From Kumtagia ephedrae (GTDB taxonomy: Bacteria > Pseudomonadota > Alphaproteobacteria > Rhizobiales > Rhizobiaceae): a stretch of DNA of 58,856 bases. The DNA lies in the NCBI RefSeq assembly GCF_003012745.1, contig NZ_PXYK01000034.1, positions 1 to 58,856 on the forward strand, read 5' to 3'. Below are positions 1 through 58,856 of this stretch, in pieces. Position 1 is the first letter of the stretch. The number at the start of each line of letters is the position of its first letter. Made by a program: the position numbers and the translations under genes. The notes below the pieces were generated by a model, which had not been told where the DNA came from, searched no databases, and saw only the letters and a program-made list of their open reading frames with translations.

Positions 1-43
1 ACCGGCGCTTCACTTCCTCGATGCTCGCTCCAGTCCAAACCAT
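1..43 (-). CDS. 5' end of an unidentified gene, possibly a transposase (partial)
   Basis: Fourteen codons, starting at an ATG whose complement lies at 41-43, run off the left edge and read MVWTGASIEEVKRR. A good Shine-Dalgarno (AAGGAG) lies 7 bases before the start, so this looks like a real start. Upstream are two 25-base near-identical direct repeats (75-124), then an abrupt switch into a chromosomal palindromic repeat at about 126. That layout resembles the terminus of an insertion sequence followed by its transposase, but 14 residues are too few to name a family. Seen: start, ribosome site, repeats. Inferred: mobile element. Confidence 0.35.
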   Translation of the reverse strand, partial: MVWTGASIEEVKRR

Positions 44-74
44 CGGCAGGCTCCTTCCCCTGCCGACACGCTAA

Positions 75-125
75 TCTGTCAACCATCTCGCCGGTCCATT
101 CTGTCAACAATCTGCCCGGTCTGGA
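75..125. mobile_element. Probable insertion sequence terminus with tandem 25-bp repeats
   Basis: Two copies of a 25-base unit with the shared core TCTGTCAACnATCT lie head to tail at 75-99 and 100-124. Immediately after them, the intergenic palindromic repeat at 126-263 begins without its usual first bases, as if the element had inserted into it. Repeated terminal binding sites are known from IS21 and IS481 family elements. The family here is not established. Confidence 0.35.
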
Positions 126-263
126 CCACCCCTAACCCCTCCCCTCAAGGGGGAGGGGAACCGGCCGGCATCTCCGCTCGGCGCAATTCAGCGACGGTTT
201 CGCTCGGCATGGCGGCCGCAAAATTCCTCTCCCCCTTGAGGGGAGGGGTCAGGGGTGGGGGTA
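126..263. repeat. Family A palindromic repeat, left end truncated
   Basis: About 140 bp with outer arms reading CCACCCCTAACCCCTCCCC and, at the far end, the inverse GGGGTCAGGGGTGGGGGTA. Each arm also contains its own short palindrome (CCTC...GAGG). The core holds the motif CGGTTTCGCTCGGCATGG followed by CGGCCGC. The same architecture recurs at 5725, 20924, 28823, 39068 and 51130. This copy lacks the first bases of the left arm, at the junction with the probable IS end. Confidence 0.85.
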
Positions 264-285
264 TCGCCGCTGGAAAGTCGAGCTG

Positions 286-1584
286 ATGGCGCCTCTTCCC
301 AAGGGCATAGACGTCGTCACTTTCGGCTGCCGGCTCAACACCTATGAGTCGGAAGTCATGCGGCGCGAGGCGGAGGCGGCGGGGCTGGGCGGGCTTGCCG
401 GCGGCGCCGTCATCTTCAACACCTGCGCCGTCACCGGCGAGGCGGTGCGGCAGGCGCGCCAGGCGATCCGCAAGGCGCGCCGCGAGAATCCTGCAGCGCG
501 CATCATCGTCACCGGCTGCGCCGCCCAGACCGATCCGGACAGCTTCGCCGGCATGGACGAGGTCGACCTCGTGCTCGGCAACGAGGAGAAGCTGAAGGCG
601 CACAATTACCGGGCGCTGCCGGATTTCGGCGTCAATGATTTCGAGAAGGCGCGGGTCAACGACATCTTCTCCGTGCGCGAGACGGCCGGCCACATGGTCG
701 ACGCCATCGAGGGCAGGGCGCGCGCCTTCGTGCAGGTGCAGAACGGCTGCGACCACCGCTGCACCTTCTGCATCATCCCCTACGGCCGCGGCAATTCGCG
801 TTCGGTGCCGATGGGCGCGGTGGTCGAGCAGGTCAAGCGGCTCGTCGGCAACGGTTATGCCGAGGTGGTGCTGACCGGCGTCGACATGACCAGCTACGGC
901 GCCGACCTGCCCGGCGCGCCGAAGCTCGGGCGGCTGGTGAAGACGATCCTTCGCCAGGTGCCGGATCTCCGGCGGTTGCGGCTGTCGTCGATCGATTCCA
1001 TCGAGGCCGATCCCGAGCTGATCGAGGCGATCGGCGGCGATCGGCGGCTGATGCCGCACCTGCATCTGTCGCTGCAGGCCGGCGACGACATGATTTTGAA
1101 GCGCATGAAAAGACGTCATCTGCGCGAGGATTCCATCCGGTTCTGCGCGGAAATCCGTGCAATCCGGCCGGAAATCGTGTTCGGCGCCGACATTATCGCC
1201 GGTTTCCCGACCGAGACCGAGGCGATGTTCGAGAACTCGCTGAAGATCGTCGAGGAGTGCGGCCTGACGCACCTGCACGTCTTCCCGTTCAGCCCGCGCA
1301 AGGGTACGCCGGCTGCGCGCATGCCGCAGGTCGACGGCGCGGTCGTCAAGGTGCGGGCGGCGCGGCTGAGGGCGGCCGGCGCGGCCGCCTATCGGCGGCA
1401 TCTGGATGCGCTGGTCGGCTCTACCCAGGAGATCCTGGTCGAGCGGCCGGGGCTCGGCCGCACCGAAGGGTTCACGCTTGCCGCGATCGATACCGGCGCG
1501 CCCGGCGAGATCGTGACGGCTGGGATCGCCGGGCATGACGGCGAGCGGCTGGTCGCGGCGGCGCCTGCCGCGCGCGCGGCCTGA
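286..1584 (+). CDS. mtaB: tRNA (N6-threonylcarbamoyladenosine(37)-C2)-methylthiotransferase MtaB
   Basis: Radical-SAM enzyme that converts t6A37 to ms2t6A37 in tRNAs reading ANN codons. The 432-residue protein has the full family layout. The N-terminal MTTase domain has its three cluster cysteines at C15 (GCRLNTYES), C47 and C78. The radical-SAM motif CxxxCxxC is at C155, C159 and C162 (NGCDHRCTFC). A TRAM-like C-terminal segment follows. All six cluster ligands are present, so it should be active. The ATG at 286 leaves only two residues before the usual GIDVVTFGCR start. ftsY begins 13 bp downstream, so the two are probably cotranscribed. In rhizobia dapF usually lies just upstream; here a repeat and a probable IS end occupy that place. 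Confidence 0.95.
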   Translation: MAPLPKGIDVVTFGCRLNTYESEVMRREAEAAGLGGLAGGAVIFNTCAVTGEAVRQARQAIRKARRENPAARIIVTGCAAQTDPDSFAGMDEVDLVLGNEEKLKAHNYRALPDFGVNDFEKARVNDIFSVRETAGHMVDAIEGRARAFVQVQNGCDHRCTFCIIPYGRGNSRSVPMGAVVEQVKRLVGNGYAEVVLTGVDMTSYGADLPGAPKLGRLVKTILRQVPDLRRLRLSSIDSIEADPELIEAIGGDRRLMPHLHLSLQAGDDMILKRMKRRHLREDSIRFCAEIRAIRPEIVFGADIIAGFPTETEAMFENSLKIVEECGLTHLHVFPFSPRKGTPAARMPQVDGAVVKVRAARLRAAGAAAYRRHLDALVGSTQEILVERPGLGRTEGFTLAAIDTGAPGEIVTAGIAGHDGERLVAAAPAARAA

Positions 1585-1597
1585 GCAAGGCAAGGGC

Positions 1598-3745
<2,148 letters not shown>

Positions 3746-3770
3746 GAGATGCTTTTAGAACCCTCACACC

Positions 3771-3935
3771 TGCGCACCCCCCTCTGTCCTGCCGGACATC
3801 TCCCCCGCAAGGGGGGAGATCAGCCTTCGCTTCCGCTTTCGCCTGCCGTCACCGTTGCCGGAGAAGCGACTCGCCGAAATTGCGAATCTCCCCCCTTGCG
3901 GGGGAGATGTCCGGCAGGACAGAGGGGGGTGCGCA
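3771..3935. repeat. Family B palindromic repeat
   Basis: The left arm TGCGCACCCCCCTCTGTCCT then GCCGGACATCTCCCCC is answered by its reverse complement ending GGACAGAGGGGGGTGCGCA. Each arm also has a small internal hairpin around GCAAGGGGGGAGAT. The core is about 65 bp. Further copies are at 7610, 18534 and 58602. It separates ftsY from yciB. Confidence 0.88.
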
Positions 3936-3987
3936 GGAGTGAGAGGTTTCCAGCAACGCCGTTGTCAGAGATTGAACCAAGCAAGCC

Positions 3988-4638
3988 ATGAGCAAGCCCA
4001 TCCTCGAACGCGACCCCTCCGACCCGCGCAAGAAGGAGATCAACCCGCTGCTGAAGCTCGTGCTGGAGCTCGGGCCGCTGCTGGTGTTCTTCTTCGCCAA
4101 CACGCGGGGTGCGTGGCTGGTCGAACGGTTTCCGGCACTTGCCGAACTGGGCGGGCCGATCTTCGTCGCCACCGGCCTGTTCATGGTGGCGACGGCAATC
4201 GCGCTCGCCGTCTCCTGGGTGCTCACCCGCACGCTGCCGATGATGCCGCTGGTCTCGGGCATCGTCGTGTTCGTGTTCGGGGCGCTGACGCTGTGGCTGC
4301 AGGACGACGTCTTCATCAAGATGAAGCCGACCATCGTCAACACGCTGTTCGGGGTGGTGCTGCTCGGCGGGCTGGCCTTCGGCAAGTCGCTGCTCGGCTA
4401 TGTCTTCGATTCCGCCTTCCGGCTCGATGCCGAGGGCTGGCGCAAGCTGACGCTGCGCTGGGGGCTGTTTTTCCTGTTCCTGGCCCTTGCCAACGAGGTG
4501 GTGTGGCGGAATTTCTCGACCGATGCCTGGGTGGCGTTCAAGGTGTGGGGCATCATGCCGATCACCCTGCTGTTCACGCTGAGCCAGATGCCGATGATCA
4601 TGCGGCATTCGCTCGAGGAGCCGCAGGGGCGGAAATAG
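3988..4638 (+). CDS. yciB: Inner membrane-spanning protein YciB / septation protein A (IspZ family)
   Basis: Polytopic inner-membrane protein of 216 residues with about five hydrophobic helices. It matches the septation protein A family, whose members influence cell envelope synthesis and septation. Recognisable features are the N-terminal [20 protein letters not shown] segment and [20 protein letters not shown] followed by [17 protein letters not shown]. The start is the ATG at 3988. It follows ftsY as in other rhizobia, although a family B repeat now separates the two by 242 bp. The biochemical role is unknown for the family. Confidence 0.93.
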
Positions 4639-4650
4639 GAGGAGGGGACG

Positions 4651-5265
4651 GTGGATTTCATCTCGACGCGCGAGGCGTTGCGGGCGCACTACAAACCGGC
4701 GTCGGAGCCGTCGCTGCGCAAGGAGCTGCGCGTTCTCGACGGCCATTGCCGCAATTTCATCGCCAAAAGCCCGTTCGTGCTGATCGGCTCGTCCGACGGC
4801 AACGGCAATGCCGACGTGACGCCGAAGGGCGACAGGCCGGGCTTCGTCGCGGTGCTGGACGACATCACGCTGGCCATCCCCGACCGGCCGGGCAACAACC
4901 GGCTGGACACGCTGGAGAACATCATCGCCAATCCGGCGGTTGGGCTGCTGTTCCTCATTCCCGGCATGAACGAGACGCTGCGCGTCAACGGCGAGGCGCG
5001 GATCACGCTGGACCAGGACCTACGCGAGACACTGGCAGTCGACGGCAAGGCGCCGCAGAGCGTCATCGTGGTGAAGGCGCGGGCCGTCTACATGCATTGC
5101 GCCAAGGCATTCCTGCGCTCCGACCTGTGGGCTCCGGAGAAATGGCCGCCGCGCGCCGAAATGCCGACGCTGGGCGAGATCCTCAAGGATCAGCTGGCGC
5201 TGGCCGAAAGCGCCGAGCAGACCGACCGCTGGCTCGACAACGCGTATCGCGAGTCGATGTGGTGA
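4651..5265 (+). CDS. Pyridoxamine 5'-phosphate oxidase family FMN-binding protein
   Basis: A 204-residue split-barrel flavoprotein of the PPOX superfamily. The pattern NPAVGLLFLIPGMNETLRVNG (spanning the FMN-binding strand) and the surrounding spacing fit the MSMEG_1061-type subfamily, whose substrates are mostly unknown. The GTG at 4651 is chosen because an exceptional Shine-Dalgarno (GGAGGGG) lies 4 to 12 bases before it and the protein then starts MDFISTREALRAHY as homologues do. It begins 12 bp after yciB, so the two are probably cotranscribed. It may reduce or bind a small flavin-dependent substrate; nothing here identifies which. Confidence 0.85.
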   Translation: MDFISTREALRAHYKPASEPSLRKELRVLDGHCRNFIAKSPFVLIGSSDGNGNADVTPKGDRPGFVAVLDDITLAIPDRPGNNRLDTLENIIANPAVGLLFLIPGMNETLRVNGEARITLDQDLRETLAVDGKAPQSVIVVKARAVYMHCAKAFLRSDLWAPEKWPPRAEMPTLGEILKDQLALAESAEQTDRWLDNAYRESMW

Positions 5266-5334
5266 GCGACTGCTCAGCCATGCGGATCGGGTAAGTCTTT
5301 GTAAAGACGCTATGCGCGGACAGCATTGCTGCGT

Positions 5335-5377
5335 TGCAACATACGATGTTGCAGTGCACGCCAATCATGCCAATATA
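5335..5377 (+). promoter_or_regulatory. Promoter with overlapping palindromic operator for the DUF1127 gene
   Basis: A perfect inverted repeat, TGCAACAT-ACG-ATGTTGCA, spans 5335-5353. Overlapping its right half is a sigma-70-like pair, TTGCAG (5349-5354), a 17-bp spacer and AATATA (5372-5377). The transcript would have a leader of about 55 bases, including a perfect GACCGCC-GAGA-GGCGGTC hairpin at 5403-5420. In Brucella the LysR regulator VtlR controls small DUF1127 genes, so a LysR-type activator is plausible here; that is inference. Confidence 0.5.
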
Positions 5378-5439
5378 GCAGTGCGAAGGGAGGACCAATT
5401 TCGACCGCCGAGAGGCGGTCCAGCACAGGGACCTCGCAC

Positions 5440-5607
5440 ATGTTTTCCACTCTGATCAACACCACGCGTGACCGCATCGCCAAGCGCCGCCACTACAACC
5501 GGCTGGTCGACGAGATCATGGGCATGACCTCGCGCGACCTCGCCGACATCAACGGCAGCCGCGCCGACATGCTCCAGCACGCCTATCGGGAAGTCTACGG
5601 CAAGTAA
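5440..5607 (+). CDS. DUF1127 domain small protein
   Basis: A 55-residue basic protein ending in the DUF1127 signature (LVDEIMGMTSRDLADINGSR then YREVYGK). Small DUF1127 proteins are widespread in Rhizobiales. Some act in phosphate, arginine or small-molecule metabolism or as RNA-binding proteins, but the role of this one is not known. The start is the ATG at 5440, preceded by AGGGA. The gene forms its own unit: promoter and palindromic operator upstream, leader hairpin, and a strong intrinsic terminator right after the stop. Confidence 0.88.
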   Translation: MFSTLINTTRDRIAKRRHYNRLVDEIMGMTSRDLADINGSRADMLQHAYREVYGK

Positions 5608-5630
5608 GCCGGCCCTATGTAGCAGTGCGT

Positions 5631-5664
5631 AAACGGCCGCCCGGCAACCGGCGGCCGTTTTTTT
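5631..5664 (+). terminator. Intrinsic terminator of the DUF1127 gene
   Basis: AAACGGCCGCC and GGCGGCCGTTT form an 11-bp perfect stem with an 8-base loop, followed by a run of seven T at the end of and after the stem. It lies 23 bp after the DUF1127 stop codon. Confidence 0.92.
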
Positions 5665-5724
5665 GTCGCTCGTTGTCAGGAAAGGCAGTCGCATGGGAAT
5701 TCTGGAAGATCCGCGCGTCCGACA

Positions 5725-5865
5725 CCCCCACCCCTAACCCCTCCCCTCACGGGGGAGGGGGACTTTGCGGCCGCCATGCCGAGCGAAATCGTCAACGTTT
5801 GGCGCCTGGCAGAGCTGCAAGCCGGTCTCCCTCCCCCTTGAGGGCACGGGTTAGGGGTGGGGGTA
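5725..5865. repeat. Family A palindromic repeat (core inverted relative to the copy at 126)
   Basis: Outer arms CCCCCACCCCTAACCCCTCC and TTAGGGGTGGGGGTA enclose a core in which the GCGGCCGCCATGCCGAGCGA motif runs in the opposite orientation to the copy at 126-263. It lies between the DUF1127 terminator and ccmG. Confidence 0.85.
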
Positions 5866-5898
5866 ACTCACATGCGATTGCCCTGCCTTCGAGAACGG

Positions 5899-6498
5899 TT
5901 ATCGCGCCGCCAGCGCCTTTTCGATCTCCGGCAGCAGCAGGGCCCGGGCGCTTTGCGGGGTGAGCGGGCCGACATGCTTGTAGAGGATCTTTCCATCGCG
6001 CCCGACCACGAAGGTCTCGGGCACACCGTAGACGCCCCAGTCGATGGCGGCGCGGCCGCTGCTGTCGGCGCCGACGGCCGAGAACGGGTTGCCGAGGTCG
6101 CCGAGGAAGCGGCGGGCGTTCTCCGGCTGATCCTTGTAGTTCAGGCCGGCGATGGCGAAGCGCTTGTCCTCGGCCAGTGCCATCAGGATCGGGTGCTCCT
6201 CGCGGCAGGGGCCGCACCAGGAACCCCAGACATTCACAAGCGTCACCTTGCCGGCGAAGGCGGAGGAGTCCAGCCCCGGCAGGCCGAGGCCCTCGACCGG
6301 CGGCAGGCTGGTCTCGGGTGCCGGCGCGCCGATCAGCGCCGACGGCACCGCCGCGATGTCGCGGCCCGACATCAGCTGCACGAAGAACAGCGCCGCCAGC
6401 GCCAGAAAAATCGCCAGCGGCAGCACCGCCCACAACATATGCGGACGTTTCGGCCGGGCCTCTCCGGCTTCGGGGATGCCGGTCCGCTCGGCGCTCAC
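5899..6498 (-). CDS. ccmG: Cytochrome c biogenesis thiol:disulfide interchange protein CcmG/DsbE
   Basis: Membrane-anchored periplasmic thioredoxin-like protein that reduces apocytochrome c haem-binding cysteines during System I maturation. Of its 199 residues, one N-terminal transmembrane anchor spans about 21-43. The redox motif WCGPC (C95, C98) sits in the typical VNVWGSWCGPC context, and the family GVPETFVV cis-proline loop follows. The start is GTG at 6498, overlapping the ccmD stop as GTGA, so translation is probably coupled to ccmD. Confidence 0.94.
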   Translation of the reverse strand: MSAERTGIPEAGEARPKRPHMLWAVLPLAIFLALAALFFVQLMSGRDIAAVPSALIGAPAPETSLPPVEGLGLPGLDSSAFAGKVTLVNVWGSWCGPCREEHPILMALAEDKRFAIAGLNYKDQPENARRFLGDLGNPFSAVGADSSGRAAIDWGVYGVPETFVVGRDGKILYKHVGPLTPQSARALLLPEIEKALAAR

Positions 6499-6659
6499 GA
6501 GGCGCTCCTGTCGGAACGTCGGCGGATGCCGCTCGCCTCCAGCTCCGCCAGCTCGCGCCGGCGGGCGCGGCCGTCGAGTAGGATCCAGCCGATCAGGCCG
6601 GCCAGGCCGGCGATCGAGGCCGCATAGGCGGCGGTGACATAAAGCGCATGCGCGGACAT
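6495..6659 (-). CDS. ccmD: Haem exporter protein CcmD
   Basis: A 54-residue protein with one membrane helix (about 4-27) followed by a basic, charged tail (DGRARRRELAELEASG). This is the classic CcmD shape and sits directly upstream of ccmG with a 4-bp overlap. CcmD helps release holo-CcmE from the CcmABC complex. The start is the ATG at 6659. In most rhizobia ccmC directly precedes ccmD; here it does not, and only 243 bp of repeat-containing sequence lie upstream. Confidence 0.85.
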   Translation of the reverse strand: MSAHALYVTAAYAASIAGLAGLIGWILLDGRARRRELAELEASGIRRRSDRSAS

Positions 6660-6902
6660 TTTTTTGCCGCTCCAGATGGGTTCCGTGCGTCCTTCGAGGC
6701 TCGCCCGCAGATGATTTGCCCTTATCGCCGGCGTCGGGCCGGCCCGCACCTTGTATCAGCGAAATGGTGTATTTGTGGGCGGGCCCGCAAAACGCGTCGC
6801 AAGCCTGCCCTTATCCTTGAGGGCGAGCCTCGGAGGACGCACCACCCTAGCTTTTCGCGGCCGCACCGACAATTCGCGCAAGGTGCGGCCAAATCGCGGC
6901 GC
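6660..6902. other. Gap where ccmC is expected; contains a palindromic element
   Basis: In the usual alphaproteobacterial order ccmA-ccmB-ccmC-ccmD-ccmG, a ccmC of about 750 bp lies between ccmB and ccmD. This 243-bp interval has no open frame resembling CcmC (no WG-x-W-containing WWD motif) on either strand. It instead holds the inverted repeat described separately at 6685-6842. Nothing else is recognised. Confidence 0.8.
6685..6842. repeat. Family F palindromic repeat
   Basis: The 21-base arm at 6685-6705 (GTGCGTCCTTCGAGGCTCGC plus C) is matched, with one mismatch, by its reverse complement at 6822-6842 (GGCGAGCCTCGGAGGACGCA plus C). The arms enclose about 116 bp. This is the only copy of the family in the window. 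It lies exactly where ccmC should be. Confidence 0.85.
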
Positions 6903-7565
6903 TCAGTCGGCATGCCGCAAGGCGGCGGCGGCGGCAAGCGGACCGACCACAGCGGAAAACAGGGTGATGGCGCACAGGATGAGGAAGGGCGGCAGGAACG
7001 GCGCCGGGTCGGCGATGGCGCCGTAGGTGGCCGAGACGCCGAAGATCAGCGCCGGGATGGCGAGCGGCAGCACCAGCACCGAGATCATCAGCCCGCCGCG
7101 CGGCAGGGCGACGGCGACCGCGGCACCGGCGGCGCCGATAAAGGTGATGGCCGGCGTGCCGACCAGAAGCGTGGCAAGCGCGGCGGCGAGGCCGGCGGGC
7201 TCGACATTCATGAACAGGCCGAGCAGCGGCGAGGCGACGGCCAGCGGCAGCACGCTCGCCGTCCAGTGGGCGAGGCACTTCACCAGCACGGTCAGCGCCA
7301 GCATGTGGCGCTCGTCGGCGAGCACCAGCAGGTCGAGCGAGCCGTCCTCGCGGTCGGCCTGGAACAGCCGATCGAGGCCGAGCAGCGAGGCGAGCAGCGC
7401 GCCGATCCAGACGATCGCCGGGCCGATGCGGGCGAGCAGGTCGAGGTCGGGGCCGATGCCGAACGGAATGGTCGCCACCACGGCGAGGAAGAAGACGATG
7501 CCGGTGAGCGCGCCGCCGCCGGCGCGGATGCCCAGACGCAGGTCGCGGAGGAAGAGGGCTAGCAT
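6903..7565 (-). CDS. ccmB: Haem exporter protein CcmB
   Basis: Integral membrane subunit of the CcmABCD complex that uses ATP to release haem-loaded CcmE. The 220-residue protein has six hydrophobic segments and starts MLALFLRDLRLGIRAGGG as family members do. It also carries the conserved LLGLDRLFQADREDGSLDLL stretch. The start is the ATG at 7565. Its ATPase partner ccmA lies upstream but is separated by 262 bp containing a family B repeat rather than being adjacent or overlapping. Confidence 0.93.
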   Translation of the reverse strand: MLALFLRDLRLGIRAGGGALTGIVFFLAVVATIPFGIGPDLDLLARIGPAIVWIGALLASLLGLDRLFQADREDGSLDLLVLADERHMLALTVLVKCLAHWTASVLPLAVASPLLGLFMNVEPAGLAAALATLLVGTPAITFIGAAGAAVAVALPRGGLMISVLVLPLAIPALIFGVSATYGAIADPAPFLPPFLILCAITLFSAVVGPLAAAAALRHAD

Positions 7566-7609
7566 GGGCGGGGCGAGTGATCGATCGCGAGGAAAGGCCT
7601 GCGTTTCTT

Positions 7610-7801
7610 CGCACCCCCCTCTGTCCTGAGCCTGTCGAACGGGCCGGACATCTCCCCCGCAAGGGGGGAGATCGGCAGCTTCTTTGCCAGCGCCCTCCCT
7701 GCAACGTTGGTGATTGGCGAAGGCAGAGATGACAGCCGATCTCCCCCCTTGCGGGCGAGATGTCCGGCCCATTCGACAGGCTCAGGACAGAGGGGGGTGC
7801 G
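7610..7801. repeat. Family B palindromic repeat (long-armed variant)
   Basis: The arms CGCACCCCCCTCTGTCCTGA and the inverse ending CAGGACAGAGGGGGGTGCG carry an extra symmetric segment (GCCTGTCGAA / TTCGACAGGC) not present in the other copies. The core contains TTGGTGATTGGCGAAGGC as in the copies at 18534 and 58602. It separates ccmA from ccmB. Confidence 0.88.
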
Positions 7802-7827
7802 AAGGGGCGCAACGCTCCAGAACGTCA

Positions 7828-8430
7828 TCACGTCTCCCCCATCCGCAACTCCCCCGCCCCTTCCAGCCCGAGCGGCAGGTGGGTCGCCCCTATGACGATG
7901 CCGCCGTCGCGCCGATGCGCCGCCATCAACTCCCCGAACCGCGCCTCGGAAGCCGCGTCCAACCCGGCGGTCGGCTCGTCGAGCAGCCAGACGGGGCGAT
8001 GGGCGACGAGCAGGCGGGCGATTGCCGCGCGGCGCTTCTGGCCGGTCGACAGCACGGCATAGGGCAGGTGGCCGAGGCCGCCGAGGCCGACTTGCTCCAG
8101 AGCGTCGTCGACCGGGTTCAGCGGCGTGCCGAGGAAATCGCGCCAGAAGCCGAGATTTTCGGCGACCGTCAGCGCCGTCTTCATGGCGTTCTGGTGGCCG
8201 AGATAGTGGCATGCGGAGGCGAGCGTCGGGAAACTCTCCGTCGCGTCGAAGGAGAGGCGGCCGCCGGCGGCCGGAAGCAGCCCCGCGACGATGCGCAGCA
8301 AGGTCGATTTGCCGGAGCCGTTGGGGCCGCTGACGACCAGCGCATCGCCGGCGCACAACGCAAAGGAAACGTCCGAAAAAACCATCTCGCCGCCGCGCTC
8401 GCCGCTGAGTTCTTCGGCGCTCAGCCGCAT
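7828..8430 (-). CDS. ccmA: Haem ABC exporter ATP-binding protein CcmA
   Basis: ATPase subunit of the CcmABCD haem-handling complex. The 200-residue protein has Walker A GPNGSGKST at 35-43, a signature loop of the CcmA type (LSTGQKRRAAIARLL) and Walker B plus D-loop WLLDEPTAGLD. The start is the ATG at 8430. It is the first gene of the minus-strand ccm cluster and is divergent from acnA, with 277 bp between them. The cluster continues to ccmB across a repeat element. Confidence 0.94.
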   Translation of the reverse strand: MRLSAEELSGERGGEMVFSDVSFALCAGDALVVSGPNGSGKSTLLRIVAGLLPAAGGRLSFDATESFPTLASACHYLGHQNAMKTALTVAENLGFWRDFLGTPLNPVDDALEQVGLGGLGHLPYAVLSTGQKRRAAIARLLVAHRPVWLLDEPTAGLDAASEARFGELMAAHRRDGGIVIGATHLPLGLEGAGELRMGET

Positions 8431-8707
8431 CGGTTTCCTTTCGCCGAAAGTCTCATCACGGCCGCTTCGCGGCGCAGCAAAATTGCCGATTCCGTCTCTA
8501 GAACTATTCCAGGAATTTCTCTATATGCGGGATACCAACCCCAGCGGTCGGGGAAGGCAACCTTTTTATGTGCCGGACCAGCGCCCGAGCCGTTCTCCAC
8601 GGCCCTCCGGGCGCTTGGGAGCGGACAGCGGAAATGGCCGTACCCGCACCTTTGCGCGTGATTGCATGCCCATCGGAGTCCGTTCCCTCGAAGGCAGAAC
8701 AGACTAG
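8431..8707. promoter_or_regulatory. Divergent ccmA/acnA control region
   Basis: These 277 bp must hold the promoters of both ccmA (leftward) and acnA (rightward). A small palindrome, ATTCCAGGAAT, lies at 8506-8516 beside an AT-rich patch (TTTCTCTATATG). The rest is GC-rich with no convincing ORF. No specific regulator site is recognised. Confidence 0.4.
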
Positions 8708-11410
<2,703 letters not shown>

Positions 11411-11434
11411 CGGCCGGGCTTCGCAGGGCCACTA

Positions 11435-12139
11435 TCAGCCCGCGGATGCGAGACGCGTCCGCGGGCTTTCTTCTGTCCGCTCCGGCTTGCCGTAGCGGGC
11501 GACGGCCATCAGCACGATGCCGAGCATCAGGCCGTTGAGCACATGCCAGAGGAAATGCGTGCCGAGCGGGAAGCCGCCGCAGACGACGGGGTCGACCATC
11601 CGGCAGGTGACGGAGACGACGAAGATGCCGGCGGCGGCGATGTTGTACCAGCCGGCCGGGCTGCCCGCCCTGACCGCCACGATGCCGAAGAAGATCAGCG
11701 CCAGGAAGGGCGGAAGGTATCCGGTCGAGCCGTTGCTGGCCTCGCGCAGCCAGTCCGGCACCATGGCCGTGGCGGCTCCGGCGACGACGTAGAAGCCGAG
11801 GAAGAGGGCGAGCGCGGCCGGCCAGGAGAAGCCGGCGAAGCGCCTGAGCGTGAACAGCGTGTAGGCCAGGGTGAAGCCGGCGATCGGCAGGATGTCGGCC
11901 CATTTGGTGAGCTGGGTGGCGAAGGTATGGAAAAGCGTCGAGCCTATGCCGATCGCCACGACCCACCAGGCGAGCACGGTGGCGAATGTGCCGGCGCCGT
12001 GCTTGCGTACGGCATGGACGCCCCACAGGCCTGCCGCTATGAAAGCGAGATTGCTCAGGGCGTTGACGGGTTCGGACCAGAATTCCGGGCCGGTGCGCTC
12101 GCAATAAAGATCGATATGCGCGAAAAGAGCCGAGTCCAT
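11435..12139 (-). CDS. Ceramidase domain-containing membrane protein
   Basis: A 234-residue polytopic membrane protein of the alkaline ceramidase (CREST) superfamily, with about seven helices. Family residues are visible. YCERTGPEFWSEPVNALSN lies at the N-terminus. GSTLFHTFAT has the first conserved Ser and His and is followed by the Asp of KWADILPI. GTHFLWHVLNG lies near the C-terminus with the paired metal-binding histidines. A metal-dependent membrane amidase acting on lipids is likely, but bacterial members are uncharacterised and the substrate is unknown. The start is the ATG at 12139. Its last codons form half of the acnA terminator. Confidence 0.85.
   Translation of the reverse strand: MDSALFAHIDLYCERTGPEFWSEPVNALSNLAFIAAGLWGVHAVRKHGAGTFATVLAWWVVAIGIGSTLFHTFATQLTKWADILPIAGFTLAYTLFTLRRFAGFSWPAALALFLGFYVVAGAATAMVPDWLREASNGSTGYLPPFLALIFFGIVAVRAGSPAGWYNIAAAGIFVVSVTCRMVDPVVCGGFPLGTHFLWHVLNGLMLGIVLMAVARYGKPERTEESPRTRLASAG
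11437..11473. terminator. Intrinsic terminator after acnA, overlapping the end of the facing gene
   Basis: AGCCCGCGGA and TCCGCGGGCT form a perfect 10-bp stem with an 11-base loop at 11437-11467, followed by TTCTTCT. It lies 26 bp past the acnA stop. It also overlaps the last codons and stop of the minus-strand ceramidase-family gene, so it belongs to both reading frames' 3' ends. Confidence 0.85.
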
Positions 12140-12253
12140 CCGCCTGCCCCTTCTCTCACCGCAACGTGACTTCCCGTTGAGATGCCCATCTGCCTATTGT
12201 TTGGTGAACAAAAAGATAAGCCGGTTCCACCGGCGAGACGTTCTGGAACCGCC

Positions 12254-13027
12254 ATGACGCGCGAAAAACTGACCAGACGGGCGGCGTGCGCGCTCATGGC
12301 ATTTGCCTGGACGGCCTTGTCAGGCCGGGCTCTGGCCGCCGAATCGCGCAAGCCGCTCGGGGTCGTCGAACTCTTCACCAGCCAAGGCTGCAAGTCCTGC
12401 CCGCCGGCCGACGCGCTGTTCAGCGAGCTGGTCAGGAAAGGCGAGGTGGTGGCTCTGGCCTACCATGTCGACTACTGGGACTATCTCGGCTGGCGTGACA
12501 CGCTGGCCAAGCCGGAAAACACGGATCGGCAGCGCGACTATGGCCGCGCTCTCGGCGTCCGCTCGGTCTATACGCCGCAGGCGGTCATCAACGGCCGCAC
12601 GCATGTGAACGGCGCCAAGCGCGCCGCCGTGCTCGGCACGCTCGACACGCTGCGCCGCGCCGGCAAGGGCCTCTCGGTCGACCTCAAGGCGACCCAGGAA
12701 GGCGAAAGCATCGTGATCGAGACGGGAAGCGGACCGATCTACAGCAAGGCGCATCTGGTGCTGGTCTTCTACGAGGACGCCAAGCCCGTCGCCATCGAGC
12801 AGGGCGAGAACGGCGGCAGCACCATCACCTACTGGAACGCCGTCACCGACGTGCAGACGGCCGGCGTGTGGAAGGGCAAGTCGACGCGCTTCGAACTGCC
12901 GATGAGCGAGATCGCCAAGAAGAGCGGCAGCGTGGCGCTGCTGCAGTCCGTCAACAAGGATGGGCTGCCCGGCCCCATACTCGGTGCCACGGTCATCCGC
13001 AGCCCCGACGGACCGTCGATGAAATAG
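12254..13027 (+). CDS. DUF1223 exported thioredoxin-fold protein
   Basis: A 257-residue protein of the DUF1223 family. The signal peptide has a basic start (MTREKLTRR), a hydrophobic core and a likely cut after GRALA. The mature part begins with a thioredoxin-like segment, VVELFTSQGCKSCPPADALF, whose CxxC motif (GCKSC) suggests a redox or metal-binding site. The ATG at 12254 is chosen because it begins a proper signal peptide; the frame is open further upstream. The family has no assigned reaction. No operon partner. Confidence 0.85.
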   Translation: MTREKLTRRAACALMAFAWTALSGRALAAESRKPLGVVELFTSQGCKSCPPADALFSELVRKGEVVALAYHVDYWDYLGWRDTLAKPENTDRQRDYGRALGVRSVYTPQAVINGRTHVNGAKRAAVLGTLDTLRRAGKGLSVDLKATQEGESIVIETGSGPIYSKAHLVLVFYEDAKPVAIEQGENGGSTITYWNAVTDVQTAGVWKGKSTRFELPMSEIAKKSGSVALLQSVNKDGLPGPILGATVIRSPDGPSMK

Positions 13028-13469
13028 GAGGCGCGGGAGCAAAGAGCAGACAGGAGGGGCAGATCGCCCGACGATGGCGGGCAGGGCGCCTGATCCGGCA
13101 GCGCAAAAAACCGGTGTCAGCAAGAGCGCCGGCACCGGCTTCAAATTCTGGTGAAATCACTCGGCCATTCGTGGCCGAGGTTGGTTCGATCCGACGCGGG
13201 CCCGTGGGCGGGGGGCTTGGGGTTACGAGCCGGTGCCGGACCGAACCGTCTCAGGCAACGGGGCTACAGTCGGCGGACATTGGGGCGTCAGCTTGTGCAA
13301 AAAATGGCGGGAATGTGGCGATTCTTCACCAATCATGTCTTTGTGAAACAATTTGTGATTAGAATTGATTTTGCGTGAGAGAGGTTTCGTTGAGGGATTC
13401 GGCGCCTTGCAATTTACCGGCGAACGCGCCACGCTTGGTCGCATAATTGTCACGAAAAGGCAGGTGCGG
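13028..13469. other. 442-bp intergenic region between the DUF1223 and DUF2794 genes
   Basis: Besides the structured segment at 13105-13260, the right half (about 13300-13400) is AT-rich compared with its surroundings. It contains two TTTGTGA repeats (near 13340 and 13353) and probably carries the promoter of the DUF2794 gene. No coding sequence is supported. Confidence 0.5.
13105..13260. ncRNA. Structured intergenic region, possible small RNA
   Basis: Several base-paired elements are packed into 155 bp. A perfect CTCGGCCA-TTCG-TGGCCGAG hairpin with a UUCG tetraloop lies at 13160-13179. CCGGTG and CACCGG flank a 12-base loop (13111-13138) and are followed, on the minus strand, by six U, so they read as a terminator in that direction. 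A long-range match pairs GCCGGCACCGGCT (from 13129) with AGCCGGTGCCGG (from 13229). No ORF explains it. Strand and function are inferred only; a repeat relic is the alternative. Confidence 0.35.
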
Positions 13470-13853
13470 ATGAGCGATCGCAGCGGAATGGAGGGTGGGG
13501 ACGAATCCGCAATACTGATCCCGCTGCACGAGGCCAGGCGCGAACGGCTCGACATCCCCGTCGCTTTCGACCGCCGCGAGCTCGACCAGATTCTGAGGCT
13601 CTACGGCCGCATGGTCGCCGCCAACGAGTGGCGCGACTACGCCATCGACCATCTGCGCGAGCGGGCCGTCTTCTCGGTCTACCGCCGCGCCCACGACCTG
13701 CCGCTGTTCCAGATCGTCAAGGACCCGCGCCTTGCCCGCAAGCAGGGCATGTTCTCCGTCGTGGCGGCGAACGGCGCGGTGCTGAAGCGCGGTCACGAGC
13801 TCGGCCGCGTGCTGGGCGTGTTCGACAGCAAGCTCAGGCTGGTCGGGGCGTAG
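13470..13853 (+). CDS. DUF2794 domain-containing protein
   Basis: A 127-residue protein of DUF2794, a family confined mainly to alphaproteobacteria and without known function. Typical blocks are AFDRRELDQILRLYGRMVA, EWRDYAIDHLRERAVFSVYR and the C-terminal PRLARKQGMFSVVAANGAVL then KRGHELGRVL. It has no signal peptide or membrane helix, so it is cytoplasmic. The ATG at 13470 is preferred because AAAGG lies 9 bases upstream and family members start at this point. A repeat array begins 3 bp after the stop codon. Confidence 0.85.
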   Translation: MSDRSGMEGGDESAILIPLHEARRERLDIPVAFDRRELDQILRLYGRMVAANEWRDYAIDHLRERAVFSVYRRAHDLPLFQIVKDPRLARKQGMFSVVAANGAVLKRGHELGRVLGVFDSKLRLVGA

Positions 13854-13856
13854 GCA

Positions 13857-14090
13857 GGGCAGTAGGGCAGTAGGGCAGTAGGGCAGTAGGGCAGTAGGGC
13901 AGTAGGGCAGTAGGCACATCTGCTCCCGGCCGTGATCGTGACATTCGCCCAAGAGAAGGCCGGCCGCTCGCAAAGCCATTGACCTCTTCGTGAGTTCGCG
14001 CTCCCCTTTCTACTGCCCTACTGCCCTACTGCCCTACTGCCCTACTGCCCTACTGCCCTACTGCCCTACTGCCCTACTGCCCTACTGCCC
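13857..14090. repeat. Array-flanked element, copy 1: seven GGGCAGTA units, core, ten TACTGCCC units
   Basis: Seven perfect head-to-tail GGGCAGTA octamers occupy 13857-13912. A core of 98 bp follows (GGCACATCTGCTCCCGGCCG onward). Ten perfect TACTGCCC octamers, the exact reverse complement of the first array, occupy 14011-14090. The two arrays could pair into a hairpin of at least 56 bp. The element begins 3 bp after the DUF2794 stop codon and its right end supplies the stop codon of the GNAT gene. A second copy with about 90% identical core is at 15735. Confidence 0.93.
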
Positions 14091-14655
14091 TACTCTCCCG
14101 AAACCGTCGCTCCGGCCAGGAGTCGGCGTCCGGTATCCGGCCCGCTCCGCCGTTCAGCGCAAGCTGCATGAACACCGTGTCGAGCCAGCGGCCGTGCTTG
14201 AAGCCCGAGCCTTCGAGTTTGCCGGAGTGGCGGAAGCCGAGCTTCTCGTGCAGCCGCACCGAGGGGCTGTCCGGCCTGCCGTCGCCGATCACGGCGATGA
14301 TCTGGCGGAAGCCGAGCGTCTCGCAGCGGCCGATCAGCTCCTTCAGCAGCAGAGCGCCGAGACCTTGCCCCTTGGCCTGCGGGGCGATGTAGATGGAATC
14401 CTCGACGACGAAGCGGTAGGCCGGGCGCGGCCGGAACGGTCCCGCATAGGCATAGCCGGCGAGACCGTCCGGCGTCTCGGCCGCCACATACGGATAGCCG
14501 CCGGCCTTAAGGGCGGCAAAGCGCGCGGCCATCTCGTCGCGCGTCGGCGGCTCCAGTTCGTAGGATGCCGTGCCGTTGGCGACGGCGTCGGCGTAGATGT
14601 CGGTGATGCGGTCGAGGTCGGCTTCGGCGGCGTCGCGCAGGACAATACTGCTCAT
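14074..14655 (-). CDS. GNAT family N-acetyltransferase (phosphinothricin acetyltransferase type)
   Basis: A 193-residue acetyl-CoA-dependent N-acetyltransferase resembling the Pat/MnaT subgroup. Those enzymes acetylate phosphinothricin, methionine sulfoximine and related small amines. The acetyl-CoA P-loop is AKGQGLGALLL (residues 94-104). The subgroup C-terminal block EKLGFRHSGKLEGSGFKHGR then WLDTVFMQL is intact. The substrate is not certain. The start is the ATG at 14655. The last six residues (SRAVGQ) and the TAG stop are read out of the octamer array at 14011-14090, so repeat insertion has replaced the native C-terminal end. Confidence 0.85.
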   Translation of the reverse strand: MSSIVLRDAAEADLDRITDIYADAVANGTASYELEPPTRDEMAARFAALKAGGYPYVAAETPDGLAGYAYAGPFRPRPAYRFVVEDSIYIAPQAKGQGLGALLLKELIGRCETLGFRQIIAVIGDGRPDSPSVRLHEKLGFRHSGKLEGSGFKHGRWLDTVFMQLALNGGAGRIPDADSWPERRFRESRAVGQ

Positions 14656-14708
14656 GATCTAGGCACTCTCCGGGGATGCCTACGGATAGAGCGGCTTTTT
14701 CCAAAAGA

Positions 14709-14734
14709 AAAGGGCGACCCGCGGGCCGCCCTTT
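14709..14734 (-). terminator. Intrinsic terminator of the BI-1 family gene
   Basis: On the minus strand AAAGGGCG and CGCCCTTT form an 8-bp stem with a GC-rich loop, followed by a TTTCTTTT run (complement of 14701-14710). It lies 24 bp after the stop of the gene at 14759. Confidence 0.85.
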
Positions 14735-14758
14735 GGTCCAGTCTCGTTCGGCTGGCGC

Positions 14759-15535
14759 TTATTCGCGGTTGCCGAGGAACGACAGCAGGAAGGAGAACAG
14801 GTTGATGAAGTCGAGGTAGAGCGTCAGCGCGCCCATGATGGCCTTGCGGCCGGCGACGAGAACCTCGTCACCCTCGAAATACATCTCCTTGATCTTCTGC
14901 GTGTCGTAGGCGGTCAGGCCGGCGAACACCAGCACGCCAATCGCCGAGATGGCGAACTGCAGGGCCGGCGAGGCCAGGAAGATGTTCACCACCATGGCGA
15001 TGACGAGGCCGATGACGCCCATGAACAGGAACGTGCCCCAGCCGGTCAGGTCGCGCTTGGTGGTATAGCCGAACAGCGACAGCGCGCCGAAGGCGGCGGC
15101 GGTGATGAAGAAGGTCTGGGTGATGCTCTGAGCCGTGTAGACCAGGAAGATCGACGACAGCGACAGGCCCATCAGCGCGGCGAAGATCCAGAACGAGGTC
15201 TGTGCGGCCGAGATGCTCAGCGTATGCACGCGGGCGCTCAGGAAGAACACCATGCCGAGCGGCGCGAGCATGACGACCCACTTCAGCGGCGAGCCGTACA
15301 GCGCGACGCCGAGCGAGGTCAGCATCTTGCCGTTGCCGAGCGTGGCGACCGCCGCGGACGGATCGTTGGTGGTGGCCAGCATCATGGTGCCGAGGGCGGC
15401 GATGCCGGTGATCGCGAGGCCCAGCGCCATAAGGTTGTACACCTTGAGCATGTAGGCGCGCAGGCCCTCGTCGATGGCGGCGTCTGCGCGGGCACCCGCA
15501 GCGACGCGCGCCTGATAGTTGCGAAGGTCAGCCAT
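14759..15535 (-). CDS. Bax inhibitor-1 / YccA family membrane protein
   Basis: A 258-residue protein with seven predicted membrane helices, matching the BI-1/YccA family of pH-sensitive calcium-leak and protease-modulating proteins. Family features include the N-terminal cytoplasmic stretch before YMLKVYNLMALGLAITG, the ISAIGVLVFAGLTAYDTQKI signature with its Asp-Thr-Gln-Lys, and the C-terminal LYLDFINLFSFLLSFLGNRE. The ATG at 15535 is chosen for its GAGGA six bases upstream and its match to family starts. It is monocistronic with its own terminator, and lies between the two octamer-array elements. Confidence 0.92.
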   Translation of the reverse strand: MADLRNYQARVAAGARADAAIDEGLRAYMLKVYNLMALGLAITGIAALGTMMLATTNDPSAAVATLGNGKMLTSLGVALYGSPLKWVVMLAPLGMVFFLSARVHTLSISAAQTSFWIFAALMGLSLSSIFLVYTAQSITQTFFITAAAFGALSLFGYTTKRDLTGWGTFLFMGVIGLVIAMVVNIFLASPALQFAISAIGVLVFAGLTAYDTQKIKEMYFEGDEVLVAGRKAIMGALTLYLDFINLFSFLLSFLGNRE

Positions 15536-15734
15536 AGATTTCCTCTGTTGCTTCTGCCCCGTCGGGTGTCGGGCGCTCGCGCCCAGGCGCCGCTGGCGGG
15601 ACTCCAGCATGCCTGTGGCGGAATATGATGCGTCTCGCGCGCGAGGACAAGACCTGTTGCGGGCGGAAACGCTACGTGAGGTTACGATTTTCTACGATCT
15701 CATACGAAATTGATGGGCCTCGCTGCGCGAGGCA
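15536..15734. other. Leader of the BI-1 gene, no other gene
   Basis: About 200 bp upstream of the BI-1 start. It contains a small CCTCGC-TGC-GCGAGG hairpin (15718-15732) beside the second octamer array and an AT-richer patch (TTACGATTTTCTACGATCTC) that could hold the promoter. No ORF is supported. Confidence 0.4.
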
Positions 15735-15945
15735 GGCAGTAGGGCAGTAGGGCAGTAGGGCAGTAGGGCAGTAGGGCAGTAGGGCAGTAGGGCACATCTG
15801 CTCCCCGGCCGTGATCGTGACATTCGCCCAAGAGAAAGCCGGCCGCTCGCAAAAGCCATTGACCCCCTCGTGAGCTCGCGGTTCCCTCCTACTGCCCTAC
15901 TGCCCTACTGCCCTACTGCCCTACTGCCCTACTGCCCTACTGCCC
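15735..15945. repeat. Array-flanked element, copy 2: six and a half GGGCAGTA units, core, seven TACTGCCC units
   Basis: One partial and six perfect GGGCAGTA octamers (15735-15789) are followed by a 100-bp core nearly identical to that of copy 1. Seven TACTGCCC octamers follow at 15890-15945. The core keeps the same orientation as copy 1. Array lengths differ between the copies (7+10 against 6.5+7), as expected for slippage. The element ends 5 bp before the ABC permease stop codon. Confidence 0.93.
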
Positions 15946-15950
15946 GTTGC

Positions 15951-18500
15951 CTACAGTTCCCGCAATACCGGCGCCGCCTTGTGCCCGAGCACCCGCCAGG
16001 TGCCGATCAGGCCGATGCCGACGGTGAGCACCAGCGCGATCGCCACGGTCGACACGGCCACCGCCGGCGAGAAGCTGGACGGCAGGGTCATCACCCTGGT
16101 CACCACGAACCACGCCGCCACGCCGCCGGCGGCCAGCGCGAACACGGCGGTGGCCAGGCCGATCAGCATGTATTCGAGCGAGAAGGCGGCGATCAGCGTG
16201 CGCCGCGTCGCGCCGAGCGTCTTCAGCACCACGGCGTCGTGGATGCGGGCGCGGTTGCCGGCGGCGAGCGCGCCGGCCAGCACCAGCACGGAGGCGAGCA
16301 GGGCGACGCTTGCCGCGGCGCGGATCGCCGTGCCGAGCTGCGCCACCAGCCGGTTGACGATGTCGAGCGCGTCCTTGACCCGGACCGTGGTGACGGCCGG
16401 ATAGGCGCGGGTGACCTGGTTCAGCACCTGCGCCTCCTCGGCCAGCGTGGCGTCGGGCGCCATCAGGGTAGCGAGCCAGGCATGCGGCGCGCCGGCGAAG
16501 GTGTTGGGCGAGAACACCATGACGAAGTTGATGCCCATGGATTCCCACTGCACGTCGCGCAGGCTGGCGATCCTTGCGGTGATGTTGCGGCCGAGCACGT
16601 TGACCGTCACCGTGTCGCCGATCTTCAAGCCGAGCTGGCCGGCCTCTTCCGAGGAGAACGAGACCAGCGGCTCGCCGGCATAGTCCCGCGGCCACCAGGC
16701 GCCGGCGCTGAGCGTCGCGTTCTCCGGAATATTCGCCGCATAGGTGATGCCGCGGTCGCCGCGCAGCACCCAGGCGCCCTCCGGCGGCACCGTGATCTTC
16801 TGCACGTCGACGCCGTTCAGCGCCATGACGCGGCCGCGCAGCATCGGCACGCGCACCAGCTTGCCGTCCGGCGCCAGACCGGTGACCAGACTGGAGAAGG
16901 CGTCGACGTCGGCCGCCTGGATGTCGACGAAGAAGAAGTTCGGCGCCTGCTCCGGCAGGCTGCCGGAGATCTGGCGCCGCAGGTCGCCGTCGATCAGCGC
17001 CAGCGTCACCAGCAGGGTCAGGCCGAGGCCGAGCGACAGCACGACAGAGGGCGTCAGCGCGCCGGGGCGGTGGATGTTGCCGACGGCGAGCCGCAGCGCG
17101 GTGGAGCGCAGCCGCGGCGCCCGGCGCGCCAGCCATTGCACGCCGAGGCCGACGCCGCGCAGCACGATGAAGGCCGCCACGGCGGCGCCGACGAAGATCG
17201 TGGCGATGCGACGGTCGGTGGCGAACCAGATGGACAGCGCCGCCAGCAGGACGGCGATGCCGATCGCCAGCGCCACATAGGGCCAGCGCGGAAGACCGCG
17301 GCCGCCGATCCCCATCTCGCGGAACAGGGCCGTCGCCGGCACGGCGCGGGCGCGCCCCAGCGGCAGGACGGCGAAGGCAAGCGTCACCAGCACGCCGAAG
17401 CCGGCGGCCAGCGCCAGCGCGCCGGGATAGACGCCGCCTTCGGCCGGCACCGGGATGAAGGAGGAAAGGGCGGCGCTCGCGGCGAACGGCATGAGCGCTG
17501 CCAGCGCCAGGCCGATGACGATGCCGAAGCCGGCGATGATCAGGATCTGCGCGAGATAGAGCGCGAAGACGAAGCCGCCGGAGGCGCCGAGGCTCTTGAA
17601 GGTGGCGATGACGCCGCGCTTGCCGTCGAGATAGGCGCCGACCGCGTTGGCCACACCGACGCCGCCGACCACCAGCGCCGTCAGCCCGACCAAAGTGAGG
17701 AACTGCGAAAAGCGCTCGATGTTGGAGGAGAGCGCCGGGGCCGCGCTGGTGCGCGTGCGGATGCTCCAGCCGGCTTCCGGAAATTTTTCGGCGGCCTCGG
17801 CGCGGATCGCGGCAAGGCCGGCCTCGCCGCTGCCGGCGGGCAGGCGGACCTTGTACTGGTGCTCGACCAGGCTGCCCGGCTGCACCAGACCGGAGGCGCG
17901 CAGGCCCTCCAACGAGACCAGAAGCCGGGGGGCGAAGCCAAAACCGTCGGAGATGGCGTCGGGCTCGGAGGCGAGCACGGCGCGCAGCTCGAAGGTGGCG
18001 CCGCCGAGCCTGATGCGGCTGCCCGGCTCGAGGCCGAGCCGCTCGAACAGGAGATCGGCCGCCGCCGCGCCATAGACCCCGTCCTCTTCGGCGAACAGAT
18101 CCGGCGCGGGCAGGGCGGGCCGGGTGACGAGCGTGCCGTAGAGCGGATAGGCGGCGTCGACCGCCTTGGCCTCGACCAGAGCCTGGTCGGAGCCGTCCTC
18201 CAGGCGCGCCATCGAGCGCATGCCGGCGCTGACGGCCAGCGTGCCGAGCCTGTCGAGGAAGGCGCGCTCGTCTGGCGTCGCCTCGCGCTGGTTGAGGGCG
18301 AAGCGGATGTCGCCGCCGAGCAGCGCCTGGCCCTCGGTGGCTACGCCGGACGAGATCGCCTGCGCCACCGAATTGACGCCGCCGATCGCGCCTACGCCGA
18401 GCGCGATGCAGGTGAGGAAGATGAGGAAGCCGGAAAGGCCGCCGCGCATCTCGCGCAGCGCGAAGCGGAGGGCGAGTTTGAGGGAGCGGGATGTTCGCAT
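15951..18500 (-). CDS. ABC transporter permease, FtsX-like (YbbP family)
   Basis: An 849-residue membrane subunit of the LolC/MacB/FtsX superfamily, YbbP-like. It has one N-terminal helix near 26-45, a long periplasmic region, a first FtsX-type helix bundle (about 260-430) and a second at the C-terminus (about 710-840). Such permeases use ATP hydrolysis to drive envelope work, such as extraction of lipids or proteins or mechanotransmission, rather than to move small solutes. The ATG at 18500 begins MRTSRSLKLALRFALREMRG, the usual family start. Its ATPase partner is upstream at 18733, separated by 232 bp with a family B repeat. The substrate is unknown. Confidence 0.88.
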   Translation of the reverse strand: MRTSRSLKLALRFALREMRGGLSGFLIFLTCIALGVGAIGGVNSVAQAISSGVATEGQALLGGDIRFALNQREATPDERAFLDRLGTLAVSAGMRSMARLEDGSDQALVEAKAVDAAYPLYGTLVTRPALPAPDLFAEEDGVYGAAAADLLFERLGLEPGSRIRLGGATFELRAVLASEPDAISDGFGFAPRLLVSLEGLRASGLVQPGSLVEHQYKVRLPAGSGEAGLAAIRAEAAEKFPEAGWSIRTRTSAAPALSSNIERFSQFLTLVGLTALVVGGVGVANAVGAYLDGKRGVIATFKSLGASGGFVFALYLAQILIIAGFGIVIGLALAALMPFAASAALSSFIPVPAEGGVYPGALALAAGFGVLVTLAFAVLPLGRARAVPATALFREMGIGGRGLPRWPYVALAIGIAVLLAALSIWFATDRRIATIFVGAAVAAFIVLRGVGLGVQWLARRAPRLRSTALRLAVGNIHRPGALTPSVVLSLGLGLTLLVTLALIDGDLRRQISGSLPEQAPNFFFVDIQAADVDAFSSLVTGLAPDGKLVRVPMLRGRVMALNGVDVQKITVPPEGAWVLRGDRGITYAANIPENATLSAGAWWPRDYAGEPLVSFSSEEAGQLGLKIGDTVTVNVLGRNITARIASLRDVQWESMGINFVMVFSPNTFAGAPHAWLATLMAPDATLAEEAQVLNQVTRAYPAVTTVRVKDALDIVNRLVAQLGTAIRAAASVALLASVLVLAGALAAGNRARIHDAVVLKTLGATRRTLIAAFSLEYMLIGLATAVFALAAGGVAAWFVVTRVMTLPSSFSPAVAVSTVAIALVLTVGIGLIGTWRVLGHKAAPVLREL

Positions 18501-18533
18501 CAACGTCCAGACCCCGCCGAGGGTGGTGCTCCT

Positions 18534-18696
18534 GCGCACCCCCCTCTGTCCTGCCGGACATCTCCCCCGCAAGGGGGGAGATTGGCAGCTTCGGCCCTGC
18601 CGCCTCTCCCGGAGGATTGGTGATTGGCGAAAGCCGACGCGACCGCCGATCTCCCCCCTTGCGGGGGAGATGTCCGGCAGGACAGAGGGGGGTGCG
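18534..18696. repeat. Family B palindromic repeat
   Basis: The arms GCGCACCCCCCTCTGTCCTG and the inverse ending GGACAGAGGGGGGTGCG surround a core with TTGGTGATTGGCGAAAGCC. It separates the two genes of an ABC transporter. Confidence 0.88.
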
Positions 18697-18732
18697 AAGA
18701 AACGCTACGCAACTTCATCTGCTCGCCCGTCC

Positions 18733-19434
18733 CTAGGCCGACACGGCAAGGCGGGGCGCTTCCGTCTCGATGCGCCCCGAGCGCATGGCGATCTGGCGCG
18801 AGCAGCGGGCGGCAAGCGCCGGGTCGTGGGTGACCAGCACCAGCGTGGTTCCGCGCTCGCGCGCTTCCGAGAACAGCAGGTCGGCGATCTGGCGGCCGGT
18901 CGCCTGGTCGAGATTGCCGGTCGGCTCGTCGGCGATGAGGATGCGCGGGGAGGGCGCCAGCGCGCGGGCGATCGCCACGCGCTGCTGCTCGCCGCCGGAC
19001 AGCTCGCCGGGATAATGCGTCAGCCGCTCGCTGAGCCCCACTGCCGCGAGCTCGCGCTGCGCCGCGCCGAAAGGATCGGCATGGCCGGCCAGCTCCAGCG
19101 GCACGGCGACGTTCTCCAGCGCGGTCATGTTGGGGATCAGGTGGAAGGACTGGAAGACGATGCCGATGGTGCGGCCGCGAAAAGCGGCGATCTCGTCCTC
19201 GCTGCGGCCATTGAGCAATTGGCCGGCAATCTTGACCGTGCCGGAATCGACGCTCTCCAGCCCCGCCAGCACCATCAGCAGCGTCGACTTGCCGGAGCCG
19301 GACGGGCCGACGATGCCGGCGGTCTCGCCGGCGGTCACGTCGAGGCTGATGCCTTTCAGCACGTGGACCGACGAGGCGCCTTCGCCGAGAGTCAAGGAAA
19401 CGTCGCGAAGTTCGATGACGGCTTCTGCGGTCAC
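18733..19434 (-). CDS. ABC transporter ATP-binding protein (YbbA/LolD-like)
   Basis: A 233-residue ATPase of the LolD/MacB/YbbA group. Walker A is GPSGSGKST at 43-51, the signature LSGGEQQR starts at 145 and Walker B LIADEPTGNLD at 166-176. It pairs with the FtsX-like permease downstream. It starts at GTG (19434) with AGGA eight bases upstream. It is divergent from a GDSL esterase gene 61 bp away. That ybbA/ybbP-tesA arrangement is conserved in many proteobacteria and supports the YbbAP assignment. Confidence 0.92.
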   Translation of the reverse strand: MTAEAVIELRDVSLTLGEGASSVHVLKGISLDVTAGETAGIVGPSGSGKSTLLMVLAGLESVDSGTVKIAGQLLNGRSEDEIAAFRGRTIGIVFQSFHLIPNMTALENVAVPLELAGHADPFGAAQRELAAVGLSERLTHYPGELSGGEQQRVAIARALAPSPRILIADEPTGNLDQATGRQIADLLFSEARERGTTLVLVTHDPALAARCSRQIAMRSGRIETEAPRLAVSA

Positions 19435-19495
19435 GGTTTGGTCCTATATGGAGGCGAGGATTTCAGGCGCGTTTTCGTCATATGGGCTTTAAGGC

Positions 19496-20137
19496 ATGGC
19501 TTTCAAACGGTTCATCCTTTCCGCGGCAGCATTGGTGGCGGCAGCCATGATGACAATCGGCGGCGCGGCGGCCGAGCCGCGCCAGATCGTCGCGTTCGGC
19601 GACAGCCTGACGGCCGGATTCGGCCTCGATGCCGGCAAAAGCTTTCCAGAAAAGCTGCAGGCCGCGCTCGACACGAAAGGTCACGATGTCGTGATCGCCA
19701 ATGCCGGGGTCTCGGGCGACACCACCAGCGGCGGCCTTGCGCGGCTCGACTGGTCGGTTCCCGACGGCACCGACATCGTCATCCTCGAGCTTGGCGCCAA
19801 CGACATGCTGCGCGGCGTCACTCCCGACATCACGCGCAGGAATCTCGACGACATGATCACCCGGCTCAAGGCACGCGGCATCACGGTGCTGCTCGCCGGC
19901 ATGCGCGCCGCCCCCAATCTCGGGCCGGACTACCAGCAGGCGTTCGACGCGATCTATCCGGAGCTGGCGCAGGAGCATGGTCTCGTCCTCTACCCGTTCT
20001 TCCTCGACGGGGTCGCCGCCGACCGACAGTTCCTGCTCGACGACGGCATGCACCCCAACGCCGCCGGCGTCGACCGCATGGTCGAGCGCTTCCTGCCGGT
20101 CATCGAGAAGGTGCTGGCGGAGACGGGCGCGACCTGA
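19496..20137 (+). CDS. Arylesterase / lysophospholipase-like GDSL hydrolase (TesA type)
   Basis: A periplasmic SGNH hydrolase of 213 residues. The signal peptide spans about 1-27 (MAFKRFILSAAALVAAAMMT, then a GGAAA cleavage region). The catalytic Ser37 is in GDSLTAG, Gly and Asn lie in block III (LGANDML, 99-105), and the catalytic Asp183 and His186 are in DGMHP. This is the TesA/arylesterase layout, and substrates may be acyl esters or thioesters. The start is the ATG at 19496. It is divergent from the YbbA-like ATPase, the conserved neighbourhood of this enzyme. Confidence 0.9.
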   Translation: MAFKRFILSAAALVAAAMMTIGGAAAEPRQIVAFGDSLTAGFGLDAGKSFPEKLQAALDTKGHDVVIANAGVSGDTTSGGLARLDWSVPDGTDIVILELGANDMLRGVTPDITRRNLDDMITRLKARGITVLLAGMRAAPNLGPDYQQAFDAIYPELAQEHGLVLYPFFLDGVAADRQFLLDDGMHPNAAGVDRMVERFLPVIEKVLAETGAT

Positions 20138-20272
20138 CTCCCGCCGGCGCCCGGCGAAACCTTCCGGTAGGGGAAGCGTTATCTGTTGCAATGCACATAA
20201 AACGCTTGCCGTCGTCGCCGTTCGATGATTCCGTAGGCATGCGAGTTCCGATTCGAGGAAGGGAGGCTGTTC

Positions 20273-20866
20273 ATGCCGCGTCTTTTCACCGCCCTCGAAA
20301 TTCCCCGTGACGCCGCCTTGTCGCTGTCGCTCCTGCGCGGAGGCCTGCCTGGCGCGCGCTGGATCGACGTCGAGAACTACCACATCACCCTGCGCTTCAT
20401 CGGCGACGTCGAAGGCCATGTCGCCGACGAGATCGCCAACGCGCTCGACCGGGTGCGGCGGCCGTCTTTCCAGCTCAGGCTCGCCGGCGTCGGCGCCTTC
20501 GGCGGCAAGAAGCCGCATTCGGTATGGGCCGGCGCCGTCGCTTCGCCCGACCTCAACGCGCTGCAGGCGGAGATCGAGCGCATCTGCCAGCGCATCGGCA
20601 TGCCCGCCGATCCCCGCAAGTTCACCCCCCACGTCACGCTGGCGCGGCTGCGCAATTCGAGCCCGGCCGACGTCGCGGCCTACCTGTCGGCGCGCGGCAA
20701 TTTTTCGGCCGCGCCCTTCAAGGTCGGCCGCTTCGTGCTGATGTCGTCGCGCGACTCGGTCGGTGGCGGCCCCTACGTGGTCGAGGAGGCATGGCCGCTG
20801 TCTGGGGCGGACGGCCGCTCCGCGCCGCTGCCGGAATATTCCGGCGCGGCCAATATGTGGCGCTGA
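20273..20866 (+). CDS. thpR: RNA 2',3'-cyclic phosphodiesterase ThpR
   Basis: A 197-residue member of the 2H phosphoesterase superfamily (LigT/ThpR). It opens 2',3'-cyclic phosphates and can join or cut 2'-5' linkages in RNA in vitro. Both catalytic HxTx motifs are present, H37-I-T39 (YHITLRFIGDV) and H120-V-T122 (PHVTLARL). It starts MPRLFTALEIP at the ATG at 20273, as family members do. It lies 135 bp after the esterase gene and may share its transcript. Confidence 0.92.
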   Translation: MPRLFTALEIPRDAALSLSLLRGGLPGARWIDVENYHITLRFIGDVEGHVADEIANALDRVRRPSFQLRLAGVGAFGGKKPHSVWAGAVASPDLNALQAEIERICQRIGMPADPRKFTPHVTLARLRNSSPADVAAYLSARGNFSAAPFKVGRFVLMSSRDSVGGGPYVVEEAWPLSGADGRSAPLPEYSGAANMWR

Positions 20867-20923
20867 GACGGGTTTTTCTCTCCGTCCGTCGCACAGCAGA
20901 TTTTCGGGAGCTGCTCGGCAGAC

Positions 20924-21067
20924 TACCCCCACCCCTAACCCCTCCCCTCAAGGGGGAGGGGGACCAGCTTGCGGCTCTGTCAGGCTTCAATCCGGCGACG
21001 GTTTCGCGCCGCATGGCGGCCACAAGGTCCCCCTCCCCCTTGAGGGGAGGGGTTAGGGGTGGGGGTA
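20924..21067. repeat. Family A palindromic repeat
   Basis: Arms TACCCCCACCCCTAACCCCT and the inverse GGGGTTAGGGGTGGGGGTA enclose a core with CGACGGTTTCGCGCCGCATG, in the same orientation as the copy at 126. It lies between the convergent thpR and LysE genes. Confidence 0.88.
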
Positions 21068-21127
21068 CGAAGCGGCGAAATCACCATGCGATTGCCCCGC
21101 CGCCGGCGGGAGGCGGGAAGCGCCGCG

Positions 21128-21769
21128 CTATTTCGCCTGTGCCGTGAGAATCTTGAGCGCGAAGGCTGAAAACACGCCGGCGAACAGGTAGTCGACGATC
21201 CGGGTGACGCGCGGGCTCTGGCGCAGCAGGCCGGCGAAGCGGTCGGCGGCGATGACCATCGGCGCGGTCACCGGAAGCGACAGCACGATGAACATGAGGC
21301 CGAGGAAGAACAGCTTTCCCGGCGCGCCCGGATCGCTGGCCGACACGAACTGCGGCAGGAAGGTCATGAAGAACAGGATGATCTTCGGGTTCATCAGGTT
21401 GATGCCGAGGCCGGTCGCCCAGTTCTGGACGAGCGAGCGCGGCTTGCGCGGGGTCGCGTCCGGCGAGAATGCCGAGCCCTTGGAGATCGCCTGCCACGCC
21501 AGCCAGACGAGATAGCCGGCGCCGAAGATCTTCAGCACCAGGAAGGCCTGCGGCGAGGCGACGATCAGGGCCGACAGGCCGAGCGCCACCAGGGCGGTGT
21601 GGATGACGATGCCGGTCATGGCGCCGAGCATGCAGGCGAAGCCCGAGGCGCGGCCTTCCGACAGCGCGCGCCCGACGAACAGGGTCATGTCCGGGCCGGG
21701 CGTGATGGCGATGATGAAGGTGGCGATCGCGAACTGCAGGATGATGGAAAGGTCGGGGACAAAGGTCAT
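21128..21769 (-). CDS. LysE/RhtB family amino-acid exporter
   Basis: An inner-membrane exporter of 213 residues with six hydrophobic segments. The family signature ITPGPDMTLFVGRALSEG in the first helix pair and the NPKIILFFMTFLPQFV motif in the middle are both clear. Related proteins export homoserine, threonine, leucine or lysine; the substrate cannot be read from the sequence. The start is set at the ATG at 21769 (MTFVPDLS). An in-frame ATG four codons upstream at 21781 is equally possible, as neither has a good ribosome site. Single gene with no regulator beside it. Confidence 0.88.
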   Translation of the reverse strand: MTFVPDLSIILQFAIATFIIAITPGPDMTLFVGRALSEGRASGFACMLGAMTGIVIHTALVALGLSALIVASPQAFLVLKIFGAGYLVWLAWQAISKGSAFSPDATPRKPRSLVQNWATGLGINLMNPKIILFFMTFLPQFVSASDPGAPGKLFFLGLMFIVLSLPVTAPMVIAADRFAGLLRQSPRVTRIVDYLFAGVFSAFALKILTAQAK

Positions 21770-21844
21770 GACACGGCCCATGGCGACGAAGCGCCGGCTA
21801 TAGCCGAACCGGGCCGCCGGCGCCAGACGGTGCCGCGTTTCCCG

Positions 21845-23911
21845 TCACCCGTAGCGGCGCTGGCCCGCGGCGAAGACCGGCTCGGCCGCCGCGCCGTCGT
21901 CGGCCGCTTCAGCCAGGTCGATCTCGTCGATGGGTCGCGGCCGGCCGAGCAGGTAGCCCTGCGCCTCGTTGCAGCCTTCCACCTGGAGGATCGAGAGCTG
22001 CATCTGCGTCTCGACGCCCTCGGCGAGCACCGGAATCTCGAGGCTGCGGCCGAGCGTCAGCACGGCGCGGATGATCGCCTTGGCCTGCGGGCTGCGCTCG
22101 ACGTCGGCCATGAACGACCGGTCGAGCTTGATCTTGTCGAACGGAAACGAGCGCAACGTGTCGAGCGACGAGTAACCGGTGCCGAAATCGTCGATCGCGA
22201 CGGTCACGCCCAGCGCCTTGATCCGGCGCAGCGCATGCAGCGTGCGCGCCTTGTCGGCGATGATCGTCGATTCGGTCAGCTCGAGCTCCAGCCTTTTCGG
22301 CGCCAGCCCCGTTTCCAGCAGCACTTCGTGCACCAGCCGTGCCAGGTCCACATGGGCGAACTGCACCGGCGAGAGATTGACGGCGATCTTGTGCGTGTTG
22401 TCCCAGGCGGCAGCCTGGCGGCAGGCGGTGCGCAGCACCCACTCGCCGATCGCCAGGATGGAGCCGTTCTCCTCGGCGACCGGTATGAACTCCGCCGGCG
22501 GGATCATGCCGCGCTCGGGATGCTTCCAGCGCAGCAGCGCCTCGTAGCCGCGGATCTCTCCGGTCGGGACGGAGGTCTGCACCTGGTAGTGCAGCGCAAG
22601 CTCGCCGCGCTCGATCGCCTGGCGCAGGTCGTTGGCCAGGGCGCGGCGGTCGCGCGCGGCCTCGTCCATGCCGGGCTCGTAGAAACACACCGCCCGCGAC
22701 ACGTCGGCCTTGGCCCGGTACATGGCAAGGTCGGCGTTGCCGACCAGCCGCTCGCGGTCGGTCCCGTCATGCGGATAGACCGCCACGCCGATGCTGGCTC
22801 CGGTCGTCAGCTCGAAATCCTCGACCTGCAGCGGCTCGAACAGCGCCGTCTCTAGGCGCTCGACCAGCTCGAGCAGCTCCTTCTGGTCCTTGAACCGCTT
22901 CACCGCGGCGAACTCGTCGCCGCCCAGCCGCGCCGCGAACTCGCCGTCCCTGAGCAGCCGGTTCAGCCGCCTGCCGACCGTCTTCAGGGCCTCGTCGCCG
23001 GCGGCGTGGCCGCGCAGGTCGTTGATCTCCTTGAAGCGGTCGAGGTCGATGACGATCACGGCGATCCTGGTATCGTCATCGGCGCGGCCGATCTCGTGGT
23101 CCAGGTGGTCGCTGAAATACATGCGGTTGGGCAGGCCGGTCAGCGTATCGTTGAGGGCCAGGTGCTGGAGCCGCTCGAAACTCTCGACGCGGACGTCCTC
23201 GTCGATCAGGTGGCTGGCGAAGCCGGCCGCCGCGATGATCAGCCCGACCACCAGCACCGCGACCGCCATGGCCTCGAGGATTTCGGGATTGGTGCCGGCG
23301 GATATGAACGAGATCGGCTCCACCATCAGCGCCGCCATGGCGGTGAAATGCAGGCCGACGATGGCGAGGACGAGGATGCCGATGCCGGCGTGGAGCGACC
23401 AGCGCCGGGGCCGCCGCACCGCCTGGCCCACGGCCAGCGCCGAGAACACGACGGCGATGACGATCGAGGCCGTTACATGTCCGGCGTCCCATTCGACGAT
23501 GCCGGCCATGTGATAGGCGGCCATTCCGGTGAAATGCATGGCCGAGAGGGAGGCGCCGACGAGGGCGCCGCCGACCTCGGGAGCAAGGTGCAGGCGATCG
23601 TTGGTGGCCAGGGCAAAACCTGCTCCGCTGCCCACCATGGCGATCAGCAGCGACATCATCGTCAGGAAAGGGTCGAAGGTGATCGGCACGCCCGGAACAT
23701 AGGCGAGCATGGCGATGAAATGCGTGCACCAGACCGAGGAGCCGGCGGCGACCGCTGTCAGGAACAGCCACCCGCGCCGCTGCAGGCCGGCGGTCTTCGT
23801 GGCCCGCTGGAAAAGGCCCAGGGTCACCCCGCAGCCGACCACGCACATGAAGGCCGCAAGAAGCACTAGCCACAGATTGTGCTCCGTGGCAATGCACGTG
23901 ATCACCCGCAT
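21845..23911 (-). CDS. Membrane MHYT-GGDEF-EAL cyclic-di-GMP signalling protein
   Basis: A 688-residue integral-membrane regulator of c-di-GMP. The N-terminal MHYT sensor (about 1-215, seven helices) has its repeated motifs as THFIAM, MHFTGM and LHFTAM, which are thought to bind metal and sense oxygen, CO or NO. The diguanylate cyclase domain follows with an intact active site (RLGGDEFAA). The phosphodiesterase domain then has YEALLRW, the metal-binding ELTES and DDFGTGYSSL. Both catalytic domains look competent, so net activity may depend on the signal. The ATG at 23911 starts the first helix without the extra basic residues of an upstream ATG (23935). Single gene. Confidence 0.93.
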   Translation of the reverse strand: MRVITCIATEHNLWLVLLAAFMCVVGCGVTLGLFQRATKTAGLQRRGWLFLTAVAAGSSVWCTHFIAMLAYVPGVPITFDPFLTMMSLLIAMVGSGAGFALATNDRLHLAPEVGGALVGASLSAMHFTGMAAYHMAGIVEWDAGHVTASIVIAVVFSALAVGQAVRRPRRWSLHAGIGILVLAIVGLHFTAMAALMVEPISFISAGTNPEILEAMAVAVLVVGLIIAAAGFASHLIDEDVRVESFERLQHLALNDTLTGLPNRMYFSDHLDHEIGRADDDTRIAVIVIDLDRFKEINDLRGHAAGDEALKTVGRRLNRLLRDGEFAARLGGDEFAAVKRFKDQKELLELVERLETALFEPLQVEDFELTTGASIGVAVYPHDGTDRERLVGNADLAMYRAKADVSRAVCFYEPGMDEAARDRRALANDLRQAIERGELALHYQVQTSVPTGEIRGYEALLRWKHPERGMIPPAEFIPVAEENGSILAIGEWVLRTACRQAAAWDNTHKIAVNLSPVQFAHVDLARLVHEVLLETGLAPKRLELELTESTIIADKARTLHALRRIKALGVTVAIDDFGTGYSSLDTLRSFPFDKIKLDRSFMADVERSPQAKAIIRAVLTLGRSLEIPVLAEGVETQMQLSILQVEGCNEAQGYLLGRPRPIDEIDLAEAADDGAAAEPVFAAGQRRYG

Positions 23912-24254
23912 GAAACCGACCCGACGCCTGCCCAAGCGACCGATTTAAAGGACACGGCGCCGATACGGTCGCATCTAGGCGCGGTCATTATGGCGACAGT
24001 GCCGCAAAGAGGTGAAAGTCGACTTAATCGCTCAATAAACCCGGACGAAGCCGCGCCGAATCCGCCGTTCCGGGCGGAAAACTCGTGCGCAATGGTAAAC
24101 CGATTCATCCAGAACGACGGCCGGGCGGCCCGCACCCGCCAAGGCTGGCATCGTAGTCCTAAGTTGTAGGGCGCCCCGTCTTGCATCGCAGGCCTCTTGG
24201 CCTATTCTGGTCCGGCAGCGTGACGAAGATCACGGCAAATGGGAGGAATGCGAA
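23912..24254. promoter_or_regulatory. Divergent control region between the MHYT and TRAP genes
   Basis: 343 bp with no supported ORF. The right end holds the palindrome described at 24219-24234 and the Shine-Dalgarno GGGAGGA of the TRAP gene. A short AGGCC-TCTT-GGCCT hairpin lies at 24190-24203. The left part, upstream of the MHYT gene, has an AT-rich tract (CGATTTAAAGG) suitable for a promoter. Confidence 0.5.
24219..24234. promoter_or_regulatory. Palindromic operator CGTGA-N6-TCACG before the TRAP operon
   Basis: Perfect 5+5 inverted repeat with a 6-base spacer, CGTGACGAAGATCACG, ending 7 bp before the ribosome-binding site of the TRAP solute-binding gene. Spacing and half-sites match the CRP/FNR superfamily pattern TGTGA-N6-TCACA. 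The position so close to the start codon favours repression. The identity of the regulator is inference. Confidence 0.5.
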
Positions 24255-25376
24255 ATGGCCGAGAAGGCAATCTCACGCAGACGATTCCTGAAAACCTCGA
24301 CGGTCGGCGGCGCCGCGGCCGCGGCCGGCACGCTCGCCGCGCCCGCGGTGCTGGCGCAGGCGCCGGTCGTGCTCAAGATGCAGTCGTCCTGGCCGGCATC
24401 CGATGTCTTCCAGGAGATGGCGCAGCAATATGTCGACCGCGTCCAGGCGATGTCGGGAGGCCGGCTGAAGATCGACCTGCTGCCGGCCGGTGCGGTCGTC
24501 GGCGCCTTCCAGGTGCAGGACGGCTGCCATGACGGAGTCATCGACGCCGCGCATACCGTCCCGGTCTACTGGTACGGCAAGAACAAGGCCGCCTCGCTGT
24601 TCGGCACCGGACCGGTGTTCGGCGGCGACGCCAACCAGATGATCGCCTGGCTCTATTACGGCGGCGGCCAGGAGTTCTACCGCGAGCTGACGCAGGACAT
24701 TCTCGGCCTCAACGTCGTCGGCTTCCTCTCCTTCGGCATGCCGGCGCAGCCGCTCGGCTGGTTCAAGAGCGAGATCACCGACGCCGCGCAGCTGCAGGGC
24801 CTGAAATACCGCACGGTGGGCCTCGCCGCCGACCTGTTCCAGTCGATGGGCGCCTCGGTCGCCCAGCTTCCGGGCGGCGAGATCGTGCCGGCCATGGAAC
24901 GCGGGGTGATCGACGGCTTCGAGTTCAACAATCCGACCTCCGACATGCGCTTCGGCGCGCAGGACGTGGCCAAGAACTACATGCTCGCCTCCTATCACCA
25001 GGCGAGCGAATCCTTCGAATACATCTTCAACCGGGACAAGTTCGAGAGCCTCGATCCCGACCTGCAGGCGATCCTGAAGCACGGCGTCGAGGCCGCGCAC
25101 CTCGCCAACTACGCGCTCGCCATGAACCAGTACTCCGCCGACCTGCAGAAGCTCGCCAGCGAAAGCGGCGTCAACGTCAAGCGCACGCCGGACACCGTGC
25201 TCAAGGCCCAGCTCGAGGCCTGGGACAAGATCCTGCCGCCGCTGATGGACGACCCGTTCTTCAAGAAGGTGGTCGACAGCCAGAAGGCATGGTGCGAGCG
25301 CGTCGTCTTCTACAGCCTGCAGAACGCGCCCGACTACAAGCTCGCCTATCAGCATTACTTCCCGGGCAAGATCTGA
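24255..25376 (+). CDS. TRAP transporter solute-binding protein (DctP/TakP-like)
   Basis: Periplasmic receptor of a tripartite ATP-independent transporter, 373 residues. A twin-arginine signal (S7-RRRFLK) with a likely cut after AVLAQA near 36 marks Tat export of a folded protein. The mature protein resembles the subgroup annotated for mannitol/chloroaromatic compounds and 2-oxo acids. These include TakP, which binds ligand through a conserved Arg and Trp; the substrate here is not proven. The start is the ATG at 24255 with GGGAGGA 8 bases upstream. It is the first gene of an operon with the membrane subunits at 25455 and 26093, and a palindromic operator lies just upstream. Confidence 0.92.
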   Translation: MAEKAISRRRFLKTSTVGGAAAAAGTLAAPAVLAQAPVVLKMQSSWPASDVFQEMAQQYVDRVQAMSGGRLKIDLLPAGAVVGAFQVQDGCHDGVIDAAHTVPVYWYGKNKAASLFGTGPVFGGDANQMIAWLYYGGGQEFYRELTQDILGLNVVGFLSFGMPAQPLGWFKSEITDAAQLQGLKYRTVGLAADLFQSMGASVAQLPGGEIVPAMERGVIDGFEFNNPTSDMRFGAQDVAKNYMLASYHQASESFEYIFNRDKFESLDPDLQAILKHGVEAAHLANYALAMNQYSADLQKLASESGVNVKRTPDTVLKAQLEAWDKILPPLMDDPFFKKVVDSQKAWCERVVFYSLQNAPDYKLAYQHYFPGKI

Positions 25377-25454
25377 CGATCGACGGCTGACGCGCCGTCC
25401 GGCGGAATCGCGCCGGACGGCCTCGACCCTGGCCAGCTTACCGGGCGGTGGCGC

Positions 25455-26096
25455 GTGGAACGATACATCGCATTCGCCGACAGGCTGTCGGCCTGGTTCG
25501 GAAAAGTGTTCGCCTGGTGCATCCTCGGCATGACGCTCGGCGTCGGCTACGAGGTCGTCGTGCGGTATGCCTTCCGTGCCCCGACGCCCTGGGCCTTCGA
25601 CCTGTCCTACATGCTGTACGGGACGCTGTTCATGATGGCGGGGGCCTACACGCTGTCGCGGGACGGCCATGTCCGCGGCGACTTCCTCTACCGGCTGTGG
25701 CAGCCGCGCACCCAGGCGAGGGTCGAGTTCGTCCTTTATTTCCTGTTCTTCTTCCCCGGCGTCCTGGCGCTGATCTTCGCCGGCTGGAAATATGCGGCGC
25801 GCTCCTGGCGCTATCTCGAAGTCAGCAACATGAGCCCGGCCAACATTCCGGTCTACCAACTCAAGACGGTCATCGTCGCGGCCGGCATCCTGCTGTTCCT
25901 GCAAGGCATCGCGCAGGTGTTCCGCTGCATCGTCTGCATGCGCACCGGCGCCTGGCCGCCGCATGCGCGCGACGTCGAGGAGCTGGAGAAGGTGCTGCTG
26001 GAGACGAAAAGCCTCGATGTGCTCCATTCGGGAGCAGAGCCGGCGCCTGTTCCTCCCGGCCTGGAACCGACCGGCAAAGACGGAGAACGCCGATGA
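25455..26096 (+). CDS. TRAP transporter small membrane subunit (DctQ-like)
   Basis: A 213-residue four-helix membrane subunit that holds the large transport subunit. The conserved first-helix region (YEVVVRYAFRAPTPWAFDLS) has the Arg and Trp typical of DctQ. The C-terminal 40 residues are a hydrophilic proline-rich tail. It starts at GTG (25455), the only start giving an intact first helix. Its TGA overlaps the ATG of the dctM-like gene by four bases, so the subunits are translationally coupled. Confidence 0.9.
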   Translation: MERYIAFADRLSAWFGKVFAWCILGMTLGVGYEVVVRYAFRAPTPWAFDLSYMLYGTLFMMAGAYTLSRDGHVRGDFLYRLWQPRTQARVEFVLYFLFFFPGVLALIFAGWKYAARSWRYLEVSNMSPANIPVYQLKTVIVAAGILLFLQGIAQVFRCIVCMRTGAWPPHARDVEELEKVLLETKSLDVLHSGAEPAPVPPGLEPTGKDGERR

Positions 26097-27514
26097 CCGA
26101 GCCCATGGTCGCCGTCGGCATGCTGCTGGTGCTCATCCTGGCGATATTTCTCGGCTTTCCCGTCGCCTTCACCCTGATGGCGCTGGGCGTGGGCGTCGGG
26201 TATTACGCCTATTACGACGCCGGCCGCATGTGGGCCGCCTACAACCGCGCGGTCGAGGCGGGCGCCGACGGCTGGACGCTGGCCGAGACCTGGATCGGCG
26301 GCTTCTTCAACAACCGCATCTTCGACCTGTTCGTCAACCAGACCTATTCGACGATGTCGAACGACGTGCTGACGTCGATCCCGCTGTTCCTGTTCATGGG
26401 CTACATCGTCGAGCGGGCCAACGTCATCGACCGGCTGTTTTCGGCGCTCTACATCGCCAGCCGCCGGATTCCCGGCTCGATGGCGGTGGCGGCGCTGATC
26501 ACCTGCACGCTGTTCGCGACCGCCAGCGGCATCGTCGGGGCGGTCGTCACGCTGATGGGCCTGCTGGCGCTGCCGTCGATGCTGAAGGCGCGCTACGACG
26601 TGCGCTACGCCACCGGCGTCATCTGCGCCGGCGGCACGCTCGGCATCCTCATCCCGCCGTCGATCCTGCTGATCGTCTATGCCGCGACCTCGGGCGTGTC
26701 GGTGGTGCGGATGTATGCGGCGGCGATGATACCGGGCTTCCTGCTTGCCGGCCTCTATCTGCTCTACGTCGTCAGCCGTGCCGTTCTCAAGCCGGAGATC
26801 GCGCCGCGGCCGAGCAAGGAGGACGTCGGCGACCATACCTTCCTGCAAATCTGCTGGATGATGCTCGTCTCCTTCGTCCCGATGGCGGTTCTGATCCTGT
26901 CCGTCCTGGCGTCGATCCTGTTCGGCCTAGCGACGCCGTCCGAAGCGGCGGCCGTGGGGGCGGCAGGCGGACTCGTGCTCGCCGCGGCCTATGGCGGGCT
27001 GACCTGGGAGCGGCTGAAGGAATCGGTCTATCTCACCGCGCGGGCCTCGGCGATGGTGTGCTGGCTGTTCGTCGGCTCGGCCACCTTCGCCTCGATCTTC
27101 GCCTATCTCGGCGGTCAGCAACTGGTGAGCGATTTCGTCACCGGCCTCGACATGTCGCCGCTGATGTTCCTGATCGTCGCGCAGATCATCATCTTCATCC
27201 TCGGCTGGCCGCTGGAATGGACGGAGATCATCGTCATCTTCATCCCGATCTTCCTGCCGCTGCTGCCGCATTTCGGCATCGACCCGCTGTTCTTCGGCAT
27301 GCTGGTGGCGGTCAACCTGCAGACGGCGTTCCTGTCGCCGCCGATGGCGATGTCGGCCTATTACCTGAAGGGCGTCGCCCCGCCGCAGGTCCAGCTGACG
27401 GACATCTTTCGCGGCATGATGCCCTACATGGCGATCGTCATCCTGTGTATGGTGGTGATGTATGTCTTCCCGCAGACGGTCTTCTGGCTGCCGAACCTGG
27501 TCTACGGGCGGTGA
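26093..27514 (+). CDS. TRAP transporter large membrane subunit (DctM-like)
   Basis: The 473-residue ion-coupled transport subunit with about twelve helices. It carries DctM signatures such as the GTLGILIPPSILLIVYAAT loop and a second inverted-repeat LSPPMAMSAYYLKGVAPP segment. It moves the substrate delivered by the binding protein, driven by a sodium or proton gradient. The start is the ATG at 26093, overlapping the DctQ stop. Confidence 0.93.
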   Translation: MTEPMVAVGMLLVLILAIFLGFPVAFTLMALGVGVGYYAYYDAGRMWAAYNRAVEAGADGWTLAETWIGGFFNNRIFDLFVNQTYSTMSNDVLTSIPLFLFMGYIVERANVIDRLFSALYIASRRIPGSMAVAALITCTLFATASGIVGAVVTLMGLLALPSMLKARYDVRYATGVICAGGTLGILIPPSILLIVYAATSGVSVVRMYAAAMIPGFLLAGLYLLYVVSRAVLKPEIAPRPSKEDVGDHTFLQICWMMLVSFVPMAVLILSVLASILFGLATPSEAAAVGAAGGLVLAAAYGGLTWERLKESVYLTARASAMVCWLFVGSATFASIFAYLGGQQLVSDFVTGLDMSPLMFLIVAQIIIFILGWPLEWTEIIVIFIPIFLPLLPHFGIDPLFFGMLVAVNLQTAFLSPPMAMSAYYLKGVAPPQVQLTDIFRGMMPYMAIVILCMVVMYVFPQTVFWLPNLVYGR

Positions 27515-27556
27515 GGTGGCGGCGGTGAACGACAGGCATGGAAGGAACCGGCCGCG

Positions 27557-27721
27557 ATGATGGACCGCCTGTTCGCGCTGCTGGCGCTGCTCGCCCTCGT
27601 CGGCTTCCTTGGCATCGTCGGCATCAGGGTCGGCCGCGTCGACTTGGCGATCGTCATCGCCATAACCTTGGCGTTCGCCTGCTACGATGTGTGGCGGCAG
27701 CTTTTCGCGAACCGCCGCTGA
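27557..27721 (+). CDS. Small two-helix membrane protein at the end of the TRAP operon
   Basis: A 54-residue protein, MMDRLFALLALLALVGFLGI then VGIRVGRVDLAIVIAITLAF, ending CYDVWRQLFANRR. Two hydrophobic helices with a short Arg-containing loop and a basic tail. The ATG at 27557 has AAGGAA 9 bases upstream. It lies 43 bp after the DctM-like gene on the same strand, with no terminator between. It may be an accessory of the transporter. No family is recognised, so the call rests on coding appearance, ribosome site and position. Confidence 0.65.
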   Translation: MMDRLFALLALLALVGFLGIVGIRVGRVDLAIVIAITLAFACYDVWRQLFANRR

Positions 27722-27727
27722 CGAAGA

Positions 27728-28660
27728 TCAGGGCGTTATCGTGCCGGTCCGCGGGTCCTCGTCGGCGGCGATCAGCGGATCGCGCGGCTCGTAGCGCTCG
27801 CCGTTCCAGCTCCAGTGCATGGGCTCCAGGTCGAAGCGATCCAGCGTGACGAGATTCGGCCAGCCGCCATTGGATGTGCTGGCGTCGGTGTAGATGGCGA
27901 GGCCTTCGCTGTTGTAGGCCTCGCGCCAGCCCCCGACCGGGCCGGTGCGGACGAAGCCGAACAGGCCGCAGCCGGTGCGTCCGTAATACCAGGCCGAGCC
28001 GCACAGCGTGGCGAACAGCATCTCCTTGCCCGCGCCGCGGTCGAGGCGGGTTGCCGCCACCTTTGGCGTCGCCGTGGTCGCGGCGCGGAACAGGCCGATC
28101 TCTTCCTCGAGGAGAGACCGGGCAGTCTCGACGGCGGCGTCGGTCTCGGAAAGCTCGATCTTCGCGTAGGCCGACATGTCGACCTGGCTGCACAGCGGCG
28201 CAACCGCCTCGATGACCTTGCGCGAGCCGCGCAGCGGGAACGCGGCCGTCACCGTGTCGTCGCTGCCGAGGTCAGCCGTGAGGCGGCTTCCGCCCTTAAG
28301 CGCCTCCACGATCTCGCGCGACAGCGGCAGCGTGATCGTCCGCGCCTGCTGCTCCGCCAGGATCGGATAGGTCTTCGCGTCGACGGAGAGCTGCGCCGGT
28401 ACGGCGGAGGTGGGCGTCTCGCGCGGCCCGGTGCGCAGCCTGAGCGACCAGCGCTGCTCGGCGCAGACCAGCGAGCCGCCGGTGATCGCGGTCGCCCCGG
28501 TCGGGACGGGCAGGATGGCGACGGCGCCGCTGCCGGCCTCCTGCCAGGCTTCGGCGGCGAGACCTTGCCCGGACAGGAACGGCAGGATGGCGAGGGCCGC
28601 CAGAGCGGCCGCCCGGGCGTTGCGCGCATGCGATTGCGGGTTGGCTGGAAGCTTGGTCAT
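27728..28660 (-). CDS. Exported protein of unknown function
   Basis: A 310-residue protein with a signal peptide (hydrophobic AALAALAILPFLSGQGLAAE, likely cut after GLAAE near 37). Two cysteines in the N-terminal half (LVCAEQRW and APLCSQVD) and two in the C-terminal half (LCGSAWYYGRTGCGLFG) may form disulfides in the periplasm. The second half has an aromatic-rich segment ending in GWPNLVTLDRFDLEPMHWSW. I do not recognise a named domain. The start is the ATG at 28660. It is convergent with the TRAP operon, six bases from its last stop. Confidence 0.75.
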   Translation of the reverse strand: MTKLPANPQSHARNARAAALAALAILPFLSGQGLAAEAWQEAGSGAVAILPVPTGATAITGGSLVCAEQRWSLRLRTGPRETPTSAVPAQLSVDAKTYPILAEQQARTITLPLSREIVEALKGGSRLTADLGSDDTVTAAFPLRGSRKVIEAVAPLCSQVDMSAYAKIELSETDAAVETARSLLEEEIGLFRAATTATPKVAATRLDRGAGKEMLFATLCGSAWYYGRTGCGLFGFVRTGPVGGWREAYNSEGLAIYTDASTSNGGWPNLVTLDRFDLEPMHWSWNGERYEPRDPLIAADEDPRTGTITP

Positions 28661-28822
28661 CGCGGAAATGGCGCCGGCTGCGGAGAATCACGAAATCTGG
28701 TCGAACGGCCTATTGGTGACCGATCGAGGCAAAGCGATCGTTAACGGCTGTTCGCGGCGGTGCGTCCGAACCTCGACATGCAGGTTAATCGCTTACAGAC
28801 GACCAGGACTTTCGCCGCTTCG

Positions 28823-28963
28823 TACCCCCACCCCTATCCCCTCCCCACAAGGGGGAGGGGACTTCGCGGCCGCTATGCCCCGCGAACCATCGACGATGGC
28901 ACCTGCCGGAGATGTCGGCCCGGTTCACCTCCCCCTTGTGGAGAGGGGTTAGAGGTGGGGGTA
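28823..28963. repeat. Family A palindromic repeat (core inverted)
   Basis: Arms TACCCCCACCCCTATCCCCT and GGGGTTAGAGGTGGGGGTA enclose a core with GCGGCCGCTATGCCCCGCGA, oriented as in the copies at 5725 and 39068. It lies upstream of argG. Confidence 0.85.
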
Positions 28964-29018
28964 AACGCATGTGCGATCGGCCAGCCCTACAAGGCGGGAA
29001 TGGCAGCGTCCGCAGCCC

Positions 29019-29046
29019 TTGCCCGCCAAGGCATTCCTGCTAATAG
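29019..29046 (+). promoter_or_regulatory. Candidate argG promoter
   Basis: TTGCCC (29019-29024), a 16-bp spacer and TAATAG (29041-29046) form a plausible sigma-70-like promoter about 50 bases before the argG ATG. The call is by resemblance only. Confidence 0.4.
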
Positions 29047-29097
29047 TGCCGGCCGAAAACAGGGCGGCACGGCCGCTTCCGCAATTCCGGAGACACC

Positions 29098-30318
<1,221 letters not shown>

Positions 30319-30340
30319 GATCGGGCGGCTGCAGCTTCCT

Positions 30341-30430
30341 TCCATCCTGACCCTTCCCCACAATGGGAGGGGGATCGGCAGCCTCTCTCCGGCATGCGCC
30401 AACCGCCGACGGTTTCTCGCGGCCTGGGGA
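30341..30430. repeat. Degenerate family A repeat
   Basis: Half of a family A element: a decayed left arm (CCTGACCCTTCCCCACAATG then GGAGGGGGATCGG) and the CGACGGTTTCTCGCGGC core motif are recognisable. The matching right arm is missing. It lies after argG. Confidence 0.5.
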
Positions 30431-30536
30431 GGTAACCGCCTCACCACAAGTTGCCGGCTTCCGGCGGCACGGCATCATATCGTTACCAGCCCTCTCTAAA
30501 TGAAACCGCCATCGACGTTCCGGACGGAGATGGCCG

Positions 30537-31505
30537 ATGCCGCATTTGCGAATCTTCGGGGATCGGGCGGGCTATGACGAGGACCGCTACACGCTGGTCA
30601 TGTCGGTGAAGCGCAAGCCCACGGTGTTCCATCTGGTGGCGGGCGGCGGCCTCGACGTTACGACGGATCCGGTGGACGGCAGGACCATCGTCGACTGCTC
30701 GGCAGCGGCGGGCGACGACGCCGGCATCCACAAGGACGCGCGCCTGACGCCCTGGGAGAAGGAGCAGACCATCAGCAAGGTCACGCTGACGGCCAAGGAG
30801 GTCGGCAGCACGGTGCTGCGGGCGAAGGGCGGCGGCGCCGACCAGATCAAGCCGCTGCCGATCACCGTCGTCTCCAACAACGATGCGCGCCAGATCGGCA
30901 ACACGCTCGGCGAGATCACGTCCAAGCTCCGCGACGATATCCAGAAGCTGTCGCTTCGCGACGCCGTCATCGAGGTCGCGCGCGACCAGATGAACAGCGC
31001 CATCTCCATCGGTCATTCGCAGAACGGCTTCGGCGTCTACATGAAGAGCGACACCCTGAACTGGTGCGGCGCCTTCGCCTACTGGTGCTGGGACCAGGCC
31101 GCCTTCATCAAGGGCGAGACGAACCCGTTCGCCAGCGGCGGCAACGAGGTGCTGTGGTCGCCGCAGCGCGCCATCGAATGGGGCCGCAAGCCGAGCAGTC
31201 CGGTCAACATGTGGCGCGTCGACACCAACGAAGGCTATTCACCCGCCAACCTCAAGCGGGCGGACATCGTGCTGGTGCGGGCAAACACCCGGGACTGGAA
31301 GGGCGAGGACGAATCGAAGCGGCCGCCGGGGCCGTGGTACTGGAAGCACGTCTGCATGATCCATTCGATCAGCGGCGACACCGTCCTCACCATGGACGGC
31401 AACCAGGGGTTTCCGCAGGCCATCAAGATCGTCGAGCGAAGCCTGTCGGAAAAGGTCGACGGCGGACCGTACAAGCTGGCCTTCGTGCACCCGTTTCTCG
31501 TCTGA
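30537..31505 (+). CDS. CHAP-like cysteine peptidase/amidase domain protein
   Basis: A 322-residue protein of two parts. The N-terminal half (about 1-115) is beta-rich and could be an Ig-like or binding module. The C-terminal half resembles a CHAP (cysteine, histidine-dependent amidohydrolase/peptidase) domain. Its candidate catalytic Cys177 is in NWCGAFAYWCW, His271 in WKHVCMI, and the polar residue Asn289 in MDGNQG. CHAP domains usually cleave peptidoglycan crosslinks. There is no signal peptide or membrane helix, so any envelope target would need another export route. The start is the ATG at 30537. No phage or secretion genes flank it. Confidence 0.65.
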   Translation: MPHLRIFGDRAGYDEDRYTLVMSVKRKPTVFHLVAGGGLDVTTDPVDGRTIVDCSAAAGDDAGIHKDARLTPWEKEQTISKVTLTAKEVGSTVLRAKGGGADQIKPLPITVVSNNDARQIGNTLGEITSKLRDDIQKLSLRDAVIEVARDQMNSAISIGHSQNGFGVYMKSDTLNWCGAFAYWCWDQAAFIKGETNPFASGGNEVLWSPQRAIEWGRKPSSPVNMWRVDTNEGYSPANLKRADIVLVRANTRDWKGEDESKRPPGPWYWKHVCMIHSISGDTVLTMDGNQGFPQAIKIVERSLSEKVDGGPYKLAFVHPFLV

Positions 31506-31513
31506 GCCGCCAG

Positions 31514-33595
31514 CTACTCGCCGGCGGCTGCGAGTTCCGTAGCCTTGCGCCGCCGCCGGCGCGTCTCCTGGGCGGCCGCGGCGGTCGCCTCTTCCGCCCC
31601 GCCGGAAACCTGGACGGTCGGCGTCGCCAGCTTGATGCCGTTCTCGTCGAAGGCCTTCTTGATCATCATCAGGGCCTTGCGCTTGATGGTGAACTGCGTG
31701 CCGGGCTTGGTCATCAGCTTCATGCGCAGCACGATGCCCGATTCGCCGAAGCTGTCGACGCCCTGCATCTTCAGGGGCGAGAGCGTGTTTTCGGCGAACT
31801 CCGGGTCCTGCGCCAATTCCTGGCCGATCTTCTTGACGATCTTGCGCGCCTGCTCGACGTCGGAATCGTAGGTGACGGTGAGCGTCATCTTCTCGATCAC
31901 CCAGTCGCGGCTCATGTTCTGCACGGCGCCGAGCTGGCCGAACGGCACGGTGAAGATCGGCCCGCGCTGGTGGCGCAGCCGCACCGAGCGCAGGCTGAAG
32001 CCTTCCACCGTGCCCTTGTAGCTGCCGCTCTGGATGTACTCGCCGACGCGGAAGGCGTCGTCGAGCATGAAGAACACGCCGCTGATGATGTCCTTCACCA
32101 GAGTCTGCGAGCCGAAGCCGATGGCCACGCCGAAGATGCCGGCCCCGGCGATCAGCGGGGCGATGGCGATGCCCATCCCGGAAAGGATGGTCAGCACCGC
32201 CACGATGGCGATGAAGACGCCGAGCGCGTTGCGGAAGATGGGCAAGAGGGTCCGCAGCCGGCCGCGGCGCGCCATTTCCTCCGGCGTGCCGCCCTGCTCG
32301 GCGGTCACCTCCATACGATGGGCGATCAGGGCCTTCGACAATTGCCACAGGAGATCGGCGACGAGCAGGATGATGATGCCGTTGAGCAGGCCGCCGACGA
32401 CGCGGCGGGCGGTTTCGCTCTCGCCGACGGCGGCGGCCGTCAACTGCCAGACATAGGTCAGCCAGGCGACGGCAAGCGCGATCACCAGGGCGCGGGCGCC
32501 GCGCACGATGAGCACCCGGGTGATCATCGCCCAGAGCGTGGTGCTGCCGTGGCCCCCGGCGAGCGTGTCGGCGATGCGGCCGACGCCGGAGACCGCCTTC
32601 GGCAGCAGAAGGGCGTAGATGCCGAGCCACAGCAGGCCGACGAGCTCGGCGACCCAGACGAACCACAGGATGATCAGGTAGAAGGTGAGCAGCCATCCCT
32701 TCATCGGCGAGGGGGCTGCACGGAAATGCGGGCGGCGCCACACGCAGTCGATCGAGACGGCAAGCAGCCCGAGGCCGAAGGCATAGGCCACCAGCTGCCG
32801 GGCCTCGCGGGTGAAGCCGAGGGACGGCATCAGGCTGGCGATCGCCCAGCCGGCGAAGAAGATCGCCGCGAACATCTGCACGCGGGAAAACCAGAAGCGG
32901 GCGCTCGCATCGTCGGTGTCGACCATGCGCGGCGGACGGGCGGGATCGGCGCCCTGCGGCGACAGCAGCAGCCGGGCGACGGTGCGAACGAGCCGGAAGA
33001 GGATGACGGCGGCAAGAAAGGTGAGGACCACCTTGCGCAGGAGCGGCGGCCAGTCGAAGGCGAGGAAGAGGCCGGCGCTGGCCAGGGTGAACACGAGCAG
33101 CGGAACGAGATCGGTCAGGAGCCGCAGCGGCTGTTCCGCCGCGCCGCCCGGGGCATCGCGCCTGGCCCGGTGCAGCAGGTGGCGGAACAGCCGCTCGGCG
33201 CCGTAGCCGACCGCGATCAGGACGGCGAGAATGAACAGCACCGTGCCTGGGCGACCGGAGTTGACATCGGCGGAAGCCGCGCGGGTTGCATTGGCGAGCT
33301 GCTGGGGGAAGCTGACAAGGGCGGTCTTCAGCGCGCCGATATGGTTGCGGATGCGCGCCTCGACCTCGGTCAGGCCGTCCGCCGCTGGGGAGCTTTCGGG
33401 GGCGGCCGGAGCGGCGGGGCGCGACTGCAGCCAGGACTTGACGTCGGGGTCGTTCAGGAGATCAAGCAGTTGCTTGACTTTTTCAGGCGGGGGCGCGGCG
33501 TCCGCCTGCTGGGCGAGCGCGCCGGCCGGCATAGCAGCCAGCATCAGCAACGCCGCCGCTACGGCGACGACGATCCGCACCAAACCGCTCCTCAT
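31514..33595 (-). CDS. Mechanosensitive ion channel family protein (MscS superfamily, multi-helix)
   Basis: A 693-residue inner-membrane channel. The signal peptide has a likely cut after AGALA near 28. A periplasmic helical segment follows, then about eight to ten membrane helices. The conserved MscS pore and beta domain (about 400-620) includes the glycine/alanine-rich LIAGAGIFGVAIGFGSQTLV pore helix and the DDAFRVGEYIQSGSYKGTVE stretch. Such channels open under membrane tension to release solutes during osmotic downshock. The C-terminal tail is Ala/Lys/Arg-rich. The ATG at 33595, preceded by GGAGGAG, begins the signal peptide. Confidence 0.92.
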   Translation of the reverse strand: MRSGLVRIVVAVAAALLMLAAMPAGALAQQADAAPPPEKVKQLLDLLNDPDVKSWLQSRPAAPAAPESSPAADGLTEVEARIRNHIGALKTALVSFPQQLANATRAASADVNSGRPGTVLFILAVLIAVGYGAERLFRHLLHRARRDAPGGAAEQPLRLLTDLVPLLVFTLASAGLFLAFDWPPLLRKVVLTFLAAVILFRLVRTVARLLLSPQGADPARPPRMVDTDDASARFWFSRVQMFAAIFFAGWAIASLMPSLGFTREARQLVAYAFGLGLLAVSIDCVWRRPHFRAAPSPMKGWLLTFYLIILWFVWVAELVGLLWLGIYALLLPKAVSGVGRIADTLAGGHGSTTLWAMITRVLIVRGARALVIALAVAWLTYVWQLTAAAVGESETARRVVGGLLNGIIILLVADLLWQLSKALIAHRMEVTAEQGGTPEEMARRGRLRTLLPIFRNALGVFIAIVAVLTILSGMGIAIAPLIAGAGIFGVAIGFGSQTLVKDIISGVFFMLDDAFRVGEYIQSGSYKGTVEGFSLRSVRLRHQRGPIFTVPFGQLGAVQNMSRDWVIEKMTLTVTYDSDVEQARKIVKKIGQELAQDPEFAENTLSPLKMQGVDSFGESGIVLRMKLMTKPGTQFTIKRKALMMIKKAFDENGIKLATPTVQVSGGAEEATAAAAQETRRRRRKATELAAAGE

Positions 33596-33720
33596 AACTC
33601 CTCCGCAAGCCGCAGCCGCCGGCGAAGCGCCGTGGCCCTGCCTCCAGCATGGCACAGAAGAATGACGGAAGCATAGAGCGGGCTTCGGTGTTCAGGGACG
33701 CGCCGGCCGCCGGCCTGAAT

Positions 33721-37461
<3,741 letters not shown>

Positions 37462-37655
37462 CGTCGTCCAGCCCCGCACAGGCGAATTTCGTCCGCCTCT
37501 CTTCCCCGCGCGAGTATCGGCGGCAAACGCTTAAGGATTGGCTAACCATATCGCCGGTTTCCGCCGCCGGTTCCCGCAAGGGTCGGAGCGGGTTGCCTCG
37601 GCGCCGCCGAGGATCGATGATGCCGGTGCGATACGGATCGACGGGAGCGACTGGA

Positions 37656-37895
37656 ATGGCAACGACAAGACCGATCGCCACGGCGCCGGCGGACGGGACG
37701 AAGGTGCGGATCGTCTGGACGGACGCCGACGGCCAGGAGAACGAATCGATCGGACAGTACCGCTCGCTGGAGCGGATGCGGCAGACCGGCGGCGACTGGG
37801 ACGAGGGCGACGCCGGCTGGTGGGTGTTCGTCGACGGCTCGACCCAGAAGAAGGTGTCGCCGCATTCCTGGATCAGCGGCGAGGACGAGGATTAA
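37656..37895 (+). CDS. Small conserved-looking protein of unknown function
   Basis: A 79-residue hydrophilic protein, MATTRPIATAPADGTKVRIV onward, rich in Trp and Asp, ending in an acidic GEDED tail. Its layout (KVRIVWTDADGQENESIGQY then WWVFVDGSTQKKVSPHSW) looks like a small beta-barrel. The ATG at 37656 has GGGAG 9 bases upstream. I know no function for it. It is divergent from the hybrid kinase and 102 bp before the dipeptidase, possibly cotranscribed. Confidence 0.7.
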   Translation: MATTRPIATAPADGTKVRIVWTDADGQENESIGQYRSLERMRQTGGDWDEGDAGWWVFVDGSTQKKVSPHSWISGEDED

Positions 37896-37997
37896 ACCCC
37901 TGGCGCGGCCCACGACTGCGGACAGTCCCACCGGACGGCCTTGCGGATGCCGCGGCAACGATTAGCCTGATGCCGCCATCTCATCCGAAGGATCTCC

Positions 37998-39050
37998 ATG
38001 CAGCGCGTGTTCGACGGCCACAACGACGTCCTGCTTCGTCTCTGGCGGCGGGAGAAGGAAGGATTCGATCCCGTCCGCGATTTCGTCGACGGATCGCCGT
38101 TCGGCCATATCGACCTGCCCCGCGCGCAGGCTGGTGGCCTGGCGGGCGGATTGTGCGCGATCTACATTCCCTCCGACGACCTGCAGATGAAGGCGCCGGG
38201 GCCGGACGGCCGCTACGACACGCCGCTGCCGAGGCCGCTGGAGCGCGCGCCATCGCTCGACATAGCGCTGCAGTTCGCCTCGATCGCCGTCCGGCTGGCA
38301 CATTCCGGCGGCTGGCGGCTCTGCCGCTCCACGGCGGAGATCGAGGCGGCGATGCGGGACGGGATATTCGCGGCCGTGCTGCACCTCGAAGGCTGCGAGC
38401 CCATCGATCCCGATCTCGCCGCGCTCGACGTGCTGCATGCCGCCGGCCTGCGCTCGCTCGGGCCGGTGTGGAGCCGTTCCAACATCTTCGGCCACGGCGT
38501 GCCGTTCGCCTATCCGCGCAGCCCCGATACCGGCCCGGGCCTCACCGAGGCCGGCAGGCGGCTGGTGCGCGCCTGCGACCGGCTCGGCATCCTGGTCGAC
38601 CTGTCGCATATCACCGAAAAGGGGTTTTGGGACGTGGCCGGAATCACCGACCGGCCGCTGGTGGCAAGCCACTCCAACCCGCATGCGCTGGTGCCGGTGG
38701 CGCGCAACCTCACAGACCGCCAGCTTGATGCCATCCGCGCGAGCAACGGCCTGGTGGCGCTCAACTTCGCCGTCACCATGCTGCGGCCGGACGGCCGCGA
38801 GGATGCCGCCGTGCCGCTCGACGACATGGTGCGGCATATCGACCATCTCGTCGGCAGGCTCGGCATCGACGGCGTGGCGATCGGCTCGGATTTCGACGGC
38901 GCTACCGTGCCGGCCGAGATCGGCGACGCGGCCGGGCTGCGGAAGCTGGTCGCCGCATTGGAGCGGGCGGGCTACACCGGCACGGACCTCGACAAGATCT
39001 GCCGAGGCAACTGGCTGCGAATATTGCGCTCGGCGTGGCGGGAGGGGTGA
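37998..39050 (+). CDS. Membrane dipeptidase (peptidase family M19)
   Basis: A zinc-dependent dipeptidase of the renal dipeptidase family, 350 residues. Metal ligands are visible: H8 and D10 in DGHND, E131 in HLEGCEP, H204 in DLSHITEKGF and H225 in VASHSNPHAL. GVAIGSDFDGA lies near the C-terminus. Family members hydrolyse L,D- or L,L-dipeptides. The start is the ATG at 37998 with AGGA about 8 bases upstream. There is no signal peptide, so it is cytoplasmic. Neighbours do not define the substrate. Confidence 0.92.
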   Translation: MQRVFDGHNDVLLRLWRREKEGFDPVRDFVDGSPFGHIDLPRAQAGGLAGGLCAIYIPSDDLQMKAPGPDGRYDTPLPRPLERAPSLDIALQFASIAVRLAHSGGWRLCRSTAEIEAAMRDGIFAAVLHLEGCEPIDPDLAALDVLHAAGLRSLGPVWSRSNIFGHGVPFAYPRSPDTGPGLTEAGRRLVRACDRLGILVDLSHITEKGFWDVAGITDRPLVASHSNPHALVPVARNLTDRQLDAIRASNGLVALNFAVTMLRPDGREDAAVPLDDMVRHIDHLVGRLGIDGVAIGSDFDGATVPAEIGDAAGLRKLVAALERAGYTGTDLDKICRGNWLRILRSAWREG

Positions 39051-39067
39051 TGAATTCCGCCGTATCG

Positions 39068-39207
39068 TACCCCCCACCCCTAACCCCTCTCCACAAGGGA
39101 GAGGGCGCTTTGCGGCCGCCGTGCCGCGGAAAACCGTTGATGGTTGATGTTTGGCGGAGATGCAAGCCGGTCCCGCTCCCCCTTGTGGGGGGTTAGGGGT
39201 GGGGGTA
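39068..39207. repeat. Family A palindromic repeat (core inverted)
   Basis: Arms TACCCCCCACCCCTAACCCC and GGGGTTAGGGGTGGGGGTA enclose a core with GCGGCCGCCGTGCCGCGGAA. It lies between the convergent M19 dipeptidase and M20 hydrolase genes. Confidence 0.85.
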
Positions 39208-39242
39208 GCTCGCGGGCGATTATCCGGCGCCGGCCCTCGTCG

Positions 39243-40406
39243 TCACGCCGCCAGTGACGCCTCCGCCAGCCTGACCCAGTAGCTCACCCCGTGCGGGATG
39301 ACCTCGTCGTTGAAGTCGTAGGCGGGGTGGTGGAGGTTGGCGCTGTCGCCATTGCCGATGAAGATGAAGGCGCCGGGCCGGGCCTCCAGCATGTAGGAGA
39401 AATCCTCGCCGCCCATCAGCGGCTGGATGGCGCGGTGGACATGTGGATCGCCGGCGATCTCGGCGGCGACGTCGCCGGCGAACACCGCCTGCTCGGCGTC
39501 GTTCACCGTCACCGGGTAGTTGGCGTCGTAATCGATCGTCACGGTCACGCCGAAGGTCGCGGCGATGCCGTCGCAGACCGCCCTCATGCGCTGCTCGGCG
39601 GCGGTGGCCACCTCCTTGCGCAGGGTGCGCACCGTGCCGGCGATCTGGGCATGCTCGGGGATGACGTTGTAGGCGTCGCCGGCATGGAACTTCGTCACCG
39701 TGACCACCAGCGCGTCGACCGGGTCGGTCGAGCGCGAGACGATCGTCTGCAGCGCCACGACGAGCTGGCTGGCCGCCACGATCGGATCGATCGCCTTGTG
39801 CGGCAGCGCGGCATGGCCGCCGCGGCCTTTGACGGTGATCGTGAATTCGGCGGTCGCGGCCATGATCGGCCCCGGCTTGATGGCGAACTGGCCGACCGGC
39901 AGGCCGGGCATGTTGTGCATGCCGAACACCCTTTCGATGCCGAAGCGGTCCATCATCCCGTCGCGCACCATGGCGAGGCCGCCTGCGCCGCCTTCCTCGG
40001 CCGGCTGGAAGATCACCGCCACCGATCCGGCGAAGTTGCGCGTCTCGGCGAGGTATTTCGCCGCGCCGAGCAGCATGGCGGTGTGGCCGTCATGGCCGCA
40101 GGCATGCATCTTGCCCGGCGTCTTCGATGCGTAGGGCTTGCCGGAGGTCTCGCTGATCGGCAGCGCGTCCATGTCGGCGCGCAGGCCGACGGTGGCGCCG
40201 TCGCCCAGCCGGCCCTTGATGACACCCACCACGCCGGTGCGGCCGATGCCGGTCGCCACCTCGTCGCAGCCGAAGGCCGCAAGCTTCTCGGCGACGAAGC
40301 GCGCCGTCTCGAACACGTCGTAGTTGAGCTCGGGGTTCTGGTGCAGGTGGCGGCGCCAGCCGGCGACCTCGTCCTGCAACTCGGCGGCGCGGTTCAGAAT
40401 CGGCAT
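39243..40406 (-). CDS. M20 family metallo-amidohydrolase (hippurate hydrolase type)
   Basis: A 387-residue di-metal amidohydrolase of the M20D group (hippuricase, IAA-amino-acid hydrolase, N-acyl-amino-acid deacylase). The metal-site motifs are GLRADMDALPI, C103 and H105 in MHACGHDGHTAM, E137-E138 in QPAEEGGAGG, and His353 in the C-terminal region before GNGDSANLHHPAYDFND. A dimerisation domain with KGRGGHAALPHKAIDP is inserted. The start is the ATG at 40406. The natural substrate is unknown. Monocistronic, divergent from the DD-carboxypeptidase gene. Confidence 0.91.
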   Translation of the reverse strand: MPILNRAAELQDEVAGWRRHLHQNPELNYDVFETARFVAEKLAAFGCDEVATGIGRTGVVGVIKGRLGDGATVGLRADMDALPISETSGKPYASKTPGKMHACGHDGHTAMLLGAAKYLAETRNFAGSVAVIFQPAEEGGAGGLAMVRDGMMDRFGIERVFGMHNMPGLPVGQFAIKPGPIMAATAEFTITVKGRGGHAALPHKAIDPIVAASQLVVALQTIVSRSTDPVDALVVTVTKFHAGDAYNVIPEHAQIAGTVRTLRKEVATAAEQRMRAVCDGIAATFGVTVTIDYDANYPVTVNDAEQAVFAGDVAAEIAGDPHVHRAIQPLMGGEDFSYMLEARPGAFIFIGNGDSANLHHPAYDFNDEVIPHGVSYWVRLAEASLAA

Positions 40407-40602
40407 GTCGCAGTCCCACTTCCGTTCGTTGTTTCAGCAGCGCAGCTTGCCGCCGCCCGGGCTTTGCCATTTTGACGTCACATAGACTAAATAGCACCGA
40501 ATGATGTCCCGGCGTCGCGAACGCGTCGCCAGTCGTCGCGCGATGCGACGGGACAAGCTTATTGACCTATGCTCGATCACGGCAAGAGGCTATTTCGGAA
40601 CG

Positions 40603-41766
40603 ATGATCCGACGCACTCTCCTCATTCCCGCCTTGCTGGCCGGCATGGCCGCCTCGACCGCGCTGCACGTCGCGCCGGCCGCGGCCAACCCCTCCATCCT
40701 GTTCGACCCGGCCACCGGGCGGGTGATCGAGAGCGACGACGCCTTCCATCGCTGGTATCCGGCCTCGCTCACCAAGCTGATGACGACCTACGTCGTGTTC
40801 CGCGCCATCCAGTCGGGCGAGCTGACGTTCTCCTCGCCGGTGCGCATCTCCAAGAAGGCGTCGGAACTGCCGCCGAGCAAGATGGGCTACAAGCCGGGCT
40901 CGGTGCTGACCGTCGACAATGCGCTGAAGATCATCATGGTGAAGTCGGCCAACGACGTCGCCATGTCGCTCGGCGAGAGCGTCGCCGGCTCGCAGGCCGC
41001 CTTCGCCGAGATGATGAACGCCGAATCGCGGCGGCTCGGCATGACCGATTCGCACTGGATCAATCCGCATGGACTGCATGACGACGGCCAGTACACCTCG
41101 CCGCGCGACCTGGCGCTGCTGTCTGTCGCGCTGCGCCGTGATTTTCCGCAATATTCCGACTATTTCTCGATCGAGGGGCTGCTTGCCGACGGCAAGGAGG
41201 TTCCCAGCCACAACAATCTGCTCGGCCGCTACGACGGCGCCGACGGCATGAAGACGGGTTATACCTGCCCGTCCGGCTTCAACCTGGTCGCGTCGGCCAG
41301 CCGCAACGGCCGCACACTGATGGCGATCGTGGTCGGCGGCGAATCGGTCGAGGCGCGCGACGAGAAGGCGGCCGACCTGCTGTCGCGCGGCTTCGCCGCG
41401 GCGCCGGGCAGCGGCCCGTCGCTGGCCGAGCTGCGGCCGGCATCCGCCGCGCGGAACCTGCCGGTCAACATGTACGACCAGCTCTGCTCCAAGGAAGTGC
41501 GGGCCGCCAGGGCGAAGAAGGACAAGGAGCTGCGCGAGGCGATCAAGGCCGGCCGGGCCGTCAGGACAGTGCCGATCTATTCCGCCGAGCTGCCGCGGCC
41601 GCGCCGGCTCGTCTCGGTGAGGCTGGGCGGCGCCCAGGGCCCTGTGCCGAAGGCGGTGGCGGAGGCGCAGGCCTATGCCGACGTGCCGATCCCGACCTGG
41701 CGTCCGGACATGCCGGTGCCGGGACTGCGCACCGCCGAGCAGGGCGACGGCGCGACCATACGCTAG
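40603..41766 (+). CDS. D-alanyl-D-alanine carboxypeptidase (PBP5/DacF family)
   Basis: Periplasmic low-molecular-weight penicillin-binding protein of 387 residues that trims the terminal D-Ala of peptidoglycan pentapeptides. The signal peptide is 1-28 or so (MIRRTLLIPALLAGMAASTA, cut after APAAA). All three active-site motifs are present: S55-L-T-K58, S115-A-N117 and K217-T-G219. Past the catalytic domain is a proline-rich C-terminal region rather than a clear amphipathic anchor. The ATG at 40603 is chosen because it starts the signal peptide; the frame is open 34 codons further upstream. Confidence 0.92.
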   Translation: MIRRTLLIPALLAGMAASTALHVAPAAANPSILFDPATGRVIESDDAFHRWYPASLTKLMTTYVVFRAIQSGELTFSSPVRISKKASELPPSKMGYKPGSVLTVDNALKIIMVKSANDVAMSLGESVAGSQAAFAEMMNAESRRLGMTDSHWINPHGLHDDGQYTSPRDLALLSVALRRDFPQYSDYFSIEGLLADGKEVPSHNNLLGRYDGADGMKTGYTCPSGFNLVASASRNGRTLMAIVVGGESVEARDEKAADLLSRGFAAAPGSGPSLAELRPASAARNLPVNMYDQLCSKEVRAARAKKDKELREAIKAGRAVRTVPIYSAELPRPRRLVSVRLGGAQGPVPKAVAEAQAYADVPIPTWRPDMPVPGLRTAEQGDGATIR

Positions 41767-41776
41767 GCATGCCGCG

Positions 41777-42910
41777 GTGAGCCCATATCCGATCCCCGTC
41801 TCGGTGCTGACCGGCTTCCTCGGCGCCGGCAAGACGACGCTACTCAACCGGCTGCTGCGCGATCCCGAACTGAAGGACACGGCCGTCATCGTCAACGAGT
41901 TCGGAGAGGTGGCGATCGACCATCTTCTGGTCGAGCAGGCGTCGGACGGCGTCATCCAGCTTTCCGACGGCTGCCTGTGCTGCACGGTGCGCGGCGAGCT
42001 GGTCGACACGCTGGCCGACCTGATCGACCGGCTGCAGACCGGGCGGATCGAAAAGCTGGCGCGTGTCGTCATCGAGACCACCGGCCTCGCCGATCCGGCG
42101 CCGGTGCTGCAGTCGATCATGGCGCATCCGGTGCTGGTGCAGGCGTTCCGGCTCGACGGCGTGATCACGCTGGTCGACGCGGTCAACGGCGCGGCGACGC
42201 TGGACAACCATGTCGAGGCGGTCAAGCAGGCCGCGGTCGCCGACCGGCTGGTGATCACCAAGGCCGACCTGGCGACGGATGCCGCCGCCGTCGACGCCTT
42301 GCGCCGGCGGCTCAGGGCGCTCAATCCGAACGCGGCGATCCTCGACGTGCAGGGGCCGGAGGCGGGCGCTGCCGGCCTGCTCGCCTGCGGCCTCTACGAT
42401 CCCGCCACGAAGACCGCCGACGTGCGGCGCTGGCTGGGCGAGGCGGCGGATGACGGACACCATCATGATGGCCATGCGCACCATCATCATGACCATCACC
42501 ACCATGACGGCCACGACGCTCATCACCACCATCATGACGAACGGATAAAATCCTTCTCGCTGGTGCATGAGCGGCCGGTGCCCTATGCGGCGATCGAGAT
42601 GTTCCTCGATCTTTTGATGTCCGTTCACGGCGACAGGCTGCTGAGGATGAAGGGCATCATCGAGCTCCGCGAGGATCCTTCCCGCCCGCTGGTCGTGCAT
42701 GGCGTGCAGAAGACGCTGCACCCGCCGGCGCGGCTGCCGGCCTGGCCCGACGGCCCGCGCGGCGTGCGCCTGGTGCTGATCACGCTCGACATGCCGGAGG
42801 ATTATGTCCGCCGGCTGTTCGCCATCATCACAGAGGAGCCGGCCGTCGACACGCCCGACCGGGCCGCGGTCAGGGACAATCCGCTGGGGATTCCGGGTTT
42901 CATGCGGTGA
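41777..42910 (+). CDS. CobW/COG0523 family metal-chaperone GTPase with His-rich loop
   Basis: A G3E GTPase of 377 residues. Walker A is GFLGAGKTT (13-21), the metal-binding motif GCLCC is at 65-69, the specificity motif is TKAD and the C-terminal CobW_C domain is present. Between the domains, residues about 225-256 are almost all His and Asp, a metal reservoir seen in zinc- or cobalt-handling members. COG0523 proteins insert metal into client enzymes or act in zinc scarcity. No Zur box or zinc gene is nearby, and cobST lies 12 kb away, so the metal is open. It starts at GTG (41777), 10 bp after the carboxypeptidase stop. Confidence 0.9.
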   Translation: MSPYPIPVSVLTGFLGAGKTTLLNRLLRDPELKDTAVIVNEFGEVAIDHLLVEQASDGVIQLSDGCLCCTVRGELVDTLADLIDRLQTGRIEKLARVVIETTGLADPAPVLQSIMAHPVLVQAFRLDGVITLVDAVNGAATLDNHVEAVKQAAVADRLVITKADLATDAAAVDALRRRLRALNPNAAILDVQGPEAGAAGLLACGLYDPATKTADVRRWLGEAADDGHHHDGHAHHHHDHHHHDGHDAHHHHHDERIKSFSLVHERPVPYAAIEMFLDLLMSVHGDRLLRMKGIIELREDPSRPLVVHGVQKTLHPPARLPAWPDGPRGVRLVLITLDMPEDYVRRLFAIITEEPAVDTPDRAAVRDNPLGIPGFMR

Positions 42911-42940
42911 GGCGAGAGGCCGGCGTCGCGCTTCGTCCAG

Positions 42941-43122
42941 CACCCCTCATCCGCCTTCGCTTCGCTCAGGCACCTTCTCCCACAAGGGGAGAAGGTGGAG
43001 CGTTGGATCATCGCTTCCGCAAATCTCCATCGCTGGCGATTGCCGGCGGGGCCGGCGCGAAGCTCCCCCTTCTCCCCAGGGGGAGAAGGGGGCCGAGCGA
43101 AGCGAGGTCGGATGAGGGGTGT
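42941..43122. repeat. Family C palindromic repeat
   Basis: The left arm CACCCCTCATCCGCCTTCGC then TTCGCTCAGGCACCTTCTCC is matched by a right arm ending GGAGAAGG... GCGAAGCGAGGTCGGATGAG with GGGTG. Each arm carries its own CTTCTCCC/GGGAGAAG hairpin. A core of about 65 bp includes CCGGCGGGGCCGG. It is the only full copy in the window, between convergent genes. Confidence 0.85.
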
Positions 43123-43158
43123 TGGACGGAGCACGACGCCCTGCCAAGCCGTCCCGCC

Positions 43159-43401
43159 TCACCCCCGCTCGATCAGGAACCGGTGGCCGGTCGCCGTCCG
43201 CTCCGTCCTGACAAGCCGATGGCCGTCTTCCTGGCAGAAGGCGGGGATGTCGATGGCCGCGAGCGGGTCGGTGGTTTCGGCCCATAGCAACGCGCCCGCG
43301 GGCATGCCGGCCAGCCGCTTGCGCGCCCTGAGCACCGGCAGCGGGCAGTTCAGCCCCTTGAGGTCGTAGACCCCGGCCGTCTTCTCGCCGTGCAGGATCA
43401 A
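43159..43401 (-). CDS. Sulfurtransferase TusA family protein
   Basis: An 80-residue TusA-like protein with the family motif LKGLNCPLPVLRARK, in which the CPxP cysteine carries persulfide sulfur in thiolation or redox pathways. The only start that gives the complete N-terminal strand is a TTG at 43401 whose TGA overlap (TTGA) with the upstream L,D-transpeptidase stop implies translational coupling. No other start codon fits. It may serve tRNA 2-thiolation or other sulfur delivery. Its pairing with an L,D-transpeptidase gives no functional hint. Confidence 0.85.
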   Translation of the reverse strand: MILHGEKTAGVYDLKGLNCPLPVLRARKRLAGMPAGALLWAETTDPLAAIDIPAFCQEDGHRLVRTERTATGHRFLIERG

Positions 43402-44663
43402 CCGCCGAACAGGTTGGTGAACCGCTTGCCGACGCGGCTCAGCATGCCGGGCTGCTCGGCCACGGGCGCGGCCACCGCGGTGGGCATGGGGTCGGTGGGA
43501 ACGGCGACCGGAGCGGGTTCTGGAACCGGCGCCCGCGCCGCCTGCTCGGCGGCGAGCGCGGCCGCCTTGGCGGCAGCCTTTTCTTCCGCCTGTTTCTTCT
43601 TCTCGGCCTCGGCGGCCTCGATCGCCGCCATCTTGCGGCCGGCCGGCGAATCGACGCGGCCCATGCGCGTGGTGGTGTTGACGACGCCACCGTCTGCGGT
43701 CAGCGACGGCGGCTCCATCGTCACGCGCTCGCCGCGGGCCCGCTTCTTCGTCCATTCGGAAACCAGCCTGGCTTCCTGGATGCCCATGATGGTCGGCTTG
43801 GGCGCCACCGGCTTTGCCCCGACGGCGCTGCTGAAGGCGGCCTCGTAGCTGGTCTGGTAGGACTGGTAGGCCACCTTCAGCGAATCGGGCTGGGTGAAGG
43901 TCGGGCAGGCGCCGGCCGCCGAGAACGTGGCGTTCGGGTCGGTCACCGCGTTGAAGACGTAGCGCTTCTCGCAGATATCGACCTTGGGCGGCACCTTGGT
44001 GATCTCGAAGTGGTCGTAACCTTCCTTGAGGTTCTTCCAGAACGCGTAGTTCGGATCGCCGCGGTAGCGCGCCATGTTGGCGGCGGTCATGCGGAAGGGG
44101 TAGGACTGGATCTGGAACTCGGTCTGGCCGCCGCGGAAGGAATCGCGGGCAAGCGCGTAGATCTCGGTCATCTGCGCGTCGTTCATCGAGAAGCAGCCGG
44201 ACGAGGAGCAGGCGCCATGCACCATCAGGTTCGAGCCGGTGCGGCCGTGCGCCCGGTCATAGGCGTTGGGGTAGCCGATGTTGAAGGCCAGATGATAGCG
44301 CGAGTTCGGGTTCATCTGCGCCGGGCGCACGTGGTAGAAACCTTCGGGCGACTGCCGGTCGCCCTCGATGTATTTCGGCCCGAGCTTGCCGGACATCTTG
44401 CAGATATCGTAGGAGGCAAGCAGGTCGTAGCGGCCGTTCGACTTCTGCTTCCAGATCTCGACCTTGTTCTCTTCCTTGAAGACGCGCGCCACGATCGGCG
44501 CGCTGCGGGCCATGCCCTTGGCCTGCATCACCTTGACGAGCTTCTGCGGGACAGGCGCCTCGGCGTGGCCGCCGGCCACGTTGAGCGTCGACTCTGTACA
44601 GCCGGCCGCGCCCAAGGCGGCAACGAGCAATCCGGCGCGGAGCAATCTGGCAATCATCGGCAT
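43398..44663 (-). CDS. L,D-transpeptidase (YkuD/LdtA type) lipoprotein
   Basis: A 421-residue envelope protein that crosslinks peptidoglycan or attaches proteins to it. The lipobox is AALGAAGC, with acylated Cys22 after an N-terminal helix. The catalytic YkuD domain has His149 (MVHG) and Cys157 in HGACSSSGCFSM. A long Ala/Glu/Lys-rich coiled tail (about 345-400) ends in a hydrophobic-basic LSRVGKRFTNLFGG. The start is put at the ATG at 44663; ATG 44657 or GTG 44687 are possible because no start has a strong ribosome site. Overlaps the TusA gene by four bases. Confidence 0.85.
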   Translation of the reverse strand: MPMIARLLRAGLLVAALGAAGCTESTLNVAGGHAEAPVPQKLVKVMQAKGMARSAPIVARVFKEENKVEIWKQKSNGRYDLLASYDICKMSGKLGPKYIEGDRQSPEGFYHVRPAQMNPNSRYHLAFNIGYPNAYDRAHGRTGSNLMVHGACSSSGCFSMNDAQMTEIYALARDSFRGGQTEFQIQSYPFRMTAANMARYRGDPNYAFWKNLKEGYDHFEITKVPPKVDICEKRYVFNAVTDPNATFSAAGACPTFTQPDSLKVAYQSYQTSYEAAFSSAVGAKPVAPKPTIMGIQEARLVSEWTKKRARGERVTMEPPSLTADGGVVNTTTRMGRVDSPAGRKMAAIEAAEAEKKKQAEEKAAAKAAALAAEQAARAPVPEPAPVAVPTDPMPTAVAAPVAEQPGMLSRVGKRFTNLFGG

Positions 44664-44809
44664 CGGTATCGGCGTCAATCCAATCACATCCCGCCCGGCG
44701 GCATATCGCCGCCAGAGCGTCAGCCGGACCTTAGGTCGGTTAACCTTGAAATTTGATTACTGCAAGTCTTAACCAAGGGCCCGGCAGCCCCTTCATCGCA
44801 GGAAACTGT

Positions 44810-44825
44810 CGCCACATTTGTGGCG
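44810..44825. promoter_or_regulatory. Strong short hairpin between the L,D-transpeptidase and accA genes
   Basis: CGCCAC-ATTT-GTGGCG forms a perfect 6-bp stem with a 4-base loop, nested within weaker flanking complementarity (CTGTCGCC/GGCGACAG) at 44806-44847. It lies 29 bp after the minus-strand accA stop without a U tract. It may end accA transcription or stabilise its mRNA. Confidence 0.3.
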
Positions 44826-44853
44826 AAATCCTGTCGGCGGGCGACAGACGCAA

Positions 44854-45804
<951 letters not shown>

Positions 45805-45891
45805 GCGCTCTCGGACTGACGAGCCTGTCGGGAAGGGCCGGTGACCCCGGGCGGGCGGGCTCAGCGCCGCAAATGCGGCCTCCACATAGCG

Positions 45892-46803
45892 TCAGCTTGG
45901 CGCGTCGGCAAGCGGGTGATGCTCGTTGACCAGGCGCATGAGCCGTTCTTCCAGCACATGGGTGTAGATTTGCGTGGTCGAGATGTCGGCATGGCCGAGC
46001 AGTTGCTGGACGGCGCGCAGGTCCGCGCCGTTCTGCAGCAGATGGCTGGCGAAGGCATGGCGGATGACGTGCGGCGAGATTTTTGCCGAGGCTATGCCGG
46101 CCCGCGCCGCCAGCGCCTTCAGGTCTCGCGCGAACACCTGGCGCGGCAGATAGCCGGTGTCGGAGGCGGCCGGGAAGAGATGCGGGCTTTCGGCGAAGGC
46201 GGGGCTGCCGGCGCGCCGGGCGAGCCAGCCGCGCATGGCGCTGCGCGCCTTCTGCGACAGCGGCACCATGCGCTCCTTGTTGCCCTTGCCGGTGACGATG
46301 AAGAAGCGATCGTCGCGGGTCGCCACGCTGAGCGGCAGGCCGACCAACTCCGACACGCGCAGGCCGGTGGCGTAGAGCACCTCGACCAGCGCATGCATGC
46401 GGGCGGCGCTTGCATCGTCGGGACGCTCGGCCGCCTCCGCCGCGGCGCGGTCGAGCAGGCGCGACGTCTCGGCCTCGCTCATGGTTTTCGGCAGCGGCCG
46501 ATCCCTGCGCGGCGCGTCGAGCGTCCCGGTCGGGTCGTCGGCGCGAAGACCCTCGGCATAGAGGAACTTGAAGAACTGCCGCAGCACCGACAGCTTTCGC
46601 GCCTGCGACGTCGCGGCGAAGCCGCGGGCGGAAATGTCGGCGAGGTAGTCACGGATGCCGGCGGTATCGGCGTGGGCGAGGCCGCCGATCGCCTCGCCGG
46701 CGTCCTCCAAGTCGCGGCGGTAGGAGGACAGCGTGTTGGCGGCGGCGCCGCGCTCGGCGCTCATCATCTCGAGAAAGGCCTCGATGGCGGCGGCGTTCCT
46801 CAT
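45892..46803 (-). CDS. xerD: Site-specific tyrosine recombinase XerD
   Basis: A 303-residue tyrosine recombinase that resolves chromosome dimers at dif with XerC. All catalytic residues are visible: R149 (ATGLRVSEL), K173 (TGKGNKERM), H245 and R248 ([12 protein letters not shown]), H271 (LLGHADIS) and Y280 (TQIYTHV). The N-terminal core-binding domain is complete. The ATG at 46803 overlaps the stop of the small membrane gene upstream by four bases. The order (xerD, accA) and the absence of phage genes support chromosomal XerD rather than an integrase. Confidence 0.93.
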
Positions 46804-46961
46804 TGGGTGGGCTGCACCTTCTGCTCCAGCCGGTCGAGCGCCACCGGCGCGATCATCTCGCCCTGCCGCGGCTCGACGAAAAACACCAGCGCATACATGG
46901 CGGCATAGGCCAGCGCCACCGCGACGCCGATGATCACCAGAAAGCGGGAGAGGGTCGGCAT
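46800..46961 (-). CDS. Small membrane protein upstream of xerD
   Basis: A 53-residue protein with one long hydrophobic helix (about 6-28), [20 protein letters not shown] and onward, then a short basic-acidic tail ([18 protein letters not shown]). Its TGA overlaps the xerD ATG as ATGA, so it is translated together with xerD. This arrangement appears conserved in rhizobia as far as I recall. Function unknown. Divergent from aroK by 117 bp, whose promoter region it shares. Confidence 0.8.
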
Positions 46962-47078
46962 GAGCGAATCGGCCCTTGTTCCTTCCGCCGATGCTTATGC
47001 GGTGGCGATGCGGCCGCTTCAAGGCCGCCCGCGGCGCCGCATGCTTGCCCATAGCCTTGACGCTACGAGGCTTTTGCT

Positions 47079-47717
47079 ATGGATACGCGCCACGACAGGA
47101 CGACGGTGATGGCGGCGGAAGCGGCGACATTTCAGGCGGAGGACATTGTGGCGCGGCTCGGCGGCCGGTCGATCGTCTTCGTCGGCCTGATGGGCGCCGG
47201 CAAGACGGCGATCGGGCGCAAGCTCGCGACGCTGCTCGGCCTGCCCTTCGTCGACAGCGACCACGAGATCGAAGAGGTCTCGCGCATGACCGTCCCGGAA
47301 CTGTTCGAGCGGTACGGCGAGCCGGAGTTCCGGGCGCTGGAGCAGCGCGTCATCCACCGCGTGCTGGAAAGCGGCCCGCAGGTGCTGTCGACCGGCGGCG
47401 GCGCCTTCATGAACGCGCAGACGCGCGCCTGGATCGGCGAGCAGGCGGTGTCGATCTGGCTCAAGGCGGACGTCGACGTGCTGTTCGCGCGCGTCGCCAA
47501 GAAGCAGAACCGGCCGCTGCTCAAGACCGACGATCCGCGCGCCACGCTGGAGCGGCTTATGCACGACCGCTATCCCGTCTATGCGCTGGCGGACCTTACC
47601 GTGCCGACGCGCGACGAGCGCAAGGAGGTGATCGTGGGCGAAGTGATCGACGCGCTCGCCGCCTATCTGACGCACAAGTCGGACGGTAAGGGGCAGGGGG
47701 ACGAGCATGGCCGCTGA
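47079..47717 (+). CDS. aroK: Shikimate kinase
   Basis: Phosphorylates shikimate at the 3-position in aromatic amino acid synthesis. The 212-residue protein has Walker A GLMGAGKT (36-43), the shikimate-binding DSDHEIEE motif and the GGGAF loop. A 25-30 residue N-terminal extension is common in rhizobial AroK. The ATG at 47079 has GAGG nearby; an in-frame ATG at 47109, preceded by AGGA, is an alternative. Its last 11 bp overlap aroB, so the two are cotranscribed. Confidence 0.95.
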
Positions 47718-48828
47718 ACGAACCGAGACGGTGAAGGTGGCGCTGGGCGAGCGCGGCTACGACATCCTCATCGGCCACGGCCTGCTGGCGCGCGCCGGGG
47801 CAGAGATCGCGGCGCGCCTGCCCGGCGTGCGCGCGGCAATCGTCACCGACGAGAACGTGGCGCCGCGCCATCTGCCGGCGCTGATCGCGAGCCTCGAGGC
47901 AGCCGGCATCGCCGCCACGCCGATCGTGCTGCCGGCCGGCGAGAAGACCAAGAGTTTCGCCTTCCTGCAAGAGGCGGTCGACAAGATATTGGCGGCGCGG
48001 CTGGAGCGCGGCGACGTGGTGATCGCGGCGGGCGGCGGCGTCATCGGCGACCTTGCCGGCTTCGCCGCCGGCATCGTCCGGCGCGGCATGAATTTCGTCC
48101 AGGTGCCGACGTCGCTGCTGGCGCAGGTCGATTCCTCGGTCGGCGGCAAGACCGGCATCAATACCGCCCACGGCAAGAACCTCGTCGGCGTGTTCCAGCA
48201 GCCGCGGCTGGTTCTGGCCGACACCGACGTGCTCGACACGCTGTCGGAGCGCGAATTCCGCGCCGGCTATGCGGAGGTCGCCAAATACGGGCTGATCGAC
48301 CGGCCGGAGTTCTTCGCCTTTCTCGAGCGCAACTGGCGCGAGGTGTTTGCCGGCGGACCGGCCCGCGTCGCCGCGATCGCCGAATCCTGCCGCGCCAAGG
48401 CCGAGGTGGTGGCGCGCGACGAGTTCGAGACCGGCGACCGGGCGCTGCTCAATCTCGGCCACACCTTCGGTCACGCGCTGGAGGCGGCGACGGGCTATGA
48501 CGGCTCCCGCCTGGTGCATGGCGAGGGCGTGGCGATCGGCATGGCGCTGGCGCATCGCTTTTCCGCCCGCATGAACCTCGCCAGCCCGGACGACGCGGCG
48601 CGGGTGGAGGCGCATCTCGTCGCCGTCGGACTGCCTTGGCGCGTCTCCGACATTCCCGGCGAGCTGCCGGACGCCGAGCGGCTGCTCGGCTACATCGCCC
48701 AGGACAAGAAGGTGTCGCGCGGCGCGCTCACCTTCATCCTGACGCGCGGCATCGGCCGATGCTTCATCGCCAGGGACGTGCCGGCCTCGGAGGTGCTGTC
48801 CTTCCTCAGGGAGCATCTCGGCGGATGA
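47707..48828 (+). CDS. aroB: 3-dehydroquinate synthase
   Basis: Converts DAHP to 3-dehydroquinate in the shikimate pathway using NAD and zinc. The 373-residue length is standard. The NAD-binding block [20 protein letters not shown], the substrate site [17 protein letters not shown], and the zinc-binding Glu and His of [21 protein letters not shown] and [10 protein letters not shown] are all intact. The start overlaps aroK by 11 bp. Its TGA overlaps the corC ATG by four bases. Confidence 0.96.
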
Positions 48829-49709
48829 TCGAGGGCGTGCTCATCGGGGCGGGCGGCGCGATCGTCGTCGTCCTGCTGACGCTTCTCCTGCGCCGGCCGC
48901 TGCTCGCCGCGTTCGGCCTCAAACTAGTCGGCAAGGACAGCGCGGGACCGCTGCCGGCGGAGACGAACGGCGCCGCCCGCGAATCCGCGCGCGACGCCGC
49001 GCCGGATCAGAAGCCCGACCGCCTTGCCGCCCTGGCGGACCTGCGCGAGCGCGAGGTGTCCGACGTGATGGTGCATCGCACCGCCATGCGCTCGATCAAC
49101 GCCGACAACCCGACCGAGGCGATCGTGCGCGAGATCATCCAGAGCCCGCACACGCGCATGCCGCTGTGGCGCGGCTCGCTCGACAACATCGTCGGCGTGA
49201 TCCACGCCAAGGACCTGCTGCGGGCGCTCAGCGAGGTCGGCAATGACCCCTCGCAGATCGATCTGACGAAGATCGCGACGAAGCCGTGGTTCGTGCCCGA
49301 CACCACCAGCCTGCAGGACCAGCTCAACGCCTTCCTGCGGCGCAAGGCGCATTTCGCCATCGTGGTCGACGAATATGGCGAGGTCGAAGGGCTGGTGACG
49401 CTGGAAGACATCATCGAGGAGATCGTCGGCGACATCGCCGACGAGCACGACATCGACGTGCAGGGCGTCAAGCAGGAAGCCGACGGCTCGGTGGTGGTCG
49501 ACGGCTCGGTGCCGATCCGCGACCTGAACCGGGCGCTCGACTGGAACCTGCCGGACGACGAGGCGGTGACGATCGCCGGGCTGGTCATCCACGAGACGCA
49601 GTCGATCCCCGAGGAGAAGCAGGCCTTCACCTTCCACGGCAAGCGCTTCATCGTCATGAAGCGCGAGAAGAACCGCATCACCCGCCTCCGCATCCGCGGG
49701 GTGGTGTAG
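48825..49709 (+). CDS. CorC/HlyC family hemolysin-like CBS domain protein
   Basis: A 294-residue protein with one N-terminal membrane helix (about 5-25, [20 protein letters not shown]). Two CBS domains (about 75-200) follow, with [13 protein letters not shown] and [20 protein letters not shown], and then the CorC_HlyC FAD-like domain. The usual four-helix DUF21 (CNNM) domain of full-length transporters is absent, as is common for rhizobial TlyC-like proteins. It may bind an adenosine nucleotide and modulate magnesium/cobalt export. It shares an ATGA overlap with aroB, so it is the third gene of the aroK operon. Confidence 0.88.
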
Positions 49710-49841
49710 ACGCTTTGCCGCACATCGCCGGTGCGACGAATGTTGAACATCGTCTGCCGCTGTAGTAGTCGCCGGCCTGCATAGGACGACCTATGCCGGT
49801 GCGCTTCGTCGGGGACGGCCCCATACCCAAGGGGGCCGACG

Positions 49842-50591
49842 ATGGCGGGACCGATCGAGCAATTCGAAATCAAGCCGCTCTACACGATCGCCGAGCTCGG
49901 CGGGGTCGAGCTCGCCTTCACCAATTCGTCGCTGCACATGGTGCTGACGGTGCTCGCCGCCGGCGCGTTCCTGCTTCTGTCGACGCGCCACCGCCGCCTG
50001 GTGCCGGGGCGATGGCAATCGGCCGCCGAGCTTTTGTACGAGTTCGTCGCAAAAACCCTGCGCGAGAATGCCGGTGAGAAGGGCATGCGCTTCTTCCCGC
50101 TGGTGTTCTCGCTGTTCATGTTCGTGCTGGTGGCGAACCTCATCGGCATGTTCCCTTACGCCTTCACGGTCACCAGCCACATCGTCGTCACCTTCGCGCT
50201 GGCGATGCTGGTGTTCCTGACGGTCACCGCCTACGGCCTGTTGCGGCACGGGCTCGGATTCTTCCGGCTGTTCCTGCCGGCGGGCATCCCCATCGTGCTG
50301 GCGCCGATCATCATTCCCATCGAGGTGGTGTCCTACCTGTCGCGGCCGATCAGCCACTCCGTCCGCCTGTTCGCTGTGATGCTGGCCGGCCACATCACCC
50401 TGAAAGTATTCGCAGGCTTCGTCGTCGCGCTGAGCGGACTGGGCGCGGCCGGCATGGCCGCGGCCGTCCTGCCGCTGCTGATGACCGTCGCGCTGACCGG
50501 GCTGGAATTGCTGATGTCGGTCATCCAGGCCTACATCTTCGCCATGCTGACCTGCATGTACCTGAACGACGCGCTGCATCCCGGCCACTAG
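49842..50591 (+). CDS. Orphan F0F1 ATP synthase subunit a (AtpB-like)
   Basis: A 249-residue subunit a of the proton channel, with five or six helices and a C-terminus ([12 protein letters not shown]) matching alphaproteobacterial AtpB. The essential channel arginine is R175 in [11 protein letters not shown], and the helper His184 (AGHITLKVF) is kept. The Asn normally in RLFANMLAGH is Val179 here. No atpE, atpF or other F0 gene is adjacent. The next gene is a guanidinium exporter. It starts at the ATG at 49842, with GGGGG about 8 bases upstream. It may be the only subunit a, displaced from the atp operon, or a diverged second copy. Confidence 0.88.
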
Positions 50592-50654
50592 ACCTCGCCT
50601 CCGTGCATAGCCGATATGCCTTGAAGGGGCGTGGCGGCGATGCCTATATTCCCG

Positions 50655-50705
50655 ACCAGAGGACGACCTCCCCATTTCGGGAAGCATATCCGGGACGACC
50701 CGGCC
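50655..50705 (+). promoter_or_regulatory. Guanidine-II (mini-ykkC) riboswitch
   Basis: Two consecutive hairpins with the diagnostic ACGA loops: GAGG-ACGA-CCTC (50659-50670) and CCGGG-ACGA-CCCGG (50690-50703), linked by 19 bases. About 13 bases later come the AAGGAGG ribosome site (50717-50723) and the sugE ATG. Two ACGR-capped stem-loops before a small multidrug resistance gene is exactly the mini-ykkC pattern. That RNA class binds guanidinium and turns on exporter translation. Confidence 0.92.
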
Positions 50706-50733
50706 CCTTTTTCGCAAGGAGGGCCGAAAAAAA

Positions 50734-51054
50734 ATGGCCTGGATCTATCTCGTCGCCGCCGGAATCCTGGAAATCGTCTGGGCCTACACGATGAAGCAGT
50801 CGCATGGCTTCACGCGCCTGGCGCCGACCGTCGTCACCATCGTCACCATGATCGGCAGCTTCGGCCTGCTGTCGATCGCCATGCGCACCCTGCCGCTCGG
50901 CACGGCCTACACGATCTGGACCGGCATCGGCGCGGTCGGCGCGTTCCTGGTCGGCATCATGGTGCTGGGCGAATCGGCCAATCCCATGCGCATTGCCGCC
51001 GCGGCCCTGATTGTCTCCGGCCTGGTGATGATGAAATTGTCGTCAAGCGCCTGA
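50734..51054 (+). CDS. gdx: Guanidinium exporter Gdx (SugE, SMR family)
   Basis: A 106-residue dual-topology transporter with four helices that exchanges guanidinium for protons. The essential acidic residue is E13 (GILEIVWAY) as in characterised Gdx proteins, and the GTAYTIWTGIGAVGAF SMR signature is present. A guanidine-II riboswitch lies directly upstream, with AAGGAGG 10 bases before the ATG, which settles the substrate as guanidinium rather than quaternary ammonium compounds. Single gene; no guanidine carboxylase is in the window. Confidence 0.94.
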   Translation: MAWIYLVAAGILEIVWAYTMKQSHGFTRLAPTVVTIVTMIGSFGLLSIAMRTLPLGTAYTIWTGIGAVGAFLVGIMVLGESANPMRIAAAALIVSGLVMMKLSSSA

Positions 51055-51129
51055 CGCGGGGCTGGGTGCCTGGCTTGGGCCAAGCTGGTCGGCGGGTGCT
51101 CTCTCTGGCAGGGCAATCGCATATCAGTT

Positions 51130-51269
51130 TACCCCTACCCCTAGCCCCTCCCCACAAGGGGGACGGGGCCGGCTGACTTTTCCGCCAGGTGCCAATCGTC
51201 GACGGTTTCGAGTGATATGGCGGCTGCAAATTCCCCTGCCCTCGTGGGGAGGGGTTAGGGGTGGGGGTA
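51130..51269. repeat. Family A palindromic repeat
   Basis: Arms TACCCCTACCCCTAGCCCCT and GGGGTTAGGGGTGGGGGTA enclose a core with CGACGGTTTCGAGTGATATG, in the same orientation as the copy at 126. It lies between convergent gdx and the caspase gene. Confidence 0.85.
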
Positions 51270-51306
51270 ATTCAGTCCCGCCGCGGCGGCGCGACCCCGG
51301 TGCGCC

Positions 51307-53004
51307 TCACTCGTCCACGATGATGCGGCCGATGGCGCCGCCGACGAGGCCGCCGACGAAGGCGGCGCCTTCCGGCGAGCCGAGGATGCCGCCGCTCTCG
51401 CGCACCGGCTCGCGCTCGACCTCGCGGACGAGTTCGCGCTCGGCCGGCCGCCGTGTCTGCCTGCGCGCGGTCGGCTGCTTGCGCTGCGGCGCCTGCCTGG
51501 CCACCTTCCTGGCCTTCTTCGGTTCCTCGGCCGCCTTGGCGGCGGCGGCCTTGCGAGCCTTCTGCCGCTGCGCTTCCGCCGCGTTCGCCTTCTGCCGCTG
51601 GTTCTCGGCGGCCTGGCGCTTGTCGCTCTCGTATTGCGCGCGCACCTTCGCCATCAGCGGGTCGGTCTGCACGACCAGCAGCATGTGCTGCCGCGGCGTC
51701 AAGTAGGTGGTCTCGGCGATGCCGTTCTGCCGCTGCCAGCCGGCAATGGCACTGCGCGACCTGGGCCCGAGCGCCCCGTCGGCGCCGCCGGTGGCGTGGC
51801 CGAGCGCGCCGAGCCGCAATTGCAGGTCGATGCGGCCTTCCCGGTCGAGCGCAAGCTGCGCTTCCGTCTCGGCCGTACCCGGCGCCTGCTTCACCTCGTC
51901 CGGGATCGCCACCGCCGTCCTGATCTGCGAGGCGGTGGCGGTCGCCTCGCCGGCCGGCGCGGCGAGGGCCGCGACGTGCGTTCCGTCCTGCCTGAGCTGG
52001 TCGATGTTCAGGCTGGCGAGCTTGGCGAAGCTGCCGTTCGGAAACTGCTGCAGGTAAAGTTCGTAATGCGCCACCGTGTTGCGCTTGGAGGCCTCGTCCC
52101 AGAGCTTCTGCTCGATCGTCCAGTCGATATCGGATTTCGCTGCGGGCGGCGCCGCGTCGCTGCCGAGGGTGAGCTGCTGTCCGGGTTGCACCGTCGCCCT
52201 CGGCGCCGCGCCGCCGAGGAAGAGCTCGCGGGCAAGCGAGGCGTTGTGCCACGGCCGCTGCGCGCCCTTGGTGGCGTCGGAGACCTCGGCACGCACGCGC
52301 GTCAGGGCGCTCTGGATTTCCAGGCCGGGCGTCGTCAGGTGCCTGGCAAGCGCCGCGGTATAGGGGCTGTTGATGTCCTTGCCGTCATAGGCGACGGCGC
52401 CGGGATCGGTGGCGTAGGCGATCAGCAGCCCGCCCGAGCCGCTGCTCTCGCCATTGGCCTGCACGGCGGCAAGGCCGGCGCCGAGCGACGACGAGCGGCT
52501 CGCCGGCAGGGCGCGGGCGAGCGTGCGCGCCAGCGGGTTGTCGCGGCAGGCGTCGAGGATGACGACGGCGACGGCGGGGTCCGGCGGCAGCGCCGAGAGA
52601 ATCTTGTCGATGGCCACCGTGCGCGTCTGCAACTGGGCGGCTTTCTCGAGCTGCGCGTCGACCGGGATCAGATAGTTGTGGCCGTCGACCTGCAGCCCGT
52701 GCCCGGCATAATAGACCAGCGCCACCTCGGCCTCGTAGGCCGCCTCGGTGAACTGGTCGAGCAGGGCGTTCATGCCGGCCTTGTCGAGGTCGGAGCCCTC
52801 GACGACGGTAAAGCCGGCGGCGCGCAGCGTCTTGGCCATCAGCGCGGCGTCGGCCTTCGGATTGGGCAGGGTTACCGCATGCCGGTAGGCGCTGTTGCCG
52901 ATGACCAGCGCGACACGCTTGCCGTCCGGCGTCGCCGCCGCAAGCTGGCCGACCGACAGCAGCGCGGTGACCAGCACCGCCAGAAATGCAAGCGTCCTGC
53001 CCAT
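51307..53004 (-). CDS. Exported caspase-like (C14) peptidase with peptidoglycan-binding-like domain
   Basis: A 565-residue protein. The signal peptide spans about 1-24. The caspase/metacaspase-type peptidase domain (about 28-265) has catalytic His102 (YYAGHGLQVDG) and Cys153 (ILDACRDNPLA). A middle region follows (270-395). A segment resembling a peptidoglycan-binding fold lies at about 395-450 (LGALGHATGGADGALGPRSR onward). An Ala/Lys/Arg-rich coiled stretch precedes a C-terminal glycine-zipper helix (GAAFVGGLVGGAIGRIIVDE). The active site looks complete. Export and the PG-like domain point to an envelope role rather than a cytosolic death protease. The ATG at 53004 has AGGTGA just upstream. 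Partner and substrate unknown. Confidence 0.85.
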   Translation of the reverse strand: MGRTLAFLAVLVTALLSVGQLAAATPDGKRVALVIGNSAYRHAVTLPNPKADAALMAKTLRAAGFTVVEGSDLDKAGMNALLDQFTEAAYEAEVALVYYAGHGLQVDGHNYLIPVDAQLEKAAQLQTRTVAIDKILSALPPDPAVAVVILDACRDNPLARTLARALPASRSSSLGAGLAAVQANGESSGSGGLLIAYATDPGAVAYDGKDINSPYTAALARHLTTPGLEIQSALTRVRAEVSDATKGAQRPWHNASLARELFLGGAAPRATVQPGQQLTLGSDAAPPAAKSDIDWTIEQKLWDEASKRNTVAHYELYLQQFPNGSFAKLASLNIDQLRQDGTHVAALAAPAGEATATASQIRTAVAIPDEVKQAPGTAETEAQLALDREGRIDLQLRLGALGHATGGADGALGPRSRSAIAGWQRQNGIAETTYLTPRQHMLLVVQTDPLMAKVRAQYESDKRQAAENQRQKANAAEAQRQKARKAAAAKAAEEPKKARKVARQAPQRKQPTARRQTRRPAERELVREVEREPVRESGGILGSPEGAAFVGGLVGGAIGRIIVDE

Positions 53005-53336
53005 GGCATCACCTCGATAGACGACATTGGCCGGCGATCTCGAGAAAGCCGGCTGCCCCAGGCGAATGCGCAAGCAAGTTTTTGATTGTCGCGGTCTGGA
53101 CGGCAGATGGTCCGCCAGACCTTTATCGTTGCGGCAATTGTAGAGCCGGCGGCCACGGCCCGTCAATCTGGTCTTTGCGGCGGTCGTTGCCGTGGCGCAG
53201 CGGAACGCATCAGCATCGTTGCCGAACAGAGAAGCCGGGAGGACGGACAGGTCTTGAGCCGCAACGCGAATTTGCTCTGGATTCCCGCCGATCATCCTGC
53301 AAAGCTCAAGGGGGCGAATCCGTCTTGAGGCATTGC
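53005..53336. other. Divergent intergenic region (332 bp)
   Basis: Lies between the caspase-like gene (leftward) and a small exported protein gene (rightward) and must hold both promoters. An AT-richer stretch (AAGTTTTTGATTGTCGCGG, near 53078) could be part of one. An open frame of about 80 codons at 53086-53328 has no ribosome site and no family, so it is not called. Confidence 0.4.
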
Positions 53337-53708
53337 ATGAAAAGATCATCGCTATCCGCCGCCATCTTCGCAGGCGTCCTGCTCGGCTGGAATTCGCCCT
53401 CCAGGGCTGAGCCGCTGCAGACGATGGATGCCGTCGGCGCCGCGCTGCAGGCCTGCTGGACGGCGCCGGCGGGCGCCGGGAAGTCCTCGGTCACGCTGAG
53501 CTTCAGCTTCAAGCGCGACGGCAGCCTGATGGGGCCGCCGAAGCCGACGGCGATCGCCGTCGAGGGGGACGACAACGCCCGGAAGGCCTTCGTCGGCGCG
53601 GCGATCGCCGCCGTGGAGAAATGCACGCCGCTGAGCTTCTCGCCGGCGATCGCCGACGGGATCGCGGGCGGCGTCTATACGATGCAGTTCACGTCGCAGG
53701 ACGAATAG
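53337..53708 (+). CDS. Small exported protein, possibly TonB C-terminal-like
   Basis: A 123-residue protein with a signal peptide (MKRSSLSAAIFAGVLLGWNS, cut near PSRAE). The mature region has the alpha-beta pattern of TolA/TonB C-terminal modules (VTLSFSFKRDGSLMGPPKPT, then a helix AAIAAVEKCTPLSF and a final strand). The two cysteines (ACWTAP, EKCTPL) probably pair, as in TolA III domains. The ATG at 53337 has GAGG 7 bases upstream. It is divergent from the caspase-like gene. It may be a free periplasmic module; function unknown. Confidence 0.72.
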   Translation: MKRSSLSAAIFAGVLLGWNSPSRAEPLQTMDAVGAALQACWTAPAGAGKSSVTLSFSFKRDGSLMGPPKPTAIAVEGDDNARKAFVGAAIAAVEKCTPLSFSPAIADGIAGGVYTMQFTSQDE

Positions 53709-53724
53709 CGGAGACGCCGGGACG

Positions 53725-53991
53725 ATGGTCGAGCGGGTGTCGAAATCTCAGTTCAAGGCGAGAGCGTTCGAATTCTTCCGGAAGATCGAAGCGAGTGGCG
53801 AGCCCATGATTGTGACCGACCGCGGCCGGCCGGTTGTGGAAATACGGCCTTATGCAGCGCGGGCGTTCGATCCTCTGGAGCGGTTGCGCGGTTCCGTCCT
53901 CAGCTATGATCGTCCCTTGGACCCTGCCGGCGAGGACGACCCGCCACTGCGCGACCCCTCGGCGGACACTAACGGTTCTAAGCGCTCCTGA
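53725..53991 (+). CDS. Phd/YefM-type antitoxin, orphan
   Basis: An 88-residue protein whose first 65 residues match Phd/YefM-family antitoxins: VSKSQFKARAFEFFRKIEAS, PMIVTDRGRPVVEIRPY and a LRGSVLSYDRPLDP toxin-binding tail. Such genes normally precede a PIN-domain toxin of about 130 codons. Here the next 27 bp are followed by convergent bolA, so no toxin is present. The C-terminal PPLRDPSADTNGSKRS is not the usual ending, suggesting the 3' part and the toxin have been lost. It starts at the ATG at 53725, 16 bp after the previous gene. Confidence 0.78.
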   Translation: MVERVSKSQFKARAFEFFRKIEASGEPMIVTDRGRPVVEIRPYAARAFDPLERLRGSVLSYDRPLDPAGEDDPPLRDPSADTNGSKRS

Positions 53992-54018
53992 CGTCCAGAC
54001 GGTTCTCGAACAAACCCC

Positions 54019-54321
54019 TTACCACCGCGTCTTCTCGCCGGGTGCCGCCGGCTCGATCGCCAGCGCGTGCAGGCCGGCCTTCAGTTCGGGCGCGAGCAGG
54101 TCGTTGACGGCGCGGTGGCGCTCGACCCGGCTCTTGCCGGCGAAGGCGGCCGACACGATGCGGATGCGGAAATGCGTCTCGCCGGTGCCGTCGAAAGTGG
54201 CGTGATGCCCCGATTCGACGTGGTGATGGCCGGCGTGCAGATGGCTTTCGTTGACGACCTCGAGCCGTTCCGGCGCAAATGTTTCGGTCAGCTTGGCCTC
54301 GATAACCGCCTGCAAGGACAT
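54019..54321 (-). CDS. BolA family protein
   Basis: A 100-residue BolA-like protein. BolA members work with monothiol glutaredoxins in Fe-S cluster handling and stress responses. Family features: MSLQAVIEAKLTETFAPERL, the VVNESHLHAGHHH segment with the conserved histidines, and HFRIRIVSAAFAGKSRVERH. The ATG at 54321 is used because family members begin MSLQ; the frame is open upstream. It is divergent from the J-domain gene, the usual rhizobial order bolA / dnaJ / cobS / cobT. Confidence 0.92.
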   Translation of the reverse strand: MSLQAVIEAKLTETFAPERLEVVNESHLHAGHHHVESGHHATFDGTGETHFRIRIVSAAFAGKSRVERHRAVNDLLAPELKAGLHALAIEPAAPGEKTRW

Positions 54322-54462
54322 TATATCTCCTGTGGACGCCATGGCCGGCGGTCGCGAGAGCGGGGTGCCGGTCAAATTTAATCCGCGATTCAGCGGTTAG
54401 GGCGATCCTTCCCGAAATGTCAATTCTTGTTTCGCATCTGCGAACGCACCATAACAGCCCGA

Positions 54463-55080
54463 ATGAGCACGTTTTCGAAATATTTCGAGAAGATCCGCGT
54501 GCGCCCCGACCCCCAGGCCGAGGCGAAGGCGGCCGCGCCGCTCTGCCAGTGGGACGGCTGCAAGGAGGCGGGCACGCATCGCGCGCCGGTCGGACGCATG
54601 CGCGAGGGGGAGTATTTCCGCTTCTGCTTCGACCACGTGCGCGAATACAACAAGGGCTTCAACTATTTCGCCGGGGCACCGGCGGCGGAGATCGCGCGCT
54701 TCCAGAAGGAGGCGCTGACCGGCCATCGGCCGACCTGGACGGTTGCCTCCAATGGCAGCGCCCGCTTCGCGCCCGACTTCTCGACCAAGCGTTCGGGCCG
54801 CGCCGGCTATTACAAGAACGTGCGCGATCCGTTCAACCTGTTCTCGCAGCAGCGTGCCGAGGCGCCGGCAGCCGAAATCCGGACTAGGCCGCTTGAGGCC
54901 AAGGCACTGGAAACGCTTGGCCTTGCAGCCGACGCGACTGGCGCGGCCATCAAGTCGCGCTATAAGGAACTCGTCAAGCGCCACCATCCCGATACCAATG
55001 GCGGCGACAGGGGTTCCGAAGAACGTTTCCGCGAGGTCATCCAGGCGTATCGCTTGCTCAGGCAGGCAGGTCGTTGCTGA
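54463..55080 (+). CDS. J-domain protein with cysteine-containing N-terminal region
   Basis: A 205-residue co-chaperone. The J domain is at the C-terminus (about 145-203) with the essential HPD motif at 175-177 ([10 protein letters not shown]), which stimulates DnaK. The N-terminal half has three cysteines (C28, C33, C55) in [15 protein letters not shown] and FRFCFDHV, possibly a metal site, and no G/F or zinc-finger domain of classic DnaJ. The ATG at 54463 is the family start. It precedes cobS by 122 bp, an order conserved in rhizobia. Confidence 0.9.
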
Positions 55081-55202
55081 GCCGACGGGCTGCTGGTCCT
55101 TTTTCCAACTTTCAACCGGCTGGAAAAGGTTCTAAAGACGCGCGCGGACAAGCGGACAATCATATGCCGGCGAAGGCCCCGGGCTTCGCTCGTGGAGACA
55201 GC

Positions 55203-56189
55203 ATGAACAAGGTCGATCGCGACATCGCAAACCTGCCGGACACGACGGTCTCCGTGAAGGAGAAGTTCGGCTTCGAATCCAGGATGGTCGTGCCGGCCTA
55301 TTCGACGCCCAGCGAGCATGTGCCGGATCTCGATCCCGACTATCTGTTCGACAGGCAGACGACGCTGGCGATCCTCTCCGGCTTCGCCTTCAACCGCCGT
55401 GTCATGGTGTCGGGCTATCACGGCACCGGCAAGTCGACGCATATCGAGCAGGTGGCGGCCCGCCTCAACTGGCCCTGCGTGCGCGTCAACCTCGACAGCC
55501 ATGTCAGCCGCATCGATCTCGTCGGCAAGGACGCGATCGTGCTCAAGGAAGGCAAGCAGGTCACCGAATTCCGCGACGGCATCCTGCCTTGGGCCTACCA
55601 GCACAATGTGGCGCTCTGCTTCGACGAATACGATGCCGGCCGCCCGGACGTGATGTTCGTCATCCAGCGCGTGCTGGAAAGCTCGGGCCGCCTGACGCTG
55701 CTCGACCAGAGCCGGGTCATCCGCCCGCATCCGGCCTTCCGCCTGTTCGCCACCGCCAACACGGTCGGGCTGGGCGACACCACCGGCCTCTATCACGGCA
55801 CCCAGCAGATCAACCAGGCCCAGATGGACCGCTGGTCGATCGTCACGACGCTGAACTACCTGCCGCACGACAACGAGGTGGCGATCGTGCTGGCCAAGGC
55901 CAAGCACTACCGCGACGCCAAGGGCAAGGACATCGTCAACAAGATGGTGCGGGTGGCCGACATGACCCGCTCGGCCTTCATCAACGGCGACCTCTCCACC
56001 GTCATGAGCCCTCGCACGGTGATCACGTGGGCGGAGAACGCGGAAATCTTCGGCGACGTCGGCATGGCCTTCCGGCTCACCTTCCTCAACAAGTGCGATG
56101 AGTTGGAGCGGCCGATCGTGGCGGAATTCTACCAGCGCTCGTTCGGGCAGGACCTGCCGGAGAGCGCGGCCAACGTGGTGCTGAGCTAG
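55203..56189 (+). CDS. cobS: Cobaltochelatase subunit CobS
   Basis: AAA+ ATPase subunit of the aerobic cobaltochelatase (CobNST) that inserts cobalt into hydrogenobyrinate a,c-diamide. The 328-residue protein has Walker A GYHGTGKS (71-78), Walker [11 protein letters not shown] and the family block [19 protein letters not shown]-like region. The ATG at 55203 with GGAGA 7 bases upstream gives the standard MNKVDRDI start. Its partner cobT follows, separated by a small lipoprotein gene. CobN is not in the window. Confidence 0.95.
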
Positions 56190-56224
56190 GCGGGTATCGG
56201 GATGGGGTCGGCCGGGAGCGTCCA

Positions 56225-56635
56225 GTGAGCCGGTTCGGATGGAGCCTGCTCTGCTTGCTGGCCTGTGGATGCGCGGCATATCCGACCGTCCCGAATGGCG
56301 ATTTCCTGTTGAGCACGACCACCCAGCTCGGCTACTTCCCACCCCGGCTGGATACGCGGGAACGCCACGAGACGGTGAAGACTTTGCTCCGAAACGGCGC
56401 TTCCTGCTCGACCAGGCCCGGCGAGCATTGGGTCACCCGTTGCGCCTACGCCTATTGCGTCGACGCGCGGCCGCGCATCCTGACCTGGACCGTCGGGTAC
56501 TCCGTGACGATCCGGACGGTGCGGCCCGGGGCGCTTGAAGAGATCGCGAGTGTATGCGTGCCGCACCAGCTGTATGCTACGCAGAACGCCTACGCCGCCC
56601 GCAACGGTGCGACCCTCGTGTCGCTGGATTATTAG
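56225..56635 (+). CDS. Small lipoprotein of unknown function between cobS and cobT
   Basis: A 136-residue protein. An N-terminal helix ends in the lipobox LLACGC, with acylation probable at Cys16. The mature part has four further cysteines (ASCSTRPG, TRCAYAYC, SVCVPH) and aromatic-rich strands. No domain is recognised. It starts at GTG (56225), 35 bp after cobS, and ends 12 bp before cobT, all in one direction, so it is probably cotranscribed. In most rhizobia cobS and cobT are adjacent, so this is an insertion in the operon. Confidence 0.75.
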   Translation: MSRFGWSLLCLLACGCAAYPTVPNGDFLLSTTTQLGYFPPRLDTRERHETVKTLLRNGASCSTRPGEHWVTRCAYAYCVDARPRILTWTVGYSVTIRTVRPGALEEIASVCVPHQLYATQNAYAARNGATLVSLDY

Positions 56636-56647
56636 AGAGAGGTTTTC

Positions 56648-58546
56648 GTGGCCGGCCCCGGCGACAACACCCGCAACAAGCCGAAGCCCGGCGCCGACAC
56701 CGACCAGTTCAAGCGTGCGGTGACGGTGTGCATGCGCGCCATCTCCGGCGACCGCGAGCTGGAGGTCGGTTTCGCCAAGGACAAGCCGGCGCTGGCCGGC
56801 AGCCGGGCGCGGCTGCCCGACCTGCCCAAGAAGCCGACGGCGGCCGACGTCGCGGTGACGCGCGGGCTGGGCGATTCGATGGCGCTGAAGCGCGCCTGCC
56901 ACGACACGCGCGTCCACACGCGGCTGGCGCCCGAAGGCAAGCAGGCGCGCGCCGTGTTCGACGCGGTCGAGCAGGCGCGGGTGGAATCGATCGGCTCGCG
57001 CCGCATGGCCGGCGTCGCCGACAATATCGGCCACATGCTGGAGGACAAATACGTCCGCGCCAACCTGTCGGACGTGCGCGACCAGGCGGAAGCGCCGCTG
57101 GAAGAGGCGCTGGCGCTGATGGTGCGCGAAAAGCTGACCGGCCGGCCGGTGCCCAAGAGCGGCGAGAAGATGGTGTCGCTGTGGCGCGACTGGGTGGAGG
57201 AGAAGTCCGGCGCGGTGCTCGACGGGCTCGCCGACAAGCTCGACGACCAGCAGGCCTTCGCCCGGCTGGTGCGCGACATGCTGGCCTCCATGAGCATGGC
57301 CGAGGAGCTTGCCGACGACCAGCAGAGCGACGAGACCGACAGCGAGGAGAACGAGCCGCAGGGCGAGGAGAACAGCGAGGAGGGCGGCGAGGACGATTCC
57401 GCCGGCGAGCAGGCCCAGCCCGAGGAGACCGACGCCTCCTCCGAGGACGAGCAGGCCGGCGAGATGGAAGCCGCCGACGCCGACACGGACGACGTCTCCG
57501 ACGACGAGGAGGCCGACGCCGAGACCCCCGGCGAGGCCAGGCGCAAGGACAACCCGTTCACCAACCTGCCGAAGGAGATCGACTACAAGGTCTTCACCAC
57601 CGCCTTCGACGAGACCATAGGGGCGGAGGATCTGTGCGACGAGGAGGAGCTCGACCGGCTGCGCGCCTTCCTCGACAAGCAGCTCGCCAACCTCTCGGGC
57701 GTGGTCGGGCGGCTCGCCAACCGGTTGCAGCGCCGCCTGATGGCGCAGCAGAACCGCTCCTGGGACTTCGACCTGGAGGAGGGCTACCTCGACCCGGCCC
57801 GCCTGGTCAGGGTGGTGCTCGACCCGATGCAGCCGCTGTCCTTCAAGCAGGAGCGCGACACCAAGTTCCGCGACACGGTCGTCACGCTGGTGCTCGACAA
57901 TTCCGGCTCGATGCGCGGCCGGCCGATCACCGTGGCGGCGACCTGCGCCGACATTCTGGCGCGCACGCTGGAGCGCTGCGGCGTGTCGGTCGAGATCCTC
58001 GGCTTCACCACCCGCGCCTGGAAGGGCGGGCAGGCGCGCGAGAAATGGCTGAAGGACGGCAAGCCGGCCAATCCCGGCCGGCTCAACGATTTGCGCCACA
58101 TCATCTACAAGAGCGCCGACACGCCATGGCGGCGCGCGCGCCGCAATCTCGGCCTGATGATGCGCGAGGGGCTGCTCAAGGAGAACATCGACGGCGAGGC
58201 GCTGCTGTGGGCGCACAACCGCCTGATCGGGCGGCCGGAGCAGCGCAAGATCCTGATGATGATCTCGGACGGCGCGCCGGTCGACGATTCGACGCTGTCG
58301 GTCAACCCCGGCAACTATCTGGAGCGGCACCTGCGCGGCGTCATCGAGCTGATCGAGACGCGCTCGCCGGTCGAGCTGCTGGCCATCGGCATCGGCCACG
58401 ACGTCACGCGCTACTACCGCCGTGCCGTCACCATCGTCGACGCCGAGGAGCTTGCCGGCGCCATGACCGAGCAGCTCGCGGGGCTGTTCGAAGAGGAGAC
58501 GCCGCGCGACATGCGCCGGTCGGGCGGTTTTCGGCGGGCTGGATGA
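56648..58546 (+). CDS. cobT: Cobaltochelatase subunit CobT
   Basis: Second accessory subunit of aerobic cobaltochelatase, 632 residues, the usual CobT length. The N-terminal helical part (about 1-215) is followed by a very acidic stretch (about 218-297, mostly Glu/Asp). The C-terminal von Willebrand A domain has its metal-binding motif DNSGSMRG (Asp417, Ser419, Ser421). It forms the CobST chaperone ring that acts on CobN. It starts at GTG (56648) with AGAGAGG 8 bases upstream, 12 bp after the lipoprotein gene. Confidence 0.95.
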
Positions 58547-58601
58547 GCGCTGGTTTCCGTTTGGCGGGATTGATCTCTGAACGGCTGGCGTCGCGCTCTG
58601 T

Positions 58602-58730
58602 CGCACCCCCCTCTGTCCTGCCGGACATCTCCTCCGCAAGGGGGGAGATTGGCAGTTTCGACCCTGCCGTCTCTCCTGCAAGGCTGGTGATTGGCGAAAG
58701 CCGCGGTGACGACCAATCTCCCCCCTTGCG
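58602..58730. repeat. Family B palindromic repeat, right arm truncated
   Basis: The left arm CGCACCCCCCTCTGTCCTGC and the core (CTGGTGATTGGCGAAAGCC) are as in the other copies. The right arm stops after CCCCCCTTGCG at 58730, where unrelated sequence begins. This is consistent with an insertion at that point. Confidence 0.85.
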
Positions 58731-58856
58731 CAGGGCTGTCCGGGGAAAGTTATTGGTGAATCGAAATGCCGCAGGCGCATGCCCCGAGAGACGGGGATTT
58801 TCCGTCTACCTTCTGGTTGTCGAGACTCAGAAAGGGACGGGGCATGCGCTTTGCAT
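58731..58856 (+). mobile_element. Probable insertion sequence left end and start of its transposase (partial)
   Basis: Sequence starting CAGGGCTGTCCGGGGAAAGT interrupts the family B repeat. A candidate start codon (ATG 58844, reading MRFA before the window ends) has AAAGG 9 bases upstream. A 12-bp inverted repeat, GCGCATGCCCCG (58775-58786) and CGGGGCATGCGC (58838-58849), encloses the ribosome site and contains the start codon. This resembles IS4-type elements, whose transposases often begin MRFA or MRYS, but the family is unconfirmed because only four codons are visible. Confidence 0.4.

Follow-up and report, generated by a model that had tools for sequence, protein, structure and literature searches.

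The 23S rRNA-intervening-sequence protein (IVP; PF05635/TIGR02436, 'S23p') is a four-helix bundle for which, to our knowledge, no catalytic function is known. The available text of PMC4990558 describes an rRNA intervening sequence with complementary borders, excised by RNase III, in which heptameric repeats accompany the S23p ORF in varying number; it treats the protein as one without known function, in that case probably not made and decaying, presents the Xanthomonas protein as a homopentamer ring, and cites an older proposal that the ORF serves mobility. Arrays of the heptamers GGGNATC and GGGGA(C/T)T are reported from Xanthomonas and Nostoc in the available sections of PMC4692102, which describe them as quadruplex-forming and generally unassociated with mobile elements, and which count 70 and 75 inverted heptamer pairs in two Xanthomonas genomes. 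Likewise, the accessible part of PMC6749651 reports a AGGGGAGT satellite of Mesorhizobium ciceri, and transposition is guessed there for such satellites. Heptamer arrays with inverted pairs, this satellite and rRNA intervening sequences are already known; in the literature covered, with most subscription journals outside it, no report was found in which such arrays are linked with IVP genes that lie outside rRNA, and this association, together with the gene-less variants described below, appears to be new.

The window analysed here is a stretch of 58,856 nucleotides from Kumtagia ephedrae (contig NZ_PXYK01000034.1), whose genome (G000) is a 6.1-Mb draft, 99.7% complete. It holds two array-bordered elements which are probably gene-less members of a mobile family of the IVP/IVS type, made up of inverted 7-8-mer arrays and an IVP gene, and which we call non-autonomous because no IVP gene lies inside them.

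Structure and surroundings of the two elements

Both elements consist of inverted arrays of one unit on either side of a core, and lie between protein genes as follows.

13365..13853, plus strand: DUF2794 gene, its stop codon ending 3 nt before element 1
13857..13912, plus strand: element 1 left array, seven perfect copies of GGGCAGTA (from the sequence and TRF)
13913..14010, plus strand: element 1 core, 98 bp, with the conserved 3' motif TTGAC...TCGCGCTCCC at 13979-14005
14011..14090, minus strand: element 1 right array, ten perfect copies of TACTGCCC, which is GGGCAGTA on the minus strand
14074..14655, minus strand: GNAT acetyltransferase gene, the last codons and stop of its open frame lying in the element 1 right array
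14759..15610, minus strand: BI-1 (Bax1-I) gene, between both elements; native, collinear in the sister genomes G002 and G003
15735..15789, plus strand: element 2 left array, a partial unit from 15735 and six perfect copies of GGGCAGTA (15742-15789)
15790..15889, plus strand: element 2 core, 100 bp, sharing 92% identity with the first, and with the motif at 15859-15885
15890..15945, minus strand: element 2 right array, seven perfect copies of TACTGCCC
15951..18572, minus strand: FtsX-like permease gene, with 5 nt between its stop codon and element 2

A first-pass annotation of this DNA had described two copies of paired, oppositely oriented arrays of perfect octamers, 7/10 and 6.5/7 units long, around parallel cores of about 100 bp and about 90% identity by eye, and had suggested that a transcript could fold into a long hairpin. 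The coordinates and the perfection of the units are borne out, all four arrays being scored by TRF as 100% matching with 0% indel, and the measured cores and array lengths agree with its estimates, the 6.5 units being a partial copy plus six. The 16-base dimer has 28 matches with at most 2 mismatches, compared with a mean of 0.01 and a maximum of 1 in 100 shuffles. The RNA of element 1 has a predicted folding energy of -163.3 kcal/mol, against a mean of -89.5 in 200 shuffles (z -14.7), with complementary borders able to pair as a stem, in line with the hairpin proposed. By sequence, the run of GGG every 8 nt in the arrays also fits a quadruplex motif. No Rfam family matches at either element and no rRNA match was obtained in the window.

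Octamer arrays elsewhere in the genome

Arrays of the GGGCAGTA type are found in at least 12 places on at least 10 contigs of the same draft genome. Arrays of at least 2 perfect units stand on both sides in six of these places, namely both window copies and contigs C20, C32, C60 and C1; a short second array is seen on C4 and C9 and a decayed one on C7, while C30 and C54 have truncated or single arrays. Since four draft contigs (C30, C32, C54 and C60) begin or end inside arrays, the length of some arrays is uncertain.

The first-pass annotation took the core for the conserved part, a view which is reversed by these places, where identical arrays enclose different inserts, either cores of 90-104 bp (boundaries set by us) or, on C1, a gene. 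Outside the two elements the window core finds its next best genomic place only at E 0.08, and most cores share only short end motifs, CTCCCGGC at the 5' end and TTGAC...TCGCGnTCCC at the 3' end. This motif is clear in both window cores and in those of C60, C20 and C4, as well as in the cores on contigs C9, C29, C3b and C7 of the sister genome G001; it is poor or absent in C32 and C9 of the window's genome and in two cores of G001. When the core motif was searched for in other genomes, as had been recommended, matches with 0 or 1 mismatch (4 of 40 matches) were confined to the window's genome and G001; the 32 matches elsewhere all had 2 mismatches, and the reversed control gave 23 there. A structured RNA was considered as a role for the core and rejected, seven of eight folds (four cores, both strands) giving z values from -1.3 to 1.5, with C20 in one orientation as the exception (z -3.2). 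The conserved TTGAC was suggestive of a promoter, but no -10 box was visible by eye at the usual distance.

The insert on C1 is a complete four-helix-bundle gene, matching PF05635 (3e-35) and TIGR02436 (6e-34), with almost nothing else inside: only about 7 nt separate its start from the left array, and about 2 nt its stop from the right one. Its product has relatives of known structure in 2gsc (E 2.7e-21) and 2rld (0.0011). Since the gene fills the space between the arrays, the full element is arrays plus gene, and the unit of the window elements is one that also flanks an IVP gene of their own genome. The core shares no sequence with that gene, and is therefore not a simple deletion derivative of the full element. 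The earlier statement that no known element class has this plan was half right, as the array plan is that of the ends of IVP gene elements.

Occupied and empty sites in sister genomes

The order DUF2794 - GNAT - BI-1 - FtsX permease is collinear in G002, where the sites of both elements are empty. In G003 the genes GNAT - BI-1 - permease are collinear and site 2 is empty, the genes of site 1 being on different contigs. In G001, AGTAGGGG/CCCTACTC arrays at site 1 enclose an IVP gene; at site 2, arrays of the AGGGGAGT type enclose a core that by eye is a different one. The same site 1 is thus an IVP element in one sister and empty in another. That the two elements enclose the GNAT and BI-1 genes holds as a description of position, but the composite unit, or composite transposon, that had been read into it is rejected: as these genes are collinear without elements in the sisters, they are native and the elements arrived singly. 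The places where they arrived are also used by other elements. Moreover, the empty sites are free of any array, so something must bring the arrays in. With sister genomes that share only about 80-86% identity here, the empty sites are too diverged for a target-site duplication to be seen.

IVP genes and inverted arrays in other genomes

PF05635 is present in 27 of 121 relatives and in 62 of 398 genomes of the phylum. The first IVP set comprised 114 distinct ORFs, the scan of the genome collection having contributed the best 80 of 505 loci. A pairing test based on 7-mers, which tolerates array decay, with a threshold of 20 nt and six doubly fetched loci excluded (L095, L125, L135, L136, L171 and L191), found left and right flanks that pair in 103 of 114 IVP loci; among control windows, which were displaced from these loci, 116 of 1231 did so. 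Two results count against a general association. By a strict exact-period test, no more than 42 of 113 loci (a few of the latter fetched twice) are flanked left and right by reverse-complementary arrays, and in a phylum-wide sample (47 loci with 44 distinct ORFs, 4 of these already in the first set) the pairing threshold was reached by 25 of the 44 ORFs, or 22 of the 40 new ones, with several lacking any arrays.

The units around IVP genes include GGGCAGTA, AGGGGAGT, GGCAGTA, GGCAGTC, GCGAATA and GTGAATG, and in cyanobacteria TCGGGAG, GGGTGTA and GGGAACA; on the complete chromosome CP034448, locus L124 has arrays of 13.7 and 4.4 units. Among 61 genomes, the three with at least 26 matches to the GGGCAGTA trimer (117, 49 and 26) are the three with a GGGCAGTA-flanked IVP gene, which is in line with action in trans; genomes G036 and G033, with 7 and 1 matches, have no detected IVP. 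Matches to AGGGGAGT occur in 6 of 121 genomes, of which G001, G019 and G094 have a AGGGGAGT-flanked IVP gene, the others being G002 (3 matches), G003 (1) and G033 (1). The octamer arrays of one or other unit in G002, G033 and G036, where no IVP was detected, count against the link. Among viral contigs, 8 stretches matched a pattern, one of which encoded a relative, with flanks identical to those of a Brevundimonas locus.

Two of the fetched IVP genes, L276 and L216, lie inside 23S rRNA (RF02541), and L277, from the same genome, has an identical ORF and identical printed flanks. Inverted period-7 arrays stand on both sides of L276, and the left array of L216 is short. The long-known intervening sequences of 23S rRNA seem to be included in the IVP element family.

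Recurrent junctions and the repeat unit

Outside rRNA, IVP genes recur at few junctions, just behind a stop codon; the genes below are named by eye from protein ends.

nuoC/nuoD junction (complex I operon): 24 IVP loci
junction of a glutamine-synthetase-like and an oxidoreductase-like gene: 40 IVP loci
junction before a 3-hydroxyisobutyrate dehydrogenase-like gene: 19 IVP loci
ATP-grasp / alpha-E junction: 7 IVP loci

In 88 of 90 junction loci an upstream gene ends on the IVP strand (of the other two, one lies at a contig end), and in 83 of the 90 loci usable for this distance, out of 92, the array starts at most 12 nt from the upstream stop codon.

The nuoC/nuoD junction allows unit, protein and host to be compared at one place. 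A locus's own flanks pair there over 28.5 nt, compared with 11.2 nt with the flanks of other loci (0 of 5000 permutations). Unit similarity is correlated with IVP identity (r 0.56, and 0.56 as partial correlation after NuoD; 0 of 5000) and not with NuoD identity (r 0.06, partial -0.03), IVP and NuoD identity being themselves hardly correlated (0.16); locus L179 was dropped by hand here and from the dN/dS and stop-codon distance estimates, leaving 23 of 24 nuo loci. At this junction the unit tracks the IVP lineage and not the host, and together with the pairing of own flanks this suggests that whole elements replace one another at the same place. Two sites have units so nearly uniform that the pairing test discriminates poorly there (92 and 289 of 5000); it gives 26 of 5000 at the ATP-grasp / alpha-E junction, and the link between unit and IVP is weaker across two sites (r 0.30, 161 pairs).

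In a tree of stop-free IVP proteins no shorter than 85 aa (112 proteins, 123 columns, 38 of 109 inner branches well supported), site labels require 10 changes where the minimum is 4. The IVPs at two different sites in G003 are 88% identical and each other's closest in the set; both elements have GGGCAGTA on the left, and one of the two has a right array that has decayed into a different unit. Twelve flanks hold two units together: TAGGGCAG is internal to TAGGGGAG in 10 and external to it in 1, and the two are mixed in the remaining one, as if one element had entered the array of another or as if the inner end were the younger. The IVP genes are under purifying selection, with median dN/dS of 0.08, 0.07 and 0.25 in three site groups, estimated from pairs with usable dS (127, 156, 43 and 2) that are non-independent and have high dS (1.16, 0.76 and 1.65).

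Proposed mechanism and alternative explanations

Based on these comparisons, we hypothesize that the arrays would be the cis-acting ends of the element, and that the IVP encoded on C1, which has the matching unit, may recognise them and move or maintain the cores in trans, although the evidence from the window is mostly correlation. Binding of an IVP to its unit would promote insertion or maintenance. In a transcript both arrays could pair, and RNase III may trim the insert, by analogy with rRNA intervening sequences; with insertion just behind stop codons, such trimming would make insertions nearly harmless. Hairpin-templated correction is known from work on quasi-palindromes, and together with slippage it could keep the units perfect. 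No movement was observed, and the most uncertain point is by what means a protein that lacks a known catalytic site could move DNA.

The serious rival, in our judgement unlikely, is that slippage-prone arrays serve as homology for recombination or conversion, so that inserts are swapped between them and the IVP has no role in movement. Such cassette exchange would explain why one site holds different inserts and units in the window's genome and G001, and would fit the nested TAGGGCAG/TAGGGGAG arrays as well as the paired arrays with unlike units in G003 (L081 and L084). Nevertheless, it would still need the arrays to be brought to sites which exist empty of them, and exchange purely within arrays would uncouple the unit from the IVP lineage that it tracks at nuoC/nuoD. 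That the arrays are simple sequences grown by slippage with a function of their own (G-quadruplex, end of transcription or supply of stop codons), pairing and IVP being secondary, we regard as improbable. The quadruplex motif of the window arrays and their position at gene ends, where they supply the GNAT stop codon, speak for it, as do the quadruplex-forming heptamers of Xanthomonas and Nostoc with their inverted pairs (available text of PMC4692102); many of the units around IVP genes, such as GCGAATA, GTGAATG and GGCAGTC, have no run of three G, what stays constant is the complementarity of left and right arrays together with an enclosed insert, and cores and genes disperse along with the arrays.

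Little weight is given to a REP/BIME-like or retro-type origin, in which a Y1 (RAYT) transposase or a reverse transcriptase would act in trans, a very improbable reading even though the elements are dispersed, intergenic and hairpin-forming. The window unit contains GTAG, which resembles the REP 5' tetranucleotide; Y1 matches are found in G001 and reverse transcriptase matches in G001 and G002. Neither PF01797 nor PF00078 has a match in the 99.7% complete genome of the window or in G003, and the window's genome, without a match to either enzyme, has the most arrays of the four. The first-pass annotation had also raised an assembly artefact, to which the four contigs that begin or end inside arrays would lend some colour; with both window copies inside one contig and the same plan on a complete chromosome (L124), it is hardly credible. 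Members of the IVP/IVS-type family without their gene are thus the reading that we prefer for the two elements.

A much broader proposal, put forward tentatively and rather more apt to fail than to hold, is that arrays and one four-helix-bundle protein form a complete and widespread mobile system of a new type, in which the protein reads a co-changing 7-8-mer and moves itself and gene-less cassettes in trans without a known recombinase, rRNA intervening sequences and the orphan arrays of cyanobacteria, xanthomonads and rhizobia being its products. The association of arrays with IVP genes offers one explanation for three puzzles, the role of the S23/IVP protein, the origin of rRNA intervening sequences and the inverted 7-8-mer arrays between genes. 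It yields a code that can be tested by setting protein lineage beside repeat unit, as well as natural experiments in which one site holds different elements, and at the recurrent nuoC/nuoD site, in the complex I operon, effects on host mRNA can be tested directly.

Comparison with known systems

A relative of the IVP fold, the nucleic-acid-related four-helix-bundle protein Avd, belongs to diversity-generating retroelements, from which the present case differs in that the window's genome has no reverse transcriptase match. MITEs and REP/BIME sequences are likewise small, dispersed, non-coding, hairpin-forming and presumably moved in trans, but here the ends are tandem arrays and the full partner holds a four-helix-bundle gene in place of a recognised transposase, with no Y1 in the window's genome. 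The heptamers of Xanthomonas and Nostoc share the short G-rich units, the intergenic position, the many inverted pairs and the variable unit number; they differ from the window in having heptamers and not octamers and no link to IVP, the terms '23S' and 'helix bundle' being absent from the available text of PMC4692102. Repeated GGG tracts like those of quadruplex-type heptamers occur in the window, by sequence, but they are not kept in other units of the family. The AGGGGAGT unit of M. ciceri also flanks IVP genes in related loci, whereas the available part of PMC6749651 describes it as a satellite only, without inverted pairing or gene. The closest comparison is with the intervening sequences of 23S rRNA: although the window copies lie between protein genes, have no ORF and are bordered by long perfect octamer arrays, both kinds of element have inverted complementary borders with repeats, of period 7 in the rRNA, an IVP gene in the full form, and forms without the ORF.

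Sites and composition of the arrays

The gap between nuoC and nuoD is repeatedly occupied, in many Rhizobiales, by elements of differing lineages that carry the gene for the 23S rRNA-intervening-sequence protein (IVP; loci L070, L089, L105, L172 and others), and the array unit differs from one of these lineages to the next. In the sister genome G003, the two sides of the paired arrays at loci L081 and L084 are themselves unlike in unit, with GGGCAGTA facing units of the AATAGGGG or AGTAGGGG types, as expected if unlike elements had recombined. In the draft genome of the window (G000), four contigs (C30, C32, C54 and C60) start or stop within octamer arrays, and the draft is therefore probably hiding further copies.

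Within the window, the octamer array of element 1 supplies the last residues and the stop codon of the GNAT frame (14074-14090). Other repeat and RNA features are as follows.

2170-2745: tandem repeat, period 270 bp, 2.1 copies, 95% matching
15552-15615, minus strand: ybhL leader (RF00520), Rfam match
49778-49822, plus strand: Guanidine-II riboswitch (RF01068), Rfam match, 34.5 bits

The 270-bp repeat is rich in CCCCTC/GAGGGG inverted motifs. The ybhL leader, separated from element 2 by about 120 bp, precedes the BI-1/YbhL-type gene.

Four-helix-bundle genes are also found in other settings. On a Picosynechococcus plasmid, one such gene (L212, 1489-1845) is located in a type III-B CRISPR module, with cas10/cmr2 on one side and a cmr3-family gene on the other. 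At L276, L277 and L216, IVP genes are contained in 23S rRNA genes, and their borders are inverted and of period 7.
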